Positions 1 through 64,000 of a stretch of DNA of 64,000 nucleotides are shown here, in pieces; within the stretch, counting starts at the first letter, position 1; every line of letters begins with the position of its first letter. Position numbers and translations under genes: made by a program. The DNA is taken from assembly GCA_945876185.1 (NCBI GenBank), contig CAMCMZ010000005.1:1-64000 (forward strand), given 5' to 3'. This DNA is from Candidatus Kuenenia stuttgartensis. GTDB taxonomy: Bacteria; Planctomycetota; UBA11346. The notes beneath the pieces are model-generated. The model was not told the DNA's origin. It was given only the letters and a program-made list of their open reading frames with translations, and searched no databases.

Positions 1-2
1 GC

Positions 3-398
3 ACCCGCACCCAGGCCGAGACCCTGAAGCTGTTCCACGCCAAGCTGGCGGAACTGCAGAGCGAAATCCCCGCCAAGCCGGTCCCGTCCTTCCGGGTCGT
101 GGTCATCGACGTGAGCGAGCAGGAATCGGTCGCGCGGCAGTTGAAGCGCGGCCGTGAGGCGCTCGCCCACAACGCGCAGGTCAAGGCGACCGGCGTCGGC
201 ACGTTGCTGGAAATGCGCGCCACCGACACCGACGAGGCCCTGGTGCGCAAGCGCTACCAGGAATTCGTCGCCAAGACGATCGGCGCACTGGAAGTCCTCA
301 AAGGCGTGTTCCCGTACCACCTGATCAACGGCTCGGGCTCGATCGAAGAGACGCGGCAGAACATCCTCAAGGAATTCGCAAGCGCCAGCAAGGCGTGA
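3..398 (+). CDS. Adenylate kinase-like protein, C-terminal part (5' truncated by window)
   Basis: The frame is open from the first complete codon at base 3 to the TGA at 398, so the gene begins before the window. The visible part is about 131 residues. It carries RATDTDEALVRKRYQEF followed by a FPYHLINGSGSIEE stretch ending NILKEF. This matches the C-terminal lid/core return of nucleoside monophosphate kinases of the eukaryote-like adenylate kinase group: an arginine-rich R-x-T-D segment, then a terminal helix after 'GSI-E'. Such enzymes catalyse ATP + AMP to 2 ADP in the cytoplasm. The P-loop is outside the window, so catalytic competence cannot be judged. A first internal ATG at 99 is unlikely to be the start because coding sequence of the same character continues upstream. 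Confidence 0.7.
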   Translation, partial: TRTQAETLKLFHAKLAELQSEIPAKPVPSFRVVVIDVSEQESVARQLKRGREALAHNAQVKATGVGTLLEMRATDTDEALVRKRYQEFVAKTIGALEVLKGVFPYHLINGSGSIEETRQNILKEFASASKA

Positions 399-627
399 TC
401 CGGTAGGGCGGAATCCGGGATTTTGACCGGACCACCATTGGAATTCGGCACCTGTACCTTCAGGGGCCTTGGCCGACCCAAGATCCACCGCTGGTTCGAC
501 GCTGGTTCGGCCCCTCAGGGCTGGCCCTTTCGAAAAACGCGCTAGGGTCCGCGCCCGCAATCATCACCAGGCGCTCGCGGCCCGGCTTTCGCCGGTCCGG
601 TTTGGGTGCCACAGCACCACGGACGCC

Positions 628-1932
628 ATGGAATTCTCCCAACTCGGGCTCGCTGAGCCCCTTCTTCGCGCGGTGCGCGACGAGGGCTACACCACCTGCA
701 CGCCGATCCAGGAGCAGGCGATCCCGCCTGTGCTGCTCGGCCGCGATTTGCTCGGCTGCGCCCAGACCGGCACCGGCAAGACGGCGGCGTTCGCGCTGCC
801 GATCCTGCACCGCCTCGCCGCCGCCCCGGCGCGCCGCGAAGGCCGGCCAGTGCGCTGCCTGGTCCTGGTGCCGACGCGCGAACTCGCGAGCCAGGTCCAC
901 GCCAGCTTCCGCGCCTATGGCAAGAACTACCACTTCACCTCGACGGTGATCTTCGGCGGGGTCGGCCAGCACCCGCAGGTGCAGGCGCTGAAGCGCGGGG
1001 TCGACATCGTCGTCGCCTGTCCGGGCCGGTTGCTCGATCTCGTCGGCCAGGGCCACGCCCGCTTCGACGCGGCCGAGGCGCTCGTGCTGGATGAGGCCGA
1101 CCGCATGTTCGACATGGGCTTCCTGCCCGACCTGCGCCGGATAATCGCCCTGCTGCCGCCCAAACGTCAGAACCTGATGTTCTCGGCCACCATGCCACGC
1201 GAGATCCGCGACCTTGCGCACGGCATCCTGCACACCCCGGTGTCGGTCAGCGTGGTTCCCGAATCGACCGCCGCTGACACCGTCGACCAGCGCCTGTACC
1301 ATGTGCAGGTCCCCAGCAAGCAAGCGCTGCTGCACCATCTGCTGAAGGACCCCAACGTGACGCGGGCGCTGGTCTTCACCCGCACCAAGCACGGCGCCGA
1401 CAAGGTGGTGAAGCACCTGCTGCGCGCCGATCTCAGCGCCGCAGCCATCCACGGCAACAAGAGCCAGAACGCGCGCGAACGCGCCCTGGCCGAGTTCCGC
1501 CAGGGAAAACTCCTGGTGCTGGTCGCCTCCGACATCGCCGCGCGCGGCCTCGACATCGACGGCATCTCGCACGTGGTGAACTTCGACCTGCCGCACGAAC
1601 CCGAGACCTACGTCCACCGCATCGGCCGCACCGGCCGCGCCGGCGCGACCGGCATCGCGATCTCGTTCTGCACCGGCGAGGACCGGACGCAGCTTGCCGA
1701 CATCGAGCGCCTGTTGCGCCGCAAAGTGCCGGCGCATCCGCTGCCGCCGTTCGCCGCCCTGCCGCCGCCCCCCCCGGGCGAGCACCACGGTCCACCGTCC
1801 TATGCCAGCGACCGTGGCGGACCGCCCGCATTCGACCGCAAGAATCTCCAGCGCCATGGCCACGGCCGGCCCGGCCTGAAGAACCACGGCCCGGCGCAGG
1901 GACGGCGGCAGCCGTCGCGCCGAGGGCGTTGA
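628..1932 (+). CDS. DEAD-box ATP-dependent RNA helicase (RhlE-like)
   Basis: A 434-residue SF2 RNA helicase. From the chosen ATG the protein begins MEFSQLGL, giving the family's Q-motif phenylalanine and glutamine (F3, Q28). Motif I is AQTGTGKT (45-52), followed by PTRELA, the DEAD box in [16 protein letters not shown] in MFSATMP, and motifs V and VI ([16 protein letters not shown]). After about residue 380 the tail is proline-, histidine- and arginine-rich, as in RhlE-type proteins where such tails bind RNA. The frame stays open upstream to 469, but that stretch has no helicase similarity, so 628 is preferred. It probably acts in ribosome assembly or mRNA turnover, inferred from the family. 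It is monocistronic, with convergent genes downstream. Confidence 0.9.
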
Positions 1933-2164
1933 GTACACCACGACAAACCACAATACCGAGCACGTCTGGTATTCGATCGCTCGATTAGTAACGACCCCGC
2001 AATTCTATTTTGGGATATTGCCGGCAGACCAGTGGCAGGTAGCAGACATCGGCAGTGCGATAAGGATCTGACAGCATTTCTGTGCAGACCGTTATGACAC
2101 GCCCATATACCGCAACTGCCGATGGCGGATCCGGAAGGATGGCACCCAGAATGGGAAACTCAGT

Positions 2165-4666
2165 TTAGCCATTGCCGTTCGGGACCGGAGGCGAACCAAG
2201 GACGATGAACCGGAAACCAATCGTGGGATCTTTCATATCGATAATGCCTGCAAGTGTGAGACTGGCCCGGCATTCGCCGGCGTAAGCTATGAATCGGCCT
2301 CCGCAAACGGATTTGTAGGTGCCTGTATCCGGACCGGTAGGATCGATCGCTGGTTGGTCGGATGAGATCCCGGAATACCAGTCGGACATCCACTCTAGGA
2401 CATTGCCGGCCATGTCATGCAGGCCCCAGGCATTGGCTTGCTTGGTCCCGACTGGATGCGTAGCCATGTGACTATTGAAACCGTACCAAGCGATGAGATC
2501 CAGGTATGCATCATATCCGTCGCACATCCGGTTATCCACGCCTGAATAAATAGCCGTGATGGTTCCGGCACGATAGGCGTATTGCCATTGGGCCTGGGTC
2601 GGCAGGGCCGCATTCAGACCGGGATTGCCACTGTTAATCGCGGCCAGAAAGTTCGAACAATCAGTCCAGTTTACCATCTCGACCGGTTTCAGCGGATCGC
2701 TCTGGTCGTACGAGGGATTGGCAAGCATCACGGCTGTCCATAGAGCCTGCGTCACTTCGGTCTCTGCCATCCAGAAACCGGAGGTCAGGGTCACCTGATG
2801 CTGCGTCTCCCTGGCGGTATGACCAGACTCACTCTCCGGACTGCCCATGGTGAAGGCCCCGGCTGGGCACCAGCGCATCGGCACCTGGATTCCAGCGATG
2901 GTGAGAACCTTACGGCTTCCAGCCAGCGGGTCGGTCACGGTGAGGTTCACCGTTGCAGCGGTGCTGGTCGAGGCGAAATCGCTAACCGTAAAGGTAAAAC
3001 TGTCGTTACCCACAAAATCGGTGGCTGGGGTGTAGACAGGGGCACTGTTCACTGGAAAGGACAGGGAGCCATGGGTTGGCTGGGTGACGATTGTATAGGT
3101 CAGGGCGTCACCATCCAGATCGGTGCCGAAAGGGGAGACGAACCTCGGTTCGTTCTTCTTGGTGACCAGACTCAATGGCGTGGCGGTGGGAACGTGATTG
3201 GCCGGGCCGGATATGATGAAGCGGAAACCGGTGTCCTGATCATAGGTTTCAGGAATCTCCGAGCCACGGGCTGCAGCCCGCAATTCAAAGGCGAGATCCG
3301 TCATACAGCCGCCTCGGATGACTCTATAGCCAAAACCGCTGAATTCAGCGGGACCGACAGGATCCGTGACTGGTCCTTCGGGATAATGGTCGTACCAGTC
3401 AGAACACCATTCATAGACGTTGCCAGCCATATCATGGATGCCCCAGGCATTGGGCGTCTTGAGACCCACCTCACGAGTGCCGGTATCGTCTCCGCTCTGA
3501 GGCCACATGTTCACACTGTACCAGGCCAGGGCATCCAGACCCGCATGAGGGAGATAGACATTATCCGAGGCCAGATTGCTGCCATCGTAAAACGCGGCGG
3601 TGCTCCCGGCACGATAGGCATATTCCCATTGCGCCTCGGTCGGCAGAGCGGCCTGCAAACCAGGCAAATGCTGATTGACCCTGCTCAGGAAGGATTGCGC
3701 GTCATCCCAGGACACGGATTCGACCGGCCGCATGGCGGCCGGCTTCTGATGCGGGGTATACGGGTATTCCGATGGATCCAGACCAGTCACTGCTGCCCAC
3801 AGACCTTGGGTCACCTCGGTTTCGCAGATCCAATATCCCTTGCTGAGGGTCACCTGATGCTGGGTCTCAAAATCCTGGTACCGCCCCAGTTCACTCACGG
3901 GACTGCCCATCTGAAAGGTGCCGGGCGGGCACCAGCGCATGGGCACCGAGGTGTTGGCTATGGTGAAAATTCGCCGAGTGCCAGCAGGTATCGCAATGGA
4001 CACCTTGGCCGATTCGCTGAAAAGTTTTCCATCGGAAACCCGGAACGTGAAGGAATCGACGCCCGTCCAGGCATCGCCGGGGGTGAAGATCAGACGACTC
4101 CCATTCATCTCAACCGAGTTGTCTTGACGTAGAAGCCCAGACACCGGTTGAGTGACGATCGAGAAGGTCAAGGCATCGCCATCCACATCGTTGCCAGACA
4201 AGGTGATGTTCACGGCCTGGTTCCCTGGAGCTGGAACCGATACGGTTACAGCGTTCGCGGTGGGAGCATCGTTGATCGGGAGCACATATACCGTCCCCGT
4301 GGCCGCAGCACTGGTGCTGGTGCCATCGCTGACGGTATAGGTGAACGTATCGGTGCCGTTCCAATTGGCCGTTGGCGTATAGGTTACCCGGCCGCCAATG
4401 CTCTGGACCAGCGTTCCGTGCGCAGGAGCGATGACGATGGCGTAGGTCAGTGCCTCCCCATCCAGGTCGCTACCTTCCAACTGCGCGATGATCGACTGAT
4501 CCTCATCGGTGGTCGCGTGAATCGCGACCGCCGTCGGTGCATGGGATGGGGCAGGAGAAGCGGCTGGCGCACCACCGTTATTGCTATTGCATCCGGCGAG
4601 GAGCAAAGTCAGGGAAATACTGGCAAGGGGCAGAAAACGACGCGTGGTAGATGGAGATGAGGGCAT
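2165..4666 (-). CDS. Lipoprotein with Ig/cadherin-like repeats and two FGE-like domains
   Basis: An 833-residue secreted lipoprotein. The N-terminus is a short basic region, a hydrophobic stretch and the lipobox LLLAGC (Cys26). Two cadherin/VCBS-like repeats with the 'DxDGDALTY...P.HG' signature occupy roughly 35-225, then a first formylglycine-generating-enzyme-like domain (about 230-480, with RWCPPGTFQMGSP and GNVYEWCSDWY). A third Ig-like repeat and a second FGE-like domain (about 580-833, RWCPAGAFTMGSP, GNVLEWMSDWY) follow. The ATG at 4666 is preferred over 4690 because GGAGGA lies just upstream and it places the signal at the N-terminus. The paired cysteines of genuine sulfatase-activating FGEs are not evident, so a binding or structural role is more likely than formylglycine formation. 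No sulfatase gene is nearby. Confidence 0.85.
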   Translation of the reverse strand: MPSSPSTTRRFLPLASISLTLLLAGCNSNNGGAPAASPAPSHAPTAVAIHATTDEDQSIIAQLEGSDLDGEALTYAIVIAPAHGTLVQSIGGRVTYTPTANWNGTDTFTYTVSDGTSTSAAATGTVYVLPINDAPTANAVTVSVPAPGNQAVNITLSGNDVDGDALTFSIVTQPVSGLLRQDNSVEMNGSRLIFTPGDAWTGVDSFTFRVSDGKLFSESAKVSIAIPAGTRRIFTIANTSVPMRWCPPGTFQMGSPVSELGRYQDFETQHQVTLSKGYWICETEVTQGLWAAVTGLDPSEYPYTPHQKPAAMRPVESVSWDDAQSFLSRVNQHLPGLQAALPTEAQWEYAYRAGSTAAFYDGSNLASDNVYLPHAGLDALAWYSVNMWPQSGDDTGTREVGLKTPNAWGIHDMAGNVYEWCSDWYDHYPEGPVTDPVGPAEFSGFGYRVIRGGCMTDLAFELRAAARGSEIPETYDQDTGFRFIISGPANHVPTATPLSLVTKKNEPRFVSPFGTDLDGDALTYTIVTQPTHGSLSFPVNSAPVYTPATDFVGNDSFTFTVSDFASTSTAATVNLTVTDPLAGSRKVLTIAGIQVPMRWCPAGAFTMGSPESESGHTARETQHQVTLTSGFWMAETEVTQALWTAVMLANPSYDQSDPLKPVEMVNWTDCSNFLAAINSGNPGLNAALPTQAQWQYAYRAGTITAIYSGVDNRMCDGYDAYLDLIAWYGFNSHMATHPVGTKQANAWGLHDMAGNVLEWMSDWYSGISSDQPAIDPTGPDTGTYKSVCGGRFIAYAGECRASLTLAGIIDMKDPTIGFRFIVLGSPPVPNGNG

Positions 4667-5006
4667 GATTCCTCCAGTTTCTAAGGCCATAAAACTAATA
4701 ACATAGTTTTTTTGTCAAGCGCGGCCTAAACCAATCGCACTGGTCGCGATGCGAAGCGCATCACGCGCTCGATGTGGTCTGGTAGGTGCGCATCAGGGGT
4801 TGGGACGTGAACTGGAGAATGCCAGGCAGATGGGCACCGGGATCGCCAGGATAAAACCATAAACCAGTTGAGAGACCAGACTTGTCCACAAATTGCCTGC
4901 GTGTCTGCAATTCGACTGGCATGTCCACGACGACCAGGACGCAACCGCATGGACAGTGTCGAATGGTCTGGCAGCCTCCGGCCAAACGCAAACGTCGGAG
5001 CGGCCC
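4667..5006. other. Intergenic region between divergent lipoprotein and GIDE-LemA genes
   Basis: About 340 bases with no convincing gene. The part next to the lipoprotein gene (about 4690-4725) is strikingly A+T-rich for this genome and includes a run of seven T residues, consistent with a promoter reading into the lipoprotein gene. The rest is ordinary GC-rich spacer. A frame open from 4893 runs into the downstream gene, but its first 38 residues show no family similarity. Confidence 0.4.
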
Positions 5007-6311
5007 ATGCTCAGCCTCGGGATCGGCGGTGTCCTCGCCGTGGTGTTTTTCGCCATCGGCCTGTACCACGAGCGCCGCTACCGCCTGCTTATCGATCTCC
5101 CGACCCTGCGACCTGGCGCGGTGTTCATCGGCCTGGTCGAGGTGGCAGGAAAGACGCGCTGCGAGCGGCCCCTGACCAGTACTCTGACGGATGCTCGCTG
5201 CGTGTGGTATTCGTATCGCGTCGAAGAGAAATGGTCGCGAACGGTCACCACGACCAGCACAGACAGCCAGGGCCGCTCCCGCACTCATACCAGAACCGAG
5301 TCGGGTTGGAAAACCATCGCGACTGGCGGCGAACTCATCAACTTCGATCTGGTGGACGAGAGCGGGTCCGTGCGGATTGATCCTGAGGGCGCCACGGTCA
5401 CCGGAGAATGCGTGATGGAGGCGGAGGTCACGCGCGCCGATCCACTCTATTACGGCAAAGGACCGCGCGAGGCCGTTTCCAATTCCGATCATCGGCGACG
5501 CTTCGTCGAACATTGCATCCAGCCGGGCGCGCAGGTGTTCGTGCTCGGCCAGGCGCGTCAGCGCAGCGACATCGTCGGGGCCGAGATCGCTCGTGATTCC
5601 CAGGCACCGCTGTTCGCCATTTCCGTGCACGGAGAGAAGTCGGTTCAGCGCCGCTACTTCTGGGTCGCACGTATTTTCCTGCTGCTGGGCCTGGCGGCTG
5701 CCAGCGTGGGTACGGCCTACATGCAGGACGGCCGTTTCGTCGGGGAAGGACTGGTGCCCGGCGCTGGCGCCTATGTCGTGATCTGGGTGGTCGCCTGGCT
5801 GCTGCTGGTCTACAACGGCCTGATCGAATTGCGTCAGCGCGTGCGCCAGGGCTGGGCCAACATCGAGGTCCAGCTCAAGCGTCGCCATGATCTCATCACC
5901 CGCCTGGTGCCCATCGTTGCAGGCCTCGTCAGCCATGAAGGACGGCTGCAGGCGACCGTCGCGGCGCTGCGCACCCAGCTCGTGGCGACACCTCCAGGGC
6001 AACCCGGACCGGATCCCGCGTTGCTCAGTTCCCAATTGCGGTCCGCCATCGAAGCATATCCCGATCTGGCCGCCCAGTCCGGCTTCGCGCATCTGCACCA
6101 AACCCTGGTCGACACCGAGGATCGCATTGCTTTCGCCCGCAATTATTTCAATGACATCACGACCAGCTGGAATAACCGCATCGCACGGTTCCCCGATGTG
6201 CTGGTGGCGATGCTCACCGGCCAGCATCGGCAGATGCCGTTGGATCTCGATGCGCCGGCGGCAGCCACCGCGTCACCGCAGGTGCAATGGTCGAGGCCAT
6301 CCGGCAGTTGA
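5007..6311 (+). CDS. GIDE-domain/LemA-family membrane fusion protein
   Basis: A 434-residue membrane protein. After an N-terminal transmembrane segment (LGIGGVLAVVFFAIGLYHERR), residues about 30-210 look like the GIDE/BAM domain first named in E3 ubiquitin ligases. The features used are FIGLVEVAGK, LTDARCVWYSY, EEKW and the late DPLYYGKG region. Two further hydrophobic segments follow (IFLLLGLAAASVGTAY and AYVVIWVVAWLLLVYN). The C-terminal part (NGLIELRQRVRQGWANIEVQLKRR, then ARNYFNDITTSWNNRI) is a clear LemA domain. There is no RING finger. The first ATG that gives this topology is 5007; the longer frame from 4893 adds unsupported sequence. Bacterial GIDE-LemA proteins have no established reaction. 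A role in envelope stress is only a guess. Confidence 0.8.
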   Translation: MLSLGIGGVLAVVFFAIGLYHERRYRLLIDLPTLRPGAVFIGLVEVAGKTRCERPLTSTLTDARCVWYSYRVEEKWSRTVTTTSTDSQGRSRTHTRTESGWKTIATGGELINFDLVDESGSVRIDPEGATVTGECVMEAEVTRADPLYYGKGPREAVSNSDHRRRFVEHCIQPGAQVFVLGQARQRSDIVGAEIARDSQAPLFAISVHGEKSVQRRYFWVARIFLLLGLAAASVGTAYMQDGRFVGEGLVPGAGAYVVIWVVAWLLLVYNGLIELRQRVRQGWANIEVQLKRRHDLITRLVPIVAGLVSHEGRLQATVAALRTQLVATPPGQPGPDPALLSSQLRSAIEAYPDLAAQSGFAHLHQTLVDTEDRIAFARNYFNDITTSWNNRIARFPDVLVAMLTGQHRQMPLDLDAPAAATASPQVQWSRPSGS

Positions 6312-6345
6312 TGACCAAGCCGGATGCGCCGTTGCCCGTCAGGCT

Positions 6346-6434
6346 GCCTCAAAAGTCGGTTGGCGGCATCCTGCGGATGCTGCTTTTTCGGCCGGCGAGA
6401 CGCCGGCGATCCCAGGAAGGCCGACTTTTGAGGC
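6346..6434. repeat. Palindromic REP-like element with 14-bp perfect outer stem
   Basis: GCCTCAAAAGTCGG (6346-6359) is exactly complementary to CCGACTTTTGAGGC (6421-6434). They enclose 61 bases containing the hairpin GCCGGCGAGACGCCGGC and the trailing GATCCCAGG common in REP-type palindromes. It begins 34 bases after the LemA-like stop codon. The outer arms end in a T-rich tract, so it could serve as a terminator or mRNA 3' stabiliser. Its architecture (outer stem around a hairpin-bearing core) recalls the family 1 elements described below, but the core is unrelated. Confidence 0.7.
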
Positions 6435-6528
6435 GCCCCGGTTGCCCGTGCCGCATCGGACTTGACCGCCCAGGGACATCCCAGAATCCCCGCCGCACGC
6501 TATTCACGCCACTGCGGGAAACCCGACC

Positions 6529-7410
6529 ATGACCGACCTCGCCGAACTCCAGCGCTTCACCCCCACCAAGCCGTTCTTCGTCGGTATCGACAGCGACGGC
6601 TGCGCCTTCGACTCGATGGAGATCAAGTGGAAGGAGTGCTTCATCCCGCGGGCGATCGAGCATTTACACCTCCAGCCGGTGGCGAAATACGCGCGCGCCG
6701 CGATCGAGTTCGTCAACCTGTACTCGCAGTCGCGCGGCACCAACCGCTTCTTCGGCCTGATCGAATCGTGCGACTGGCTGCTCCAGCACCCGGAGGTTGC
6801 CGCGCGCGGGTTCACCGTGCCGCCCCTGGCGAAGCTGCGCGCCTACTGCGCCAACGACCCGCAGCCGACCGAGGCCAAGGTCGTTGCCCTGCACGCCAAG
6901 GATCCCTCCCAGGACCTGGAGCAAGCGATCAATTGGTCGAAGTCACTCAACGTCGACATCAAGCGCATGGTGCACGGCATCCCGCCGTTCCCGAAACTGC
7001 GCGAAAGCCTGGAACGCATCAGCGCCCACGCCGACATCCTGGTGGTGAGTTCAACCCCCAAGGACGCTTTGGTGCGCGAATGGACCGAGAACGGCATCGC
7101 CAAGTACGTCACCTTCATCTGCGGCCAGGAAACCGGCTCAAAGAAGCAGATGCTGGAGGCCGCCGCCAAGACCTACCCGCGAGCCAACGTCCTGATGATC
7201 GGCGACGCCCCCGGCGACTTCAAAGCCGCCGCCGCCGTAAAGGCCCGCTTCTGGCCCATCGTCCCCGGTGCCGAAGAAGCCAGCTGGGACCTCTTCCACC
7301 GCGACGGCATCGACCACGTGCTGAATGGCACCTACGCCGGCCCGTTCGAAGACCGGTTGATCGCCGACTTCCAGGCCAAGCTCCCCGCCAAACCCGCCTG
7401 GGTCCCGTAA
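6529..7410 (+). CDS. HAD-superfamily hydrolase
   Basis: A 293-residue cytoplasmic protein with the HAD motifs in order. Motif I is GIDSDGCAFD (nucleophile Asp21, acid/base Asp23), motif II VVSSTP near 170, then a lysine region (GSKKQML), and motif IV MIGDAPGDFKAA near 225. A large helical cap lies between motifs I and II. The reaction is probably phosphate-ester hydrolysis; the substrate cannot be read from the sequence. It is downstream of the palindrome at 6346 and upstream of a stop-proximal repeat, and appears monocistronic. Start chosen at the ATG giving the motif I strand close to the N-terminus, as is usual for the family. Confidence 0.8.
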   Translation: MTDLAELQRFTPTKPFFVGIDSDGCAFDSMEIKWKECFIPRAIEHLHLQPVAKYARAAIEFVNLYSQSRGTNRFFGLIESCDWLLQHPEVAARGFTVPPLAKLRAYCANDPQPTEAKVVALHAKDPSQDLEQAINWSKSLNVDIKRMVHGIPPFPKLRESLERISAHADILVVSSTPKDALVREWTENGIAKYVTFICGQETGSKKQMLEAAAKTYPRANVLMIGDAPGDFKAAAAVKARFWPIVPGAEEASWDLFHRDGIDHVLNGTYAGPFEDRLIADFQAKLPAKPAWVP

Positions 7411-7436
7411 ACACCCCCACCCCTGTCCTGTCCCTA

Positions 7437-7634
7437 CGCCGGCGGGCAGCGCAGCGCCCCCGCCCATCCGGGCAACCGCGCTGAACAAGGACGCCCAAAC
7501 GCCGGCGGGGTAGCGCAGCGCCCCGCCCATCCGGGCAACCGCGTCGATCACGGAAGAACGCGAGGTGGCGTTCTTCCGGGCAATCCGGGTCCAGGGCAGA
7601 GCCCTGGCGGGGCGTGGCGGGGCAGCGCCCCGCT
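7437..7634 (-). repeat. Family 2 stop-proximal GC-rich repeat, copy a (with a partial tandem unit)
   Basis: Read on the minus strand this begins four bases after the TAA of the UROD-like gene. It consists of successive hairpins: CGGGGCGCTGCCCCG (7619-7633), CCAGGGCTCTGCCCTGG (7590-7606), then a long hairpin with 10-bp arms GGAAGAACGC/GCGTTCTTCC (7554-7579), and a block containing GTTGCCCGGATGGGCG. A second, shorter block (7437-7490) repeats the last part. Near-identical sequence recurs at 10993-11257, 29569-29712 and 46787-46926. It is non-coding. Confidence 0.8.
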
Positions 7635-7637
7635 GAA

Positions 7638-8900
7638 TTAGCCGCAGTAGTCCAGCATCCGTTTGCGATAATGCAGGTAATCCTCGTACTTCACCTCAGC
7701 CGGCACGCCGTGGTCGCAGGTCGGGATATAGCCGCCGCGCGCGCGCATGACCGGCATGATCCGCTCCAGTTCGCGATCGATGGCGTCCTTGCCGGCGGCG
7801 AGGATGCGCTTGTCGATGCCGCCCAAGAGCGCCAGGTCAGGCCAGCGCTTGCCGATCGCCACCACGTCGCAGCCGCTGGCGACTTCGCAGGGGCTCATCA
7901 TGGTGCAGCCGATCTCGCGGTAGAGGTCGGTCACCGACACCGCATCGCCGTCGGTATCGACCTGGATGTGGAGCTTGCGGCTACGGTCGATCTGGCGCCG
8001 CCGCACGCCTTGCAGGAACTCGCGGTAGTAGGGGAAGAGGAACTCGCGGATCATCTTCGGCGATACCAGCGGGCCCTTATTGTAGCAGATGTCCTCAGCG
8101 AAGAAGACCTCGTCGAGGGTGAGGTGCTCCTGCCAGCGCGTGGCGACCGCGTCGGCCAGGACCAGCCACTGGCGCATGCAGGCGTGCACCAGCTCGGGCG
8201 CATCGTGGAAGACGTACAGCGTTTCACTGGGACCGATCAGGCTGCGCAGAAACATGTAACAGCCAATCACGCCGAGGTTCACATGGCGGCCGGCGGCGGC
8301 GGCGGCCTTGGCGCGCTCGACCTCATCGGAAAAGCCTTTCCAACGCTCGGGCGTGGTGGGATCCAGGCGCCAGATCACGTCGCGTTCCCAGGTCGCCAGG
8401 TCCTTCACCGGATGATCGACGTATTCCGGCATGAAGCCGTTGCGCCGGCCCTTGAAGAACAGCACCGAGCGACCGGCGAAGTCGCGCGCTAATTCATGCT
8501 CGCCACGGTCTTCCAGCACCTCGGTTGTCCAGACCGGATCGAAGGCGGCTTCGCACCAGCCCAGGCGACGCAGATCGTGGCGGGCCGGGGCGTCGAAGCC
8601 AAACAAGCGATTCAGGCAAACACGGCTCGCCGGCGTCCAGTATTCGTCAGCAATTTCCTTGGGCAGGCCTTGTTCACGCCAGGCATCGAGGCAGTAGTAG
8701 CCGAACTCGCAACGATAGATCGGTGCGCCCGGCACGATGGCATAGGCATCGCGCAGGCGCTGCACCGCCGGGCCGCAGCGTTCGCGCGGAACTTGTTGGT
8801 GGATTCCGTCCGCAGGGGCAACGTCGGCAGCAAGGGTTGCGGGAGCAGTTGCCGTAGCGTGGGCCATGGCAGCAGCAGTGGCAGTGGCGGAAGTTGCCAT
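7638..8900 (-). CDS. Uroporphyrinogen decarboxylase-like (URO-D superfamily) protein
   Basis: A 420-residue protein of the URO-D superfamily. This includes uroporphyrinogen decarboxylases and cobalamin/corrinoid methyltransferases such as MtaA/CmuA. The superfamily pattern is seen in GFM..Y.DHPVKDLATWE, the internal IGCYMFLRSLIG, FFAEDICYNKGPLVSPKMIREFLFPYYRE (the conserved 'S...F..FY.P' region) and the C-terminal GGIDKR.L..GKDAIDREL. The first ~30 residues are an Ala/Thr-rich tail with little information, so translation may start later. It lies three bases downstream of the PhyH gene and is probably cotranscribed with it. URO-D-like/PhyH pairs in PVC bacteria are usually linked to degradation of sugars or methylated compounds, not haem; that is inference. 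Confidence 0.8.
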   Translation of the reverse strand: MATSATATAAAMAHATATAPATLAADVAPADGIHQQVPRERCGPAVQRLRDAYAIVPGAPIYRCEFGYYCLDAWREQGLPKEIADEYWTPASRVCLNRLFGFDAPARHDLRRLGWCEAAFDPVWTTEVLEDRGEHELARDFAGRSVLFFKGRRNGFMPEYVDHPVKDLATWERDVIWRLDPTTPERWKGFSDEVERAKAAAAAGRHVNLGVIGCYMFLRSLIGPSETLYVFHDAPELVHACMRQWLVLADAVATRWQEHLTLDEVFFAEDICYNKGPLVSPKMIREFLFPYYREFLQGVRRRQIDRSRKLHIQVDTDGDAVSVTDLYREIGCTMMSPCEVASGCDVVAIGKRWPDLALLGGIDKRILAAGKDAIDRELERIMPVMRARGGYIPTCDHGVPAEVKYEDYLHYRKRMLDYCG

Positions 8901-8902
8901 GG

Positions 8903-9808
8903 TCAGACTCCCCAGCGCTGGCGCGCCTCGGTCATGGAGGTGGGCTTTGACTTGGGGCGACCGTTATGGTGGCCGAGCGGTGCGGGCCCGAACCAGCGCG
9001 GATCCATCGGCTCGCCCGTCGGCGTCCAACGCGCATCGCAGCTCAGGCGGTAGCGGTCGCTGGCGTTCACCACGCTCGCATGGACGAGGAACATGCCGAA
9101 AATCATCACGTCGCCGACACCGAACTCGGCGGTCGCCCAGGTGCCGCCCCAGGGATCGCCGTAACGGCGGCGGAAATCGACCGGCGACTCGTCGAAGGTG
9201 CCTTCGACCTGATCGCGGTCGACATCGGAGGCGCCATAGGTCTCGCGCAACCGGGCGAGTTCGCCGGCCCGGTGCGAACCGGGCATCACCGCTAGGCCGC
9301 CGCGCGGGCGTGGCACCGCATCCAGGCAGCACCAGGTGGTCAGGATGCGCGGACTGCCCAGGCCCATGTAGACCTGATCGATGTGGACCCCGGTCGCGAC
9401 ACCAGGGGGCACCGGCCGGGTCCAAAGGTAGACCGACGGTTCAGCCGGGCCTTGCAGCAGCGCTTCGATCGCGCTGCGGACCTCGGCGCACTGCACCGCA
9501 GCCGTGACCGCCGGCTGACGATCGCGGGTCTCCTGAAACTGCGGCGCGATGGCGCGACCCTCGGCCCAGGGCAGTTCAGCGGCCGGCCGGATCGGATCCA
9601 GGGAACCGTGCTGCACCAGGCGCGCGATGATCTCATCGCGCGCCGCCAGGCAGAGTCCGGCCGGGATCAGGCCACGCAGCCAGAGGTACCCCGCCTGCGT
9701 CAGGCGATCGCGGCGCTGGGTTGGATCCAGGTGGTCGGCCGGTTCGAGGAAGGTCAGGTCGGAATCGGTGGGATGAAGGCGGCGGCGCGGTGCGGAAAGG
9801 GCGTTCAT
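8903..9808 (-). CDS. Phytanoyl-CoA dioxygenase (PhyH) family Fe(II)/2OG oxygenase
   Basis: A 301-residue protein with the PhyH-type double-stranded beta-helix signature. The metal-binding H-x-D is in GVHIDQVYMG, the distal histidine in FGMFLVHASVVNAS, and a 2-oxoglutarate-binding arginine in DRYRLSCDARW. GGLAVMPGSH is typical of the family. It would use Fe(II), O2 and 2-oxoglutarate to hydroxylate a small molecule; the substrate is unknown. It is the first gene of a two-gene unit with the URO-D-like gene and is transcribed away from an AraC-type regulator, which is therefore its likely controller. Confidence 0.85.
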   Translation of the reverse strand: MNALSAPRRRLHPTDSDLTFLEPADHLDPTQRRDRLTQAGYLWLRGLIPAGLCLAARDEIIARLVQHGSLDPIRPAAELPWAEGRAIAPQFQETRDRQPAVTAAVQCAEVRSAIEALLQGPAEPSVYLWTRPVPPGVATGVHIDQVYMGLGSPRILTTWCCLDAVPRPRGGLAVMPGSHRAGELARLRETYGASDVDRDQVEGTFDESPVDFRRRYGDPWGGTWATAEFGVGDVMIFGMFLVHASVVNASDRYRLSCDARWTPTGEPMDPRWFGPAPLGHHNGRPKSKPTSMTEARQRWGV

Positions 9809-9868
9809 GTCTGGATCCTGTCAGCCCCACTTGGCTGCGGTACGGTCCGAATGATCGGACCCTGCTGA

Positions 9869-9908
9869 CTTGATCAGAGCTTGATCCGAGCTTGATCACA
9901 GCTTGATC
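9869..9908 (+). promoter_or_regulatory. Four CTTGATC direct repeats at exact 11-bp period (likely operator)
   Basis: CTTGATC occurs at 9869-9875, 9880-9886, 9891-9897 and 9902-9908, each 11 bases apart, about one helical turn. The array lies in the divergent promoter region between the PhyH/URO-D pair and the AraC-type gene, ending 27 bases before the latter's ATG. Same-face direct repeats suit an AraC-family binding site. The assignment to this regulator is inference. Confidence 0.6.
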
Positions 9909-9935
9909 GAGCCATTCCGACCACACGGTTGCGGC

Positions 9936-10688
9936 ATGGCGAATTCATGTCGACCGCTGTTGTCCGGCCGCCTGGCCAAGGCCTGGCCAAGTCGTCTGGT
10001 GGAAAGCCGCCGGCTGCCGTGCCACGCCCTGGTTTTGGTCGAACGCGGCCGCGGCCAGCTCGCCACCCTGGGCGGAACGTGGGAGATCACTTCCCGCATG
10101 CTGTTCGTTTTGCGCGAAGGCGTCGAGCATTCCTACTGGGCCCGACCGCGCTGGACCGAAACCTGGATCACCTTCATGGCCGATCCCGGGCTGCTGCCCA
10201 CCGGCACCGTCTACGCTCTCGACCATCGGCCCGAGGTCGCCATCGCCCTGCGCCGCGCCGTCGATGCGCTGCTGCCCAGCCCACGCCCGCTCACTGATGC
10301 CCAGCGCCTGGCCACCTGCGCCTTGGAATACGTTTTGGCCGAATTGATCACCGGCGCCGGTGGCCCCCCCGAGACCGACCCCTTGGTCGCAGCGGCCCTC
10401 GCCCTGGCCGGCCCCAACCCGACCCGCTGGACCCCAGCCAGCCTCGCCACCGCACTCGGCCTGACCTACCCCACCCTACGCCGCCGCCTCCGCCAAAGCC
10501 TGGGCACCTCGGTCCAGGGCTGGCTCATCGACCTCCGCCTGGCCAAAGGCCGCCGCGCCCTGGAAGACGGCGCCACCGTCACCGCCGCCGCCACCGCCGC
10601 CGGCTTCACCGACCCCGACAGCTTCAGCCGCAGCTTCGCCGCCCGCATCGGTCTCCCACCCCGCGACTACCAACGCTCCTGCTGCTGA
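9936..10688 (+). CDS. AraC-family transcriptional regulator
   Basis: A 250-residue regulator. The C-terminal ~100 residues hold the two helix-turn-helix motifs of the AraC domain (SLATALGLTYPTLRRRLRQSLGTSVQGWLIDLRLAKGRRALED, then TVTAAATAAGFTDPDSFSRSFAARIGLPPRDYQ). The N-terminal half (CHALVLVERGRGQLATLGG..., FVLREGVEHSYWA) resembles the small-molecule-binding cupin arm. The frame is open from a TTG at 9903, but the ATG at 9936 is a better start because the earlier codons fall inside the 11-bp operator array. It probably activates the divergent PhyH/URO-D operon and may autoregulate. Confidence 0.85.
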   Translation: MANSCRPLLSGRLAKAWPSRLVESRRLPCHALVLVERGRGQLATLGGTWEITSRMLFVLREGVEHSYWARPRWTETWITFMADPGLLPTGTVYALDHRPEVAIALRRAVDALLPSPRPLTDAQRLATCALEYVLAELITGAGGPPETDPLVAAALALAGPNPTRWTPASLATALGLTYPTLRRRLRQSLGTSVQGWLIDLRLAKGRRALEDGATVTAAATAAGFTDPDSFSRSFAARIGLPPRDYQRSCC

Positions 10689-10691
10689 CCT

Positions 10692-10793
10692 AAAAATCGC
10701 AATAGCGCCCCACCTGCTGCGTTGGTCGTCAGTCATGTGGCGCTGCCACACTCCTTCCTCCCGCCTTGCATCTGGGGCACTCTTGCGATTTTT
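10692..10793 (+). repeat. Family 1 stop-proximal element, copy A (80-bp core in an 11-bp stem)
   Basis: AAAAATCGCAA (10692-10702) pairs perfectly with TTGCGATTTTT (10783-10793). Between them is an 80-bp core (10703-10782) about 90% identical to the cores at 33465-33544 and, inverted, 19510-19589. The stem sequence is unique to this copy. The core contains GCCCCA/TGGGGC arms and a central hairpin TGTGGCGCTGCCACA. The element starts three bases after the AraC stop codon, and the right arm ends in a T-run like an intrinsic terminator. Confidence 0.85.
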
Positions 10794-10794
10794 C

Positions 10795-10820
10795 CGGGGA
10801 TCCCGGGGATCCCGGGGATA
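10795..10820. repeat. Short tandem repeat, 9-bp unit CGGGGATCC
   Basis: Nearly three head-to-tail copies of CGGGGATCC directly after family 1 copy A. Their function is unknown. They may be a slippage product. The remaining spacer to 10992 holds no convincing gene. Confidence 0.7.
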
Positions 10821-10992
10821 TTGAGAGGAAGGTTTCGGAGGTGTTCATGATCTGGCGGGGATCGAAACCGGGTTCGGCATTTTGTGCCCATCACCGAGCA
10901 AGTGAGGGCGTTAAATTGACGACAACGCTTTCTTGTCTCCACTTGCGCGCGAAATCGAGTTCAGATGCGATTTCTAGGGTTAATCGCCATCC

Positions 10993-11257
10993 CCCCACCG
11001 CAGGCGGGGCAGCGCAGCGCCCCACGCCGCCGCCGCCCCGCCCCGCCCCGCCCCGAATGGGCAACCGGCTGTCCAACGGAAGAACGCGAGGTGAGCCCCT
11101 CCGGGCAATCCGGGTCCAGGGCAGAGCCCTGGCGGGACCCGGGGCAGCGCCCCGTGGTAAAAAGAAGGGCAGAGCCCTGGCGGGGCCCGGGGCAGCGCCC
11201 CGTGGTAAAAGAAGGGCAGAGCCCTGGCGGGGCGTGGCGGGGCAGCGCCCCGCGGCA
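10993..11257 (-). repeat. Family 2 stop-proximal repeat, copy b (tandemly triplicated hairpins)
   Basis: On the minus strand this abuts the TGA of the MacB-type ATPase gene. The two-hairpin block (CGGGGCGCTGCCCCG then a GGGCTCTGCCC hairpin) is present three times in tandem (about 11145-11257), with GGTAAAA linkers between units. The rest of the family 2 sequence follows: GGACCCGGATTGCCCGG, ACCTCGCGTTCTTCCG and a GTTGCCCATTCGGGGCGGG block. Long open frames across it are artefacts of GC-rich repeats. Confidence 0.8.
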
Positions 11258-12064
11258 TCAATGCCCCTCGATCGCGCCCAGCTCGATCTTGAGATCCGAC
11301 CGCAAATCCACGCGCTCAACCGTCCCATCGCGCACCCGCACCACCCGGTCGCTGATCGCCAGCATCTCGTGATCGTGGGTCGAGCAGATGACCGTGACGC
11401 CCTTCTTCACCTGGAGTTCCTTCATCAAGACGATGATCTCCAGGCCGGTCTTGGAATCGAGGTTGGCGGTGGGTTCGTCGGCGAGCAGGATCGCTGGATC
11501 GTTGGCAAGGGCGCGGGCGATGGCGACGCGCTGCTGCTGGCCACCGGACAACTCGCTCGGCTTGTTGTCGAGGCGGTGGCCGATGCCGACCAGTTCGCAC
11601 AGGCCTTTGGCCTTCAGGCGGGCCTCGTCGCCGGGGGTGCCGGCGAAGGTCATCGGCAGCATGATGTTCTCGATCGCGGTCATCACCGGGATCAGGTTGT
11701 AGCTCTGGAAGATGTAGCCGATCTTGCGGCAGCGCAGCCAGGCGAGCTCGCGCGCATCGAGCTGGCTGATGTCGACCTCATCAATGTAGACTTGGCCGCT
11801 GGTCGGGCGGTCGAGGCCGCCGATGGCGTTGAAGAAGGTCGACTTGCCGGAGCCCGACGGCCCCATGATCGCCAGATATTCGCCGGCATAGATCTCCATC
11901 GTCACGCCGCACAGCGCATGCACCGGGCTGGCGGTGTTGGCGCGGTAGACCTTCTTCACGTCGCGCGCGCGCACGATGACGTTGCGACCCTCGGCATAGC
12001 CAGCGTGCTTGGGGTTGGCCTCGGGATCCCAGTATTTGTGGTAGACGCTGGCGGTTTCAGTCAT
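11258..12064 (-). CDS. ABC transporter ATP-binding protein (MacB/LolD type)
   Basis: A 268-residue nucleotide-binding subunit. About 28 residues precede the ABC domain. Walker A is GPSGSGKST, the Q-loop lies in [12 protein letters not shown], the signature is [15 protein letters not shown], Walker B is [13 protein letters not shown], and the switch histidine is in ICSTHDHE. The 'PTANLD' and 'QSYNLIP' forms are typical of the MacB/LolD/FtsE class that partners FtsX-type permeases. Two such permeases lie upstream in the same orientation (14059-19200 and 19605-21536), so this is probably their motor. It is the last gene of the operon, 18 bases after the OPT-like gene, and is followed by a family 2 repeat. 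Confidence 0.9.
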
Positions 12065-12082
12065 GTGGCACCTGCTGCTAGG

Positions 12083-14062
12083 CTAATAGGGAAGCTGGAA
12101 GACCGCGGCCGAGAGGAACTTCATGCCGACGGCCAGCATCATGATGAGGCCCATGCCGCACGAGAACCCCGCCATCAGCACCGGGGCATACTGGCGCCAG
12201 GTCGTCTCGCCGAAGCGCGGGGCCATGACGAAGCGACCGAAGAGTGCGCCGCTGAAGGTGGAGATGATGCCGAACGGGGCCTGGCCGAGGCCACCGACCA
12301 TGCCGTAGAACAGCAGCACCGGCGCGCCGAAGGCCGACAGGCTGGTGAAGATGAGCAGGCCGAGGCCGCCGCCGGCGGCGATGTACATGGGGTTGAGCGC
12401 CTCCAGGAACGGGCTGTAGCCCGACAAGGTCGAACTGTAGACCAGACAGGTGTTGCGGGCGTTGAGTTCCCAGAAGGTCATCGCGAAGGGATACGACTGG
12501 CTCGGGATCGGCCCGAGCGACCAGATGAACTGGGCATAGAGCAGCGACAGCAAAATGATCAGCGGGATCGAGATCGCGGTGGCCTTCCAGATCGAGCGGA
12601 AGGAGCAGCCGATGAGTTCTGCCGTGCGGTACTGCACCATGTCGTGGGCGCCGTAGTTGTGCAGGGGCAGCGGCAGCAGCCAGACCTCGATGCCCTTGTA
12701 GCCGGACAGGATGAACGCCGCCTCGCGGATGTAGGGGATGTTGATCATCTGGCCGGCGAGCCCTTCGAGGCGCGCGGTGACATAGCTGATGACCGGGGTG
12801 TAGACAAAGGCAAAGAAGAGCAGCACCCAGAGGAGATGGCTGCCGCGGAAGTCCCAGTCGAGCAGCCAGCCCGAGAGCAGGATGTAGAAGCACGAGCTGG
12901 CGATGTAAGTGGCGATCACGATCCAGGTGCGGATGTCGCCGCGGCCGGTGCGGTTGACCTCGACCCGCTTCACCGCCACCGCCGCGTCGATGGTGGCCTG
13001 CTTGCGGTCGCGCAGCGAACGGAACACCTGCCAAAAGCCGATCAGGGCCACCGCCAGCGCGAGGCCGATGCCGAACGACAGATAGAAGTCCATCTGGTTC
13101 GAGAACGTGGTGTTGATCGCGCCCATGCCGGGCGACCAGTTGGGCAGCAGGCCGAAGTGCTGCAGCCCGCCGTTGAGAAACAGCGTGCCGACCACCCCGA
13201 TGAGCGTCCCCACGACGCCGAAGAACGGCATCGCCATGCCGACGAAGAAGCCGGACGGTTCGAAGCTGATCCCGGTCGGCCCGGCGGGGAAGAGGTGCTC
13301 GGTGTTGCTGGTCGTGTCGAGAAAGGGGATGGGGAAGATCTTGAACGGCTCGGTCATGCCCAGCGCGTTCGACATGATCGGCAGGGCGGCATACAGAAAG
13401 CCGCCAAGCAGGCCGAGCATCGCGCCGATCGAGAAGCAGCGCCAACGCCAGCCCTCGGTGCCGGACTGGTTTTCGCTGAGCGCGGTGACGCCGGCGACGC
13501 CGATCGGCGCCATCGGGAAGGGCAGCTTCTCGATATCGGAGGTGACCCGGAACAGGCCGTAGCCGAGGATCAGGCTGTCGATGCGGGCGATGACCACGCT
13601 GGCGCAGATCAGGGCGATTGGGGCGAACCATTCCCACATGAAGAAGTTGCGCTGGTCGAGCACGGCGGTGCTGGTCGGCGCGTACCACGCCGGGAAGGCA
13701 TCAGAGAGGCCGAAGCTGCGCGCCGCCTCGGACTGGACCAGGAACTGGCGGAAGAACATGCCTTCCATCGGCCCGTTGGTCAGGGTGCCGACCAGGGCGA
13801 AGAGGATGAAGATCTCGGACGGCCGCAGCACCGAGCGGGCGCGCTTGGCCATCTCGATGAAGAGCAGCACGGTCACCCACTTCGCGGCCGGTCCGATGCT
13901 CTCACCGATCGCCAGCGCCATGTACATCGCCGCCGGCAGCATCACCACCGCGACGAAGATCGACCCCATCAGGGCCTTCCAGCCGAAGCCGTCCTCGAAG
14001 GTCCCCGGCGCCTTGACCAGGTCGCGGTATTTTTCCAGCTCCTTGTCGACGAGCATGCTCAT
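12083..14062 (-). CDS. Polytopic membrane protein, OPT-like oligopeptide transporter family
   Basis: A 659-residue protein with about 12-14 hydrophobic segments spread along its length. It has an N-terminal cytosolic stretch (KELEKYRDLVKAPGTFEDGFGW), a PEGMFFRQF loop, and conserved-looking cytosolic motifs such as RVTSDIEKLPFPMAPIGVAG and GQMINIPYIREAAF. 'KLPFPMA' resembles the LPFPEG/LPFP motif of oligopeptide transporter (OPT) superfamily members; planctomycetes have large OPT-like proteins of this size. Substrate unknown. The ATG overlaps the stop of the upstream peptidase-permease by four bases (ATGA), indicating translational coupling within the exporter operon. Confidence 0.7.
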   Translation of the reverse strand: MSMLVDKELEKYRDLVKAPGTFEDGFGWKALMGSIFVAVVMLPAAMYMALAIGESIGPAAKWVTVLLFIEMAKRARSVLRPSEIFILFALVGTLTNGPMEGMFFRQFLVQSEAARSFGLSDAFPAWYAPTSTAVLDQRNFFMWEWFAPIALICASVVIARIDSLILGYGLFRVTSDIEKLPFPMAPIGVAGVTALSENQSGTEGWRWRCFSIGAMLGLLGGFLYAALPIMSNALGMTEPFKIFPIPFLDTTSNTEHLFPAGPTGISFEPSGFFVGMAMPFFGVVGTLIGVVGTLFLNGGLQHFGLLPNWSPGMGAINTTFSNQMDFYLSFGIGLALAVALIGFWQVFRSLRDRKQATIDAAVAVKRVEVNRTGRGDIRTWIVIATYIASSCFYILLSGWLLDWDFRGSHLLWVLLFFAFVYTPVISYVTARLEGLAGQMINIPYIREAAFILSGYKGIEVWLLPLPLHNYGAHDMVQYRTAELIGCSFRSIWKATAISIPLIILLSLLYAQFIWSLGPIPSQSYPFAMTFWELNARNTCLVYSSTLSGYSPFLEALNPMYIAAGGGLGLLIFTSLSAFGAPVLLFYGMVGGLGQAPFGIISTFSGALFGRFVMAPRFGETTWRQYAPVLMAGFSCGMGLIMMLAVGMKFLSAAVFQLPY

Positions 14063-17000
14063 GCGTGGGCCTTTGCGGTTGGCGCCAAGGCAGGTGCCGT
14101 TCCGGCTGTCGCGGTCGCTTCAGCCTTCGTGTGGGTGCCGTCGGCCAGGCGCCTGGCTGCGTCCGCGTCGCCGCCCAGGGCGCGGTAACGGTCCGTCGTC
14201 TCGGGCGACAGGGTGCGCCAGACCAGGAACTGCAGGCGCAGCACCTTCATGAAGGCGAGGTTGGCCCGACACCAGTTCGAGCGTTGGCCGGAGAGCAGAT
14301 CGATGCGCACCTTGAGGCCGTAGATCGCCTTCATGTCGGTGGGCGCGGCGTCGAGGCGGAAGCGCTGGCTGATGCCGAGGTCGAAGGGCGCGAGCCAGAC
14401 CTTCGCCTCGACCGCATGACGCGGGGCGCTGGCGTCGCCACCATGCTCGGCCCGCGCCTCGGCGGCGGTGAAGCAGCCGGTCGAGGCCTCGGTGTTGGCG
14501 TCGAACCAGGCCTTGAGGAAGGCGGTCAGGCCGCGGATGTCGCGCTTGGCGACGGTGAACGGGAACTCGATCGCGATGCTGTCGCCGTCGGGCTCGGGCA
14601 GCTTGAAGTCCGCCGTGCCCGGGTTGGCCGCGCGCGAGGCCACGATCGCCGGGTACAACGCCGACAGCAGCACGGTCGCCATGACCAAAAGAATGGTCGC
14701 GACCGCGGTGAAGCTGGAATAATTGAGGTCCGGCTGCACGCCCCAGCCCAGCCCCGCCGCGACGCCAAGTCCGGAAACGATGAACTGGGCGAGGATATAG
14801 CCGCCCAGGCCGCCGAGGATGGCGTAGATGCCGGCCTCGACCAGGAACAGCGCCGCGACGTGGATCGGGGCGAGGCCGAGCGAGGCGTAGATGAAGATTT
14901 CGCGCCCGCGTTCGGCCACCGAATTGAGCATGGTCGAAAAGATGATCAGCCCGCCGAGGATGAGCGGCACCAGCACGCCCCCCAGCCCGGCCACCGACAG
15001 GCTGCCGATCGCGGTGTAGAGATAGCTTTCGCTGTTGTGGCCGACGCGCAGGGTCATCGCCACCTCTTGCGCGATGGCGTCGGCGCTGGCTGGCAGGTCG
15101 ATCTCGGCGCGTCCGGGCATCGGGCGGCGCGGCACCAGCGACAGGGCGCGCAGGGTGCCGCCCAGGCGTTGCGCCACCGCTTCGTGGACCACCGCCACCG
15201 AACCGGGCCCGAGATGGGTGACCGAAGTCTGTTCCGAGGTCGGGGTGCCGCTCGCGTCGAGCTGGTTCATCCGCTTGCTCAGGTCCTCATTTTTGTCGTC
15301 GAAGCCTTCGAGCGCGAGCGGGGTGATGTTCTCGCCGCCGATCTGGGTCGCGGCGTTCAGGGCCTTGGGATCGATCACGCCGGCTTTGAATTCCAGGCCG
15401 GCCAGGCGCACCGGGTCGCCGGGCTGGATCCCCAGGCGCTGGAGCAGTTCTTCGGGCAGGAAAAGCCAGGTGCCGGCCTCCGCCCCGGCCGGAAATCCGC
15501 GCAGGCTGTCGGGGCGATTGAGGGCGCCGCGCACCAGGGCCTGGTCGGCCCGGGTCGGATCGCCAGCGACGCAGCCGATGACGCCAGAGACGAAGCTGCT
15601 CGCGGTTTGGACGGGAGTCTTCCCCGGCGAGGTTTCGGCAGCGTTGGTGGGGGTGCCGGCATAGACCGGGATCTTCGGCTGCCTCGGCCGGGTCTGGATC
15701 CAGCGCAAGGGCAGGATGTCGAAGTCGCCCGTCCAGGCCTGGGCCCGCTTGATGATCGCCTCGTCCATGGGGGCCCAGCCGTTATGGCGCAAGAGGATGC
15801 CCTGATAGGGCGGCGCCTCGTCGAGGTTGATCCGGGTGGCGCTCAGCGACGGGGCGAAGCTCGCGAAGGTGAGCAGGATGAAGGTCATCAGGACCACGGT
15901 CGAGGTGGTCAGGGCGGTGCGCAGCTTGCGCCGGCGCATGTTGCTGATGCCCAGGCCAAGCGTGGCGACCAGCGTCCCGAGGCGGCTGACATCAGCGGTG
16001 TGCTGCCCGAGCGAGGCCATGCGCACGTGCTGCATTTCAAGTTCGAAGCGGTTGGCGACGATGCCGATCACCGCCGCAGACAAGAGCAGGATGAGGAAGG
16101 CGAGGAAGATCACCATTGGCGTGGTGGCGAGCGCGAAGGCGGGATGGAAGAAATAGAAGAACAGGAAGACGCCGATCATGAAGGCGGCGAAGCCGGTGAC
16201 CTTGCGCGCGATGGTGGCGCCGGCAATGAACAGGCGCTCGCAGACGATGGCGAACGGGATGGCGAACAGCAGGAGCACGACCAGGCCGCGCACCACGTCG
16301 TTGGCGGTGGCGAGCACGCTCGGGTAGGCCCGGCCGGCATAGCCCCAGGCGGCCTGGGCCTCGCCCTGGGCGCGTGGCCAGTCGGCTGCCGCCAGGGCCT
16401 GCTTCGCCGCAGTATAATGGCGTTCGCCCTTCGATTGGAGCGCGACCAGGCTTTCCGAATCGATGCCGTTGCGGCGCAGGCGGGACAGGCGCTCCTCATT
16501 GAGGACCAGCATGTCGCGCGCCACGTCCACGGGGGTGAACTGGGATAGCGTGGTGCCGGCGATGCCCTTCACCGTCGCCGCGCCAGGCGTGCGGCCTGGT
16601 TCATCCTGGCCGGTCAGCACCATCTGCTTGCTGTTCTTCGTCGCACCGCCGATGACCCTCAGCCGCACCTGGGGATCGGTGAAGCAGACCGCGTGGCCGC
16701 CGCCGACCTCGGTGCGGACAAACGGGGGATCGGCGTCGCTGGAGGCCGACAGCGGCCGGATCTCGCTCAAGGAGATGCCCAGCCGGGGCTCCTGGATCTG
16801 GTAAAGCACCCGTGGCCGGCCCAGGAAAAGCTGCGGCTGCTGGTCCGACAGGGTGTCGGCCGAGGAGACCGGCAGTTTGATCTCCTTGCCGGTGAGCGTG
16901 GCGAAGATCCCACCGGTCGGGGTGTAGTCGTAACTTGACACCACCAGCTTGAAGCCCTGGTAATCGATGCCCGGGTGCTTGAGCGGCAGGAACGGGATGC

Positions 17001-19200
17001 GGTCGGCACCGAACAGATCACCCCAGCGCGTCTCGCGGGTGGCGACATCGCCGGAATACGAGCTGGTGAAACCATGCTGGATGAAGACGTGCGGGAACAG
17101 GTAGCCACGGCTGCCGTTGCGGGTGCCGATGGCGTTGATCCGGCATTCGACGCCGCCGTCGCGGAAGCTGGTGATCTTCAGCTTCCGGCCTGAAAGCTCG
17201 CGATGAGAGCTGTACTCGCGGACGAACGCGGTCAGCCCGGGCAGTTGACGATCCAGGTTCGCCCAGCGCAGCTGATCGGGTCGGTCGCCCGGCGTGCCCA
17301 CCAGGTTCCGGGGGTCGGCCGTAGTCGACAGGGTGGCGGCATTGAGGTACAGGCCGGCGATTCCGGCTTCGTGCTGATACCCGGTGTACCACCAGGATTC
17401 CGCATCGCTGACCAGCTCGGTCGGGGCGGCGTCCCAGGCCAGGCCGGTCTTGGCGCGCTGGAGCTTCTCGGCCAGGCCCGACATCAGGGTGTTGGTGAGC
17501 CAGGCCAGGTCGCCGCCCCAGGTGACGAAGAATCCGCCACTGACGCCGGCGAAGCGGTCGTTGCCGTCGCTGAGATCCACGCCGATCAGGTGGACCGGCA
17601 GCGGGGTACCGACTGCCCGGCGGAGGTCGAGCAGTGATTGCAGGTCGGCGATGCGATCGCGCAGGAGTCGCAGTTGGCGGTCGAGAACGGCACCGGTGGC
17701 GGGCACCACCGACCCGACCAGGGCGTCCTCTTCAGGGCTCAGGGGCTTGTTGGCGTCGAGCTTCTGCTGCGTCGTGCGCCAGCTGCGGTAGGGCGGATCG
17801 AGCGTGGCGACCTCCGCCTTGGCGGCGGCCACGGCGGCCTTCGCCTCGTCAAGATCGCGTTGGGTCACGGTGGCCTTGCCGGTCTTCAGCTGGCGTTCAA
17901 TTTCCACCTGCTGCTTGATCGCGGAGCCCATCCGGGTCCGGGCCCGGTCGAGGGGAACGAGCAATTCGTCGGCGCGCACGCCGGTGCAGATCGAAAAGAC
18001 GCGCCCCGGCAGGCGTTCGATGCCGAATTTGGATTCGCCGACCAGGGTCTGGGCCGGCGGCCGGGTCGCCTCACGCTGGGCGATCTCGGCGAGGAACCGC
18101 CGATTCACGTCCGCCTGCGCGAACTTCCCGCCGGCGAGTTCACCCGCGAGAACGGCCTTGAGACCCTCCACCTGCCACGCCTGCCGCTGGTTGAAGCGGA
18201 GCAGCGCCTCAAGGCGGTTCTCGTCTGCCGGCTTGAACGTGTCGTCGCGACCGCGATCGGTGACCAGGGCGCCGGTGATCTCGCGCAGCCCGCGCATCAA
18301 TTCGCCCCGACCGCCATGGAAGACCACCAGCACCTGGCGATTGGCCGGGGTCTTCACGAGTCCGGCGGTGAGCTCGAGCAACGTCGCCGCGTTCCACGCC
18401 CGGGTGGCACCCGGATTGGCCACCGGGCCGTTGGCCTCGTAGCCGGCAGCCAGGATCACCGCCTGGCGGGCCAGGCGCGCAGCCACCGCATCACCCGCCG
18501 CATCGCCTGCGGCCGCGGGCGCGGCCGGGATCAGGGCGCAGACGCTCAGCGCGGTGCGGGGCTCCCAGACCACGGTGGAACGCAGGGTGACCTCCTGGCC
18601 CTCGGTCCAGCCGGCAGGCAGCTCGCGCACGGCGAAACGCGGAAAAGGCAGGCTGATCGGCAACGACAGCGGGCCCAGGAGCGGACGGTCGAGACCATCA
18701 AGCCCGCGCACCACGATCGCCAGCGCCCCGAGCATGGCGGCGTTGGACCAGCCGTCGCGGCAGTCGGCCTCGAGCACGACGATGGCCCCGGCGACGGTCT
18801 TGCCCTTGAGATCCTGCAGCGTGCCGCGCCCGCCAAACAGCAACCGGCCGCGCAGGGTCTGGCCTTCGGTGCCGGCGGTGGCGGCATGGTTGGCTGCGAG
18901 CGGCGTCAGAGGAAGTTCGACCCCGCCCCCCGCCAGCACGCTGCCGCGATCCGCCTCCACGCTGACCGTCGTCCGCACCCGCTGCGGCTTCAGCCCGAGC
19001 GCAGTCAGGCGCTGTTCGATCAAGTGCGCCGCCGTGTCCGCCCCGGGCTGCCCCTGGCCGCGCTGGGGGATGGCGCACAGCGCCTCAGTGGTGGCCCGCA
19101 CCGCCGCCGGATCGATGACCTCGAGCGCCGGTTCCGCCGGGATCAGAAGCTGCGGGACAATCAGGGCCAACAGCAGCGCCAGTTTTGCCAAAAAGGTCAT
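14059..19200 (-). CDS. Giant FtsX-type ABC permease fused to an M28-like (degenerate) peptidase domain
   Basis: About 1713 residues. It begins with a signal/anchor (MTFLAKLALLLALIVPQLL) and an exported region resembling M28 aminopeptidase/PA-domain proteins (ALCAIPQRGQG.., AAHLIEQRLTALGLKP, KTVAGAIVVLE, later AWNAATLLEL). The usual M28 zinc ligands (H-x-D near 'GAHYDS') are not seen, so hydrolysis is doubtful. A coiled-coil-like stretch follows near the middle. From about residue 970 there are several membrane helices, then a periplasmic region and a C-terminal FtsX domain with three more helices. The ATG at 19200 gives the signal sequence; the open frame upstream runs through repeats into the next gene. 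It overlaps the OPT-like gene by four bases. Confidence 0.75.
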   Translation of the reverse strand: MTFLAKLALLLALIVPQLLIPAEPALEVIDPAAVRATTEALCAIPQRGQGQPGADTAAHLIEQRLTALGLKPQRVRTTVSVEADRGSVLAGGGVELPLTPLAANHAATAGTEGQTLRGRLLFGGRGTLQDLKGKTVAGAIVVLEADCRDGWSNAAMLGALAIVVRGLDGLDRPLLGPLSLPISLPFPRFAVRELPAGWTEGQEVTLRSTVVWEPRTALSVCALIPAAPAAAGDAAGDAVAARLARQAVILAAGYEANGPVANPGATRAWNAATLLELTAGLVKTPANRQVLVVFHGGRGELMRGLREITGALVTDRGRDDTFKPADENRLEALLRFNQRQAWQVEGLKAVLAGELAGGKFAQADVNRRFLAEIAQREATRPPAQTLVGESKFGIERLPGRVFSICTGVRADELLVPLDRARTRMGSAIKQQVEIERQLKTGKATVTQRDLDEAKAAVAAAKAEVATLDPPYRSWRTTQQKLDANKPLSPEEDALVGSVVPATGAVLDRQLRLLRDRIADLQSLLDLRRAVGTPLPVHLIGVDLSDGNDRFAGVSGGFFVTWGGDLAWLTNTLMSGLAEKLQRAKTGLAWDAAPTELVSDAESWWYTGYQHEAGIAGLYLNAATLSTTADPRNLVGTPGDRPDQLRWANLDRQLPGLTAFVREYSSHRELSGRKLKITSFRDGGVECRINAIGTRNGSRGYLFPHVFIQHGFTSSYSGDVATRETRWGDLFGADRIPFLPLKHPGIDYQGFKLVVSSYDYTPTGGIFATLTGKEIKLPVSSADTLSDQQPQLFLGRPRVLYQIQEPRLGISLSEIRPLSASSDADPPFVRTEVGGGHAVCFTDPQVRLRVIGGATKNSKQMVLTGQDEPGRTPGAATVKGIAGTTLSQFTPVDVARDMLVLNEERLSRLRRNGIDSESLVALQSKGERHYTAAKQALAAADWPRAQGEAQAAWGYAGRAYPSVLATANDVVRGLVVLLLFAIPFAIVCERLFIAGATIARKVTGFAAFMIGVFLFFYFFHPAFALATTPMVIFLAFLILLLSAAVIGIVANRFELEMQHVRMASLGQHTADVSRLGTLVATLGLGISNMRRRKLRTALTTSTVVLMTFILLTFASFAPSLSATRINLDEAPPYQGILLRHNGWAPMDEAIIKRAQAWTGDFDILPLRWIQTRPRQPKIPVYAGTPTNAAETSPGKTPVQTASSFVSGVIGCVAGDPTRADQALVRGALNRPDSLRGFPAGAEAGTWLFLPEELLQRLGIQPGDPVRLAGLEFKAGVIDPKALNAATQIGGENITPLALEGFDDKNEDLSKRMNQLDASGTPTSEQTSVTHLGPGSVAVVHEAVAQRLGGTLRALSLVPRRPMPGRAEIDLPASADAIAQEVAMTLRVGHNSESYLYTAIGSLSVAGLGGVLVPLILGGLIIFSTMLNSVAERGREIFIYASLGLAPIHVAALFLVEAGIYAILGGLGGYILAQFIVSGLGVAAGLGWGVQPDLNYSSFTAVATILLVMATVLLSALYPAIVASRAANPGTADFKLPEPDGDSIAIEFPFTVAKRDIRGLTAFLKAWFDANTEASTGCFTAAEARAEHGGDASAPRHAVEAKVWLAPFDLGISQRFRLDAAPTDMKAIYGLKVRIDLLSGQRSNWCRANLAFMKVLRLQFLVWRTLSPETTDRYRALGGDADAARRLADGTHTKAEATATAGTAPALAPTAKAHA

Positions 19201-19260
19201 GCCCGCCTGAGGTAAAGAACCGCGAGGAAGGCTAGAATTCAGCACCTGCCGCAGCGACCA

Positions 19261-19447
19261 GGAAAACGGCGAGGGCACCCCAGATGCAAGGCGGAAGGAG
19301 GGAGTTGGGCAGCGCCGCGTCCGGACAGGTGTGGCCACACGGTTACTTGACCACGATGAAGCAACCAGATTTTCCAACCCGGTTCGGGGGCGGTACGAAA
19401 CACCTGTCCGGATGCCGAGAGTCGACGACCAACGAAGCAGCTGGGGT
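19261..19447 (-). repeat. Family 1 element, interrupted/degenerate copy B'
   Basis: The left part (19261-19316) matches copy B including its left arm GGAAAACGGCGA. The right part resumes at about 19421 with CGACGACCAACGAAGCAG and a GGGGTGA box. In between is a 99-bp insertion (next entry). The expected right arm TCGCCGTTTTCC is missing and replaced by an A-rich sequence, so the outer stem cannot form. The copy looks like the product of duplication and later insertion. Confidence 0.65.
19317..19415. mobile_element. 99-bp MITE-like insertion with 16-bp terminal inverted repeats
   Basis: GCGTCCGGACAGGTGT (19317-19332) is complementary, with one mismatch, to ACACCTGTCCGGATGC (19400-19415). The inner edge carries the perfect palindrome GTGTGGCCACAC (19329-19340). 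It interrupts a family 1 core near its central hairpin and appears to replace a few bases; no clear target duplication is visible. No protein is encoded, so a transposase would be needed in trans. Confidence 0.55.
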
Positions 19448-19497
19448 GAAAAAACCATGCGAGGAAGGCAGGAATTCAGCGCCTGCCGCAGTGACCA

Positions 19498-19601
19498 GGA
19501 AAACGGCGAGGGCACCCCAGATGCAAGGCGGGAGGAGGGAGTTGGGCAGCGCCCAATGACCGACGACCAACGAAGCAGATGGGGTGACATCGCCGTTTTC
19601 C
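19498..19601 (-). repeat. Family 1 stop-proximal element, copy B
   Basis: Read on the minus strand, GGAAAACGGCGA (19601-19590) starts three bases after the TGA of the FtsX permease gene and pairs perfectly with TCGCCGTTTTCC (19509-19498). The core (19589-19510) is again 80 bases. Relative to copies A and C, the inner arms change from GCCCCA/TGGGGC to ACCCCA/TGGGGT, a compensated base-pair change. The central hairpin is TTGGGCGCTGCCCAA. Confidence 0.85.
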
Positions 19602-19604
19602 GAT

Positions 19605-21536
19605 TCATAGATCGATTCGCATGGCTTCGATGGGTGCCATCCGCGAGGCCTGCCAGGCAGGCAGCAGCGCACCGAAGATGGCGAGGCCAAGACCGCAGGC
19701 GGCCGAGATTCCCAGCACGACCGCCAGGTCGCCGGTCGGGAAGGCGCTCCAGAAGGCGCTGCCGAAGCGCAGGCCGGCCTGGAGCACGACCAGGAACAGG
19801 CCGAAGACGCTGCCCACCGCGGCGCCGACCACGCCCATCGCTGCCGATTCGATGATGAACGCCTTGAGGATGAAATTGTCCTGGGCACCCAGGCACTTCA
19901 TGGTCGCGATCTCGCGGAAGCGCTCGGTCACCGCCATCATCATGGTGTTGACGATGCCGACCACGCAGACCAGCAGCGACAGCACCACGAGCCAGAAGGT
20001 GCGCGTCTGCGACGCCTCGGGCTCATAGCCCATGGTCGAGAAGGTGTTGGTGAGCACGGTCGCCTTGCGTCGGGCGGTGAGATCCGCCCTGAGTTCGGCC
20101 AGCGCCTTGGCCCCGGACACCTGATCGCCACCGGTGAGGGCCTGGACCAGGGCGGCCTTGACCTTGTCCGCCGCCGAATCGCTCAGAAGCGAACCGTCTT
20201 CGACCGCCGCGAGAGTGAGCAACCTGGCCGGAACCGGCTGCCGCGACCGGATCACGCCCGGAAAGGCGGCTTCGAGAAGAATCCGGTTGAGCCGGGTCAG
20301 CTTGCGTTCCGACAGCCGGTTGAGGTTCTGCTTGAGCAGCGGGGCCGCATCCGGGTGCAGCTCCATGGTGAAGACATCCTTGGCATAGAGCTGCGGCCTG
20401 GCCAGGGCGCGGTTGAGCTGGTCGAGCACCGCGTCGAGCGCGGGCGCTGGCTTTCCCGTCGTTGCTGGTGCCGGTGTCGCCGTGTCTGCCGTCTCTGTCG
20501 TGACTGCAAAGCGGGCGAGGCCGGGTTGCAGCTGCGCCAGCCGCTTGCCGGCGGTCTTGCCCTCGGCTTGGCATTGCCGCGCGAATTCCTTGATGAATCC
20601 CGGCTGATCGAGGTCTTCCGGCACCAGCAGCGATTGGTCTGTGCGGCGGAACCCGGCCAGGACCTGGTCGGCCGTGGTGCGCAGGCGTTCGCGGCCGAGC
20701 TGATCCACCAGCGCCTGGCGCTCGGCGGCGCCCTGCCGCGGCAGCACCTGGCCGAGCGGCAGGCCGACCTGGACCAGGCGGGCGTTGTCGGCACCGGCAA
20801 CGACCAGGCGCAGCACTTCCTCCGGACCGCCGGCGGACTTGACCTGCTCCAGGCGGCGGTGTTCGGCCGCGACCAGTCGTTCCACCGCCGCCCGCACCAG
20901 GGCGGTCTTGCCGGCCAGGGCGGTCAGGCGTTCGGCGGTGAAGGGGAAGCGCACGCCCTTAAAGGTCTTGGCCGTCGCCAGGGCGTCTTTAGCCGCGTCC
21001 GGTGCATCAAGGTGGAGCAGCCAGTCCGTCACGTCGCGATTATGGGTCAGCAGGTAGACCTGGGTCGCCTTGAGCCCGTCGATCCAGCGCGCCAGGCGGT
21101 GCAGGTCGGCCGCAGCGGCCGGATCTGCTGCCGGAAAAGGCGGCTTGGCGGTATTGGCGGTACCAGCGGTATTGGCGGTATCAGCAGCGAGGCTGGCCTC
21201 CCACTGCGTCACCTCCGCCGACTGGTCCGCGATCAGGCCGAGCAGGACCAGCGGGGAGCGGGCTTTTTCCAGCACGGTGCGCACCGCGTGCGAGGCGCGC
21301 TCCGGCGCAGTCTGGGCCCGATGGCCGTTCCATACTGCGCGGATGCTGGCGCTTTCACCCAGGACAACGAGAAGGAACGCGACCGCGAGCACGACCGACG
21401 ACACCGTGACCAGGCTGCGCGCCAGGCGCACCCGGATCGAAGTCCAGGCGACTTGGAACGCGACCCTGAGCGGCAGGCGATGCGGGGCGCCGATGCCGCC
21501 CACCGTCCGCCGTGCGGCCGCGACCGGCCCGCTCAC
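19605..21536 (-). CDS. FtsX/MacB-type ABC transporter permease
   Basis: A 643-residue permease. It has an N-terminal membrane helix (SLVTVSSVVLAVAFLLVVLG), a periplasmic domain of about 430 residues with Ala/Thr low-complexity (TANTAGTANTA) and helical stretches, then three C-terminal helices (TFWLVVLSLLVCVVGIVNTMMM, then VGAAVGSVFGLFLVVLQ, and a last one before LPAWQASRMAPIEAMR). 'MAVTERFREIATMKCLGA' and 'ASRMAPIEAMR' are hallmark FtsX/MacB permease motifs. It probably pairs with the peptidase-fused permease as a heterodimer driven by the ATPase at 11258. It overlaps the PqqD-like gene upstream by four bases. Family 1 DNA sits between it and the next operon gene. Confidence 0.85.
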   Translation of the reverse strand: MSGPVAAARRTVGGIGAPHRLPLRVAFQVAWTSIRVRLARSLVTVSSVVLAVAFLLVVLGESASIRAVWNGHRAQTAPERASHAVRTVLEKARSPLVLLGLIADQSAEVTQWEASLAADTANTAGTANTAKPPFPAADPAAAADLHRLARWIDGLKATQVYLLTHNRDVTDWLLHLDAPDAAKDALATAKTFKGVRFPFTAERLTALAGKTALVRAAVERLVAAEHRRLEQVKSAGGPEEVLRLVVAGADNARLVQVGLPLGQVLPRQGAAERQALVDQLGRERLRTTADQVLAGFRRTDQSLLVPEDLDQPGFIKEFARQCQAEGKTAGKRLAQLQPGLARFAVTTETADTATPAPATTGKPAPALDAVLDQLNRALARPQLYAKDVFTMELHPDAAPLLKQNLNRLSERKLTRLNRILLEAAFPGVIRSRQPVPARLLTLAAVEDGSLLSDSAADKVKAALVQALTGGDQVSGAKALAELRADLTARRKATVLTNTFSTMGYEPEASQTRTFWLVVLSLLVCVVGIVNTMMMAVTERFREIATMKCLGAQDNFILKAFIIESAAMGVVGAAVGSVFGLFLVVLQAGLRFGSAFWSAFPTGDLAVVLGISAACGLGLAIFGALLPAWQASRMAPIEAMRIDL

Positions 21537-21904
21537 GCGGACCTCCGTGCGACGGCGACCGGTTCCAGCACCGCCAGGTTGCGGACCAAGAGCATGCGCA
21601 GGAAGTCGCCGAGCGCGGTTTCAGCCTCGCGCCGACTCAGTTTCAGGTGATTTGCCAGGGCCCAGGCGAGTTCGCCCAGGGAACGGCCATCAAAGCGTTC
21701 GACCACCCAGGAACCGATGTCATCGAGTTCGATTTCGGTACGGTCGGCCAGGCGCATGAATCGGGCCAGGAGGCGCATCAGCGCCCCACGCCGGTACGGC
21801 GCCGCCCGCAGGCGGACCACCCCAGGCGCGGCAACAACGGATTCGACCCCGGGAGCGAGCCGGGGGATGGTCGAACCAGGATCGTGGGCTGGGCCGCTCG
21901 GCAT
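21533..21904 (-). CDS. PqqD-like (RiPP recognition element-type) small protein
   Basis: A 123-residue protein whose C-terminal ~80 residues resemble PqqD: MRLADRTEIELDDIGSWVVERFDGRSLGELAWALANHLKLSRREAETALGDFLRMLLVRNLA. In PqqD-family proteins this winged fold binds leader peptides of ribosomally made peptides. Here no radical-SAM enzyme or obvious precursor peptide is adjacent; the neighbours are exporter permeases. Its stop overlaps the permease start (ATGA), so it is the first gene of the operon and translationally coupled. The N-terminal ~40 residues are weakly supported and the start could be internal (Met at about residue 43). Confidence 0.7.
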   Translation of the reverse strand: MPSGPAHDPGSTIPRLAPGVESVVAAPGVVRLRAAPYRRGALMRLLARFMRLADRTEIELDDIGSWVVERFDGRSLGELAWALANHLKLSRREAETALGDFLRMLLVRNLAVLEPVAVARRSA

Positions 21905-22130
21905 GCAGAAGGGTCCTGAAGGCTTTGGTCTACGACTGGGAGGCGGCAGCGTTGTAGCCTTCCTCGGTCCAGCAAGGCCAGATCCACGCGGTGATGGATC
22001 TATGCACCGGCCGTCGCATGGGTGGGCACCAAAGCTGAGCTCGTCACCCGCACGCGGGTACCCGGGTCAGGACGCAGGTCCCGCCTGCATCAGCTTCTTT
22101 CGTCCGGCCAGTCCCGTACCTTCGCTGGCG

Positions 22131-22883
22131 ATGGCCGATCCCGTCCTCTACATCGCCGGCGACGTGCACCTGGGCGAATTCGGCGGCGGCTTCCCGGCCT
22201 GGCTCGACGTGCTGGCGACGCGCTCGCCGGCGCGGCTGGTCCTCCTCGGCGATCTGGTGGAGTTCTGGCTCGAATCCGCGTCGTCCGTCGCCCGCCATGC
22301 CGAGGTGCTGACGCGCATTCGCACGCTCGTCCGGCGCGGCTGGCGCGTCGATCTCGTGCGCGGCAACCGCGAACTCGCGGCCGGCCGGCAACTGGCATGC
22401 GCGTCAGGTTGCCGCATGCACTGGCCGGCGCTCGACCTCGCCCTCGGGCCGGTGCGCCTGCGCATCGTCCACGGCGACCGGCTCTGCCACGATCCCGGCT
22501 ACCATTTCTATGCGGCGCTGGTGCGTTCCTTCCCCTTCGCGTGGTGGCAGCGCCTGCATCCTGCCTGCATCCAGGAGACCGTCGCGCTTTGGCTGCGCGG
22601 GCGCAGCAAGCAGAAGCGGGCCCGGCGCCTCGCGGCACCGCAGCGCCGGCCGCGGGTGTTCCTTGATGCGCGCCGCATCGTGGCCAGCGCACGCGGTTGC
22701 GACCGCCTGATCGCCGGCCACATCCACGCCGCCTGGACCCGCCAGATCCGTGGCGTCGACCTCACCCTGGTCGGCGACTGGCCGGGCCGCGCCGGCCACT
22801 GGCTCGAAGGTTTCGCCGACGGACGCCTGGAACCGCGCCGCGAGGATTTCGCCGGCCCACCCGCCGCTGGACCAAACCCATGA
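22131..22883 (+). CDS. LpxH-like metallophosphoesterase (UDP-2,3-diacylglucosamine hydrolase type)
   Basis: A 250-residue calcineurin-like phosphoesterase with the LpxH motif order. The motifs are GDVHLG (Asp/His), GDLVEFW, RGNRE (LpxH has GNRD; here Asp is Glu), IVHGDRLCHDPGY and GHIHAA. The SKQKRARR segment lies where LpxH has its substrate lid. LpxH removes UMP from UDP-2,3-diacylglucosamine in lipid A synthesis at the inner membrane. The Gly-Asn-Arg signature favours LpxH over generic phosphoesterases, but the Glu replacement leaves some doubt. The ATG at 22131 places motif I at the N-terminus. It overlaps queE by four bases. Confidence 0.75.
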   Translation: MADPVLYIAGDVHLGEFGGGFPAWLDVLATRSPARLVLLGDLVEFWLESASSVARHAEVLTRIRTLVRRGWRVDLVRGNRELAAGRQLACASGCRMHWPALDLALGPVRLRIVHGDRLCHDPGYHFYAALVRSFPFAWWQRLHPACIQETVALWLRGRSKQKRARRLAAPQRRPRVFLDARRIVASARGCDRLIAGHIHAAWTRQIRGVDLTLVGDWPGRAGHWLEGFADGRLEPRREDFAGPPAAGPNP

Positions 22884-23527
22884 CTGCTGCCCGCACCTAT
22901 CAGGTGAAATCCATCTTCGGCCCCACCGTGCAGGGCGAGGGGATGCACGTCGGCCAGCCCTGCGTCTTCCTGCGTCTGGCCGGCTGCAATGCCTGGGATG
23001 GCCGCGTTGAAACCCGCGCCGCCAGCGCGTGCCCCTACTGCGACACGGATTTTCGCGGCGGCGAGGCGCTTGATCTCGACGCGATCCTGGCCCGCTTGCA
23101 TGCGCTCATCCCGCCACGGGTCGATCTCGGGTGCGTCCTCAGCGGCGGCGAACCGCTGCTCCAGGCTGACGCGGCGCTGCTGGCCGCCCTCGGCGCCGCC
23201 TTCGCCTGGGTCGACATCGAAACCAACGGCACCCGGCTCTGTCCCTCGCGCCCGGCCAATGTCTTTTTGTCGTGCAGCCCGAAGCGCATTCCGCACCAGC
23301 CGGTCGTTTGCGAACCCGACTGGTGGAAGGTGCTCATCCCGGACCAGGAGCACTTTCTCGATGGTGCCCTGGCGAGCGGCCAGCCGGTGTTCGTCCAGCC
23401 CACCTGTTCCGACTCGGGCCCCGAGGGAGCGATCTACCGCGCCAATGTCGCACGTTGCCTGGAACTCTGCTTCACCCGGGGCTGCCGATTGAGCCTGCAG
23501 ATCCACAAGTACCTGGACATCCCCTGA
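22880..23527 (+). CDS. queE: 7-carboxy-7-deazaguanine synthase (radical SAM)
   Basis: A 215-residue radical-SAM enzyme making 7-carboxy-7-deazaguanine from 6-carboxytetrahydropterin in queuosine/7-deazapurine biosynthesis. The N-terminal KSIFGPTVQGEGMHVGQPCVFLRLAGCN is the QueE signature. The cluster motif is C36-x14-C51-x2-C54, the expanded form described for QueE, not the usual Cx3Cx2C. Further support comes from LSGGEPLLQ, DIETNG and the C-terminal LQIHKYL. The ATG overlaps the stop of the LpxH-like gene (ATGA). No queC/queD genes are in this window. Confidence 0.92.
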   Translation: MTAARTYQVKSIFGPTVQGEGMHVGQPCVFLRLAGCNAWDGRVETRAASACPYCDTDFRGGEALDLDAILARLHALIPPRVDLGCVLSGGEPLLQADAALLAALGAAFAWVDIETNGTRLCPSRPANVFLSCSPKRIPHQPVVCEPDWWKVLIPDQEHFLDGALASGQPVFVQPTCSDSGPEGAIYRANVARCLELCFTRGCRLSLQIHKYLDIP

Positions 23528-23531
23528 ACGC

Positions 23532-24116
23532 TCAGCGGTGCACCGGCCACGAGGTCACCTCGACATAGCGCGGCACGCGGTTGTCCACGCTGCGGCACAG
23601 CGCCAGGCGATCGAACGTGCACGGCCCCCAGTCGGCGCCGACGTGGGCTTCCAACAGGTGCGGCCAGTCGCGGTAGAGCGGCAGCTTCGCCGCTGCACGC
23701 GCATCGAGTCGGCCCGGCCGGCAGAGCGTGATATGGGGCTGGAACTGCGGATTCGCCGGCATTTCCAGGCAATCGACGAGATCCTGGTGCAAGCTGCGGC
23801 ATTGTTCGTCGGGATCGGCGACGACGGCGAAGACCGCGCGCGGTTCAGTCGTGCCGCCGGTCGCAGCCAGGCCGGCCAGGCGTAAGTCGGCCACGCGCAC
23901 GGCCTCTGCGACCTCGGCGATGGCGGCCGGGATCTGGGCCAGCTCCTCGTCGTCCGGCGTGCCCAGGTAGACGGCGGTCAGGTGCAGGTCGTCGGCGTGG
24001 CTCCACGTCGCCGGCAGATCCCACTGCTTCAGCCGATCTGTCACGGCGCAGAGGCGATCCAGGGTGGCGTCGTCGGGCATGAGGGCGAGGAAGGCGTTGT
24101 TCGGCAGCGTGGGCAT
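23532..24116 (-). CDS. thpR: RNA 2',3'-cyclic phosphodiesterase (2H superfamily, ThpR)
   Basis: A 194-residue member of the LigT/2H phosphoesterase family. Both catalytic histidine motifs are visible: H45-L-T in DDLHLTAVYLG and H-I-T in PHITLCRPG near residue 135. The N-terminus NNAFLALMPDD matches the family's 'FxAi.pp' strand. These enzymes hydrolyse 2',3'-cyclic phosphate RNA ends (and ligate in reverse). The ATG at 24116 is preferred; the longer frame adds a low-complexity leader. Convergent with queE, four bases apart at the 3' ends. Confidence 0.85.
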   Translation of the reverse strand: MPTLPNNAFLALMPDDATLDRLCAVTDRLKQWDLPATWSHADDLHLTAVYLGTPDDEELAQIPAAIAEVAEAVRVADLRLAGLAATGGTTEPRAVFAVVADPDEQCRSLHQDLVDCLEMPANPQFQPHITLCRPGRLDARAAAKLPLYRDWPHLLEAHVGADWGPCTFDRLALCRSVDNRVPRYVEVTSWPVHR

Positions 24117-24233
24117 GGGCGCAGCCTCGCCGGCAGTGCCCATGTCGCCAGAGCGGGCGGGCCGCCAGCCTGGGCGGGTGCGGATCCTGCACCGCTGTCC
24201 TTGCGTCATCCGCGCCAGCGGAAGCATGCCGGT

Positions 24234-24980
24234 ATGCCAACGATCTGGGCGTTATCCGACCTGCACCTCTCGACCTCCGGGTCGAAGCCGATGGATGTCT
24301 TCGGCGACCATTGGGACGACCACGCCGGGCGCATGGCCGCCGCCTGGGACGCCTGCGTCGCGCCCGACGACATCGTGCTGTCGCCCGGCGATTTCAGTTG
24401 GGCCAACAAGCCGGCCGAGGCCGCCGGCGATCTCGCCTGGTTGGCGGCGCGGCCGGGCCACAAGGTCATCACCAAGGGCAACCACGACCATTGGTGGCCG
24501 GGCAGCCACGCCAAACTGAACGCCCTGCTTCCGCGCCACACCCATGCGGTGAAGAAGACCGCCGCCATCGTCCAGGGCGTGGGCTTCTTCGGCGCGCGCG
24601 GCGGCGACTTCGCCGCGCTGAAACGCTACGGCGACACCCGCAGCGACGCCGACATCGAAGCCTGGCTCGCGCGCGAGGAAGCCGAACTCGTCCAGTCGAT
24701 CGCCGCGCTGGACAAACTCGAAACCGATCGCGGAGCGCCAACCGCCCTGCGCGTCTGCCTCTTCCACTACCCGCCGATCCCGCCAGGCCGCAGCAGCAGC
24801 CGCTTTAGCACGCTGATCCGGGCCGCGCGTGCGCGCTGGTGCATCTATGGCCACCTGCACGGAACCGAGGTGGGCGCGGCCAAGGTCGAAGGCGAGTTCG
24901 ACGGCGTCGGCTACCGCTGCGCCAGTTGCGATCAGGTCGGGTTCGCGCCGCTGAAGGTGTGCGAAATTCCCGGCGTCTAG
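24234..24980 (+). CDS. Calcineurin-like metallophosphoesterase
   Basis: A 248-residue protein with all metal motifs: SDLHLS (Asp9, His11), SPGDFSWA, KGNHDHWW, LFHYPPIP and GHLHG. The WALSDLHLS...DHW opening and the GNHDHWWPG form match the uncharacterised family of putative phosphohydrolases found widely in bacteria; the substrate is not known. Cytoplasmic. The start is the ATG at 24234, which puts motif I within ten residues of the N-terminus. Its last four bases overlap the end of the convergent ABC-F gene. Confidence 0.85.
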   Translation: MPTIWALSDLHLSTSGSKPMDVFGDHWDDHAGRMAAAWDACVAPDDIVLSPGDFSWANKPAEAAGDLAWLAARPGHKVITKGNHDHWWPGSHAKLNALLPRHTHAVKKTAAIVQGVGFFGARGGDFAALKRYGDTRSDADIEAWLAREEAELVQSIAALDKLETDRGAPTALRVCLFHYPPIPPGRSSSRFSTLIRAARARWCIYGHLHGTEVGAAKVEGEFDGVGYRCASCDQVGFAPLKVCEIPGV

Positions 24981-26836
24981 CGCGATCCGCGCGCCTTGGC
25001 CTCGAGTTCCGCCCAGCGTGAATAGATCTTTTCGACCTGCGACTGCGCGGCCGCAAGTTCGGCGCAGGCTTTTTCCATCCGCACCGGATCGCCGGCGACA
25101 GCGGGGTCGCCGACCTGGGACTCCAAGGTGGCGACGAGCTGTTCCGCGGTCTGGAGCTTCTCTTCCATGCGCTCCAGTTCGCGGCGTTCGTTCTTGGCCA
25201 GGCCGCCACCGGAACTGCCGCCAAGTTGCTGCGGTGCGCCCCGGCTTGGGGCTGGCTTCGGTGGCGGCGGCGCCGTGGTCTTGTTGCGCGCGGCGTCGAG
25301 CCGCGCGGCGAGCGATTCCCACTGGCTGCAATCCGAGACGCGGTAGGCCCCGCCGGTGCCGTCGAGGGCGATGATGTCGGTCGAGACGCGGTCGAGCAGA
25401 TAACGATCGTGGGTGACCAGGGCGACCGCGCCGGGAAAGTCGATGAGGCTGGCTTCGAGCACCTCCAGCGACGGGATGTCGAGGTCGTTGGTCGGCTCGT
25501 CGAGGATGAGCAGGTCAGCCTCGCGCAGCATCAGGTTGGCGATGAGCACGCGGGCCTGTTCGCCGCCGCTGAGTTTGCTGACCTCCAGGTCGAGCTGGTT
25601 CGCCGAGAACAAAAAGCGCTTGGCCCAGGCCGCGACGTGCGAGGCGCGGCCGCGATACACCACCGTTTGCCCGGTCGGGCAGAGCGCCTTGCGCAACAGC
25701 TGCTTCTGATCCAGGCGTTCACGCTTCTGGTCGAAGACCACGACTTTCAGGTCAGTCGCGTGCTTCACCGTGCCGGAATCAGCCGCGAGCTGCTTGGTCA
25801 GGATGCGCAACAGCGTCGTCTTGCCGCTGCCGTTGAGCCCCAGCACGCCGAGGCGCGTGCCCGGCGACAGGGTCAGACCGACGTCGCTGAACAACGGCCG
25901 GCCGCCGAGCGACTTGCTGATGCCGTCGAGCACGACCAGATCGTTGGTGCGCCGGCCCGACGCACTGAATTCGATGTTCACCCGGCGCACCTGGGCGTTG
26001 CGGTATTTGAGCCCGGCGAGATCCGCCTGCAGATCGCCGGCGCGATCGACGCGCGCCTTCGACTTGCACGTCTGCGCGGCGGGATTGCGGCGCAGCCATT
26101 CGATCTCGCGCCGCACCACATTGTCGAGCACGTCCTGCTGCTTGCGCTGGTTCGCCACGAATTCGGCGCGTTTTTCCAGAAAGGTCGCGTAGCCGCCAGT
26201 CGAACTGAAGCAGCCGCCGGGATACAGACGGTTCAGTTCGACCACGCGCTGGCAGACGCGTTCCAGGAAGAAACGATCGTGGCTGACCACCAGGCAGGTT
26301 GCGCGTGTTTCCGCCAGCACGCCTTCCAGCCACCAGATCCCTTCCAGGTCGAGGTGGTTGGTCGGCTCGTCCATCAGCAACAAGTCGGGATCGGCCGCAA
26401 GCGCGCGCGCGATCGCCAGGCGCTTGCGCCAGCCGCCGGACAGGGCGGCGACGTCCTGGGCATCCCGAGGCATCACCGCGTCGCAGAAACCAGCGTCGGA
26501 CAACGTCGTTTCGATGCGCAGGCTGCGCTGGTGGTCTTCCTCGTGCGGATGCTCGGCCTCGACCGCAGCGGTGATCACCGATCGCGCCGTCGCTCCGGCC
26601 GGGAACTCGTCGCGCTGCGGCAGATAGGCCAGGCGCACGCCGGACGAGATCACCCGTTCGCCCTCATCGGGTTCTTCCATCCCGGCGAGGATGCGGATCA
26701 GGGTCGACTTGCCGGATCCGTTCGGCCCGATCAGGCCGACGCGTTCGCCCTCGTGCAGGCCGAAGGCGAGTTCCTCGAAGAGGGGATGGGCGTCGTAGGC
26801 CTTGGACAGGGCCCGGCAGGAAAGCATCACAGCCAT
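24977..26836 (-). CDS. ABC-F family ATPase (Uup-like)
   Basis: A 619-residue soluble protein with two ABC domains and no membrane segments. Walker A motifs are GPNGSGKST and GLNGSGKTT, with signatures LSGGWRKRLAIARAL and LSGGEQARVLIANL. Walker B/linkers are LLLMDEPTNHLDL and LLILDEPTNDLD. The C-terminal ~85 residues are a charged region (NERRELERMEEKLQTAEQLVATLESQ) typical of the Uup coiled coil. ABC-F proteins act on ribosomes or, for Uup, on DNA-structure/ribosome rescue; the tail and the shorter interdomain linker favour Uup. Monocistronic and divergent from infC. Confidence 0.88.
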   Translation of the reverse strand: MAVMLSCRALSKAYDAHPLFEELAFGLHEGERVGLIGPNGSGKSTLIRILAGMEEPDEGERVISSGVRLAYLPQRDEFPAGATARSVITAAVEAEHPHEEDHQRSLRIETTLSDAGFCDAVMPRDAQDVAALSGGWRKRLAIARALAADPDLLLMDEPTNHLDLEGIWWLEGVLAETRATCLVVSHDRFFLERVCQRVVELNRLYPGGCFSSTGGYATFLEKRAEFVANQRKQQDVLDNVVRREIEWLRRNPAAQTCKSKARVDRAGDLQADLAGLKYRNAQVRRVNIEFSASGRRTNDLVVLDGISKSLGGRPLFSDVGLTLSPGTRLGVLGLNGSGKTTLLRILTKQLAADSGTVKHATDLKVVVFDQKRERLDQKQLLRKALCPTGQTVVYRGRASHVAAWAKRFLFSANQLDLEVSKLSGGEQARVLIANLMLREADLLILDEPTNDLDIPSLEVLEASLIDFPGAVALVTHDRYLLDRVSTDIIALDGTGGAYRVSDCSQWESLAARLDAARNKTTAPPPPKPAPSRGAPQQLGGSSGGGLAKNERRELERMEEKLQTAEQLVATLESQVGDPAVAGDPVRMEKACAELAAAQSQVEKIYSRWAELEAKARGSR

Positions 26837-26948
26837 AGGTCGCGGCAGCGTGGGCCAGGGCCGGGGAACGAAAGAGGGAATGGGGCGGGGCGCTGCGGAC
26901 GTCCAATCACGTCAACACACCGAAACCGTTGGTCCCATCTGGCCGTTG

Positions 26949-27040
26949 CTGGGACCGCGCGCGGCTCGCGCGCCAGTGTCAATAGTATCGATCACGGTAT
27001 TCATGAAATGATCTGGCGCGCCAGCGGCGCGCGTTCCCAG
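26949..27040. repeat. Large stem-loop (28-bp arms) between ABC-F gene and infC
   Basis: The arms 26949-26976 and 27013-27040 are complementary at 25 of 28 positions, enclosing a 36-base, A+T-richer loop. It lies in the 315-base gap between divergent genes, about 110 bases ahead of the infC start. It could be a leader structure for infC or a small fold-back insertion; nothing in it encodes a protein. The rest of the gap holds no recognisable gene. Confidence 0.65.
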
Positions 27041-27151
27041 GGCGTTGCCGCTCACCGCGCCGGTCCCGCGCCCTGCCGACCTTGATCCTGGCCTGGGGTT
27101 TGCCATGGTTCGCCGCCAGCATCCTTCGCTCAACCCTCCTGGAGCCTCGTT

Positions 27152-27805
27152 TTGATCGGACGTCGACGCAGCCGGATCCCTCTCCCCCCACCCGAGCACG
27201 CCAACCGGGCGCGCAGCAACGACAAGATCCGCGCGCCCTCGGTCCGGCTCATCGACCAGAACGGTCAGCAGGTCGGGGTGGTCACGATCGCCGATGCGCT
27301 CAGCCGCGCCGCCCAGGCCGGGCTCGACCTGGTCGAGGTCGCCCCCGAGGCCAAGCCGCCGGTCTGCCGCATCCAGGATTACAGCAAGCACATCTTCGAG
27401 CAGCAGAAGAAGGAGCGCCAGGCGAAGTCGCACGCGCACCGTAGTGATACGAAGGAAGTCCGCCTGCGCCCCGGCACCGGCGACGGCGATCTGGAAATCA
27501 AGGCCCGCCACGCCCGCGAATTCCTTCTCGAAGGCCACAAGGTCGGCATCCTGCTCCAGTTCCGTGGGCGCGAGATGTCGCACCGTGAACTCGGCATCGA
27601 GATGATCCGCAAGTTCACCGGCCTGCTCGCCGATGTCGGCAAGCTGGAACAGGAACCACGGCAGGAGGGCAAGCGCATGCATGCGCTCATCTCGCCTACC
27701 GCTGCGGCAGCGGCCGCTGCCCTTGCGGCTGCTGCGGTGGCGAAGAAGCCCGCCGCGCCGGAAGATGCTGCCCCGGCGGCTCCGGTTCCGGCCGCAGCCC
27801 AATAG
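27152..27805 (+). CDS. infC: Translation initiation factor IF-3 (non-AUG start)
   Basis: A 217-residue IF-3. The N-domain has NDKIRAPSVRLIDQNGQQVGVVTIADAL and LDLVEVAPEAKPPVCRIQDYSK. A basic linker leads to the C-domain with KEVRLRPGTGDGDLEIKARHAREFLLEGHKV and FRGREMSHRELG. An Ala/Pro-rich tail of about 35 residues is extra. There is no ATG at the conserved N-terminus; a TTG at 27152 lies seven bases after GGAG, and an ATC follows it directly. infC genes characteristically use rare start codons for autoregulation, so either TTG or ATC is plausible. The usual partners thrS, rpmI and rplT are not adjacent. Confidence 0.9.
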   Translation: MIGRRRSRIPLPPPEHANRARSNDKIRAPSVRLIDQNGQQVGVVTIADALSRAAQAGLDLVEVAPEAKPPVCRIQDYSKHIFEQQKKERQAKSHAHRSDTKEVRLRPGTGDGDLEIKARHAREFLLEGHKVGILLQFRGREMSHRELGIEMIRKFTGLLADVGKLEQEPRQEGKRMHALISPTAAAAAAALAAAAVAKKPAAPEDAAPAAPVPAAAQ

Positions 27806-27948
27806 GCTCCGCTACCCCAACCATGGCACGACCGCCAGTCGTGAGGTACCTTGCACCGGCGACGATCCGGTCGCGGGCTGGAATCCCCTTGGGCCGGCTC
27901 TAGTCTGAAAACGACCAGCGTCCGCCAACGGCGGCGGCAGGAGACCTC

Positions 27949-29568
27949 ATGATCGCGTTCGGCCAATCCAAGACCATCGTCGGCCTCGATATCGGCTCCT
28001 ATGCGGTGAAGGCCGTCGCGCTGGTCACCAACAAGGACCGCCTGACCCTGCAAGGATTCGCCCAGGCGCGGATCGAGCACCAGGATCCCGGCGAGGTCAT
28101 CCGCAAGGTCATCTCGCAACTGGGCGTGCGCACCAAGCGCGTAGTCACCAGCGTGTCGGGCCGGTCGGTGATCGTGCGCCAGATCGAAACCCCGAACCTG
28201 CAGGGCGAAGACCTGCGCCGCCACATCACCGCCGAGGCCGACAAGTTCATCCCCTTCGGCAGCGATGAAGTCATCATCGACGCCCAGCCGTTGCCGCCGC
28301 GTCCAGGTGCCCCCGCGACCAACAACATCCAGGTCATGTTGGTGGCTGTGCGCAAGGCGTTCGTGCTGGAACACCTCGCCCAGCTCAAGTCCGCCGGGCT
28401 CACGCCCGAGGTCATCGACGTCGACGTCTTCGCCCTCGCCAACGCTTTCGAGGTGCTCGGCCCGCCCGCCCCGGCCGAGACCGAAAAGAAGGCCACCGCC
28501 CTGATCGACATCGGCGCCTCGAAGTCGAACATCGCCATCGTCCTCGGCTCGCGCGTGCTGTTCACCCGCGAGGTCTACCTTGCCGGCAACGAGATCAGCG
28601 ACGCGATCGCACGTACGCTCAATGAACCGGTGGAAGAGGTCGACCGCATCAAGCTCGCGCCCGGCGAGACGCTGGAAGCCCTGATCGACGCCGCGATGCC
28701 GGCCTTCGAAGATCTCGCCAACGAGATCCGCCTGAGCTTTGACTACGTCGAAGGCCAGTTCGAGACCGAGGTCAGCACCGTGGTGCTGTCGGGCGGATCA
28801 TCCCAGCTGCCGTCGATCGCCGACATCCTTGGTAACATCCTCGGCCGTCCGGTGCACGTCTTCGATCCGCTCGCCGGCCTCGATCTGGTGCCATCGAAAT
28901 ACGACATCCACGGCCTCGACGCCAACAGCCCCGGTCTGGCAGTCGCGCTTGGTCTCGCCGTGCATCAGCTCGGCTTCGGCAAGGCCGGCCTGGGCGGCGC
29001 CCAGAGCCAGGCCTGGCAGCCACGTCAGCACCGCGGCGCCGAACCGGTGCCGCCAATCCTGCCGGCCGGCCTGGGCGACCACTCCGCCGCCACCAACGCG
29101 ACCATGCCGCCCGAACTCGCCGCCGCGACCATGGCGACCATTCCGCCCGGAATGGATCTGGCCCAGACTGAGGAACTGGAGGTGCCGGTCGAGGCCGGCA
29201 TCAACCTCGCTCCGCCCCCGATATCACCGTCCGCGTCGTCGCTCACGCCGCCGCCATCCCCGATCCCGGTCGGCACGCTCCTCACGCCGCCGCCCGGCAC
29301 CCTGACCCCACCTGGCATAGCCCAACCGGCCGAGACGCTTGAGGACGCTCCGGTCGCGCCTTCGACCTCGACCATCCTCCACGAAGAGGCCCAGCGCAGT
29401 GGTCTGCTCGTCGTCCTCGACGACGACCAGGAGATCCCACCGCAGATCCAGAGCGACCGCATCGAGAAGCGCCCGGCCCGCACCAGCACCGTGCTCAGAC
29501 TCGACGACTTCGAAGACGATGAGATGAAGAAGGCTGATCCGAAATTGCCGGAGTTGCCGAAGCTGTAG
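27949..29568 (+). CDS. pilM: Type IV pilus assembly protein PilM with long Pro-rich tail
   Basis: A 539-residue actin-like ATPase. The opening KTIVGLDIGSYAVKAV is the phosphate-1 motif; TALIDIGASKSNIAI and STVVLSGGSSQLP are the phosphate-2 and adenosine motifs of the PilM/FtsA fold. VTSVSGRSVIVRQIETP and TAEADKFIPF are typical of PilM. Residues after about 345 form a proline/threonine-rich, probably disordered extension absent from classic PilM. PilM sits on the cytoplasmic side of the type IV pilus alignment complex and binds PilN. pilN/O/P/Q do not follow here, so the gene is an orphan in this window. The ribosome site AGGAG is eight bases before the ATG. A family 2 repeat follows the stop codon. 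Confidence 0.88.
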   Translation: MIAFGQSKTIVGLDIGSYAVKAVALVTNKDRLTLQGFAQARIEHQDPGEVIRKVISQLGVRTKRVVTSVSGRSVIVRQIETPNLQGEDLRRHITAEADKFIPFGSDEVIIDAQPLPPRPGAPATNNIQVMLVAVRKAFVLEHLAQLKSAGLTPEVIDVDVFALANAFEVLGPPAPAETEKKATALIDIGASKSNIAIVLGSRVLFTREVYLAGNEISDAIARTLNEPVEEVDRIKLAPGETLEALIDAAMPAFEDLANEIRLSFDYVEGQFETEVSTVVLSGGSSQLPSIADILGNILGRPVHVFDPLAGLDLVPSKYDIHGLDANSPGLAVALGLAVHQLGFGKAGLGGAQSQAWQPRQHRGAEPVPPILPAGLGDHSAATNATMPPELAAATMATIPPGMDLAQTEELEVPVEAGINLAPPPISPSASSLTPPPSPIPVGTLLTPPPGTLTPPGIAQPAETLEDAPVAPSTSTILHEEAQRSGLLVVLDDDQEIPPQIQSDRIEKRPARTSTVLRLDDFEDDEMKKADPKLPELPKL

Positions 29569-29712
29569 TTTTTTCAGCGGGGTTCCACCCCGCCCCGCCC
29601 CGCCAGGGCTCTGCCCTGGACCCGGATTGCCCGGAGGGGCGTCACCTCGCGTTCTTCCGCTGGCCACGCTGTTGCCCATTCGGGCGGGGGGGCGCTGCCC
29701 CGCCACCCGCCA
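29569..29712 (+). repeat. Family 2 stop-proximal repeat, copy c
   Basis: Starts immediately after the pilM TAG with a six-T run, then CAGCGGGGTTCCACCCCGC, the hairpin CCAGGGCTCTGCCCTGG, GGACCCGGATTGCCCGG, ACCTCGCGTTCTTCCG and a GTTGCCCATTCGGGCGGG block. Order and orientation relative to the gene are the same as in copies a and b. The first hairpin's loop differs from the GCT loop seen elsewhere. Confidence 0.8.
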
Positions 29713-29834
29713 CCCGGTGCGCGGCACACTGGGCCGCCACGATAGTTGGCGGGTTGCGCAGGAACGACTTCCGACTTCGGTCTCAGGCGAACCCCAGGGT
29801 TGTCGCGCCCTCCGGCGGGACTAGCCTGCCGGGC

Positions 29835-30431
29835 ATGAGCGACGCCAAGCCCCGGTTTGCCAACTTCCCTGAGCGTGAATTGAAGGTCCTGATCGGGCCG
29901 AACATCAATCCGACCAACACCAAGGCGCTGTCGCGGTTCACCATCGGTGCCTTCGAGATGAGCTTTATCCAGCAGGAAAACGGCGCGGTGACCGTTGAGG
30001 CCGCGCGTCAGGCGATGAACGGGCTGGCCAAGGAGGTCGGCATGGTGGTCACCAAAGAGGCGCACCGCGACTACGTGGGCATCTTCGCGGCCGCCAACAA
30101 CGACGTGCAGTACAAGCTGTGGATCAGCACTCCGTTCGAGCTCACCCAGTCGGCGCACCTGATCTGGGTCAAGTACGTCGAACTGACCGGCGAGCAGAAG
30201 GTCGGCGTCGCGGTGAAGAACGCGACCGGCTATACCACTGACGACATCCGCAATGTGCTCAATGCCGCCAAGGCCAAGGCCGTGAAGTTGGCTGAGGGCG
30301 AGGCTTTCGTGCTCAAGGGCAATCCGCCGCCGCGCTTCCAGAAGAAGGCCAAGGCCGAAGCTGAGGCCGCCGCCACGGAAGCGTCTACTGCCGAAATTCC
30401 CGTAGCTGAGGCTCCCGTCACCAGCGGTTGA
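29835..30431 (+). CDS. Conserved-looking protein of unknown function
   Basis: 198 residues, soluble, no signal or membrane segment. The body (about 5-165) alternates strands and helices, with FANFPERELKVLIGPNINPTN at the start and TGYTTDDIRNVLNAAKAKAVKLAEGEAFVLKG near the end. The last 30 residues are Ala/Glu/Lys-rich and probably disordered. I do not recognise the family. The codon pattern and clean amino-acid composition support a real gene. It is 48 bases upstream of aroC and may be cotranscribed with it. The ATG at 29835 is the first in frame after a run without coding character. Confidence 0.65.
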   Translation: MSDAKPRFANFPERELKVLIGPNINPTNTKALSRFTIGAFEMSFIQQENGAVTVEAARQAMNGLAKEVGMVVTKEAHRDYVGIFAAANNDVQYKLWISTPFELTQSAHLIWVKYVELTGEQKVGVAVKNATGYTTDDIRNVLNAAKAKAVKLAEGEAFVLKGNPPPRFQKKAKAEAEAAATEASTAEIPVAEAPVTSG

Positions 30432-30479
30432 GCCGATCGGCCGGCTTGCTGGATTCGCGCCGGCCCCGAGCATCCCGGC

Positions 30480-31610
30480 ATGCCGGGTAATACCTTCGGT
30501 CACGCCTTCAGGGTCACCACCTTTGGTGAAAGCCACGGCCCTGCCGTTGGTTGCGTCATTGATGGATGTCCGCCTGGGCTGGTCCTCGACCGGGCAGAGG
30601 TGCAGCGGCAGCTGGATCGCCGCCGTCCCGGTCAGTCGAAGTTGACCACTCCGCGCGAGGAGGCGGATCAGGTGGAATGGCTGTCCGGGCTCGACCTCGA
30701 ATCCGGCCGCATCCTCGGCACGCCGATCGCCGCGCTGGTGCGCAACCAGGACGCGCGCTCGGGTTCGTACGCGGAATGGCACCACGTCTACCGCCCGAAC
30801 CACGCCGACTTCGGCTATGATGCGAAGTTCGGCCTGCGCGCCTGGGAAGGCGGCGGCCGGTCGAGCGCGCGCGAGACCGTCGGCCGGGTCATCGCCGGCG
30901 CGGTGGCGGAGCAGATCCTGCGCGCGCGCTTCCCCGACCTGGCGATCGTCGCCTGGGTCGAGCGCGTCCACGCCACGGATGCGAGCGCCGCCATCGACGC
31001 CCATACGGTCACGCGCCAGCGGGTCGACGAATCGCCGACGCGCTGCCCGCACGCGGAATCGGCGGAGGCGATCGAAGAGGCCATCCTTGCGGCCAAGCGC
31101 GGCGGCGATTCGCTCGGCGGCATCGTGCGGCTTATCGTGCGCGGTTGCCCACCCGGACTTGGCCAGCCGGTGTTCGACAAGCTCGATGCGGTGCTCGCTC
31201 AGGCCTTTCTCAGCCTGCCCGCCTGCAAGGGGGTGGAGTTCGGCGCCGGTTTCGCGGCTGCAGCCGCCACCGGCCTGGAATTCAACGACCACTATGCCTG
31301 GGATGGCGATCGGATGACCACCCGCAGCAACCGCAGCGGTGGCATCCAGGGTGGGATCAGCAACGGCATGCCGATCGACTGCCGCCTGGTCTTCAAGCCG
31401 ACCGCGACGGTGCTCAAGCCCCAGCCCAGCGCCGATGATGCGGGAAACAACGTAGAATTGCAGGCGAAAGGCCGCCACGATCCGTGCGTGCTGCCACGCG
31501 CGGTGCCCATCGTCGAGGCCATGACGGCCCTGGCGCTCGCCGATGCGCTGCTGCAACAGCGTGGCCAGGTCGGCGATCCGTGGCCAGGTCTCGCCGGTCC
31601 GCTCCACTGA
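30480..31610 (+). CDS. aroC: Chorismate synthase
   Basis: A 376-residue enzyme converting 5-enolpyruvylshikimate-3-phosphate to chorismate (last shikimate-pathway step, reduced-FMN dependent). The signatures are all present: N-terminal FGHAFRVTTFGESHGPAVGCVIDGCPPG, the QLDRRRPGQSKLTTPREE region, GRSSARETVGRV, and C-terminal RSNRSGGIQGGISNGMP plus GRHDPCVLPRAVPIVEAM. Length is standard for the monofunctional bacterial enzyme. It acts as a cytoplasmic homotetramer in other bacteria. No other aro genes are adjacent. Confidence 0.95.
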   Translation: MPGNTFGHAFRVTTFGESHGPAVGCVIDGCPPGLVLDRAEVQRQLDRRRPGQSKLTTPREEADQVEWLSGLDLESGRILGTPIAALVRNQDARSGSYAEWHHVYRPNHADFGYDAKFGLRAWEGGGRSSARETVGRVIAGAVAEQILRARFPDLAIVAWVERVHATDASAAIDAHTVTRQRVDESPTRCPHAESAEAIEEAILAAKRGGDSLGGIVRLIVRGCPPGLGQPVFDKLDAVLAQAFLSLPACKGVEFGAGFAAAAATGLEFNDHYAWDGDRMTTRSNRSGGIQGGISNGMPIDCRLVFKPTATVLKPQPSADDAGNNVELQAKGRHDPCVLPRAVPIVEAMTALALADALLQQRGQVGDPWPGLAGPLH

Positions 31611-31853
31611 CCCGTCGCTGGTTGTGGCCGGGGCAGGATCGCCCGGCGAGGCAGCGCGCCGCTGCGGATGGACACGCGACCATCCGCTCTAGCATCCGCC
31701 ACCCGGCGGGCGCCCTTCCAGCGCCTGCCCCCTGATGAGTCACCCTGATCCGTGCCTGCCGTGTGCTGCTGCCGTGAAGACCCGGCGGCGTACCGGGATT
31801 CATCGTCCGCCGCCCGTCGCCTGTTCACCGCCGCCTCTTCCACCGGACCCCCG

Positions 31854-32486
31854 ATGAGCAAACCCGATTTCCGCGTTCCCCCGTTGCCCGACGATCTGCG
31901 CGCCCAGAACGTGTTCGTCAATCTGGACGGCGACTACGGCTACCTGGGCGACGGCTACTACAAGTCGATGGAGGCCGAGCACGAAGGCCAGGTCGCCCTG
32001 CCCAGTCCGCAGGAGGCGATCGACGCGTACGTTGTGCCGCTCGCCCTGGTCAAGGCCGAGGCCGCCGGCATCGCGGTGCCGCCGTGGGAGATCGCCAACG
32101 ACACCGCGACCTCGTTCCAGCCGCCATTCGTCGCCTATCCGGTCAACCCCTTCCAGAGCACCGGTCAGGTCGTCGCCGACCAGGCCGGCATCGAAGAGGC
32201 GTTCCGCTCGCTGACCATGACCGGCAAGTACGCCATGGTCGTGCAGGACATGCAGCCCGACAGCCGGGTCGACACCCTGCGCCTGGTCCTCGGCCAGTGC
32301 CTCAAGCCCGAATACCGCGAACTCGCCGAAGAACTGTGGCGTTGCTTCCGCCTGCCGCTGGCGCGGGTGAAGATCATTGTCACCGAGAAGCAGTACCTGT
32401 TCAGCGCCATCGAACCGCTGGAAAAGGAAGAGCTGACGCAGAACGAGAAGACGATCATCAAAGAAGCCGGCTTGTGGCGGGCGTGA
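31854..32486 (+). CDS. RLAN-type (RimK-like ATP-grasp N-terminal) protein
   Basis: A 210-residue protein resembling the N-terminal domain normally fused to RimK-like ATP-grasp ligases. NVFVNLDGDYGYLGDGYYKSMEAEHEGQ parallels the family's '.VFNLC.SYRYQSLGYYVSLLAEARGH', and the end has FRLPLARVKIIV with a basic/acidic helix. The ATP-grasp half is encoded separately 63 bases downstream, so the usual fusion is split here. The ATG at 31854 fits the domain start; earlier in-frame codons lack similarity. The role would be amide-bond formation on an unknown substrate together with the next gene. Confidence 0.65.
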   Translation: MSKPDFRVPPLPDDLRAQNVFVNLDGDYGYLGDGYYKSMEAEHEGQVALPSPQEAIDAYVVPLALVKAEAAGIAVPPWEIANDTATSFQPPFVAYPVNPFQSTGQVVADQAGIEEAFRSLTMTGKYAMVVQDMQPDSRVDTLRLVLGQCLKPEYRELAEELWRCFRLPLARVKIIVTEKQYLFSAIEPLEKEELTQNEKTIIKEAGLWRA

Positions 32487-32549
32487 AGCCCTGCCCTGAC
32501 TAACCCAACCACTCCTGACCGCATCCACGCCGTCCGCCCCCGAGCTCCC

Positions 32550-33446
32550 ATGGCCCGCCTCGCGATCTTCACTGAACGCTACACCATCCGCAGATCAGTT
32601 GAGCTGACCGCGCTGACCAACTTCCGCATCGCTGCGGCGAAGCTGGGGCACGACTGCGACTACATCTTCCGGCCCGAGATCATGAATATCCCGCGCTATG
32701 ACGGGCTGCTCATCCGTGCGCTCACCGATCCGCTCAACACCAGCTATGTCGCCGCCCGTCTGGCGGAAACCCACGGCCTGGTGGTGCTCGATGAGCCGGA
32801 CTCGATCGTGGTGTGCTGCGACAAGGTGAATATGTACCAGCACCTCATGCGCGCCGACGTGCCCATGCCCGAGACCTGCTTCCTGACCGAGGATGAGGTC
32901 ACGCCGGAGCAGGCGCGCGAACTGTTCGAGTCCTTCGGCACCCCGCTGGTGCTCAAGGCGCCGAATTCCAGCTTCAGCGCCTACGTCGAAAAGGCCCACG
33001 ACGAGGCCAGCTTCATCAAGATCGGCAAGCGGTTCCTGCGCCGGGCTGATCGCCTGGTCGTACAGCAGTACCTGCCCTCCGCCTTCGACTGGCGCGTCAC
33101 CATCCTCGACGGCAAGGTGCTGTTCGTCGTCAAATACGTGATGGCGCCCGGCGCCTGGCGCATCCACGACGTCGATGACGACGGCAAGCCAAGCCTTTGC
33201 CACGTGGTCGCAGTCGAGAAGTCGCAGATCGATCCCCGCCTGATCGCCGTCGCCAAGAAGGCCGGCGCCGCCATCGGCCGCAGCCTCTATGGCGTCGACG
33301 TCAAGGAACTCGACGACGGCTTCATGGTCATCGAGGTCAACGACAACCCCAACATCGACGCCGGTCTGGAAGACTCCAGCAATCCCGAGGTCTATCGCAA
33401 CATCGTCCGCCATTTGGCAGGCGAACCCTGGGAAGGCTGGTGCTGA
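32550..33446 (+). CDS. RimK-type ATP-grasp ligase
   Basis: A 298-residue ATP-grasp enzyme. It shows YDGLLIRALTDPLNTSYVAARLAE and VVLDEPDSIVVCCDKVNMYQHLMRADVPMPET (pre-ATP-grasp). ATP-binding strands follow in TPLVLKAPNSSFSAYVEK and LVVQQYLPSAFDWRVTILDG, and the metal-binding end GVDVKELDDGFMVIEVNDNPNIDAG. RimK-family enzymes add Glu or other amino acids to protein or small-molecule carboxylates; the acceptor is unknown. The last portion matches the RLAN-RimK subgroup, supporting partnership with the preceding gene. A family 1 repeat begins five bases after its stop. Confidence 0.85.
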   Translation: MARLAIFTERYTIRRSVELTALTNFRIAAAKLGHDCDYIFRPEIMNIPRYDGLLIRALTDPLNTSYVAARLAETHGLVVLDEPDSIVVCCDKVNMYQHLMRADVPMPETCFLTEDEVTPEQARELFESFGTPLVLKAPNSSFSAYVEKAHDEASFIKIGKRFLRRADRLVVQQYLPSAFDWRVTILDGKVLFVVKYVMAPGAWRIHDVDDDGKPSLCHVVAVEKSQIDPRLIAVAKKAGAAIGRSLYGVDVKELDDGFMVIEVNDNPNIDAGLEDSSNPEVYRNIVRHLAGEPWEGWC

Positions 33447-33451
33447 TGCGC

Positions 33452-33557
33452 GGAAAGCCGACCATAGCGCCCCATCTGCTGCGTTACTCGTCGGTCATTG
33501 GGCGCTGCCCAACTCCCTCCTCGCGCCTTGCATCTGGGGCACTCTGGTCGGCTTTCC
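33452..33557 (+). repeat. Family 1 stop-proximal element, copy C
   Basis: GGAAAGCCGACCA (33452-33464) pairs perfectly with TGGTCGGCTTTCC (33545-33557) around an 80-bp core (33465-33544). The core differs from copy A at only a few positions, while the outer stem is entirely different. The central hairpin is TTGGGCGCTGCCCAA; copy A has TGTGGCGCTGCCACA, i.e. two compensated base-pair changes. Confidence 0.85.
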
Positions 33558-33616
33558 TGGGTTTTTCGTGATTTATGGAAATTCCGGGGGATAGAGTCGG
33601 ACTCAGGACAACCCGC

Positions 33617-34183
33617 TCACGGGGCCGCCGATCCCAGGCAGGCTAATGCGACCAGGCAGCGCCAGCGTAGTTCGTCATTGGTGGTCGTCAGCACCAGCGC
33701 TCGCAGTTCCGGCGCCAACGCCGCCACCGGCGGGCCGATCTCGGCGGTACTCTGCACGGCGGCCAGGCAGGTGTCGTCTCGTTGCAGACCAAGGCGGAGA
33801 AGGTCGGTGGGGGCCAGCGTCTTGGAACGGTAGGACAGGGATTCGCACCAGGGATTTCCAGGGGCGAGGTCGGCCGCACGGACATCAGCATTCTGCCAAA
33901 AACTGGAAAGTTGGTCCAGAATCGCTGTCCGGTAGGCAGCCGTCCAATACCAATTCGGCCTCTTCCTGGAGCGCACTGGCTTGTCCTCATAATTTTCGGG
34001 TGCGTTGAGTGCGGCGGGAAGAAGTCGCAGAGTCCACCACCGAACGTCCGCAGCCTGGGTCAAGGCACGCAAGCAGGCCATGCGCTCGGGCAATTCCCGA
34101 TCCACCGCAGCGACCCCAACCAGCATGGTCGTCTGCATGTTGGGTGAATCCCAGCGGATGAACAACGCGACTGGGATCGCCAT
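33617..34183 (-). CDS. C-terminal part of a frameshifted HEAT-like protein
   Basis: 188 residues beginning MAIPVALFIRWDSPN and rich in helices with repeated ALRALT/LACL patterns (VDRELPERMACLRALTQAADVRWWTLRLLPAAL, ELRALVLTTTNDELRWRCLVALACLG). Its first codons overlap, in another frame, the point where the upstream gene (next entry) loses protein-like character. Together they read as one HEAT-like protein broken by a single-base shift near 34180-34200. I do not assign a function. It could be a pseudogene fragment, a sequencing indel or a programmed shift. Confidence 0.5.
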   Translation of the reverse strand: MAIPVALFIRWDSPNMQTTMLVGVAAVDRELPERMACLRALTQAADVRWWTLRLLPAALNAPENYEDKPVRSRKRPNWYWTAAYRTAILDQLSSFWQNADVRAADLAPGNPWCESLSYRSKTLAPTDLLRLGLQRDDTCLAAVQSTAEIGPPVAALAPELRALVLTTTNDELRWRCLVALACLGSAAP

Positions 34184-34886
34184 AATCCCAGCACGACAAG
34201 AAAGCGATGCATCGCAATGCCGTATGTTTCAGTTTCTGGTCGTTCTCATTTTCCGCCAGTTCAAGGAGGAAATCCCGAATCGCCTTTTTGCGGGAAACCA
34301 CAACCCCAAGTTCCCACAGGCAGCGTTCTTGCACAGGTTGCGCGAATCGCCGCCAGCGAGCAATCACCCAGGCCGGATCCTTGGTGTTGACGAACTGTCC
34401 AAAAGCGGCACCGACTACTTCCGGGTCGGTGCCGTCCAAACAGCGTTCCAGAATCCGCCAGGAATTCTGGTCACTCTCTGCAACCCAACTGACATACCAT
34501 TCCTTGGGATTCGTATTGGGGTGGTGACTCATCGCAACGGCGGCCCATTTAGCGATCTTGGGGTCAGGATCGGCGAGCATCCCCACCAACAGGGATGTTG
34601 CCTGCTTTTCACCGCACCAGGCGAACAGTGACTCAGAAAGACGGGTGCCGTGGTGGTTCACCTTCAACGCCAACGTCAACCGCAACACCCCGGAGACCAC
34701 CGGCATTGGCGGCCAGAACGCCAGCCACCCCAGGAACACCGCGCCGAGGCCGATCAGCGCGATCCGTCCGCGCCAGCGCAACCCGAGCAGGATCCACGCC
34801 ACCACCCCGATCCCAAGTAACAGTCCGACGCCGAGGCTGCACAGGATCAACCAAGGGATCCACTCCGACGTGTAGGCGGATGCCAT
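33987..34886 (-). CDS. Membrane-anchored HEAT-like protein, N-terminal part (frameshifted)
   Basis: 299 residues. Two N-terminal membrane helices (WLILCSLGVGLLLGIGVVAWILL and IALIGLGAVFLGWLAFWP) are followed by helical repeats (SLLVGMLADPDPKIAKWAAVAMSHH, RCLDGTDPEVVGAAFGQFV, LKHTALRCIAFLSCW) of HEAT type. After about residue 232 (near 34190) the frame turns into a Gly/Arg/His-rich sequence typical of out-of-frame GC-rich DNA, while a neighbouring frame continues plausibly. The true C-terminus is therefore probably encoded by the 33617-34183 frame. Function unknown; HEAT repeats suggest protein binding. Base composition is slightly less GC-rich than its neighbours. Confidence 0.55.
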   Translation of the reverse strand: MASAYTSEWIPWLILCSLGVGLLLGIGVVAWILLGLRWRGRIALIGLGAVFLGWLAFWPPMPVVSGVLRLTLALKVNHHGTRLSESLFAWCGEKQATSLLVGMLADPDPKIAKWAAVAMSHHPNTNPKEWYVSWVAESDQNSWRILERCLDGTDPEVVGAAFGQFVNTKDPAWVIARWRRFAQPVQERCLWELGVVVSRKKAIRDFLLELAENENDQKLKHTALRCIAFLSCWDYGDPSRVVHPLGFTQHADDHAGWGRCGGSGIARAHGLLACLDPGCGRSVVDSATSSRRTQRTRKL

Positions 34887-35128
34887 GGTTTAACGGTAAC
34901 CGGCGTGAGTGCCTTGGCCAGGACAGTCGATTGGGACCGCATCGGGGCGTGTCGGCAGGTGCGACGGGGCGGTACGATCAGTGCATCGCCCCCCCCCAGC
35001 AACGCCCCCAGCAGCGCGCCGGCGGCGAACGCGATGAGGATGGGCCAGTGGCGCTGGGCAAGGACGCGGCGCTGCTCGTTGGCTACGCTCCGGGCACCTC
35101 CGCCGAGGCGTCGGCCAACCCTCTTCAT
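34847..35128 (-). CDS. Possible small membrane protein
   Basis: 93 codons starting MKRVGRRLGGG with one strong hydrophobic segment (WPILIAFAAGALLGALLGGG) and basic flanks. It overlaps the start of the HEAT-like gene by 40 bases. There is no good ribosome-binding site, and no family is recognised, so this may not be expressed. Otherwise the stretch 34887-35228 shows nothing recognisable. Confidence 0.3.
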   Translation of the reverse strand: MKRVGRRLGGGARSVANEQRRVLAQRHWPILIAFAAGALLGALLGGGDALIVPPRRTCRHAPMRSQSTVLAKALTPVTVKPWHPPTRRSGSLG

Positions 35129-35228
35129 CCTCAATCAACGGTCCGCCGAATAGGACGAGTTAACCGTCTGCGGTAGGCCCGGGGCAGGCCCGAGAATTGG
35201 CCCGGCTCAGGCGGAAAAACATAAATAA

Positions 35229-35256
35229 AAATACCCCGGTATTATCCAGGGTATTT
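35229..35256 (-). terminator. Displaced intrinsic terminator of the tRNA-Arg gene
   Basis: On the minus strand AAATACCC (35256-35249), a 12-base loop and GGGTATTT are followed by a T-rich tract. It sits exactly where the tRNA terminator would be relative to the 3' tRNA fragment at attL. It is inferred to be the chromosomal terminator separated from its gene by integration. Confidence 0.7.
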
Positions 35257-35305
35257 AGCGCGCTGGGCAGGACTTGAACCTGCAACATCCAGATCCGAAG
35301 TCTGG
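35254..35305. repeat. attL: 52-bp direct repeat carrying the 3' part of tRNA-Arg
   Basis: Bases 35254-35305 are identical to 42358-42409. They correspond to the tRNA-Arg 3' end from the discriminator base through the T arm, variable region and 3' anticodon stem and loop. Beyond 35305 the similarity to tRNA stops, so this is a tRNA fragment, not a gene. It marks the left junction of the integrated element. Confidence 0.92.
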
Positions 35306-35386
35306 TCAAGACCCACCAACCACCATACGCCGGAGTATGCTCTAGCTTGATAAAAAATTGACTTTCTTGAATTTCAGCCATGCTCC

Positions 35387-35469
35387 ATCCTACCGGAGCC
35401 AACCCAAAACCACCCTGTTTTACCCCTTCCGGTAGGATATGGGTAGGATGGCGAGGCTACCGGTAGGAT
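35387..35469. promoter_or_regulatory. Cluster of GGTAGGAT motifs (candidate integrase arm sites), left end
   Basis: CCGGTAGGAT occurs inverted at 35387-35396 and direct at 35429-35438 and 35460-35469, with GGGTAGGAT at 35441-35449. The last overlaps the integrase ATG. A 26-base segment (35429-35454) is repeated exactly at 42274-42299 near the other end. Placement at both ends next to att sites suits arm-type integrase binding and possible integrase autoregulation. Confidence 0.55.
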
Positions 35470-36904
35470 GGCACGCATGGCCTTAGTCGATCCGAAAACC
35501 CGCTTCCCCTTCACCGAGGCTGAGTTGCGGAAATGGAAGCCGAACCCTGTCGGGCGGGTCCGCTTGAAGGATACCGGCTGCCCTGGGTTGTGCCTGTACG
35601 TCTCGCCCGAGGTGAAGAACGCGGCCGGCCGGATCAAAAACAACCCAAAGGTTTTTTACTACTACGCCAAGGCCAACGGTCGGCCCGTGGAGGTTCGCCT
35701 GGGCGTCTGGCCATCGCTGACGGTCGAAAAAGCGCGGGAGAAGGTGCGCGGTAGCCCACAGGCTAAGGGCGTGGCAGCCGACCCCGTGGCAGTGGTTCAG
35801 GCCCGCCGCGCCATCCGCGAGGAAAGCACCGTGGCCGAGTTGTGGGCCTGGTTCGACCGGCACCATGTCGCCGCGCTGCGGCCGTCATCCGCGAGTCGCT
35901 ACCGGGATTCCTGGCGGCTGCACATCGAACCGGCCTTGGGAACCAAACGATTGTCAGACGTGCGCCGGGCGGACGTGCAACGGCTGGCCGATGCCGTGGT
36001 TGATGGCGGCAAGCCGATGAAGGACCGGCACGGCAAGCCCTTCCGCAAGACCGGTGGCAAGGGGGCTGGCCGGCATGCCATGGCTGTGCTGTCCGCCATG
36101 TACCACGCTGCCGCCAAGGATGAGGCGCTGGCCTACAAGGGCGACATTCCGACCGCTGGCATTCGCCGGCCCAAGGTGCCCAGCCGGGCGCGCTTCCTGC
36201 AACCGGGGGAACTGCCGGCCTTTCTCCTGGCGCTGTCGAATGAACCCGAGCCGTGGAAATTATTTTGGACCTGCTGCCTGTTCGTGGGCCTGCGCCGGGG
36301 GAATGTGGCCAGCGCGCGATGGGCCGACCTCGCTTTGGACATTGGGCAATGGCTGGTGCCCGAGGAACGCAGCAAGACCGGCGCGCTGTTGGCCGTGCCG
36401 ATCCCGCTGCCGGTGTTGACCCGCTTGAAGGAATGGAAAGCGGAACTGCCCGCGCTCCTGCTCGCCGCGAACGAGTCCCGCCGCCGCCTGCTGCAACGTG
36501 GCGATGCCGGAACCCGCGAACGTCAACCGGAACTGACGGCAGACGAACTGGCCGAGGCCGGGCGCTATGTCTTCCCGTCCATCCTGGTGTCGGCCAAGCC
36601 GTCCGAACGCCCCCACATCATCGACCCCCGCGCATCATGGCGGCGCGTGCTGATCAGTGCCGGGCTGTCCAACCTGCGACCGCATGACCTGCGCCGCTCC
36701 ATCGGTTCATGGATGGCCCTGGGCGGGGTCGGCCTGCCGATCATCGGGGCCGCGCTGGGTCACAAGGACGCGAAAAGCACGCAGGTTTATGCCCGCTTGA
36801 ACGATGGAGCCGTGCGCGCCGCGATGGAGCGGGCCACGTCGGCAATGCTGGCGGCAGGCCAGGAAGATAAAACGGCGACAACCCATTCCACACAGCAAGC
36901 ATGA
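35468..36904 (+). CDS. int: Tyrosine recombinase (P4-type integrase)
   Basis: A 478-residue integrase. The N-terminal ~100 residues are the DUF4102 arm-binding domain (KDTGCPGLCLYVSP, FYYYAKANGRPVEVRLGVWPSLTVEKARE). The core-binding SAM-like domain follows (about 115-215), then the catalytic domain with the five expected residues. These are Arg in VGLRRGNV, Lys in EERSKTG, His-x-x-Arg in RPHDLRRS, His in GAALGHKDAKST and Tyr in QVYARLN. It would recombine attP with the tRNA-Arg 3' end. The gene begins 163 bases inside attL and reads into the element. An ATG at 35477 is an alternative start. Confidence 0.92.
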   Translation: MARMALVDPKTRFPFTEAELRKWKPNPVGRVRLKDTGCPGLCLYVSPEVKNAAGRIKNNPKVFYYYAKANGRPVEVRLGVWPSLTVEKAREKVRGSPQAKGVAADPVAVVQARRAIREESTVAELWAWFDRHHVAALRPSSASRYRDSWRLHIEPALGTKRLSDVRRADVQRLADAVVDGGKPMKDRHGKPFRKTGGKGAGRHAMAVLSAMYHAAAKDEALAYKGDIPTAGIRRPKVPSRARFLQPGELPAFLLALSNEPEPWKLFWTCCLFVGLRRGNVASARWADLALDIGQWLVPEERSKTGALLAVPIPLPVLTRLKEWKAELPALLLAANESRRRLLQRGDAGTRERQPELTADELAEAGRYVFPSILVSAKPSERPHIIDPRASWRRVLISAGLSNLRPHDLRRSIGSWMALGGVGLPIIGAALGHKDAKSTQVYARLNDGAVRAAMERATSAMLAAGQEDKTATTHSTQQA

Positions 36905-36913
36905 GGAGCAACC

Positions 36914-37645
36914 ATGCCCGAACCGAAACATAAGTGGTCCTGGGATCTCAATCGATTTGCATGTGAGCGCCTTCATGGCCATCTGAAAGACTGGCTATCT
37001 TCGAGGAGCAGTTGCTATCTGAATGTAAATGAACCAATGAAATTATCGGATTTTCCGCTTGGTTGGTGGAACTGCATTAAGGAATCAGCAAGACACGATG
37101 CTCAAGTTTACGAATGGGTAAAAGCCCACATCCTTGACCCATTCGAGTCACTTAAACAGAAGGAAAGCGCGGAGGATACACCCGATCGGGTTAATGATAT
37201 CATCACGTCCCTCAAATGCCTTTCTCATAATCTAACGCATAATCTGCCAGCGGAAAAACTGACGTGGGTGGAGCCAAGGACTGGATACTTGAAGGAGGGG
37301 TCAGGTGAGTCCGCTGTCCAGGCAGAGAAAGGGCCGCCTGCCCCAAGCCGGGGTGAACCGTTGCCTTTGGATACTCTGCTTTCCCTTGCTGAACTGACGG
37401 GGCCGGATGCCATGTTCAACCCGATTGGCCGCCTGCTTAAAGCCCTGCGAAATTGTCCAGACGAATGGCGAACTACGTATGAACTTGCGGGAAACAAAGG
37501 GGGAAATGCGCATATCTCCACGAAGAAACGACTAAATCTGCTGAAAGACCAATTCAGATTGGTTGAGCATTCCTCCGCTGGGTGGAGGTTGGGGGAGAGT
37601 GCCTATCCTAGCAAAGGTGAAACCCAGGTGAAACCTTTTCAATAG
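36914..37645 (+). CDS. Unknown element-borne protein (candidate cargo)
   Basis: 243 residues, soluble, with good ribosome site GAGGAG before the ATG, nine bases after the integrase stop. The first ~120 residues are aromatic- and charged-rich (WSWDLNRFACERLHGHLKDWL, PLGWWNCIKESARHDAQVYEWVK), then a Pro/Gly-rich linker. The last ~70 residues (IGRLLKALRNCPDEWRTTYELAGNKGG..., KKRLNLLKDQFRLVE) could form a winged helix. Its DNA is clearly more A+T-rich than its neighbours, indicating separate origin. I do not recognise the family. Position directly after the integrase is a common site for accessory cargo, so a host-interaction or defence role is possible but unproven. Confidence 0.6.
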   Translation: MPEPKHKWSWDLNRFACERLHGHLKDWLSSRSSCYLNVNEPMKLSDFPLGWWNCIKESARHDAQVYEWVKAHILDPFESLKQKESAEDTPDRVNDIITSLKCLSHNLTHNLPAEKLTWVEPRTGYLKEGSGESAVQAEKGPPAPSRGEPLPLDTLLSLAELTGPDAMFNPIGRLLKALRNCPDEWRTTYELAGNKGGNAHISTKKRLNLLKDQFRLVEHSSAGWRLGESAYPSKGETQVKPFQ

Positions 37646-37659
37646 GGTTTCACCTGGGT
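37622..37659. terminator. Inverted repeat with GGTGAAA motifs at end of the cargo gene
   Basis: ACCCAGGTGAAACC (37622-37635) and GGTTTCACCTGGGT (37646-37659) are perfectly complementary 14-bp arms spanning the stop codon of the preceding gene. There is no strong T-run, so it may be a bidirectional terminator or a protein-binding site. A further GGTGAAA lies just upstream at about 37615-37621. Confidence 0.55.
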
Positions 37660-37739
37660 CAGTTTAGGGCATTGTCTTATAATTATTTGGAAAAATCAGG
37701 GAATTTTTTCGACCTGAGGAAATCAATCTGAGCCCTTGC

Positions 37740-37758
37740 GGTGAAATGTATTTTCACC
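37740..37758. promoter_or_regulatory. GGTGAAA/TTTCACC palindrome upstream of the AlpA-like gene
   Basis: GGTGAAA-TGTAT-TTTCACC, a 7-bp-armed dyad 69 bases before the AlpA-like ATG, with the same half-site as the repeats at 37615-37659. The 180-base A+T-rich gap between these (37660-37827) is the only sizeable spacer inside the element. It is therefore a candidate promoter/operator and replication-origin region. Confidence 0.45.
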
Positions 37759-37827
37759 TGATAACCACGCCCATCGGACTCGACCTAGCGGAATCAACCG
37801 CTGTCAGTCCGGTGGAAGGGCTTTTTC

Positions 37828-38049
37828 ATGACCACAACCACCACCCCCGAGCAGACCGTACCGGCCTTGCTCACAACCATTGAGGCCGCCGCCTTGCTAA
37901 GGTGTGCGCCTGCAACCTTGGAGCTCGACCGGGTGCGCAGACGATGGAAAGTACCATTTTTACGGGTCGGACGTTCTATCCGCTACGACCGCGCATCCGT
38001 CTTGCGTTGGTTGGCCGACCGCAATCCCACCGAACTGGCGGGAGCTTGA
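37828..38049 (+). CDS. AlpA/excisionase-like helix-turn-helix protein
   Basis: 73 residues: LLTTIEAAALLRCAPATLELDRVRRRWKVPFLRVGRSIRYDRASVLRWLADRN. This is the winged MerR/AlpA-like HTH (DUF-type 'HTH_17'), with a recognition helix followed by the wing 'PFLRVGRSIRY'. Such proteins in P4-like elements act as excisionases or activators of integrase/replication genes. It is three bases from the next gene and begins the replication module. Start is the ATG with AGGGCTTTTTC upstream; the ribosome site is moderate. Confidence 0.8.
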   Translation: MTTTTTPEQTVPALLTTIEAAALLRCAPATLELDRVRRRWKVPFLRVGRSIRYDRASVLRWLADRNPTELAGA

Positions 38050-38052
38050 GCC

Positions 38053-38451
38053 ATGGAACCGATCACCATTGACGACAAGGGCCCGGCCGTTGACGCGACC
38101 GAGCCCCACATTTCGACTACCGACGTTGGTGCGAATCCTAACTTGACCGAGGATAAATCAAAGGCCGCTGCTCTGCGCAATCGCGCGTTGCGTTCGATCG
38201 ATTCGGGGATGGATCCTGTCTGGCGTTCCATCGCTCATGCAGCCCTGCTGGCCGCCATCGATGCGAAGGGGAGTGCCACGATTGACGATGCCCGAACACA
38301 ATGCCCGCCGCCCGTTTCCCCGCGCTGGTGGTGTGCGTTGACTGCTTCCCTATCTCGGAAGGAAGTCATCGAATGCGTGGGATTCCGTGAAGGGATCGCA
38401 CCAGTGACCCGCCTTGGATTGCTGCGCTTGTGGAAACGGGGTGCGAAATGA
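38053..38451 (+). CDS. Small unknown protein of the replication module
   Basis: 132 residues. The N-terminal 35 are acidic and probably disordered; the rest (ALRNRALRSIDSGMDPVWRSIAHAALLAAIDAKGSATIDDARTQCPPP, RWWCALTASLSRKEVIECVGFREG) is helical and resembles a small winged-helix or DNA-binding module. It overlaps the primase start by four bases (ATGA), so it is probably translationally coupled and may be a replication accessory or copy-control protein. Not recognised as a known family. Confidence 0.55.
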   Translation: MEPITIDDKGPAVDATEPHISTTDVGANPNLTEDKSKAAALRNRALRSIDSGMDPVWRSIAHAALLAAIDAKGSATIDDARTQCPPPVSPRWWCALTASLSRKEVIECVGFREGIAPVTRLGLLRLWKRGAK

Positions 38452-40706
38452 ATGCCCCGACGTTTCCCGTGTCCTTGGCATCCGCCTGGGACAATCGCAC
38501 GACCCCATCCGACCTGGCTTCCGTTCATGCGCGGATCATTGGGGCCGAACTCGCTGCGGCGACTGCTGCCGTGCGCTCGGCATCTGATCCCGCAGAGCGA
38601 ACGCGGCTGAAAAACGCCCTGCCGGGATTCATCGCGGCGGGGTTGTTCCATGCGCGGAAAATGACGGAATGGCACACGGCTTCCGGCTTGCTGGTGGCCG
38701 ACATCGACAAGGTGCCGGACGTGCCTGGATTGCTGGCAAGTCTTCGATCGGATCCGGCCGTTGTGCTGCTGTTTACTTCACCCAGCGGGACGGGCATCAA
38801 GGCGGTTGTACGGGTGCCCGTAGACGCCGCCGATCCGACTGCGCATGCGCGGGCCTTTTCCGCTGTTCAGCAATGGGCGCGAGAGGCGCACGGGGCGAAA
38901 CTCGACCCATCGGGGGCCGACGTATCGCGGTTGTGCTTCCTGTGCCATGATTCGGCCGCCTACTCCAATCCGGTGGCGGTTCCGCTCGACCTGGACCGTT
39001 GGCCGGGGACCGTGGTGGAGACGCGGCAACCAAGTCCACGCCGAGAATTTTCCGCCGACGTTGAACGCCGCGCAGCGCTGTACCTGGCACAGATGCCAGC
39101 CGCTGTTTCTGGGCAGGGAGGCCATGCGGCAACCTATGCGGCTGCGGTCGCCCTGGTGCATGGATTCGACCTTTCGGAATCTGTGGCGCTCGACCTGATG
39201 AGGTGCGATTTCAATTCACGTTGTCTGCCACCATGGTCGGACTCTGAGTTGGCGCACAAAGTCAAAGACGCCGGGACGAAGTCGCACGATCGGCCGCGCG
39301 GATGGTTGCGGGATGCGGAGCGGGCGCGTCCGTTTCCCAACGCTGGCACGTCCAAGGATGAATCGTCATCCGGTGCCGCCTGGGCAAGCGAACGGTTGCT
39401 GGCCGAACGGTTGGCTGCGAGCGACCTGCGGCGGGCGTTGCGCTTCCTGCCTGACGGCGCTGAAACGGGCTGGCGACGTTGGGACGGCGCAACATGGTCG
39501 GCCGCGCCTGAACCGGTGCCGGTCGCATTGGCAGCCGCCGTGCATCGGGAAGCCGGATCGCTCATCATGGCCGGTGCGCTCGACCTCAAGGTGGCGCGAT
39601 CTCTGGAATCCACCGCCAGCATGCGCGCGGTTTTGGCGCAGCTTCAAGCACGCGAACCGATGCGTTTTGATCCCGCGAGCATCGACCCGCCGCACCGATT
39701 GGCCACGCCGGGGCATGTGCTCGACTTCCAGACTGGCGAACTGATGCCGCTCGATCCTGATGGGCCGGCATTCCTGCATCGCACGGCTGTCGTCTACGAC
39801 CCCAGCGCCAGGCATCCGCTTTGGGACGAAGTCGCGGCGCATGTTGCGTCCCTGCCCGCCGGATTCGTCGTGCAACGCTTCCTGGGTGCGTCCCTTATCG
39901 GCCTACCCCCGGATCGGAAATTGCTGATTTTGCTGGGCGATGGCGGGGACGGAAAGGGGACGCTTTTGCGGTCTTGCGTTGCGGCGGCGGGTGGATTCGG
40001 TGCCGTCGTCCCCACGGAATCCCTGTCCGGTGACGGGCGCGGCGCGCATGGGCATGAACTCCTGAGTCCACTGGCCACCGCTCGGCTTGCCTATGCCTCC
40101 GAGGTTCCGCCTGCGCTCGACTGGCCTCTCATCAAGGGCTTGTCGGGCGGCGATTCGCGCGCGAGCAAGCGCATGTATGGGCGCTCCTGGACGTGCCAAC
40201 CGCGCGTGTGGCTGGCGTTGGCTACGAACGAGGTTCCGCGCATGCCGGATCAGGCGGTGGCGGATCGGTGCATCGTCGTTCACTGGACAAAACCGGCGGA
40301 ATCCAACCCGGACATTGTCGGCACCCTGGCCACGCCGGGGACTGAACGGGATGGATTCCTGCGGGCCTGCCTGCGCTGGATGATTGCTGGCGCGGCGGAC
40401 TTTATGCGCGAAGGGTTGGGCGTGCCCGATTTCGCCCGGTCCAAGATTGAACCCGTGGGCCTTGCCGGTTGGTGGTTCGATGCCGTGGATTCCGGATCGA
40501 TCGTCCCGGATGAAGGATGGTCCCCGTTCGGGCCTTTGGCGGAATTGGCAGCGCGCTGGCACGTCGAACGAGGAATGGACGCGCCGACTACAACCGCATT
40601 GGGCAGTTTCCTCCGTTCACGACTGGCCTGTCGGCGTGCTGTGGTAGGCGGCAGCAAGGTCGCCCAATACCACGCGCGGATCGTGGACGGGGTTGGACGT
40701 GGTTGA
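38448..40706 (+). CDS. Primase-helicase with VirE_N-like and D5/SF3 domains
   Basis: A 752-residue replication protein. The N-terminus contains a VirE_N/BT4734-like region (KMTEWHTASGLLVADIDKVPDVPGLLASLRSDPAVVLLFTSPSGTGIKAVVRV) with the 'D-D' primase-like strands. A D5_N-like middle follows (PLWDEVAAHVASLPAGFVVQRFLGASLIG). The SF3/P4-type helicase has Walker A LLGDGGDGKGTLL, motif B around LAYASEVPP, and sensor-like LALATNEVPRM. It would prime and unwind the element's DNA for autonomous replication after excision, as in P4. The ATG at 38448 overlaps the previous stop; the frame's earlier ATG at 38430 is inside that gene. Confidence 0.85.
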   Translation: MNAPTFPVSLASAWDNRTTPSDLASVHARIIGAELAAATAAVRSASDPAERTRLKNALPGFIAAGLFHARKMTEWHTASGLLVADIDKVPDVPGLLASLRSDPAVVLLFTSPSGTGIKAVVRVPVDAADPTAHARAFSAVQQWAREAHGAKLDPSGADVSRLCFLCHDSAAYSNPVAVPLDLDRWPGTVVETRQPSPRREFSADVERRAALYLAQMPAAVSGQGGHAATYAAAVALVHGFDLSESVALDLMRCDFNSRCLPPWSDSELAHKVKDAGTKSHDRPRGWLRDAERARPFPNAGTSKDESSSGAAWASERLLAERLAASDLRRALRFLPDGAETGWRRWDGATWSAAPEPVPVALAAAVHREAGSLIMAGALDLKVARSLESTASMRAVLAQLQAREPMRFDPASIDPPHRLATPGHVLDFQTGELMPLDPDGPAFLHRTAVVYDPSARHPLWDEVAAHVASLPAGFVVQRFLGASLIGLPPDRKLLILLGDGGDGKGTLLRSCVAAAGGFGAVVPTESLSGDGRGAHGHELLSPLATARLAYASEVPPALDWPLIKGLSGGDSRASKRMYGRSWTCQPRVWLALATNEVPRMPDQAVADRCIVVHWTKPAESNPDIVGTLATPGTERDGFLRACLRWMIAGAADFMREGLGVPDFARSKIEPVGLAGWWFDAVDSGSIVPDEGWSPFGPLAELAARWHVERGMDAPTTTALGSFLRSRLACRRAVVGGSKVAQYHARIVDGVGRG

Positions 40707-40788
40707 AACCGAGTCCCCTACACGTGTAGAAAAGTCGGTTCAGACCCCGTCCAACCGCGTCCAGTCATCTCAGGCGAAGGACCACACC

Positions 40789-41391
40789 ATGAGCGAACTT
40801 CCTGCCCAACCATCCACCGTACCAACCAAGACGCAAAGGCCGCCACCTGTATCAGTGAAGCCGCCGGCCAATGCGGGAGAGCCGTTCTCCATCGATTGGC
40901 AGGCCACCACCCCCGACCAATGCCAGGCAACTGCCGGAACGCCGAACCCGGAGATAGCTGCCTACAACCTCGCTGGCGTTGCCGAAATCATGCGTCTACC
41001 GGGCGATGACATGGAGGCCATGGGCCGGCGGGTCAACATGGCCGCCTCCCGTCTGCATGCCCTGGAAGCAGAAAACGCAATGGAGGGCATGGTAGGCACC
41101 CTGCTGGCAGGCGTGCAGGATGCCGTCCTGTTCGCGCTCAAGGACTGCAATCGGGCCGACCTGTACGATAGCCGGAGATCGTCTTCCGCCCGGGCTGAAC
41201 GCCTGATTTCCTCATTCGTCCGACTGGCCGACCTGCGTGCCCGACTGCGTGGCGGTGGCACGACTCAGCGAATGACGGTTGAGCATGTCACCGTGACCGC
41301 TGGTGGCCAAGCCGTCATCGGCACCGTGACCGGGGGAGGGGCGGGGGGTGACAAAGGCCGAAACGGCGATCAACCCCATGCCCAAGCCTGA
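40789..41391 (+). CDS. Island-associated protein of the 'AGGQAV' type
   Basis: 200 residues. A Pro-rich head is followed by a helical body (EIAAYNLAGVAEIMRLPGDDMEAMGRRVNMAASRLHALEAENAMEGMVGTLLAG, SARAERLISSFVRLADLRARL) and the tail TVEHVTVTAGGQAVIGTV. Proteins with this tail are common in proteobacterial prophages and integrative islands next to an HGGxSTGP protein, as here. Their function is not established; a nucleic-acid or packaging link has been suggested only by context. The ATG at 40789 has GGCGAAGG upstream. It overlaps the next gene by 44 bases. Confidence 0.7.
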   Translation: MSELPAQPSTVPTKTQRPPPVSVKPPANAGEPFSIDWQATTPDQCQATAGTPNPEIAAYNLAGVAEIMRLPGDDMEAMGRRVNMAASRLHALEAENAMEGMVGTLLAGVQDAVLFALKDCNRADLYDSRRSSSARAERLISSFVRLADLRARLRGGGTTQRMTVEHVTVTAGGQAVIGTVTGGGAGGDKGRNGDQPHAQA

Positions 41392-41770
41392 CCACCTTGG
41401 CCGGCATCCCGTCTGCGGTGCGCGAACGCGCCGGGGATTTGCCTGCCAACAACCCGCCATGGCCAACGGTCGGTGCCGACTGCATGGCGGGCGATCGACC
41501 GGCCCGCGCACGCGGGAAGGACTGGATCGTTCACGATTCGCACGGTGGAGGCACGGCCGACGTTCCGCATTGGCGAGGGAAGCGGCAAGAGCCTATCGGG
41601 CGTTTCTACGTTCGACGGTCTCCGTGGCTGCGGATCGGGCAAATGAGTGGGACGAGGATGGCAGCATTTCTGCGGCACATGAGGCGATGATGCGGTGGCG
41701 AATGCTGGATGAAAAGTTGAAAGTGACGGGAAGGCTGGCAGTGGAGAGGCGAACAAAGGGCGTTTTTTAA
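41348..41770 (+). CDS. HGGxSTGP-motif island protein
   Basis: 140 residues with CGARTRRGFACQQPAMANGRCRLHGGRSTGPRTREGLDRSRFARWRHG. Two cysteine pairs (C-x6/8-C...C-x3-HGG) look like a small zinc-binding motif, followed by the invariant HGGxSTGP. This small family accompanies AGGQAV-type proteins in integrative islands. Its role is unknown. The C-terminal 60 residues are helical (AREAARAYRAFLRSTV..., AHEAMMRWRMLDEKLKV). Confidence 0.7.
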   Translation: MTKAETAINPMPKPDHLGRHPVCGARTRRGFACQQPAMANGRCRLHGGRSTGPRTREGLDRSRFARWRHGRRSALAREAARAYRAFLRSTVSVAADRANEWDEDGSISAAHEAMMRWRMLDEKLKVTGRLAVERRTKGVF

Positions 41771-41831
41771 TAAAATACACCTAGTTGCGATTCGGGGGAA
41801 AACCTGGACGTTAAAAAAGGAGAGACAGCCC

Positions 41832-42179
41832 ATGTCCGATATCCGCTGGATTCCCGCGATATTAGCAGCCATTTCCTGGGGATTCGCTCTTAACTTGATC
41901 ATGTTCAGTTCTGTGGCCATCAAGGAAGGATGGCGAGTTCCTAGCATTGCGCATATGAGTTCACCGAAAATATTGGGAAGAATTGGCCTCGCGGTTGCCC
42001 TTGCTCTCTGCGCGTGGGCGGCTGGATGGTGGTCACTATTGATTGCCCCGGTGGTGGGGTTTTCCGTTGGGGCGTTTTCAACGTCCATTTTGAAAGAATC
42101 TGCCTTTTTCCTAAGCTTTTTCCTTGGAGTTATTTTTGCGATTGCATCTGCTTGCGTGATCGCGTTTACCTCGTGGTAA
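41832..42179 (+). CDS. Small integral membrane protein (candidate cargo)
   Basis: 115 residues with about four hydrophobic segments (PAILAAISWGFALNLIMF, IGLAVALALCAWAAGWWSLLIAPVVGFSVG, FFLSFFLGVIFAIASACVIAF). A strong ribosome site AAGGAGAG precedes the ATG. The gene is A+T-richer than its surroundings, like the one at 36914, and sits at the far end of the element, the usual place for cargo. No family recognised. It could be an accessory membrane effector or superinfection-exclusion factor; this is speculation. Confidence 0.65.
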   Translation: MSDIRWIPAILAAISWGFALNLIMFSSVAIKEGWRVPSIAHMSSPKILGRIGLAVALALCAWAAGWWSLLIAPVVGFSVGAFSTSILKESAFFLSFFLGVIFAIASACVIAFTSW

Positions 42180-42273
42180 ACTCGATTTGCTGAGGTCGGG
42201 CAACAGCCAACCGTGTCAGGGTGGGAGGATCACCATGGTGCCCAGGAGGCCCACAAGGGGCGACCTACCGCCG

Positions 42274-42299
42274 CCGGTAGGATATGGGTAGGATGGCGA
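42274..42299. repeat. Right-end copy of the GGTAGGAT segment (candidate arm site)
   Basis: An exact 26-base repeat of 35429-35454, containing CCGGTAGGAT and GGGTAGGAT, located 58 bases inside attR. An inverted CCTACCG lies just before it. With the left cluster it brackets the element. The remainder of 42180-42330 has no gene. Confidence 0.6.
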
Positions 42300-42330
42300 A
42301 AACCGCGCAAAGGGTCCGCTGGGGATAATT

Positions 42331-42360
42331 AAAAAACCCTAGCGTTTACACTAGGGTTTT
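42331..42360 (-). terminator. Intrinsic terminator now serving tRNA-Arg (element-supplied)
   Basis: Minus strand AAAACCCTAG (42360-42351), loop TGTAAACG, CTAGGGTTTT, then further T residues. It directly follows the tRNA 3' end but lies inside the integrated element, so the element appears to replace the terminator it displaced. Confidence 0.85.
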
Positions 42361-42409
42361 AGCGCGCTGGGCAGGACTTGAACCTGCAACATCCAGATCC
42401 GAAGTCTGG
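42358..42409. repeat. attR: 52-bp direct repeat overlapping the tRNA-Arg 3' part
   Basis: Identical to 35254-35305. Here the repeat is part of the intact tRNA gene, so the element reconstitutes the 3' half of the tRNA upon integration. Confidence 0.92.
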
Positions 42410-42436
42410 CGCTCTATCCAGTTGAGCTACCAGCGC
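42363..42436 (-). tRNA. tRNA-Arg (anticodon TCG)
   Basis: A 74-nt cloverleaf. Acceptor GCGCTGG/CCAGCGC with discriminator G, D stem GCTC/GAGC, anticodon stem CCAGA/TCTGG with loop CTTCGGA (anticodon TCG), and T stem GCAGG/CCTGC with loop TTCAAGT. No encoded CCA. It decodes CGN codons (CGA in particular). It is the integration target of the adjacent element. Confidence 0.95.
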
Positions 42437-42595
42437 ACGTGAGCGGTCGACTGCGGGATCGTGGCGACGACTGGGCCGTGCGCCAGCGATGGGCGCTTCC
42501 GCCGGCTGGCAGGGGCACCTTGGCACTTAGGCCGACGAAGCGTCTTGTCATGCGCGGGGGATCCGGCAGCATTCGCCGTCCACGCGATGGATCCC

Positions 42596-43879
42596 ATGCC
42601 GCAATCACTCACCGTCTCTCGTCTTGCCCAGCTCTGTGGCATCCCGGTCGCGACCCTGCGCATCTGGGAACAGCGTTACGGCTGGCCCAACCCGGAACGC
42701 ATGGCCAACGGCTACCGCTGCTATTCCGAGGACGTCGTACGCGACCTGCAAGAGGCCGCACGCCGGGTCGCCAATGGTCAGCGTCCGCTCGACTTCATCG
42801 CCGACGGCCGGCCGATCTGGACCCTCAACCCGGTCGCGCCGCGCCGGATCCCGGTTTCGGAAGAGATCTTCCAGAGCGTGCCGCAGCCGACCTCGGCTGA
42901 GGCCCTGCGCCTGCGCGAACGGCTGGAAGAGGCACTGCGCCACGACGACGAAGGCACCCTTGCCGCGATCCAGGCCGAGGCCGACCGCCTGCGGCCGTCC
43001 GAACGCGGGCCGGCGGTGTACGACGTGCTGCGCGCGATAGGTCGCCCGGTCCCTGATCCGAGCGCGCGCAAGGCGGTGCCGGTGTTTGCCGCTATCGAGG
43101 CCCGCATCGCCGATCCTGAGGAACAGGCTGATCTGAGCGGCTGGGATGAACCCGCGCCGATCGATCCAGCCACCGACTCAGTGTCCGACCCGTCCGCCGA
43201 TCCCGCGACCGACCTGTCCGTCGCCGAAGGAACCGCAATGTCCTCAGATGCCGACCCGATCCCCGAACCGGATGCATCGGCAGCGGATCCCGGATCAGCC
43301 GTCGCGAGCGAGCCGGCTGCGGCGGTGGTGACCGACCAGGACGGCGCGCAGGTGGTGCCACCGACCCACGACCCCGTCGCCGCTCAGTCAGAGCCGCAAG
43401 CGGAAACCCCGGTCAGTTCCGACCAGGCCATCAGCCCGGCCATCAGCCCGTCTGAGCTGCCCGCGGCCCTGCGCGCCGCGATCGCTGCGCGCCGCTTGGA
43501 TCTCGCCACGGCGGCGGGGCAGATCGGCGTGCCGCTGCCCAGCCTGCGCCGCACCATCGACGGGTTGAGCCGGCCCAACGCCCGCACCATTCCGGCCTAC
43601 ACCGCCTGGCTGGGTGGGGCCGCCATCTCAACTGACCGCTCCACCCCGACTGCAACCGCCGGAAACCCCATGCCCGCCACGACCAAACGCCAGGTGTCCG
43701 CCTCAGGCCTCGGTACCCGGGAGGCGCTGGACCTCATCAGCCAGGCGCTGGACCAGCAGGCCGACAGCGATCCCGCGCTTGAGGCCCTCGCCGCCGACGA
43801 GATCGCCGGCCGCCTCCATCTCGCCCCGCCCGAGGTGCGCAAGGTGGTCGAGGCCGTGCTCGACGCGATGGACGCCTGA
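42596..43879 (+). CDS. MerR-type regulator with long acidic linker and extra HTH-like C-terminus
   Basis: 427 residues. The N-terminal 70 are a MerR DNA-binding domain (LTVSRLAQLCGIPVATLRIWEQRYGWPNPERMANGYRCYSEDVVRDLQ), of the subgroup with IWE-RYG seen in CarA/LitR-like light- or B12-responsive regulators. No B12-binding 'ExxHxxG' motif is present. Residues about 165-300 are an acidic Ala/Pro/Asp-rich linker. The C-terminus has an HTH-like helix set (RRLDLATAAGQIGVPLPSLRRTIDGLS) and a final helical module (AADEIAGRLHLAPPEVRKVVEAVLDAM). It begins the cluster with the NifU-like gene 78 bases downstream. ATG at 42587 is an alternative start. Confidence 0.75.
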   Translation: MPQSLTVSRLAQLCGIPVATLRIWEQRYGWPNPERMANGYRCYSEDVVRDLQEAARRVANGQRPLDFIADGRPIWTLNPVAPRRIPVSEEIFQSVPQPTSAEALRLRERLEEALRHDDEGTLAAIQAEADRLRPSERGPAVYDVLRAIGRPVPDPSARKAVPVFAAIEARIADPEEQADLSGWDEPAPIDPATDSVSDPSADPATDLSVAEGTAMSSDADPIPEPDASAADPGSAVASEPAAAVVTDQDGAQVVPPTHDPVAAQSEPQAETPVSSDQAISPAISPSELPAALRAAIAARRLDLATAAGQIGVPLPSLRRTIDGLSRPNARTIPAYTAWLGGAAISTDRSTPTATAGNPMPATTKRQVSASGLGTREALDLISQALDQQADSDPALEALAADEIAGRLHLAPPEVRKVVEAVLDAMDA

Positions 43880-43957
43880 ACTCTCGCCTTAACCGGCCTG
43901 ACTGAGGTATCCCGCGATGGTCTTGCCTCGCCCGCACCCGGACGAGGCTCAACCCGC

Positions 43958-44821
43958 ATGACCCCCGCTGAACGCCTCGACGACCACAAGCGCAAGCCGC
44001 GCCACCTCGGCAAGCTGCTCAACGCCTCGGCGGTGGGCGATGTCGGTTCGATCGTGGTCGGTGATGCGCTGCGGTTCTACCTCAAGATCCAGCGCGACGA
44101 CGCCGGCACCGAACGCGTGGAATCCGCGCGCTTCCAGGTCTTCAACGCCAACGACCACCTCGCCGCTGCCTCGGCCCTGTGCGAGCTGCTGCCGGGCAAG
44201 TCCCTCGCCGAAGCAAAAGCGCTCGGCATCGCCGACCTCTGCGCGTACCTCGACGATCTCGACCCGACCCTCTTGCCGGCGCAGCCGTGGGCGCTGACCG
44301 GTCTGGCCAGTGCCATCGCCGCCTGGGAACGAAGCGAATTGCCGTCGGACCACGACCTCGATGCGCTGCTGTGTCGCTGCCATGGCATCGCCGAATCGAC
44401 CGTGCGCGAGTCGATCCGGGTCATGGACCTGCACGAGACCGACCAGGTGGTCGCCGCCACCGGCGCCGGCAGCGGTTGCGGCACTTGCCGCGCCGACATC
44501 CCGCGCCTGATCGCCGCCGCGCACGAACGCGCCCCGGCAGCCGCCGCCGCCTCCACGACGGGGCCGGGCAAGGTGAACGGCCGCATCCCGCTCCTGCGCC
44601 GGATCACCGACGTCGTGAACACCCGCATCGCCAGCGAAGTTCAGCAGACCGGCGGCACGATCGAACTGTGGGACTTCGACGGCAAACTGGTTAGCGTGCG
44701 TCTGGGCGGCACCCTCAGCGCCGACGAATCCGCTCGCCGCGCCTGCCTCGCCAATCTGGAAGCCGTGCTCAAACAAGAAATCGATCCCGGGCTGGGCGTG
44801 GCTGAGGCTACGCCCGCCTGA
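43958..44821 (+). CDS. NifU-like three-domain protein lacking IscU and Nfu cysteines
   Basis: A 287-residue protein with the domain order of NifU. Residues 1-125 align with IscU (KPRHLGKL, VVGDALRFYLKI, ARFQVF, LPGKSLAEA). About 126-175 is a BFD-like [2Fe-2S] domain (LLCRCHGIAESTVRESI, GSGCGTCRADIPRLI) with all four cysteines. About 195-275 is an Nfu-type C-domain (LRRITDVVNTRIASEVQQTGGTIELWDFDGKLVSVRLGG). The three IscU scaffold cysteines are replaced (ACGD becomes VVGD; the others by Ala and Trp), and the Nfu CxxC is absent. Cluster assembly on the scaffold therefore seems impossible; a redox or binding role through the central cluster is possible. Confidence 0.8.
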   Translation: MTPAERLDDHKRKPRHLGKLLNASAVGDVGSIVVGDALRFYLKIQRDDAGTERVESARFQVFNANDHLAAASALCELLPGKSLAEAKALGIADLCAYLDDLDPTLLPAQPWALTGLASAIAAWERSELPSDHDLDALLCRCHGIAESTVRESIRVMDLHETDQVVAATGAGSGCGTCRADIPRLIAAAHERAPAAAAASTTGPGKVNGRIPLLRRITDVVNTRIASEVQQTGGTIELWDFDGKLVSVRLGGTLSADESARRACLANLEAVLKQEIDPGLGVAEATPA

Positions 44822-45947
44822 GAACATTGACCAGGCAGCGCAGGCTGCCGCCATGATTGAAGGCGCCATCGCAATCGGCTTTGATCACCCGGAATCCTAG
44901 CTTTTCCCAGACCGCCATCGCGGCCATCTCAAGATCCTTGGGGGCATGCGGAAACGACGGCATGAAGAAGGTCGAGGTGCCGTCGCGCACGTCGATCATC
45001 CCGTTGACCCAGGCCAGGAAGGCCCGGCCATCGCGCCCGGGGACGAGGGGGATCCGGGTCACCGCATAGCCGGCGTTGGCGCACGCGCGTGCCACCGCGT
45101 CGAAGCGGGCCTGGGTCGCAGCGGTGAAGTCATCGCCGCACGGGACGAGATCGGGAGCGTGGACGCGGTCGCCAAGGATCTTCACCGCCAGGGAAGGATC
45201 GCCGACCACCACCCGGCCCCGCCCTGCCACCATCATGACCATGCAGGCATGGTGATCGGGGCCGTCGGTCAGCCAGACCACCTGCCGCCGCAGAAGCGCA
45301 CCCAGCCGGTCACCAACCTCCGCCGGGGTCGCTCCCATTTTCCCAAGGTTTCGTTTCAGCATGCGTTCGGTGACAAAGGCGGTGCGTTCGTCGGCGACCA
45401 CATCGCCGCCATCGAATTGCCAGCCGCGTTTTCCGCCTGCGATGCCCGGGATGCGGCGGGCGAGCTCGATGCCTGCCAAACCATCACCGGCCCGACCCGG
45501 CCAGGCCGCAGCGGCATCCTCCTGCTCGGGCAGGACCAGCGCGACCGCGCCAGCGGGATCGCTCAGGGCCAGCCAACGATCGCGCGACCAGCAGGTCAGG
45601 GGATGCCCGAGCGGGTGCGCCACCAGGGTCGGCGCGACCGGGCCCAGGTGTCGGCGCAATTCGTCGAAGGCAGCTACATCGGGACAGGCGACGTGGACGG
45701 TCACCGAGGCCGGCAGGGCGCGGAAGAGATCCCGCCAGGCGGGCACCGCCACCGAGATCGCCTCCGGCGTCCAATGCACGACCAGTTCCTGCAGCGCGCC
45801 ATCACGGTCGGAGAGCAGGCTTTCCCGACTCTCCCGCGACCCGGGCTGCGGTCGCCAGGTCGCAGCGAGCAGCAGAATCACTCCGAAGCCCAGGATCCAT
45901 CCGGTTGTCCGCAGCAGCGGATGCTGGAGGCCACCTCCTCTTTTCAT
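44808..45947 (-). CDS. Guanidine-modifying (agmatine/peptidylarginine deiminase-like) membrane-anchored protein
   Basis: 379 residues. One N-terminal membrane helix (TGWILGFGVILLLAATW) is followed by a domain with features of the amidinotransferase/deiminase fold. These include CWSRDRWLALSD, GWQFDGGDVVADERTAFVTERML (a GGD metal/guanidinium-binding pattern), and a C-terminal CDGAFNHGGSLRCLVNVL with the His/Gly-Gly/Cys arrangement of the catalytic loop. The family hydrolyses arginine or agmatine guanidino groups. Substrate and periplasmic orientation are inferred. It overlaps the upstream exported-protein gene by four bases. Confidence 0.65.
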   Translation of the reverse strand: MKRGGGLQHPLLRTTGWILGFGVILLLAATWRPQPGSRESRESLLSDRDGALQELVVHWTPEAISVAVPAWRDLFRALPASVTVHVACPDVAAFDELRRHLGPVAPTLVAHPLGHPLTCWSRDRWLALSDPAGAVALVLPEQEDAAAAWPGRAGDGLAGIELARRIPGIAGGKRGWQFDGGDVVADERTAFVTERMLKRNLGKMGATPAEVGDRLGALLRRQVVWLTDGPDHHACMVMMVAGRGRVVVGDPSLAVKILGDRVHAPDLVPCGDDFTAATQARFDAVARACANAGYAVTRIPLVPGRDGRAFLAWVNGMIDVRDGTSTFFMPSFPHAPKDLEMAAMAVWEKLGFRVIKADCDGAFNHGGSLRCLVNVLRRA

Positions 45948-46645
45948 TGCGGACCAACTGGGAGGGGAATACCCCAGGCTGGTTTCCAGGCCACCAGCAG
46001 CGAAGCCTCAGACGACGTTTGGGCCTGGGGCGGAATGGCCAGGGCATCCTGGAGACCAAGCCGGCCCGGGGTGCTGACCGTGGCTGCGAACGGTTCGTTC
46101 AGGGTGATGGTTTTCAGCAGTGTTCCGGATGGGACGATCAGTTCCGCCGCAGGTGCAGTCTGGCGCAGCCGAGCCGCCTGCTTGGCCTGCACCCGGATGG
46201 TTCCGGTCCGTGGGATATCCGCAGCCAAGGCGAGTGTCACCGTGCCGGATGAACGTGGGGCGATGACCAGATCGCCGCTCGCCACGGAACGGACGGTAGG
46301 GAGGCTCATGACCCGCGACATCGCACTGCGCGGTTCGCTGACGAAGATCGTCGCATCCAGCTTCAGGGTCTTCGTCAGGGCATCGGGATTGGATCCCTCG
46401 ACGATGATGAGCGCCGGGCTCAACAGATTGGCGGCCTGATAGCGGCAATGGAGCGTACAGCCCTCGACCTGCACCCCCGTATCAGCGATCGCACTGGCGG
46501 TGACGGCACGGACGAGCGCCGCCTCCGGCGCCAGCAGGCAAGCAGGCGCGAGCATGCCGGCAGCGAGGGCTCCGGCGAGAAGGCTCCCGGCGAAGGCGCG
46601 CAAGCCGTGGGTGAGGGGAAGCCTAGTGTCGTTATGGGTGGGCAT
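45944..46645 (-). CDS. Exported protein of unknown function
   Basis: 233 residues with a signal-like N-terminus (RAFAGSLLAGALAAGMLAPACLLAP) and a beta-rich body (ALIIVEGSNPDALTKTLKLDATIFVSEP, SSGTVTLALAADIPRTGTIRVQAK). No family recognised. The stop overlaps the start of the deiminase-like gene (ATGA), so the two are translationally coupled and probably act together in the envelope. Confidence 0.6.
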   Translation of the reverse strand: MPTHNDTRLPLTHGLRAFAGSLLAGALAAGMLAPACLLAPEAALVRAVTASAIADTGVQVEGCTLHCRYQAANLLSPALIIVEGSNPDALTKTLKLDATIFVSEPRSAMSRVMSLPTVRSVASGDLVIAPRSSGTVTLALAADIPRTGTIRVQAKQAARLRQTAPAAELIVPSGTLLKTITLNEPFAATVSTPGRLGLQDALAIPPQAQTSSEASLLVAWKPAWGIPLPVGPQ

Positions 46646-46740
46646 GATGGACTCCTGGGCGGAATCTATCGCTCAACCAGCGCCAGTGTGTAACGCCTGG
46701 GTAACAAACAGCCCCACCTTGCGAGCAATCCGCATGTACG

Positions 46741-46770
46741 TGCAAGGACGTGCAAGGACGCGCAAGGACG
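46741..46770. repeat. Tandem 10-bp repeat (TGCAAGGACG)
   Basis: Two exact copies of TGCAAGGACG followed by CGCAAGGACG; a related CGCAAGGACA lies at about 46834. It is between the exported-protein gene start and the family 2 element. No function evident. The surrounding 46646-46786 contains no gene. Confidence 0.6.
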
Positions 46771-46786
46771 CGCCGCCAGAACCCAA

Positions 46787-46926
46787 GGGGGCGAGCGCAG
46801 CAAGCCCCCGCCCTCCGGGCAACCAGTCCGCACACGCAAGGACACGGTGAAAAGCCCTTCCGGGCAACGGCCGGGTCCAGGGCCTTAGCCCTGGCAGGGC
46901 GTGGCGGGACGGAGTCCCGCGGCTAA
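46787..46926 (-). repeat. Family 2 repeat, copy d, running into the pdxA 3' end
   Basis: On the minus strand: GCGGGACTCCGTCCCGC, a GCCAGGGCTAAGGCCCTGG-type hairpin, GGACCCGG, GTTGCCCGGAAGGGC, and a GGTTGCCCGGAGGGCGGG block. The first hairpin is CGGGAC/GTCCCG where other copies have CGGGGC/GCCCCG, a compensated change. Unlike the other copies it overlaps coding sequence: the pdxA frame reads into it and stops at a TAA in the second hairpin's loop. Confidence 0.75.
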
Positions 46927-47841
46927 AAGCACCGCATGGATCAGGCTGCGGTGATCCGCCTTCCCCTTCCACGCGATATCGAAAGCGGTGCCGTGGTCGA
47001 CCGAGGTGCGCACGATGGGCAGTCCGAGCGTCACGTTGACGCCCTCGTCGAAGGCCAGGGCCTTGAACGGGATCAGGGCCTGGTCGTGGTACATGCAGAC
47101 GAAGCCGTCGAAGCGCTTGCGGTTGGCCGGGGTGAAGGCGGTGTCGGGCGGCAGGGGGCCTTCGGTGTCGATGCCGAGGTTGAGCAGTTCCGCGATCGCG
47201 GGGATGATGGCGCGTTCTTCATCGCCGAAGAGGCCGCTCTCGCCGGCGTGCGGGTTGAAGCCGAGCACGGCCAGACGCGGGGGCCGGCCGTGCAGGCGGC
47301 GCAGCGCGTCGGCGAACAGGCGCGTGCGCGCGACGATGCGCTCCGGCACCAGGTCGGCAGCGACCGAAGCGAGAGCCTGATGGCAGGTGACGAGCAGCAC
47401 GGACAGCGCCGGGCTGTGCAGCATCATGACCTCGCCCGCGACGCCGCAGCGTGCGGCCAGCCATTCGGTGTGGCCCGGAAAAGGCACGCCGGCGGCGTGG
47501 ATGGCGAGCTTGTTGATCGGCCCGGTCACCATCGCGGCGTAGCGGCCGGTGCGGCAGCCGGCGATGGCGTCTTCGATGCAGGCGGCGGCGGCCAGGCCGC
47601 AGGCGGCGGCGACCTTGCCGGGGATGACGGCAGCAGCATCGAAACCCGGCATCGCCGGTTCGATGAGGTCAGGTGGCACCGGCGCGCTGATACGTGCGCC
47701 GACGCGCTCCAGCAGCGCCCGGTTGCCGATCAGGCGTACCGGCAGGTGGGCGAGCGCCGGCCAGGCGCGCAGGGCGACCTCCGGCCCGATGCCGGCGGGG
47801 TCGCCCATGGTGACGACGATCGGCTGGACGGGATCAGTCAC
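46885..47841 (-). CDS. pdxA: 4-hydroxythreonine-4-phosphate dehydrogenase
   Basis: A 318-residue PdxA of the DXP-dependent pyridoxal phosphate pathway. It oxidises 4-phosphohydroxy-threonine with NAD(P), using a divalent metal. Signatures: TMGDPAGIGPEV at the start, MVTGPINKLAIHAAGVPFPGHTEWLA, LGFNPHAGESGLFGDEE, CMYHDQALIPFKALAFDEGVNVTLGLPIVRTSVDHGTAFDIAWKG. The last ~11 residues (AGLRPATPCQG) come from the family 2 repeat. The start overlaps the kinase gene's end by eight bases, so it is probably the last gene of the PQQ-protein/kinase operon. Confidence 0.93.
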   Translation of the reverse strand: MTDPVQPIVVTMGDPAGIGPEVALRAWPALAHLPVRLIGNRALLERVGARISAPVPPDLIEPAMPGFDAAAVIPGKVAAACGLAAAACIEDAIAGCRTGRYAAMVTGPINKLAIHAAGVPFPGHTEWLAARCGVAGEVMMLHSPALSVLLVTCHQALASVAADLVPERIVARTRLFADALRRLHGRPPRLAVLGFNPHAGESGLFGDEERAIIPAIAELLNLGIDTEGPLPPDTAFTPANRKRFDGFVCMYHDQALIPFKALAFDEGVNVTLGLPIVRTSVDHGTAFDIAWKGKADHRSLIHAVLLAAGLRPATPCQG

Positions 47842-50455
47842 CAGCGATGACCTGTAGATCGTCGAGTTTCCAATTCAGGCCGTTCGCCTCGAAGCGGACC
47901 TGGCTGTCCGGCCCGACCTGATGCTTGGGAATCAGCGCGATCTGCTGGTCGTTGACGAGGATGGTCAACGTACCGGCACGCGAGGATAGGCGCAGACGCA
48001 GCGCCCCTGCCGGGCGTCTGGCCTTGGCGACGGACGTGGTGGCCGATCCCGAACGCGCCAGCGCCTCGAGCCGTTCCGCACCGATGCGCACCGTGACGCC
48101 GGGCTGCTGAGTGGTACCGACGGACACCACCGCCTCGCCATCGCGGACATCGGCCAGCACTAAGGTGACGCCGGCATCCCAGGCAGGTCCACCCACCGGC
48201 ACGGTGCAGGCCAGCGACACCGCCTCGCCGGGGGCACCAGTGAGCACGCCGCCTTGCAGGCGCGGCTGACCGAGGGCGATGTCGATCACGTGCAAGTCGG
48301 CAATGTCGTCGAAGGACAGGATCGCGGCCTGGCGCCCGGCCAGGGCCGCGCGGCGTCGGATGAGCTCAGGCCGATCGAAGCCCTGCGCGGTGGTGAGGGT
48401 GGTCCGCGCCCGGCCGGCATCGCCGGCGATCATCCACGCCGCCGCCACCGCGAGCGCGGGTTCTGCCCGCAACGTCCTTTCGTTCAGCTGCCAGGTGGAA
48501 GCCCAGCCGAGCGGCTTCAGGCGCGCGGCCTCGTCGCACAAAACGCTGAACTGACGCTGCAACGCCTGGACCGGCGTGCCCCGGAAGCCGGCCTCCAGGC
48601 CGGTTGCGATCGCGGGCAGGCGCTCGGGGGTGCCCGATTCCAGGGCCTTGCGTGCATCGCGGCGGGCGCGGTTGAGCTGTTGGTTGAGGTGCGTCAGCGC
48701 AACCTGGTACAGCAGTTCGGCGTCGGGCCGCTGGGCGGCCAGCACGAGGTCGCGCAGACGGGACATCGCCTTGAGGCGCGCGGCATAGGTCGCGGCGTCA
48801 TCGCCGCTGGGCAGGGCGTGCAACTGGCTGCGGTACCAGGCCAGGCCGCGGTCTTCAAGATCGGCCCGGCGCAGGCGCACCTGCTGGATCAGGTCGGCGG
48901 CCGCGCTGGCCCGGTTGAACGCCGCCAAGGTGCGTTCGATCGCCTGTTCGGCAGCGCCCCAATCGTTGGCCACCACCAGGCGCTCGATCTCGTCCTTGGC
49001 GGTCTGCCAGCGGACGGCCAGGGATTCTTCGTTGCGAGGCGGAGTTGGCGGAACGACCGGGATCGGTTCTGGCGGTTTCACCGGTGTCGGCTGGGACAGC
49101 GGCAGCAGCCTGACGACCTGCGGTTCAGGCTCGGTCGCCGGCGTCGATCGCGACGACGTCAGATAAAGCACCAGCACCGCGATCGCCGCGAGCACGCCCA
49201 GCGCGATCAGCAGCATCGCCCAGGGGAAGGCGCGTTCCTCACGCGCGGCGACGCGCTTGGCGGCGGCGCGCGCAATGCGGCTGCGGTCTTGGATCGGCGG
49301 CGCAGCAGCGACCTGTTCGCGCAGCTTGCGCATGGCGGTGGCAAGCTCACGGCAATCCGAGAAGCGCCACTCCGGATTTTTCGCCAGCATGCTGTTGAGC
49401 AGGGTATCGAGTTCGCGCGGCAGCTCGGGCAGGGTCTCGCACACCGACGGGATGGGCTGTTGCCGGTGCGCCGTGACGACCTCCTCGGCGTTGGCCCCAG
49501 CGAACGGTGGCCGGCCGGCAAGCAGGTGGAAAAGCACGCAGCCCAGGCCGTAGACGTCGCTGCGCGCGTCGCCGGCCTCGCCATCGAGCTGCTCCGGGCT
49601 GAGGTACCACAGCGACGACGCCGGCGTGCCCGGCCGCAGCTTGGGGATGAGCAGCCGGCGGCCGCGACCCAGGACCTCGGCCAGGCCAAGGTCGCAGAGC
49701 TTCACCGTGCCATCGGGCGTGAGCAGGATTACCGCCGGGCGCAGGTCGCGGTGGTAGACCTTGCGTGCATGCGCAGCGAGCAGGGCGGTGGCGACACGTT
49801 CGCCGACCAGCAGGGCCAGCACCGGGTCGATGGTGCCTTCGCGGCCCAAGAGCAGGTCAAAGTTCTCACCCTTGACCAGTTCCATGCTGTACCAGAACCG
49901 GTCGGCGTCGTGGCCGCTCTCGTGCACCCGCACCAGGCCGTCGTCCTGCACGCTGCACGCGAGGCCGGCCTCGTGCAAGAAGCGCTCGCGGTAGCCCTCG
50001 TCCTTGGCGATGCCGGGTGAGATCACCTTGAACGCGACCTCGCGCTGGAGGTTCACCTGTTTCGCGGCGTAGACCACGCCGGTCGGCCCCTTGGCGATCA
50101 GGCCGCTGAGTTCATAGCCGGCGATGGTCCGGCCCACCAGCGCGATGGGATTGTCGGGCGCGACGGTGGTGGCCGCCGCCGGGCCGGTGAGGCGGAAGCG
50201 GATCTCATGCGTGCCGATGACGATGCGCGCGCCCTCGCCCAGCAGCAGGCGGCTGGTGACCGGCTTGCCGTCGAGCGTGGTGCCGTTGTTGGACCCAAGA
50301 TCCTCGACGAACCATTCCTCGCCGACCGCGAACACCCGCGCATGCTGGCGGCTGGCCGCCTGGTCGGGCACCTGCAGGCCGCAGTTGCGATGCCGGCCAA
50401 GGATAAGTTCCTCGGCAAGTGCGACGGTTCTCCCCTGCATCTCCAGGTGCGGCAT
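47834..50455 (-). CDS. FHA-domain Ser/Thr protein kinase, membrane-spanning (degenerate catalytic loop)
   Basis: 873 residues. An FHA domain (about 1-90: LILGRHRNC, SRQHARVF, LGSNNGTTLDG) precedes a Hanks-type kinase domain (about 110-385). It keeps the ATP-lysine (VAFKVI), the C-helix Glu, HRD (VYHRDLRP), a DLG in place of DFG, and SPEQ. However, the metal-binding Asn five residues after the HRD Asp is Val, and the glycine loop is altered (AKGPTGVVY). A transmembrane helix (AMLLIALGVLAAIAVLVLYL, near 430) leads to a large outer domain with helical and beta-rich parts. Neighbouring PQQ-propeller protein probably acts with it. Confidence 0.88.
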   Translation of the reverse strand: MPHLEMQGRTVALAEELILGRHRNCGLQVPDQAASRQHARVFAVGEEWFVEDLGSNNGTTLDGKPVTSRLLLGEGARIVIGTHEIRFRLTGPAAATTVAPDNPIALVGRTIAGYELSGLIAKGPTGVVYAAKQVNLQREVAFKVISPGIAKDEGYRERFLHEAGLACSVQDDGLVRVHESGHDADRFWYSMELVKGENFDLLLGREGTIDPVLALLVGERVATALLAAHARKVYHRDLRPAVILLTPDGTVKLCDLGLAEVLGRGRRLLIPKLRPGTPASSLWYLSPEQLDGEAGDARSDVYGLGCVLFHLLAGRPPFAGANAEEVVTAHRQQPIPSVCETLPELPRELDTLLNSMLAKNPEWRFSDCRELATAMRKLREQVAAAPPIQDRSRIARAAAKRVAAREERAFPWAMLLIALGVLAAIAVLVLYLTSSRSTPATEPEPQVVRLLPLSQPTPVKPPEPIPVVPPTPPRNEESLAVRWQTAKDEIERLVVANDWGAAEQAIERTLAAFNRASAAADLIQQVRLRRADLEDRGLAWYRSQLHALPSGDDAATYAARLKAMSRLRDLVLAAQRPDAELLYQVALTHLNQQLNRARRDARKALESGTPERLPAIATGLEAGFRGTPVQALQRQFSVLCDEAARLKPLGWASTWQLNERTLRAEPALAVAAAWMIAGDAGRARTTLTTAQGFDRPELIRRRAALAGRQAAILSFDDIADLHVIDIALGQPRLQGGVLTGAPGEAVSLACTVPVGGPAWDAGVTLVLADVRDGEAVVSVGTTQQPGVTVRIGAERLEALARSGSATTSVAKARRPAGALRLRLSSRAGTLTILVNDQQIALIPKHQVGPDSQVRFEANGLNWKLDDLQVIAGD

Positions 50456-50542
50456 GGCTGCATGCTAGAGCGGAACGGTGGAGGCCAAGGGTCCGTCCAG
50501 GGCAGATTTGCCGACGCGGGCGGATGCAGCGGGGCCCTGCTT

Positions 50543-51925
50543 CTATTTCGCCGCTGTCCGGGTGAACGCATGTACTGCGCCGTCTCCGGTGCCGATCACC
50601 AGCCATTCGCCGACGATCGCCACGCCGCCGGACAGGCTGCCGCCGGCTTTCCAGGCCCAGATCAGCTTGCCGGTTGCCAGTTCCAGGCGGTGCAGGGTGC
50701 CGGCGCTGTCTCCGATCCACCATTCCTGGCCGGCGATCACCGGTGCCGTCGCCGCGCCCTCGCCAGGGCGGATCTTCCACAGGGCCTTGCCGTCCTTGGG
50801 ATCGAGCGCAGCCACCTGGCCGTCTTCGCCCGCGAAGAGCACCGCAGTGGGGCAGACCGCTGCCGGCATCGTGACCTTGCCCATGTCGCCCGACAACGAC
50901 CAACGGATCTTGCCATCGTCGAGGGCGACGCTCATCACGTCACCCTCCACCGCACCGATGTAGACCGCATCGCCCAATCGCGCCACGCCAGTGCCAAAGT
51001 TCTTGGCGCTGGCGAGGAAGCGTTCCTTCCCGTCGGCGATCGCCAAGGCGCGCAGCACGCCGTCGCAGCCGGCGATGATCGCTTCTTTGCCGACCACGCA
51101 GGGGATCGAGCGGATGTACTGATCGGCGGTGAACGCCCAACGTTCCTTGCCATCGGCCGCAGCGAGGCATTTGAGCTGGTTCGCCTCGGTGCAGACCAGC
51201 ACCGCGTCGCCAGCCGCGTTGGCCGAGATGATGACGTTGCCACCGAGTTCCACCGTCCAGCGTTTCGTGCCGGTGGCGGCCTCAATCGCGTGCAGGGTCC
51301 CGGCGCTGTCCCCCACGAAGACCGCGCCATTCGCGACGAGCGGGGCCACACCGTAGCCCGCCGCGACCGCCGGGGTCGTCCAGACCGGCTTGCCGGTGAC
51401 GAGATCGAGCCGCGCCAGAACGCCTTTGGACGTGGCGACGAACACCGCCCCGTCACTGATCGCCACGCTGGAAGCCACCGAAGAACCAGCTTCCCAGGTC
51501 CAGCGCTTCTCGAGCTGGGGCGGCAGCGCGGTGGCGACCGCTCCGCTGAGATCGGCGGTGCCGCGTTCGCTTGGCCACGCGGCAGGCGCGGCCGGGATCG
51601 GCGGCACGATGGGCGGCACGGGGCGCGGGGGCGGCTCGACCGCAGCGGCCGGTGGCGTGGTGGCGGCCGGCCGGGTCGCTGCGTTGTCCGGCTTCGTCCC
51701 TGAACTGGCGACGACCGCCGTTGCCTCGGCCGTCTTCACTGTCACCTCGGCAACCTGCGCTGTCGGCGCTGGGGTGGCAGCGGTTTCCTTGGAATTCGTC
51801 ACCGGACTGATGCGGGACGGGGTGATCGCGGAACGCGGTGCGGCCAGGACGCCGACCACAACGGCCACCGTCACGCCCAGCGTCACGGCCAGCGCCCACA
51901 GAATGTTCACGGGTTTCCCACTCAT
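50543..51925 (-). CDS. Membrane-anchored PQQ-like beta-propeller protein
   Basis: 460 residues. An N-terminal membrane helix (ILWALAVTLGVTVAVVVGVLAA), a Thr/Ala/Pro-rich linker to about 120, then repeated propeller blades of the PQQ/PD40 type: GAVFVATSKGVLARLDLVTGKPVWTTP, GAVFVGDSAGTLHAIEAATGTKRWTVE, WWIGDSAGTLHRLELATGKLIWAW, VIGTGDGAVHAFT. Such non-enzymatic propellers often bind proteins or ligands outside the membrane. It precedes the FHA-kinase by 87 bases on the same strand. Three ATGs in a 17-bp tandem repeat precede or form the start; the last (51925) is in frame. Confidence 0.85.
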   Translation of the reverse strand: MSGKPVNILWALAVTLGVTVAVVVGVLAAPRSAITPSRISPVTNSKETAATPAPTAQVAEVTVKTAEATAVVASSGTKPDNAATRPAATTPPAAAVEPPPRPVPPIVPPIPAAPAAWPSERGTADLSGAVATALPPQLEKRWTWEAGSSVASSVAISDGAVFVATSKGVLARLDLVTGKPVWTTPAVAAGYGVAPLVANGAVFVGDSAGTLHAIEAATGTKRWTVELGGNVIISANAAGDAVLVCTEANQLKCLAAADGKERWAFTADQYIRSIPCVVGKEAIIAGCDGVLRALAIADGKERFLASAKNFGTGVARLGDAVYIGAVEGDVMSVALDDGKIRWSLSGDMGKVTMPAAVCPTAVLFAGEDGQVAALDPKDGKALWKIRPGEGAATAPVIAGQEWWIGDSAGTLHRLELATGKLIWAWKAGGSLSGGVAIVGEWLVIGTGDGAVHAFTRTAAK

Positions 51926-51959
51926 GGCTGTTCTCCGCTCATGGCTGTTCTCCGCTCAT
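51922..51959 (-). promoter_or_regulatory. Two tandem coupled mini-ORFs (MSGEQP) overlapping the PQQ-protein start
   Basis: A 17-bp unit is repeated so that ATGs occur at 51959, 51942 and 51925. The first two open ATG AGC GGA GAA CAG CCA then TGA, each stop overlapping the next ATG (ATGA). Each ATG has a GAG(G) seven bases upstream. The third ATG starts the PQQ-protein. The layout could tune translation by re-initiation, or only reflect duplicated start-site DNA. Confidence 0.6.
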
Positions 51960-52103
51960 GGCTGTTCCTCGCGTTGCGTCCGTACCGGTAGTCTTGGCGC
52001 AGGCAAGGAGGTACGGTCGGGAGTTGCAGGCGTTGGTCAGCATTGAGCCGCAGTGGGGGCCGTGTGGCAATTGCCCGGCCGGGAAGGGCGCTACGACCCG
52101 GAC

Positions 52104-52967
52104 ATGCAACCCATCGCCTCGGATCCATCCACGACACCCGCCACTTTGCCCGCCGCCATCCCGCCGCTCCAGGTCGGCCGCTTCACGCTCACGAGCCGCC
52201 TCCTGGTCGGCACCGGAAAGTACAAGGATTTCCCGACCATGCAGGCGGCAATCCGCGAGTCCGGCGCCGACACCGTGACGGTGGCCGTGCGGCGCGCGAA
52301 TCTCGACCAGCGCGGCAGCGGCGGCAGCCTGCTCGACCACCTGCCCAAGGGCATCCAGTTGCTGCCCAACACGGCGGGCTGCTTCAATGGCGAAGACGCC
52401 CTGCGCACCGCGCGCTTGGGGCGCGAACTCGGCCTGTCCGACATGGTGAAATTGGAGGTGCTCGCCGATCCCCAGACCCTGCTGCCGCACCCGACCCAGA
52501 CGTTGGAAGCCACCCGCATCCTCGCCGCCGAAGGCTTCACCGTCTTCGTCTACACCAGCGATGATCCGGTCCTGGCGCTCGAACTCGAATCCGCCGGCGC
52601 CGCCGTGGTCATGCCCGCCGGTTCACCGATCGGAAGCGGCCAGGGCATCCTGAATCGCAACAGCATGGAGATCATCCTCGAACGCGCCAAGGTGCCGGTG
52701 ATCATCGACGCCGGCGTCGGCACCGCGTCCGATGTGACGTTGGCGATGGAACTCGGCGCCGCCGGCGTGCTCCTCAACACCGGCATCGCCGGCGCGCAGG
52801 ACCCCGTTCGCATGGCCCGCGCCATGCGCCACGCCCTGGAAGCCGGCTATTGGGCTGCGGGTGCCGGCCGCATCGGCAAGAAACGTTATGCCAACGCGTC
52901 GTCGCCGACCAGCGGGCTGATTGCTGCAAGCGCGAGCGCGAAGGCGCAGGGGATTCCCGGCGAGTAG
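52104..52967 (+). CDS. thiG: Thiazole synthase
   Basis: A 287-residue ThiG, which forms the thiazole phosphate of thiamine from DXP, ThiS-thiocarboxylate and an iminoglycine. Signatures: [19 protein letters not shown], the Schiff-base lysine in [59 protein letters not shown]. The ATG at 52104 gives a short N-terminal extension of 20 Pro/Thr-rich residues before the domain. thiS, thiF and thiO are not adjacent, so sulfur delivery must be encoded elsewhere. It is divergent from the PQQ-protein operon. Confidence 0.93.
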
Positions 52968-53051
52968 TGCGATGGAGCGGCGATGTCCACATCGCCGTCG
53001 TTCCGTCGTCAGCGATGCCCGTCGATGTGGACATCGACGCTCCGGTGGACG

Positions 53052-54965
53052 CTACATCCGCTCCGGCGCCTGCAATCCCAGCAGCCGTAGTCCCTCTCCC
53101 AAACTCGCGCGCGCAGCGCGCACCAGGGCCAGACGCGCGGCGGTGACGGCCGGATCAGGGCCGAGCACGCGCAGCGACTCATCGTGGTTCCCGGCGGTGA
53201 GCCAGCCGGAAACCGCCGCCGCGAGGGCGAGCAGCGCCTGCGCCAGCACGCTGGGTTCATCGCTGTCGACCGCGCGTTCGAGGGCCGAGGTCAGTTTGGC
53301 GAGGGCGAGCAACACCTGCTTTTCGCTGTCGAGGGTGAGCAGCGCAGGGTCAGCGCGGCCGGTCAGCGACGCCAGGTCACCGGTGAGGATGTCCGGCGCC
53401 TTGTCGGCAAGCCAGTGCGAGGCCTCGCTGTCGGGGGCAGCATTTGCGGCGTTGAACGCAGCGGTGAAGTGGTCGACCGCCTTGCGTTCGATCGAGGCCA
53501 GGCGGGCGTGGGCGAATTGCAGGTAGGGACCAGTTTCGCCATCGAAGCGCAGGGCCTCTTCGAATTTGAACTTCACGTCGTTGGTGCGGCCGTTCTTGAG
53601 GTCGTTGAAGACCACCGCGCCGACGCCGACGGCGCGGGCGATGGCCTCGCGTTCGTCGCCAGCGATGGCGGGATTCTTTTCCGCCACCACGGCGCGGGCG
53701 CGGTCGATGGCCTCTTCCAGCACTTCGCGCAGCAGCATCACCTTGCCGCCACGGGTGCGGCCGCGCGCCCAGCCCGCCTCCAACCCGTCGCCGGCTTCGT
53801 CGTTCCACATCAGCACGATGCCGAAGCCGACGTGGCGCAGGCGGTCGGCATACGGCCGGCCGAGCAGCTTCGCGACCGCGAACCACTGCTGAAAATGTAG
53901 GGATTGGCCAAGGTCGACGACGTACAGCGAACGGTCGTAGGCAAAATCGCGGAAGCGATCATCCGCCGCCGCGAGGTCGCGGGTGGCGTACAGCGTTCCT
54001 CCGTCGACGCGCTGCACCAGCATCGGCCGCTTGAAGGGTTTGCCGATCAGTGCGGGCAGGTCGACGATGGTCGCGCCGGGCGGGCCTTCCTCGGGCGTGC
54101 GTTCGGTACGCAGGTCGACGCTGGTGAGATTCTTCGTCTTCAGTTCGGCCAGCACCGGACCCATCTTGTCCTCGTAATACGCCTCGCCCTTCCACGAATC
54201 GAAATCGACGCCCAGCAGGGCGTAGATGCGCTTGAACTCAGCCAGGCTGGCGTCCTTGAAGATCTGCCACAGTCCGCGCGCCTCGCTGTCGCCGTCCTCC
54301 AACCGCTTCGACCACTGGCGGGCCTCGTCCTCGATCGCGGGATCGGCCTTCGCCGCCTGCGACACGCGCACGTACAACGCATTGAGGAATGTCACGCGAT
54401 CAGGCGCGGTTTCCAACTGCGCCAGGGTCAGCCCTTCGCGCTTCCAGCCCGCGATCAGCCGGCCGAACGCCGTGCCCCAGTCGCCGAGGAAGTTGATGCG
54501 CACGACCTTCCAGCCGGCGGCGGCGTAGAGCCGGCTCAGGCTGTTGCCGATCATGGTCGAGCGGATGTGGTGGAAGGCGAGGTGCTTGGCGATGTTTGGG
54601 CTGGAAAAATCCACGCACGCCGTCAGCCCTTTGCCGACCTGGCTGCGCAGCGGCGCGAGCGGTTCCGCGCGCAGGGCCGGGATCAGCACCACCGCCACCG
54701 CCGCCGGGGCGAAGGTCAGGTTGAGGAACGGCCCCGCTGCCGCTGCGCCAGCATCCGGATGCGCCGCCGCGACGACCGCAGCCAGTTCGTCCGCCAGCTC
54801 CTTGGGGTTGCGTTTGAGTTCCCGCGCCAGTTGGAAACACGGCAGGCAGAGGTCGACCGCCTGGCCCTTCGCCGGTGGGCCGACCAGGGCGAGCACCGCC
54901 GCCGGTTCACGTCCGAGGTGCCGGGCAATGGTGGCGGCGATCGGCTGGGCGAGCAGGTGCAGCAT
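53052..54965 (-). CDS. argS: Arginyl-tRNA synthetase
   Basis: 637 residues, class I synthetase charging tRNA-Arg. The N-terminal Add1 domain (about 1-100) leads to the catalytic core with DFSSPNIAKHLAFHHIRSTMIGNSLSRLY (HIGH variant HHIR), then the insertion and KMSKS-like region replaced by RTRGGKVMLLREVL, as in many ArgRSs. The DALR anticodon-binding domain (QFAHARLASI, LLTLDSEKQVLLALAKL, the C-terminal LRLLGLQAPERM) is complete. Start set at the ATG at 54965; a longer frame to 55262 has no synthetase similarity. Confidence 0.94.
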   Translation of the reverse strand: MLHLLAQPIAATIARHLGREPAAVLALVGPPAKGQAVDLCLPCFQLARELKRNPKELADELAAVVAAAHPDAGAAAAGPFLNLTFAPAAVAVVLIPALRAEPLAPLRSQVGKGLTACVDFSSPNIAKHLAFHHIRSTMIGNSLSRLYAAAGWKVVRINFLGDWGTAFGRLIAGWKREGLTLAQLETAPDRVTFLNALYVRVSQAAKADPAIEDEARQWSKRLEDGDSEARGLWQIFKDASLAEFKRIYALLGVDFDSWKGEAYYEDKMGPVLAELKTKNLTSVDLRTERTPEEGPPGATIVDLPALIGKPFKRPMLVQRVDGGTLYATRDLAAADDRFRDFAYDRSLYVVDLGQSLHFQQWFAVAKLLGRPYADRLRHVGFGIVLMWNDEAGDGLEAGWARGRTRGGKVMLLREVLEEAIDRARAVVAEKNPAIAGDEREAIARAVGVGAVVFNDLKNGRTNDVKFKFEEALRFDGETGPYLQFAHARLASIERKAVDHFTAAFNAANAAPDSEASHWLADKAPDILTGDLASLTGRADPALLTLDSEKQVLLALAKLTSALERAVDSDEPSVLAQALLALAAAVSGWLTAGNHDESLRVLGPDPAVTAARLALVRAARASLGEGLRLLGLQAPERM

Positions 54966-55279
54966 GGTGCGGGATGCTCGGATCGTGCGCGGTGATGACA
55001 AGCCGGCGCGATTGGCGGTGGAGGTCCATTCCGACGTACGTCTCCTTGAGGATTGGGAACGGGTTGGTCTGGCGATCCGACCAAGGCCGATCACGCATTG
55101 CCCGCAATTCCAAGGTTGTCTCGGCCGTGGCCGGATCGCCACGTGGCCAGCGGCCGGTTGCAAACCGGCGGTCCCAGGCGCAAGCGGGTTCGTTAGTTTT
55201 TGCCTGCCGCTCCCGATCGCCTGCACCTGGCAAAGCCGGCGCGTCTGGATAATCCCGAGCAAACCCGATCGGAGGAGTC
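54966..55279. other. Divergent intergenic region argS / lipoprotein gene
   Basis: About 314 bases with no recognised gene, tRNA or repeat. It must contain promoters for both divergent genes, but no clear -35/-10 pair stands out. Confidence 0.4.
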
Positions 55280-55552
55280 ATGCCCAAGATACCAGCGTCC
55301 GCGTTCATCGCCTTAGCCCTGCTGGGCTGCGGCGGTTGCGGCTGCCAAGGTGAACCGAGCAAACCGCCGGCGAAACCGGGCGAGAGCGCCCCGGACCCAC
55401 ACCCCGAGACCCAGAAGCTGCGCGCCGCTGATGCCGTGGGCTACGACGGCGAACTGCTCAAGCAGTCGGTCGATAAGATGCTCGACCAGCGCGAGAAGCA
55501 GAAGAAGGATCTGGAAGACGCACAGAAATCGAAGCCGGCCGGACAGGAATGA
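55280..55552 (+). CDS. Small lipoprotein
   Basis: 90 residues with a lipoprotein signal (FIALALLGCGGCGCQ; probable lipidation at the first Cys of LLGC) and a charged helical tail (LLKQSVDKMLDQREKQKKDLEDAQKS) likely to be coiled coil. The ribosome site GGAGGAG lies directly before the ATG. Unknown function. It precedes the BMP-type transporter operon by 79 bases and may be cotranscribed. Confidence 0.7.
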   Translation: MPKIPASAFIALALLGCGGCGCQGEPSKPPAKPGESAPDPHPETQKLRAADAVGYDGELLKQSVDKMLDQREKQKKDLEDAQKSKPAGQE

Positions 55553-55631
55553 AACGCTGGTTGAACCCGGCCGGGTTCGCCATGGCATCGGCAGCCTGAC
55601 CATCCACCCTCCGCCGTCCGGAGATCACCGC

Positions 55632-56614
55632 ATGCGTTCCCTTGCTGCCATTTTGGTCAGTTTCTCACTCGCGTTCGCAACGTCCGTCGCCGGCGAGGAC
55701 AAACCCCTTTCGATCGGGCTGATGCTGCCCGGTCTCGGCACCGACGGCGGCTGGAACCAGCTCGCCAAGGTGGCGGCCGAAAAGATCGCCAAGAACACCG
55801 GCGCGAAGCTCGCGGTGATCCAGAAGGTGTCGCAGGACAAGGCCGGCGATGAACTGCGCGACTTCGCGGCGCAGGGATTCTCGCTGGTGATTGCGCACGG
55901 CTACGAGTTCCTGAACCCGGCGGCCGAGGTCGCCAAGGCGCTGCCCAGGCTGAACATCGCGGTGAGCGGCGCCGACGTGGCCAAGCCCGGCATCGTCACC
56001 CTCGACTTCGACCTGTCGCAGGCGTCGTGGCAGGTCGGGGTGCTCGCGGCACGGGTCAGCACCAAGGGCAAGATCGGCTACCTGGGCGGGGCCAAGATCC
56101 CGTCCGTCCTCGCCTGCCTGCGCGGTTTCGTCGCCGGGGCCAAGAGCGTCAATCCCGACATCAAGGTGGTCGAGGCCTATCCGGGCTGGGATCAGCCGGC
56201 CCAGGCCAAGGCCCAGACCGAGGCCCTGTTGCGCCTGGGCACGGACGTGATCTTCCTGAATGTCGACGCCGCCAGCCGAGGCGTGTTCGAGGCCATCCGC
56301 GAAGCCGCCGCCAAGGGCGCAAAGGTATGGGCGATCGGTTCATGCGCGGACCAGAATGCCAATCCCATCGCGGCTGACCGCACCTTGGCGAGCGCGGTCA
56401 TCCACCTCGACGTGGCATTCCGCCGGCTCGTCGAGACGACCCGCGCCGGCACCTTCAAGCCCGGCCTGGTCGGCGAATCGCTGGCCAACGGCGCCTGCGT
56501 GACCGTCCTAAACCCGACGTTGCTCGGCGCCGTCATCACCCCAGCGATCCAGGCCGAGGTCGAATCCGTTGGCAAACGCCTGGCTGCCGGAGAACTCAAG
56601 GTCCCGCCGGCCGA

Positions 56615-56618
<4 letters not shown>
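55632..56618 (+). CDS. BMP-family substrate-binding protein (PnrA-like)
   Basis: 328 residues: a signal peptide (SLAAILVSFSLAFATSVAGE) then a type I periplasmic-binding fold of the basic-membrane-protein family. Supporting stretches are IGLMLPGLGTDGGWNQLAKVAAEKI, the LVIAHGYEFLNPAAEVAKALP segment, GKIGYLGGAKIPSVLACLRGFVAGAK and GAKVWAIGSCADQNA. BMP proteins bind nucleosides (e.g. PnrA, BmpA) and pair with ABC importers having RbsA-like ATPases and two permeases, exactly as the following three genes. Nucleoside or related purine uptake is the likely function. It overlaps the ATPase start by four bases. Confidence 0.87.
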
Positions 56619-58161
<1,543 letters not shown>

Positions 58162-58165
<4 letters not shown>

Positions 58166-59202
58166 TTCCGCCGCGCTTCCACGGCGTCGCCCTCGCCGCC
58201 GGTTCGGCCGCCGGCGCGGTAGCGCTGGCCATCCTCGGCCTGTGGTGCGCCGGCTTCGCGCCGCTCGCGGTGATCACGACCTGGTGCGCCGGCGCGTTCG
58301 GCAACGGCACCCGGATCGCGCTATCGCTGCAGGAGGCCGGCCCGCTGCTCCTCACCGGGCTCGCGACCGCGCTCGCCTTCCGCTGCGGCGTGCTCAACGT
58401 CGGCGGCGAGGGGCAATTCCTGGCCGGGGCGGCATTGTTCACCGCCGCCGCCCTAGTGCTGCCAGTAGTCGGTTTCGCGCTGCCGCTGGCGCTTGGCCTC
58501 GGTGCGGCGGCCGGCGCGGCCTGGGCCGCGATCGCCGCCGGACTGGCGCGCTGGCGCGGCGTACCGGTCGTGCTCTCGACCATCCTCCTCAACATCATCG
58601 CGGTCGCGGTGCTGGGGGCGCTGGTCGAGGGCCCGCTGCGCGATCCCGCCACCACCGCGCCGCAAAGCGCGCTCGTCGCGGACGTTTTCCATCTGCCGGT
58701 GCTGGTCGCCGGCACGCGGCTGCACCTCGGCATTGTCCTGGCCTTCGTCCTCGCGGGTGTGGTCTGGCTGGTACACGAGCGCACCAGCCTGGGTTTCGAG
58801 GCCAAGGTGATCGGCCTCAACCCCGCCGCCGCGCTGCGCGTCGGCATGCCGGTGGCCGCGCGGCAGATGCAGTTGTTGGTGGCCAGCGGCGCGATCGCCG
58901 GCCTGGCGGGCGCTGCGCAGGTGGCCGGGGTGACGCATTTCCTCAGCGCCGCGACGACCAGCTATGGCTATGCCGGCATCGTCGTCGCCCTGCTCGGCCG
59001 GCTGCATCCGGTCGGCATCGCGGCGGCCGCGCTGTTCATGGGCCTGCTCGACACCGGCGGCCGAGCCTGTGAAAAGCAGCTCGGCGTGCCGCACGAACTC
59101 GGCGACGTGGTGAAGGGCGTGATGGTCCTTGGCGTCTTGATCGCCGCCGCCTGGGCCGCCCGACGCAGCGCGGCAGCGCACCAGGGGCCAGCCGATGGCT
59201 GA
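58162..59202 (+). CDS. ABC permease (BMP/nucleoside-type importer, subunit 1)
   Basis: 346 residues with about nine hydrophobic segments. The BPD_transp_2 pattern is present: LQEAGPLLLTGLATALAFRCGVLNVGGEGQFLAGA near the N-terminus, LSTILLNIIAVAVLGALV, and the EAA-like FEAKVIGLNPAAALRVGMPVAARQMQLLVASGAIAGLAGA. It matches the first permease of nucleoside importers (NupP/YufP type). Overlaps the second permease by eight bases. Confidence 0.9.
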
Positions 59203-60112
59203 ACTCGTCTCCGGCGTCGCCCAGTCCGCGCTGACCGCCGCGGTACCGTTGCTGCTCGCGGGCACCGGCGAACTCGTCGCCGAACGCGCCGGCGTCCTCA
59301 ACATCGGGCTGGAAGGCCTGATCCTCGCCGGCTGCATCGGCGGCTTCGCGGGCGCTGTGCTGGGTGGAACAGCGGGCGGCCTGTGGCTGGGCGTCGGCGG
59401 CGCGGTCGTGGCCGGCATGCTGGTGGCCGGTATCTTCGCCGTCGCCGTGGTCTATGCCCGGGTCGACCAGATCGTCGCCGGCATGGCGGTGAACCTGCTC
59501 GCCTTCGGTGCTGCCGGCACGATCTGGCATGCGCTCCAGGACGCCGGTCGCGACAGCCTGCCATCCGGCGCAGGCTTCGACCGGATCGCGCTCGGCGGAC
59601 CGATCGTGTTCGACCAGTACGGCCTGGGCTGGCTCGCGCTCGCCCTGGTCGCCGTGACCGGATGGATGCTGGCCAAGACCCGCGCCGGACTGGTGCTGCG
59701 CGCGCTCGGTGAGGCGCCTGAGGCCTGCGCCGTGGCCGGAATCGACGTCCTGCGCTGGCGTTTCGCCGCCGTGCTGGCCTGTGGTGCCCTCGCCGGCCTG
59801 GCCGGCGCGTACCTGAGCATCATGCGCACCCACAGCTTCGCCCCCGACATGAGCGGCGGCCTCGGCTTCCTCGTCCTCGCCCTGGTGATCTTCGGCCGCT
59901 GGCGCATCGGCGGCCTGGTCGTGGGTTGCCTCGGCTTCGGGCTGATCGATGCGGTGCAGCAGCAATTGCAGGGCGCCGGCGCGGCCGGAGCGGTGTCGTA
60001 CCGGCTTTTCCAGGCCCTGCCGTACCTGGCTGCGCTCTTCGCCCTCGCCGTGTTTCGGGGCCGGGGCAACGGCCCGGCGCAACTTGGTCGGCCGTGGCCT
60101 GAGGAACGCTGA
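59195..60112 (+). CDS. ABC permease (BMP/nucleoside-type importer, subunit 2)
   Basis: 305 residues with about eight hydrophobic segments. LLLAGTGELVAERAGVLNIGLEGLILAGC and LRALGEAPEACAVAGIDVLRWRFAAVLACGALAGLAGAYLS are the BPD_transp_2 hallmarks of the second permease (NupQ/YufQ type). It completes a full importer: binding protein, ATPase and two permeases. The operon ends 45 bases before the fold-back element at 60157. Confidence 0.9.
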   Translation: MAELVSGVAQSALTAAVPLLLAGTGELVAERAGVLNIGLEGLILAGCIGGFAGAVLGGTAGGLWLGVGGAVVAGMLVAGIFAVAVVYARVDQIVAGMAVNLLAFGAAGTIWHALQDAGRDSLPSGAGFDRIALGGPIVFDQYGLGWLALALVAVTGWMLAKTRAGLVLRALGEAPEACAVAGIDVLRWRFAAVLACGALAGLAGAYLSIMRTHSFAPDMSGGLGFLVLALVIFGRWRIGGLVVGCLGFGLIDAVQQQLQGAGAAGAVSYRLFQALPYLAALFALAVFRGRGNGPAQLGRPWPEER

Positions 60113-60156
60113 CCGCATGGATCAGCATGGATGCGCTGGTTTTCGCTGCGCCCCTC

Positions 60157-60440
60157 GGGCGTTGCCCAATGCTGTGAAGCTAAGGATCTGAGTATTCACA
60201 GCGAAATGGTGAGGGCCGACCCCGGGAGCGCCGAGCACCAGCTCGGCCATGCAATCCGGTACTAAGAGAAAGCGGATGGATTCAGGTGTAGCCTGGCACC
60301 ACCTGCCCTAAGGGAATCGATCCGAAGCCGAACTGGTGCTCGGCGTTCCCATGCACAGGTCCACGAAACGTTAGTGAAAAGCGAGGAAACGTTCGCTGAG
60401 GGTCGTTGCCCTCTTAGCTTCACAGCATTGGGCGTTGCCC
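60157..60440. mobile_element. 284-bp fold-back element with 17-bp TIRs and 11-bp direct repeats
   Basis: Terminal inverted repeats AATGCTGTGAAGCTAAG (60168-60184) and its complement (60413-60429) are flanked by identical direct repeats GGGCGTTGCCC (60157-60167, 60430-60440). Inside are arms with two mismatches over 24 bp (60224-60247 with 60327-60350), a GAGGGC/GCCCTC pairing (60211-60216 with 60407-60412), and smaller hairpins. No protein is encoded. It lies between the importer operon and the YhcH-like gene. It may be a MITE-type insertion or a structured RNA; both fit. Confidence 0.7.
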
Positions 60441-60470
60441 CATCGCCGCGCCCGGCTTCTGATGCCCGCC

Positions 60471-60953
60471 ATGATCCTCACCCCGCTCGTCCACGCCCAC
60501 CGCTATGCCGGCCTGCATCCGCTCTTCCCGGCCGCCTTCGCCGCCGCCAGCGATCCCGCCCTGTCGGCCCGACCGGATGGCCGCCATGCGCTCAACGGCG
60601 ACGACCTGTTCGTGATCATCGAGAGCTACCCGACCCGCGCGGCGTCGGAAAAACGCCTCGAATGCCACCGCCGATACATCGACCTGCAGGTCGTACTCAG
60701 CGGCGCCGAGGCGATGCTGGCCACGTCGGTGCACGGCCTGTCCATCGCTGACGATTTCGCCCCCGGCAAGGATCTCCGCTTCTTTCACACCCCGCAACGC
60801 CTGCTGACCCGCTTCGTGGTCGAACCCGGCCACGGCGCGATCTTCTTCCCCGAGGACGCGCACCAGCCCGGTTGCCACCCCGGCGACGCGCCGGTGCCGG
60901 TGCGCAAGGCGGTGTTCAAGATCGCGGTGCATCCGGGCCAGGCACCGACCTGA
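60471..60953 (+). CDS. YhcH/YjgK/YiaL (TabA) family protein
   Basis: 160 residues, a cupin-like beta protein of the DUF386 family. Supporting segments are GRHALNGDDLFVIIESYPTR, ECHRRYIDLQVVLSGAEAM, PQRLLTRFVVEPGHGAIFFPEDAHQPGCH and VRKAVFKIAV. E. coli TabA and YhcH are linked to biofilm/toxin response and sialic-acid catabolism, but the reaction is unsettled. The metal-binding His/Glu residues typical of the family (ECHRRYID, DAHQPGCH) are present. Start at the ATG at 60471, ATG 60462 being an alternative. Confidence 0.82.
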   Translation: MILTPLVHAHRYAGLHPLFPAAFAAASDPALSARPDGRHALNGDDLFVIIESYPTRAASEKRLECHRRYIDLQVVLSGAEAMLATSVHGLSIADDFAPGKDLRFFHTPQRLLTRFVVEPGHGAIFFPEDAHQPGCHPGDAPVPVRKAVFKIAVHPGQAPT

Positions 60954-61090
60954 GGGAGACCCATTGACGGATGGAGGCCAGATCTCGCGTACCCCAAACC
61001 GGCACGATCCGGGCCTATGGGCGCCGGCAGCATAGTCCTGCCCGATGGAATCCGGGACGACCGCTCCATCGTGACTGGCGGAGACGCCCC

Positions 61091-63307
61091 ATGACTGCCA
61101 CTACCCACCTGCGGACCTGCCTGACGCGCATTGACCGGCCGCTGGAGTTCTGTGCCACGATGGTGGGCGAGCCGATTCTTCCCGGGATGCGCCTGGATGG
61201 ACTCGGCATGGTGGCCTTGCCGCTGGAGGAAGAACAGGCCCGGTCCATGGAAAACCTGGGCACGTTGGCCGGATATGGGCAGGGCCGCGACACCGTGCTC
61301 GATCCTGCCGTCCGGCGGGTGCTGCGCTTCGCTGCCGAGCAGGTCCAGTTCGCCAACCCCGCCTGGGTCGACTGGCTGGCGGAGGTGGTTGACCAGCTGG
61401 CCGAACGAATGGGCCTGGAAAAGCAGGGGCTGGTGCCGCACCTGCACGAACTGCTGCTCTACCGGCCGGGGGATTTTTTCCTGCCGCATCGCGACGGTGA
61501 GAAGGTGCCCGGCATGGTCGCCACTCTATCCGTCCAATTGCCCTCTCGTTTCGAGGGCGGGGCCATCGTGGTCCGGCATCAGGGCACTGAGGTCCAATTC
61601 ACCGGCGACGACCCCGCCCACGCCTTCGCACCCCAGGCGATGGCTTGGTATGCCGACTGCGAGCACGAGATCTTACCGCTGAAGCGCGGACATCGGCTGG
61701 TCCTGATCTACAACCTCGTCCTGCCGGCTGACCGTGCAGTGCTTCGCGCCCCCGACTTCACCACCGAGATCACCAACCTGCGCCAGGGGCTGCAGCAATG
61801 GCGGACGGAGCAAACGGCGGAGGATGACCTGCTCGTCATCCCCTTGCACCACGCCTATAGCGAAGACGGGCTGCGGCCGGTCTGGCTCAAGGGCGCCGAC
61901 CGCGCCCAGGCGGACGCCCTCTTCGCCGCCGCTGCCCGCGCGGGTATGGAAGCGCACCTGGCCCTGATCACCTACCATGTGGTCGGGGAACCGCAGGGTG
62001 ATTTCGAGCATGAAGATCCCGAGGATATGGATCTCGACCTGGAGTCGCTCATCTCCGAGGATCTGTACGCTGCCACCTGGGTCGATGCGGCCGGAACGCT
62101 GGTTCCCCTGGGCCGCCTGGCGTTGGAACGCGAGCATTTCCTCGATGGCTACGACACCCTGACCGAAGAAGTCACCGAGCAGGAGTTCGAAGGCTACACC
62201 GGCAACGCCGGCATGGAGCTGTCCCGTTGGTACCATCGCGCGGCGATGATTCTGTGGCCCGCCGAACGCACCGGTGCCCTGCTCGCGGCTGCCGGGGTGC
62301 AGCAGGCCCTTGCCGTCCTGGAACATCGCGTGCGCCACGGCGCCGGGACCTCTGCCACCGCGCTGGTCGACCTCGCCGGGGCGGCGCTGGAACGCTGGAT
62401 CCAGGATGGCCGTCCCGGCTACGGCCCGAGACCGGAACCAGGCCAGGTGGCCGGTCTGCTGGCCGAGGTTGGGGATGCCGGTCTGGCGAAGCGCTATCTG
62501 GGGCAGGTTCTCGCCGCCGATCCGGCCGAACATCCGGCGGCCGGGCTGGGGCCCCTCTTGGACCGTTGCGGCACTCAGGCCCTGGTGGGCGCGCTTGAGA
62601 CCGGGTTGACCGCTGCCTGCCAAGCCAGCCTGGAGCGGGACGCGGAACTGGTCTCCTGCCTCGCTGCCCGACTTGTCGCCCGGCCGGATGCCGCCTGCCG
62701 ACGCGTGGCCCACGCCGGCGCCCAGACCCTGGTCCGCCTGGTGCTGGCTGAACCGGCGACTCCGTTGCCTCAGGGCGTCGGTGTCCTGGCTCACCTGGTT
62801 GGAGCGCTGGCAGATCTGGGTACAGACGATCTTCAGCGCCAATTGCTCACCGGCCTCACCCCGGAACGGGCCGATCCCGCCACCATCCAGGCCGAGGCGA
62901 TTTTCGCCGTGCGCAGCCGAGGCCCTGGTCCCGCCGCCTGGATCCGCCCCTGGACCGACCGGGTCATCAACCTGCTGGATCAGCGTTTCGCCACCGCGCC
63001 GAAACCGCCTGCCGACCACGCTCGCCCCGGACTGACGGTCAGCGATTGCGCGGACTGCCGCCTGCTGGACGCCTTCCTGCGCGATCCCCGGCGCCCCAAC
63101 GAGCAATTTCCCCTGCCCGAATCCCGTCGGCAGCACCTGCTCGACGTCATCCGCAAGCAAGTCTGCGATGTGGAGACCTCCGTTTTGCGGCGCGGCCGCC
63201 CCTACTCGCTGGTGTGCACCAAGACGACGGCCTCATTCGAGCGCGCCTTGGCCCGCCATCGCCACGCAGTGGCGCAACGAGCCCGGCTGGCCGCCGAGGG
63301 GTCGTGA
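61091..63307 (+). CDS. 2-oxoglutarate/Fe(II) oxygenase-domain protein, large
   Basis: 738 residues. Residues about 95-220 form a prolyl-4-hydroxylase-like oxygenase domain. It contains LHELLLYRPGDFFLPHRDGEKVPGMVATLSVQLPSRFEGGAIVV (H-x-D), AWYADCEHEILPLKRGHRLVLIYNL (distal His and 2OG-binding Arg). The remaining ~500 residues are helical, with Ala/Leu-rich repeats, and contain a YTGNAG-type short segment near 375. The C-terminus is basic. Similar large 2OG proteins occur in bacteria, with unknown protein substrates. The ATG at 61091 is preferred over an in-frame ATG at 60971 that lies in poorly supported sequence. Confidence 0.75.
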   Translation: MTATTHLRTCLTRIDRPLEFCATMVGEPILPGMRLDGLGMVALPLEEEQARSMENLGTLAGYGQGRDTVLDPAVRRVLRFAAEQVQFANPAWVDWLAEVVDQLAERMGLEKQGLVPHLHELLLYRPGDFFLPHRDGEKVPGMVATLSVQLPSRFEGGAIVVRHQGTEVQFTGDDPAHAFAPQAMAWYADCEHEILPLKRGHRLVLIYNLVLPADRAVLRAPDFTTEITNLRQGLQQWRTEQTAEDDLLVIPLHHAYSEDGLRPVWLKGADRAQADALFAAAARAGMEAHLALITYHVVGEPQGDFEHEDPEDMDLDLESLISEDLYAATWVDAAGTLVPLGRLALEREHFLDGYDTLTEEVTEQEFEGYTGNAGMELSRWYHRAAMILWPAERTGALLAAAGVQQALAVLEHRVRHGAGTSATALVDLAGAALERWIQDGRPGYGPRPEPGQVAGLLAEVGDAGLAKRYLGQVLAADPAEHPAAGLGPLLDRCGTQALVGALETGLTAACQASLERDAELVSCLAARLVARPDAACRRVAHAGAQTLVRLVLAEPATPLPQGVGVLAHLVGALADLGTDDLQRQLLTGLTPERADPATIQAEAIFAVRSRGPGPAAWIRPWTDRVINLLDQRFATAPKPPADHARPGLTVSDCADCRLLDAFLRDPRRPNEQFPLPESRRQHLLDVIRKQVCDVETSVLRRGRPYSLVCTKTTASFERALARHRHAVAQRARLAAEGS

Positions 63308-63408
63308 GTTAGTCAGGCAGCGAGATTGCTTCGGGTCGACGTCGCCGACCTAGCCAGGTCGTTCCATCCCGATGGCGGTCGCGCAGTTCCCGCGTAAAAG
63401 CCGCACCG

Positions 63409-64000
63409 ATGCCAGCCTTCGCCGACACCCGCTGGAGCCAGGTACGCCGCCTGGGCACGGATTCGCCGAGCGGACGCGCGGCCCTGGGCTGGCTGGCCGA
63501 GGCGGCGTGGGATCCGCTCTGCCGCCATGCGCAGCGACGTGGCCTGGATCGGCCGTCCGCCGAGGACGCGGTGCAGTCCTTCCTGGCGCGGGTGCTTGAG
63601 CGCGGCCTGGGCCGGCCGGATCCGGCGCGCGGACGCTTCCGCACCTGGCTGCTGGCGGCGTTCTGGCATCACCTTGCCGATCTCGCGGACCAGGCCCGGA
63701 CCCTGAAACGAGGTGGTGGCCGAACCGCAGCGACGCTGTCCGGCATCGACGCCAGCGCCGAAGCGACCGATGCCGAGTTCGACCGCGATTGGGCCCGCAC
63801 GGTGCTGGCGCGGGTGCTGGCAGCGTTGGCGGCAGAACAACAAGACGCCTCGCGTTTTGCGCTGCTGCGGCCGTTCCTTGCCGGCAATCCCGACCCCGAG
63901 GCGTACGCGGTCGCAGCCCGGCGCCTGGAACTGAATCCCGGCGCCCTGCGGGTGGCCGTGCACCGCCTGCGCCAGCGCTTCGGCGAACTCCTGCGCGCCG
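63409..64000 (+). CDS. ECF-type RNA polymerase sigma factor, planctomycete type (3' truncated)
   Basis: About 197 residues are visible before the window ends without a stop codon. It opens MPAFADTRWSQVRRLGT, the 'TRWSxV' start typical of the large planctomycete/verrucomicrobial ECF sigma group. Region 2 follows (LCRHAQRRGLDRPSAEDAVQSFLARVLERG, RGRFRTWLLAAFWHHLAD). Region 4 with its helix-turn-helix is at the end (YAVAARRLELNPGALRVAVHRLRQRFGELLRA). These factors are often followed by a protein kinase or FGE gene. It starts 101 bases after the oxygenase stop. Confidence 0.87.
   Translation, partial: MPAFADTRWSQVRRLGTDSPSGRAALGWLAEAAWDPLCRHAQRRGLDRPSAEDAVQSFLARVLERGLGRPDPARGRFRTWLLAAFWHHLADLADQARTLKRGGGRTAATLSGIDASAEATDAEFDRDWARTVLARVLAALAAEQQDASRFALLRPFLAGNPDPEAYAVAARRLELNPGALRVAVHRLRQRFGELLRA

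Follow-up and report, generated by a model that had tools for sequence, protein, structure and literature searches.

A probable IS4-type miniature element enclosing an inverted REP pair in a planctomycete genome

Introduction

Insertion sequences of the IS4 subgroup have -AATR- ends and generate direct repeats of 10-13 bp (PMC2266710 Table 1). Transposase-free DNA located between IS ends, and presumably moved in trans, is found in the MITEs of the IS231/IS4 family and in MIC231-type cassettes. REPINs and BIMEs are inverted pairs of REPs, tagged palindromes that form hairpins, with conserved arms and a variable spacer (PMC3116915). REPINs are thought to spread via RAYT enzymes. The two classes of element are associated where IS elements insert into REPs, as in the IS4-family ISRm22, and the target is then palindromic (PMC1525189).

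Here we describe a 262-bp element in a 64-kb window (the whole stretch of DNA that was analysed) of a planctomycete genome, referred to as G000 (3.8 Mb in 123 contigs, 82% complete). The element shares with E. coli IS4 the ends AATGC..AG.TAAGGAT (15/20) and a target duplication of about 11-12 bp, and its full-length relatives have, like IS4, a single-ORF DDE transposase with a YREK motif. It differs from IS4 in having no transposase of its own, and in its preference for GGGC-N3-GCCC targets, which are unlike the site used by E. coli IS4. Like the IS231/IS4-family MITEs and the MIC231-type cassettes, it is transposase-free DNA between IS ends. In comparison with both, however, its TIRs and host are different, and what it carries is a pair of REPs, not genes. 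This pair has the organization of a REPIN, but it is located inside an IS4-type MITE, as are most copies in G000. The nesting is the opposite of that in ISRm22-type insertions, with the REP pair inside the transposable element. No paper on REPINs inside MITEs was found among the open-licence papers searched.

Results

Overall organization of the element

The element covers positions 60168-60429 and has no transposase gene. It is bounded by a left TIR of 17 bp, AATGCTGTGAAGCTAAG (60168-60184, plus strand), and by its perfect inverse on the right, CTTAGCTTCACAGCATT (60413-60429, minus strand). An 11-bp target-site duplication, GGGCGTTGCCC, flanks the element on both sides (60157-60167 and 60430-60440), and the two copies are identical and in the same, direct orientation (plus strand). 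Nested inside are two 24-bp arms, GGGAGCGCCGAGCACCAGCTCGGC (60224-60247, plus strand) and an inverted copy (60327-60350, minus strand) with exactly two mismatches, separated by a spacer of 79 bp (60248-60326). The TIRs, the direct repeats and the nested stems had all been described in an earlier note on this DNA, and each of them is present as described there; the identity of the stems as a separate element, a pair of REPs, was not part of that reading. The same note had proposed TTCACAGC as an alternative partner of the left TIR. This sequence is present on the plus strand, but at 60195-60202, not at 60194-60201.

The element lies in an intergenic gap. On its 5′ side an ABC transporter operon ends with its second permease gene (stop at 60112); the operon encodes a Bmp/PnrA-like substrate-binding protein, an ATPase and two BPD_transp_2 permeases. 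On its 3′ side is a YhcH/YjgK-family gene, with its ATG at 60462. The window strand is predicted to fold with −154.6 kcal/mol, against a mean of −99.7 for shuffled sequences (z = −10.5), and the opposite strand is also very stable when folded (z = −9.2).

Copies in the genome and target duplications

A search for other copies, which the earlier note had suggested, finds ten more in G000, with 83-94% identity, so that the family has 11 full or partial members including the window copy. Given these ten further copies elsewhere, the 262-bp structure is not a chance arrangement. Both ends are present in seven of the copies (the window copy, C1, C16, C18, C106a, C15 and C3a). The others are incomplete: C106b is cut by a contig end, C2 and C3b have no left end, and C20 consists of the core only. 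C106a and C106b are about 30 bp apart. The full copies differ from one another by 4-22%, and with this much divergence the family may be an old one that has ceased to transpose.

When the element is delimited as AATG...CATT, six of the seven two-ended copies are flanked by direct repeats that match at 9/11 to 12/12: GGGCGTTGCCC, GGGCGCTGCCC, GGGCCTGGGC(C/G), GGGCGAGAGCC(C) at two of the copies, and a diverged repeat at C1. The sequence of the duplication differs in most copies. The flanks of the seventh copy, C16, have no good direct repeat (7/11), and this copy may be a recombinant. When all 24 members of the TIR family are compared, the flank pairs of the same element have a mean score of 5.5, compared to −2.9 for crossed pairs, and the own-pair score was reached by none of 5000 permutations. 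The planctomycete copies show a preference for GGGC-N3-GCCC, an interrupted palindrome, as the target. This preference explains the GGGC/GCCC hairpin whose loop, as the earlier note had remarked, has the same orientation on both sides. An alternative delimitation of the window copy, with a 7-bp duplication, GCGTTGC, and longer TIRs (CCAATG...CATTGG), was set aside; the 11-bp reading is better for the other copies and for the IS4 family.

The copies are located at unrelated loci with differing flanks. Relatives of the transporter genes are present in six genomes of the same bacterial family with different downstream neighbours, and an orthologous empty site was not found among them. In two copies, L015 (contig C3) and L012 (contig C106), the near-identical flanks form CCAGGGGCGAGAGCCCCTGG, a perfect palindrome; another dispersed hairpin repeat may have been the target there.

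Relationship of the ends to IS4

Over its first 20 bp, AATGCTGTGAAGCTAAGGAT, the element matches the end of E. coli IS4, (T)AATGCCGATCAGTTAAGGAT, read from MG1655, at 15 of 20 positions, and no other site in the window does so on either strand. The start, AATG, agrees with the -AATR consensus of the IS4 subgroup (PMC2266710). The length of the duplications also corresponds to the 10-13 bp of the subgroup, with 11/11 for the window copy and 9-12 matching bases over 11-12 bp for six of the seven copies.

The outer TIR is found in nine of 23 genomes of the same bacterial family, and two full-length elements are informative. In genome G022, a 1430-bp element (L029) bounded by matching TIRs encodes a protein of 447 residues, and in genome G017 a 1412-bp element (L078) is bounded by a variant TIR and has a 10/11 duplication. 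The proteins of both are IS4 family transposases (NF033592, at 4.8e-45 for L029 and 3.1e-43 for L078) and also match Pfam DDE_Tnp_1. In L029, the segment YHHRWRIETAFRELK agrees with the Y-2-R-3-E-6-K signature, as read by eye. The identity between the relatives' transposase and InsG is only 22% (2e-11), and they therefore represent a distant branch. In G000, as covered by the 82% complete assembly, no IS4-subgroup transposase with matching TIRs was found, only a weak, sub-threshold IS4 fragment. The source copy may have been lost, or it may be in the missing 18% of the genome.

The earlier note had offered a MITE-type insertion as one of two readings, and the multiple copies, the target duplication of each copy and the TIRs common to full-length IS4-family insertion sequences all bear this out. 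From these comparisons, the element is very probably a non-autonomous MITE that belongs to the IS4 subgroup of the IS4 family and prefers GGGC-N3-GCCC targets. It represents a new, well-delimited MITE family in a planctomycete, and the nesting is its unusual feature.

A gene cassette with the same kind of ends was observed in genome G021 (L040; contig C96, 1512-2782). It has IS4-type ends and a 9/11 direct repeat, and carries genes for a ParE-like toxin and a Phd/YefM antitoxin without a transposase. L040 is a MIC-like cassette of the same TIR family.

The nested arms and RAYT genes

The inner 24-bp arm, GGGAGCGCCGAGCACCAGCTCGGC, is a GGAG-tagged palindrome found at dispersed sites, with 34 matches in G000, about 290 in G001, a sister species, and 97 in genome G019, compared to 0-4 for controls. 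In the MITE the two REPs are 98 bp apart, close to the spacings of 99-109 bp that are common among the free inverted pairs of G001. G001, with its roughly 290 REPs, has no match to the outer TIR. By these sequence comparisons, the inner arms do not belong to the IS4 design but form a dispersed element in their own right, made up of two inverted REPs with GGAG tags.

RAYT-like Y1 transposase genes are present in G000, and those in the genomes studied here are flanked by GGAG palindromes that are built alike but have different stems (GGAGAGGCGAGCCCCAGCTCGCC, GGAGCGCCGCACTCCGTGCGGC and others). A RAYT gene flanked by exactly GGGAGCGCCGAGCACCAGCTCGGC was not seen among the loci examined. The inverted pair, the tagged dispersed palindrome and the RAYT-flanking build together identify the nested structure as a REPIN as defined by Bertels and Rainey (PMC3116915). 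The presence of REPs without a TIR match in G001 suggests that the REP is the older resident and the MITE its carrier here.

Similar nesting in other elements

In genome G015, which belongs to another genus, an unrelated inverted pair, GAACCGCCACGACGCCACGACGCCACGG, lies between the same IS4-type TIRs, and this pair is also found without the TIRs in G015 and G017. Two IS4-type right ends that stand alone in G000, L151 (C9, near 13012) and L150 (C14, near 514), adjoin a second GGAG-type REP, GCGCGCCAGCGGCGCGC, copies of which flank a RAYT-like gene (contig C12, 31441-31668). The second end of a longer element was not found within reach of either lone TIR. The L151 end is located just upstream of a nifD-like gene, as read by eye.

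The same TIR family is present in the Cytophagales MAGs JAAFKA and CANGYA, where it bounds MITEs of about 240-310 bp (L104-L126) with GGGCTTTAGCCC-like flanks. Their interiors are near-complete hairpins that hold smaller palindromes, and some copies fold almost wholly as one hairpin. As far as these sequences go, nesting inside IS4-type ends is more than a single accident.

Uneven conservation and break points

The seven full copies are not equally conserved along their length. Divergence is 3-4% in the REP arms and 6% in the right TIR, and 14-18% in the left TIR, the subterminal parts and the spacer, the REPIN spacer (18%) being the most divergent part together with the left TIR. Variable columns number 5 of 48 in the REPs and 79 of 216 elsewhere (Fisher p = 2.6e-4, for columns that are not strictly independent). 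Moreover, the copies that have no left TIR or neither TIR (C2, C3b and C20) all retain the whole REP pair, and their break points lie within 15 bp of its edges (n = 3). Such a pattern is expected if the REPIN itself is constrained or moving. Gene conversion between the arms or, with three cases, chance would also explain it.

Discussion

The fold of the element could also be read, as in the second suggestion of the earlier note, as that of a structured, possibly bistable RNA behind the transporter operon; such an RNA would be maintained for a regulatory function. The very stable fold on both strands (z of about −10 and −9) and the position at the 3′ end of the operon are consistent with such an RNA, but folds of this kind arise anyway from the inverted repeats of a transposon. 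Covariation in the long stems is at the level of shuffled alignments (0.040 compared to 0.036, with 122 of 500 shuffles as high), both helices have changes that break pairs, and an Rfam scan gives no match above chance. In five of the seven copies one base pair is lost from the helix between the left TIR and TTCACAGC, and the consensus at this place is TTCACTGC; the alternative partner proposed for a bistable switch is not conserved. No promoter- or terminator-like site was found when looked for, and the copies sit at unrelated loci with differing flanks. A conserved regulatory RNA is on this evidence very improbable, although the element may have some local influence on the adjacent genes. 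Another alternative would make the REPIN (or BIME) the only mobile unit, with the outer TIRs incidental and carried along. The low variability of the REP arms, and the loss of TIRs with retention of the REP pair in C2, C3b and C20, would fit. However, the target duplications are located exactly at the ends of the TIRs and not at those of the REPIN, and the TIRs alone recur in other genomes around transposase genes and unrelated interiors. We regard this explanation as extremely improbable.

The IS4-type MITE could also be extended to one with dual mobility, in which an IS4-type transposase moves the whole unit and a RAYT can process the core. The conservation of the REP arms, the break points near the REPIN and the RAYT-like genes in G000 point in this direction. 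On the other hand, the three truncations are explicable as ordinary deletions and the uniformity of the GC-rich arms as homogenisation by gene conversion, and no RAYT with exactly GGGAGCGCCGAGCACCAGCTCGGC beside it was found in the genome. Dual mobility is therefore a tentative proposal that we consider rather unlikely. The same doubt applies to its broader form, a compound element with two unrelated chemistries (DDE ends and a RAYT/HUH core), in which the IS4-type MITEs of Planctomycetota would repeatedly capture and spread local inverted pairs of palindromes.

For the IS4-type MITE itself, a mechanism can be proposed from what the sequences give of the family, its TIRs and duplications, its IS4 relatives and the identity of the REP. 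An IS4-type DDE transposase, supplied in trans, would bind the 17-bp TIRs, excise the 262-bp element and join it to a GGGC-N3-GCCC-like target, leaving an 11-bp (9-12 bp) duplication. The window copy would have landed in this way in the gap between the ABC transporter operon and the YhcH/YjgK-family gene. The REP repeat probably spreads through recognition by RAYT tyrosine transposases in this bacterial family, and as to the order of assembly we infer that a REPIN was captured by the MITE and then carried along with it. Such carriage would account for the location of 22 of the 24 closest REP matches in G000 (counted by hand) inside MITE copies.

The REP pair described here thus appears to ride in a cut-and-paste MITE, and in G000 it is mostly found there. 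Should this hold more widely, REPs and other fold-back repeats would owe part of their spread to hitch-hiking on IS4-type elements. A compound element, if real, would provide a second route of REPIN amplification.

Other GGAG-tagged palindromes

Regular arrays of GGAG-tagged palindromes were observed beside two RAYT-like genes. In G001 (L142, contig C6) the spacing is 147 bp, and in G015 (L143, contig C22) it is 38-45 bp. Within the window, positions 26948-27076 have a 71% match to a REP-containing stretch of contig C9, and on this similarity are probably another REP element.
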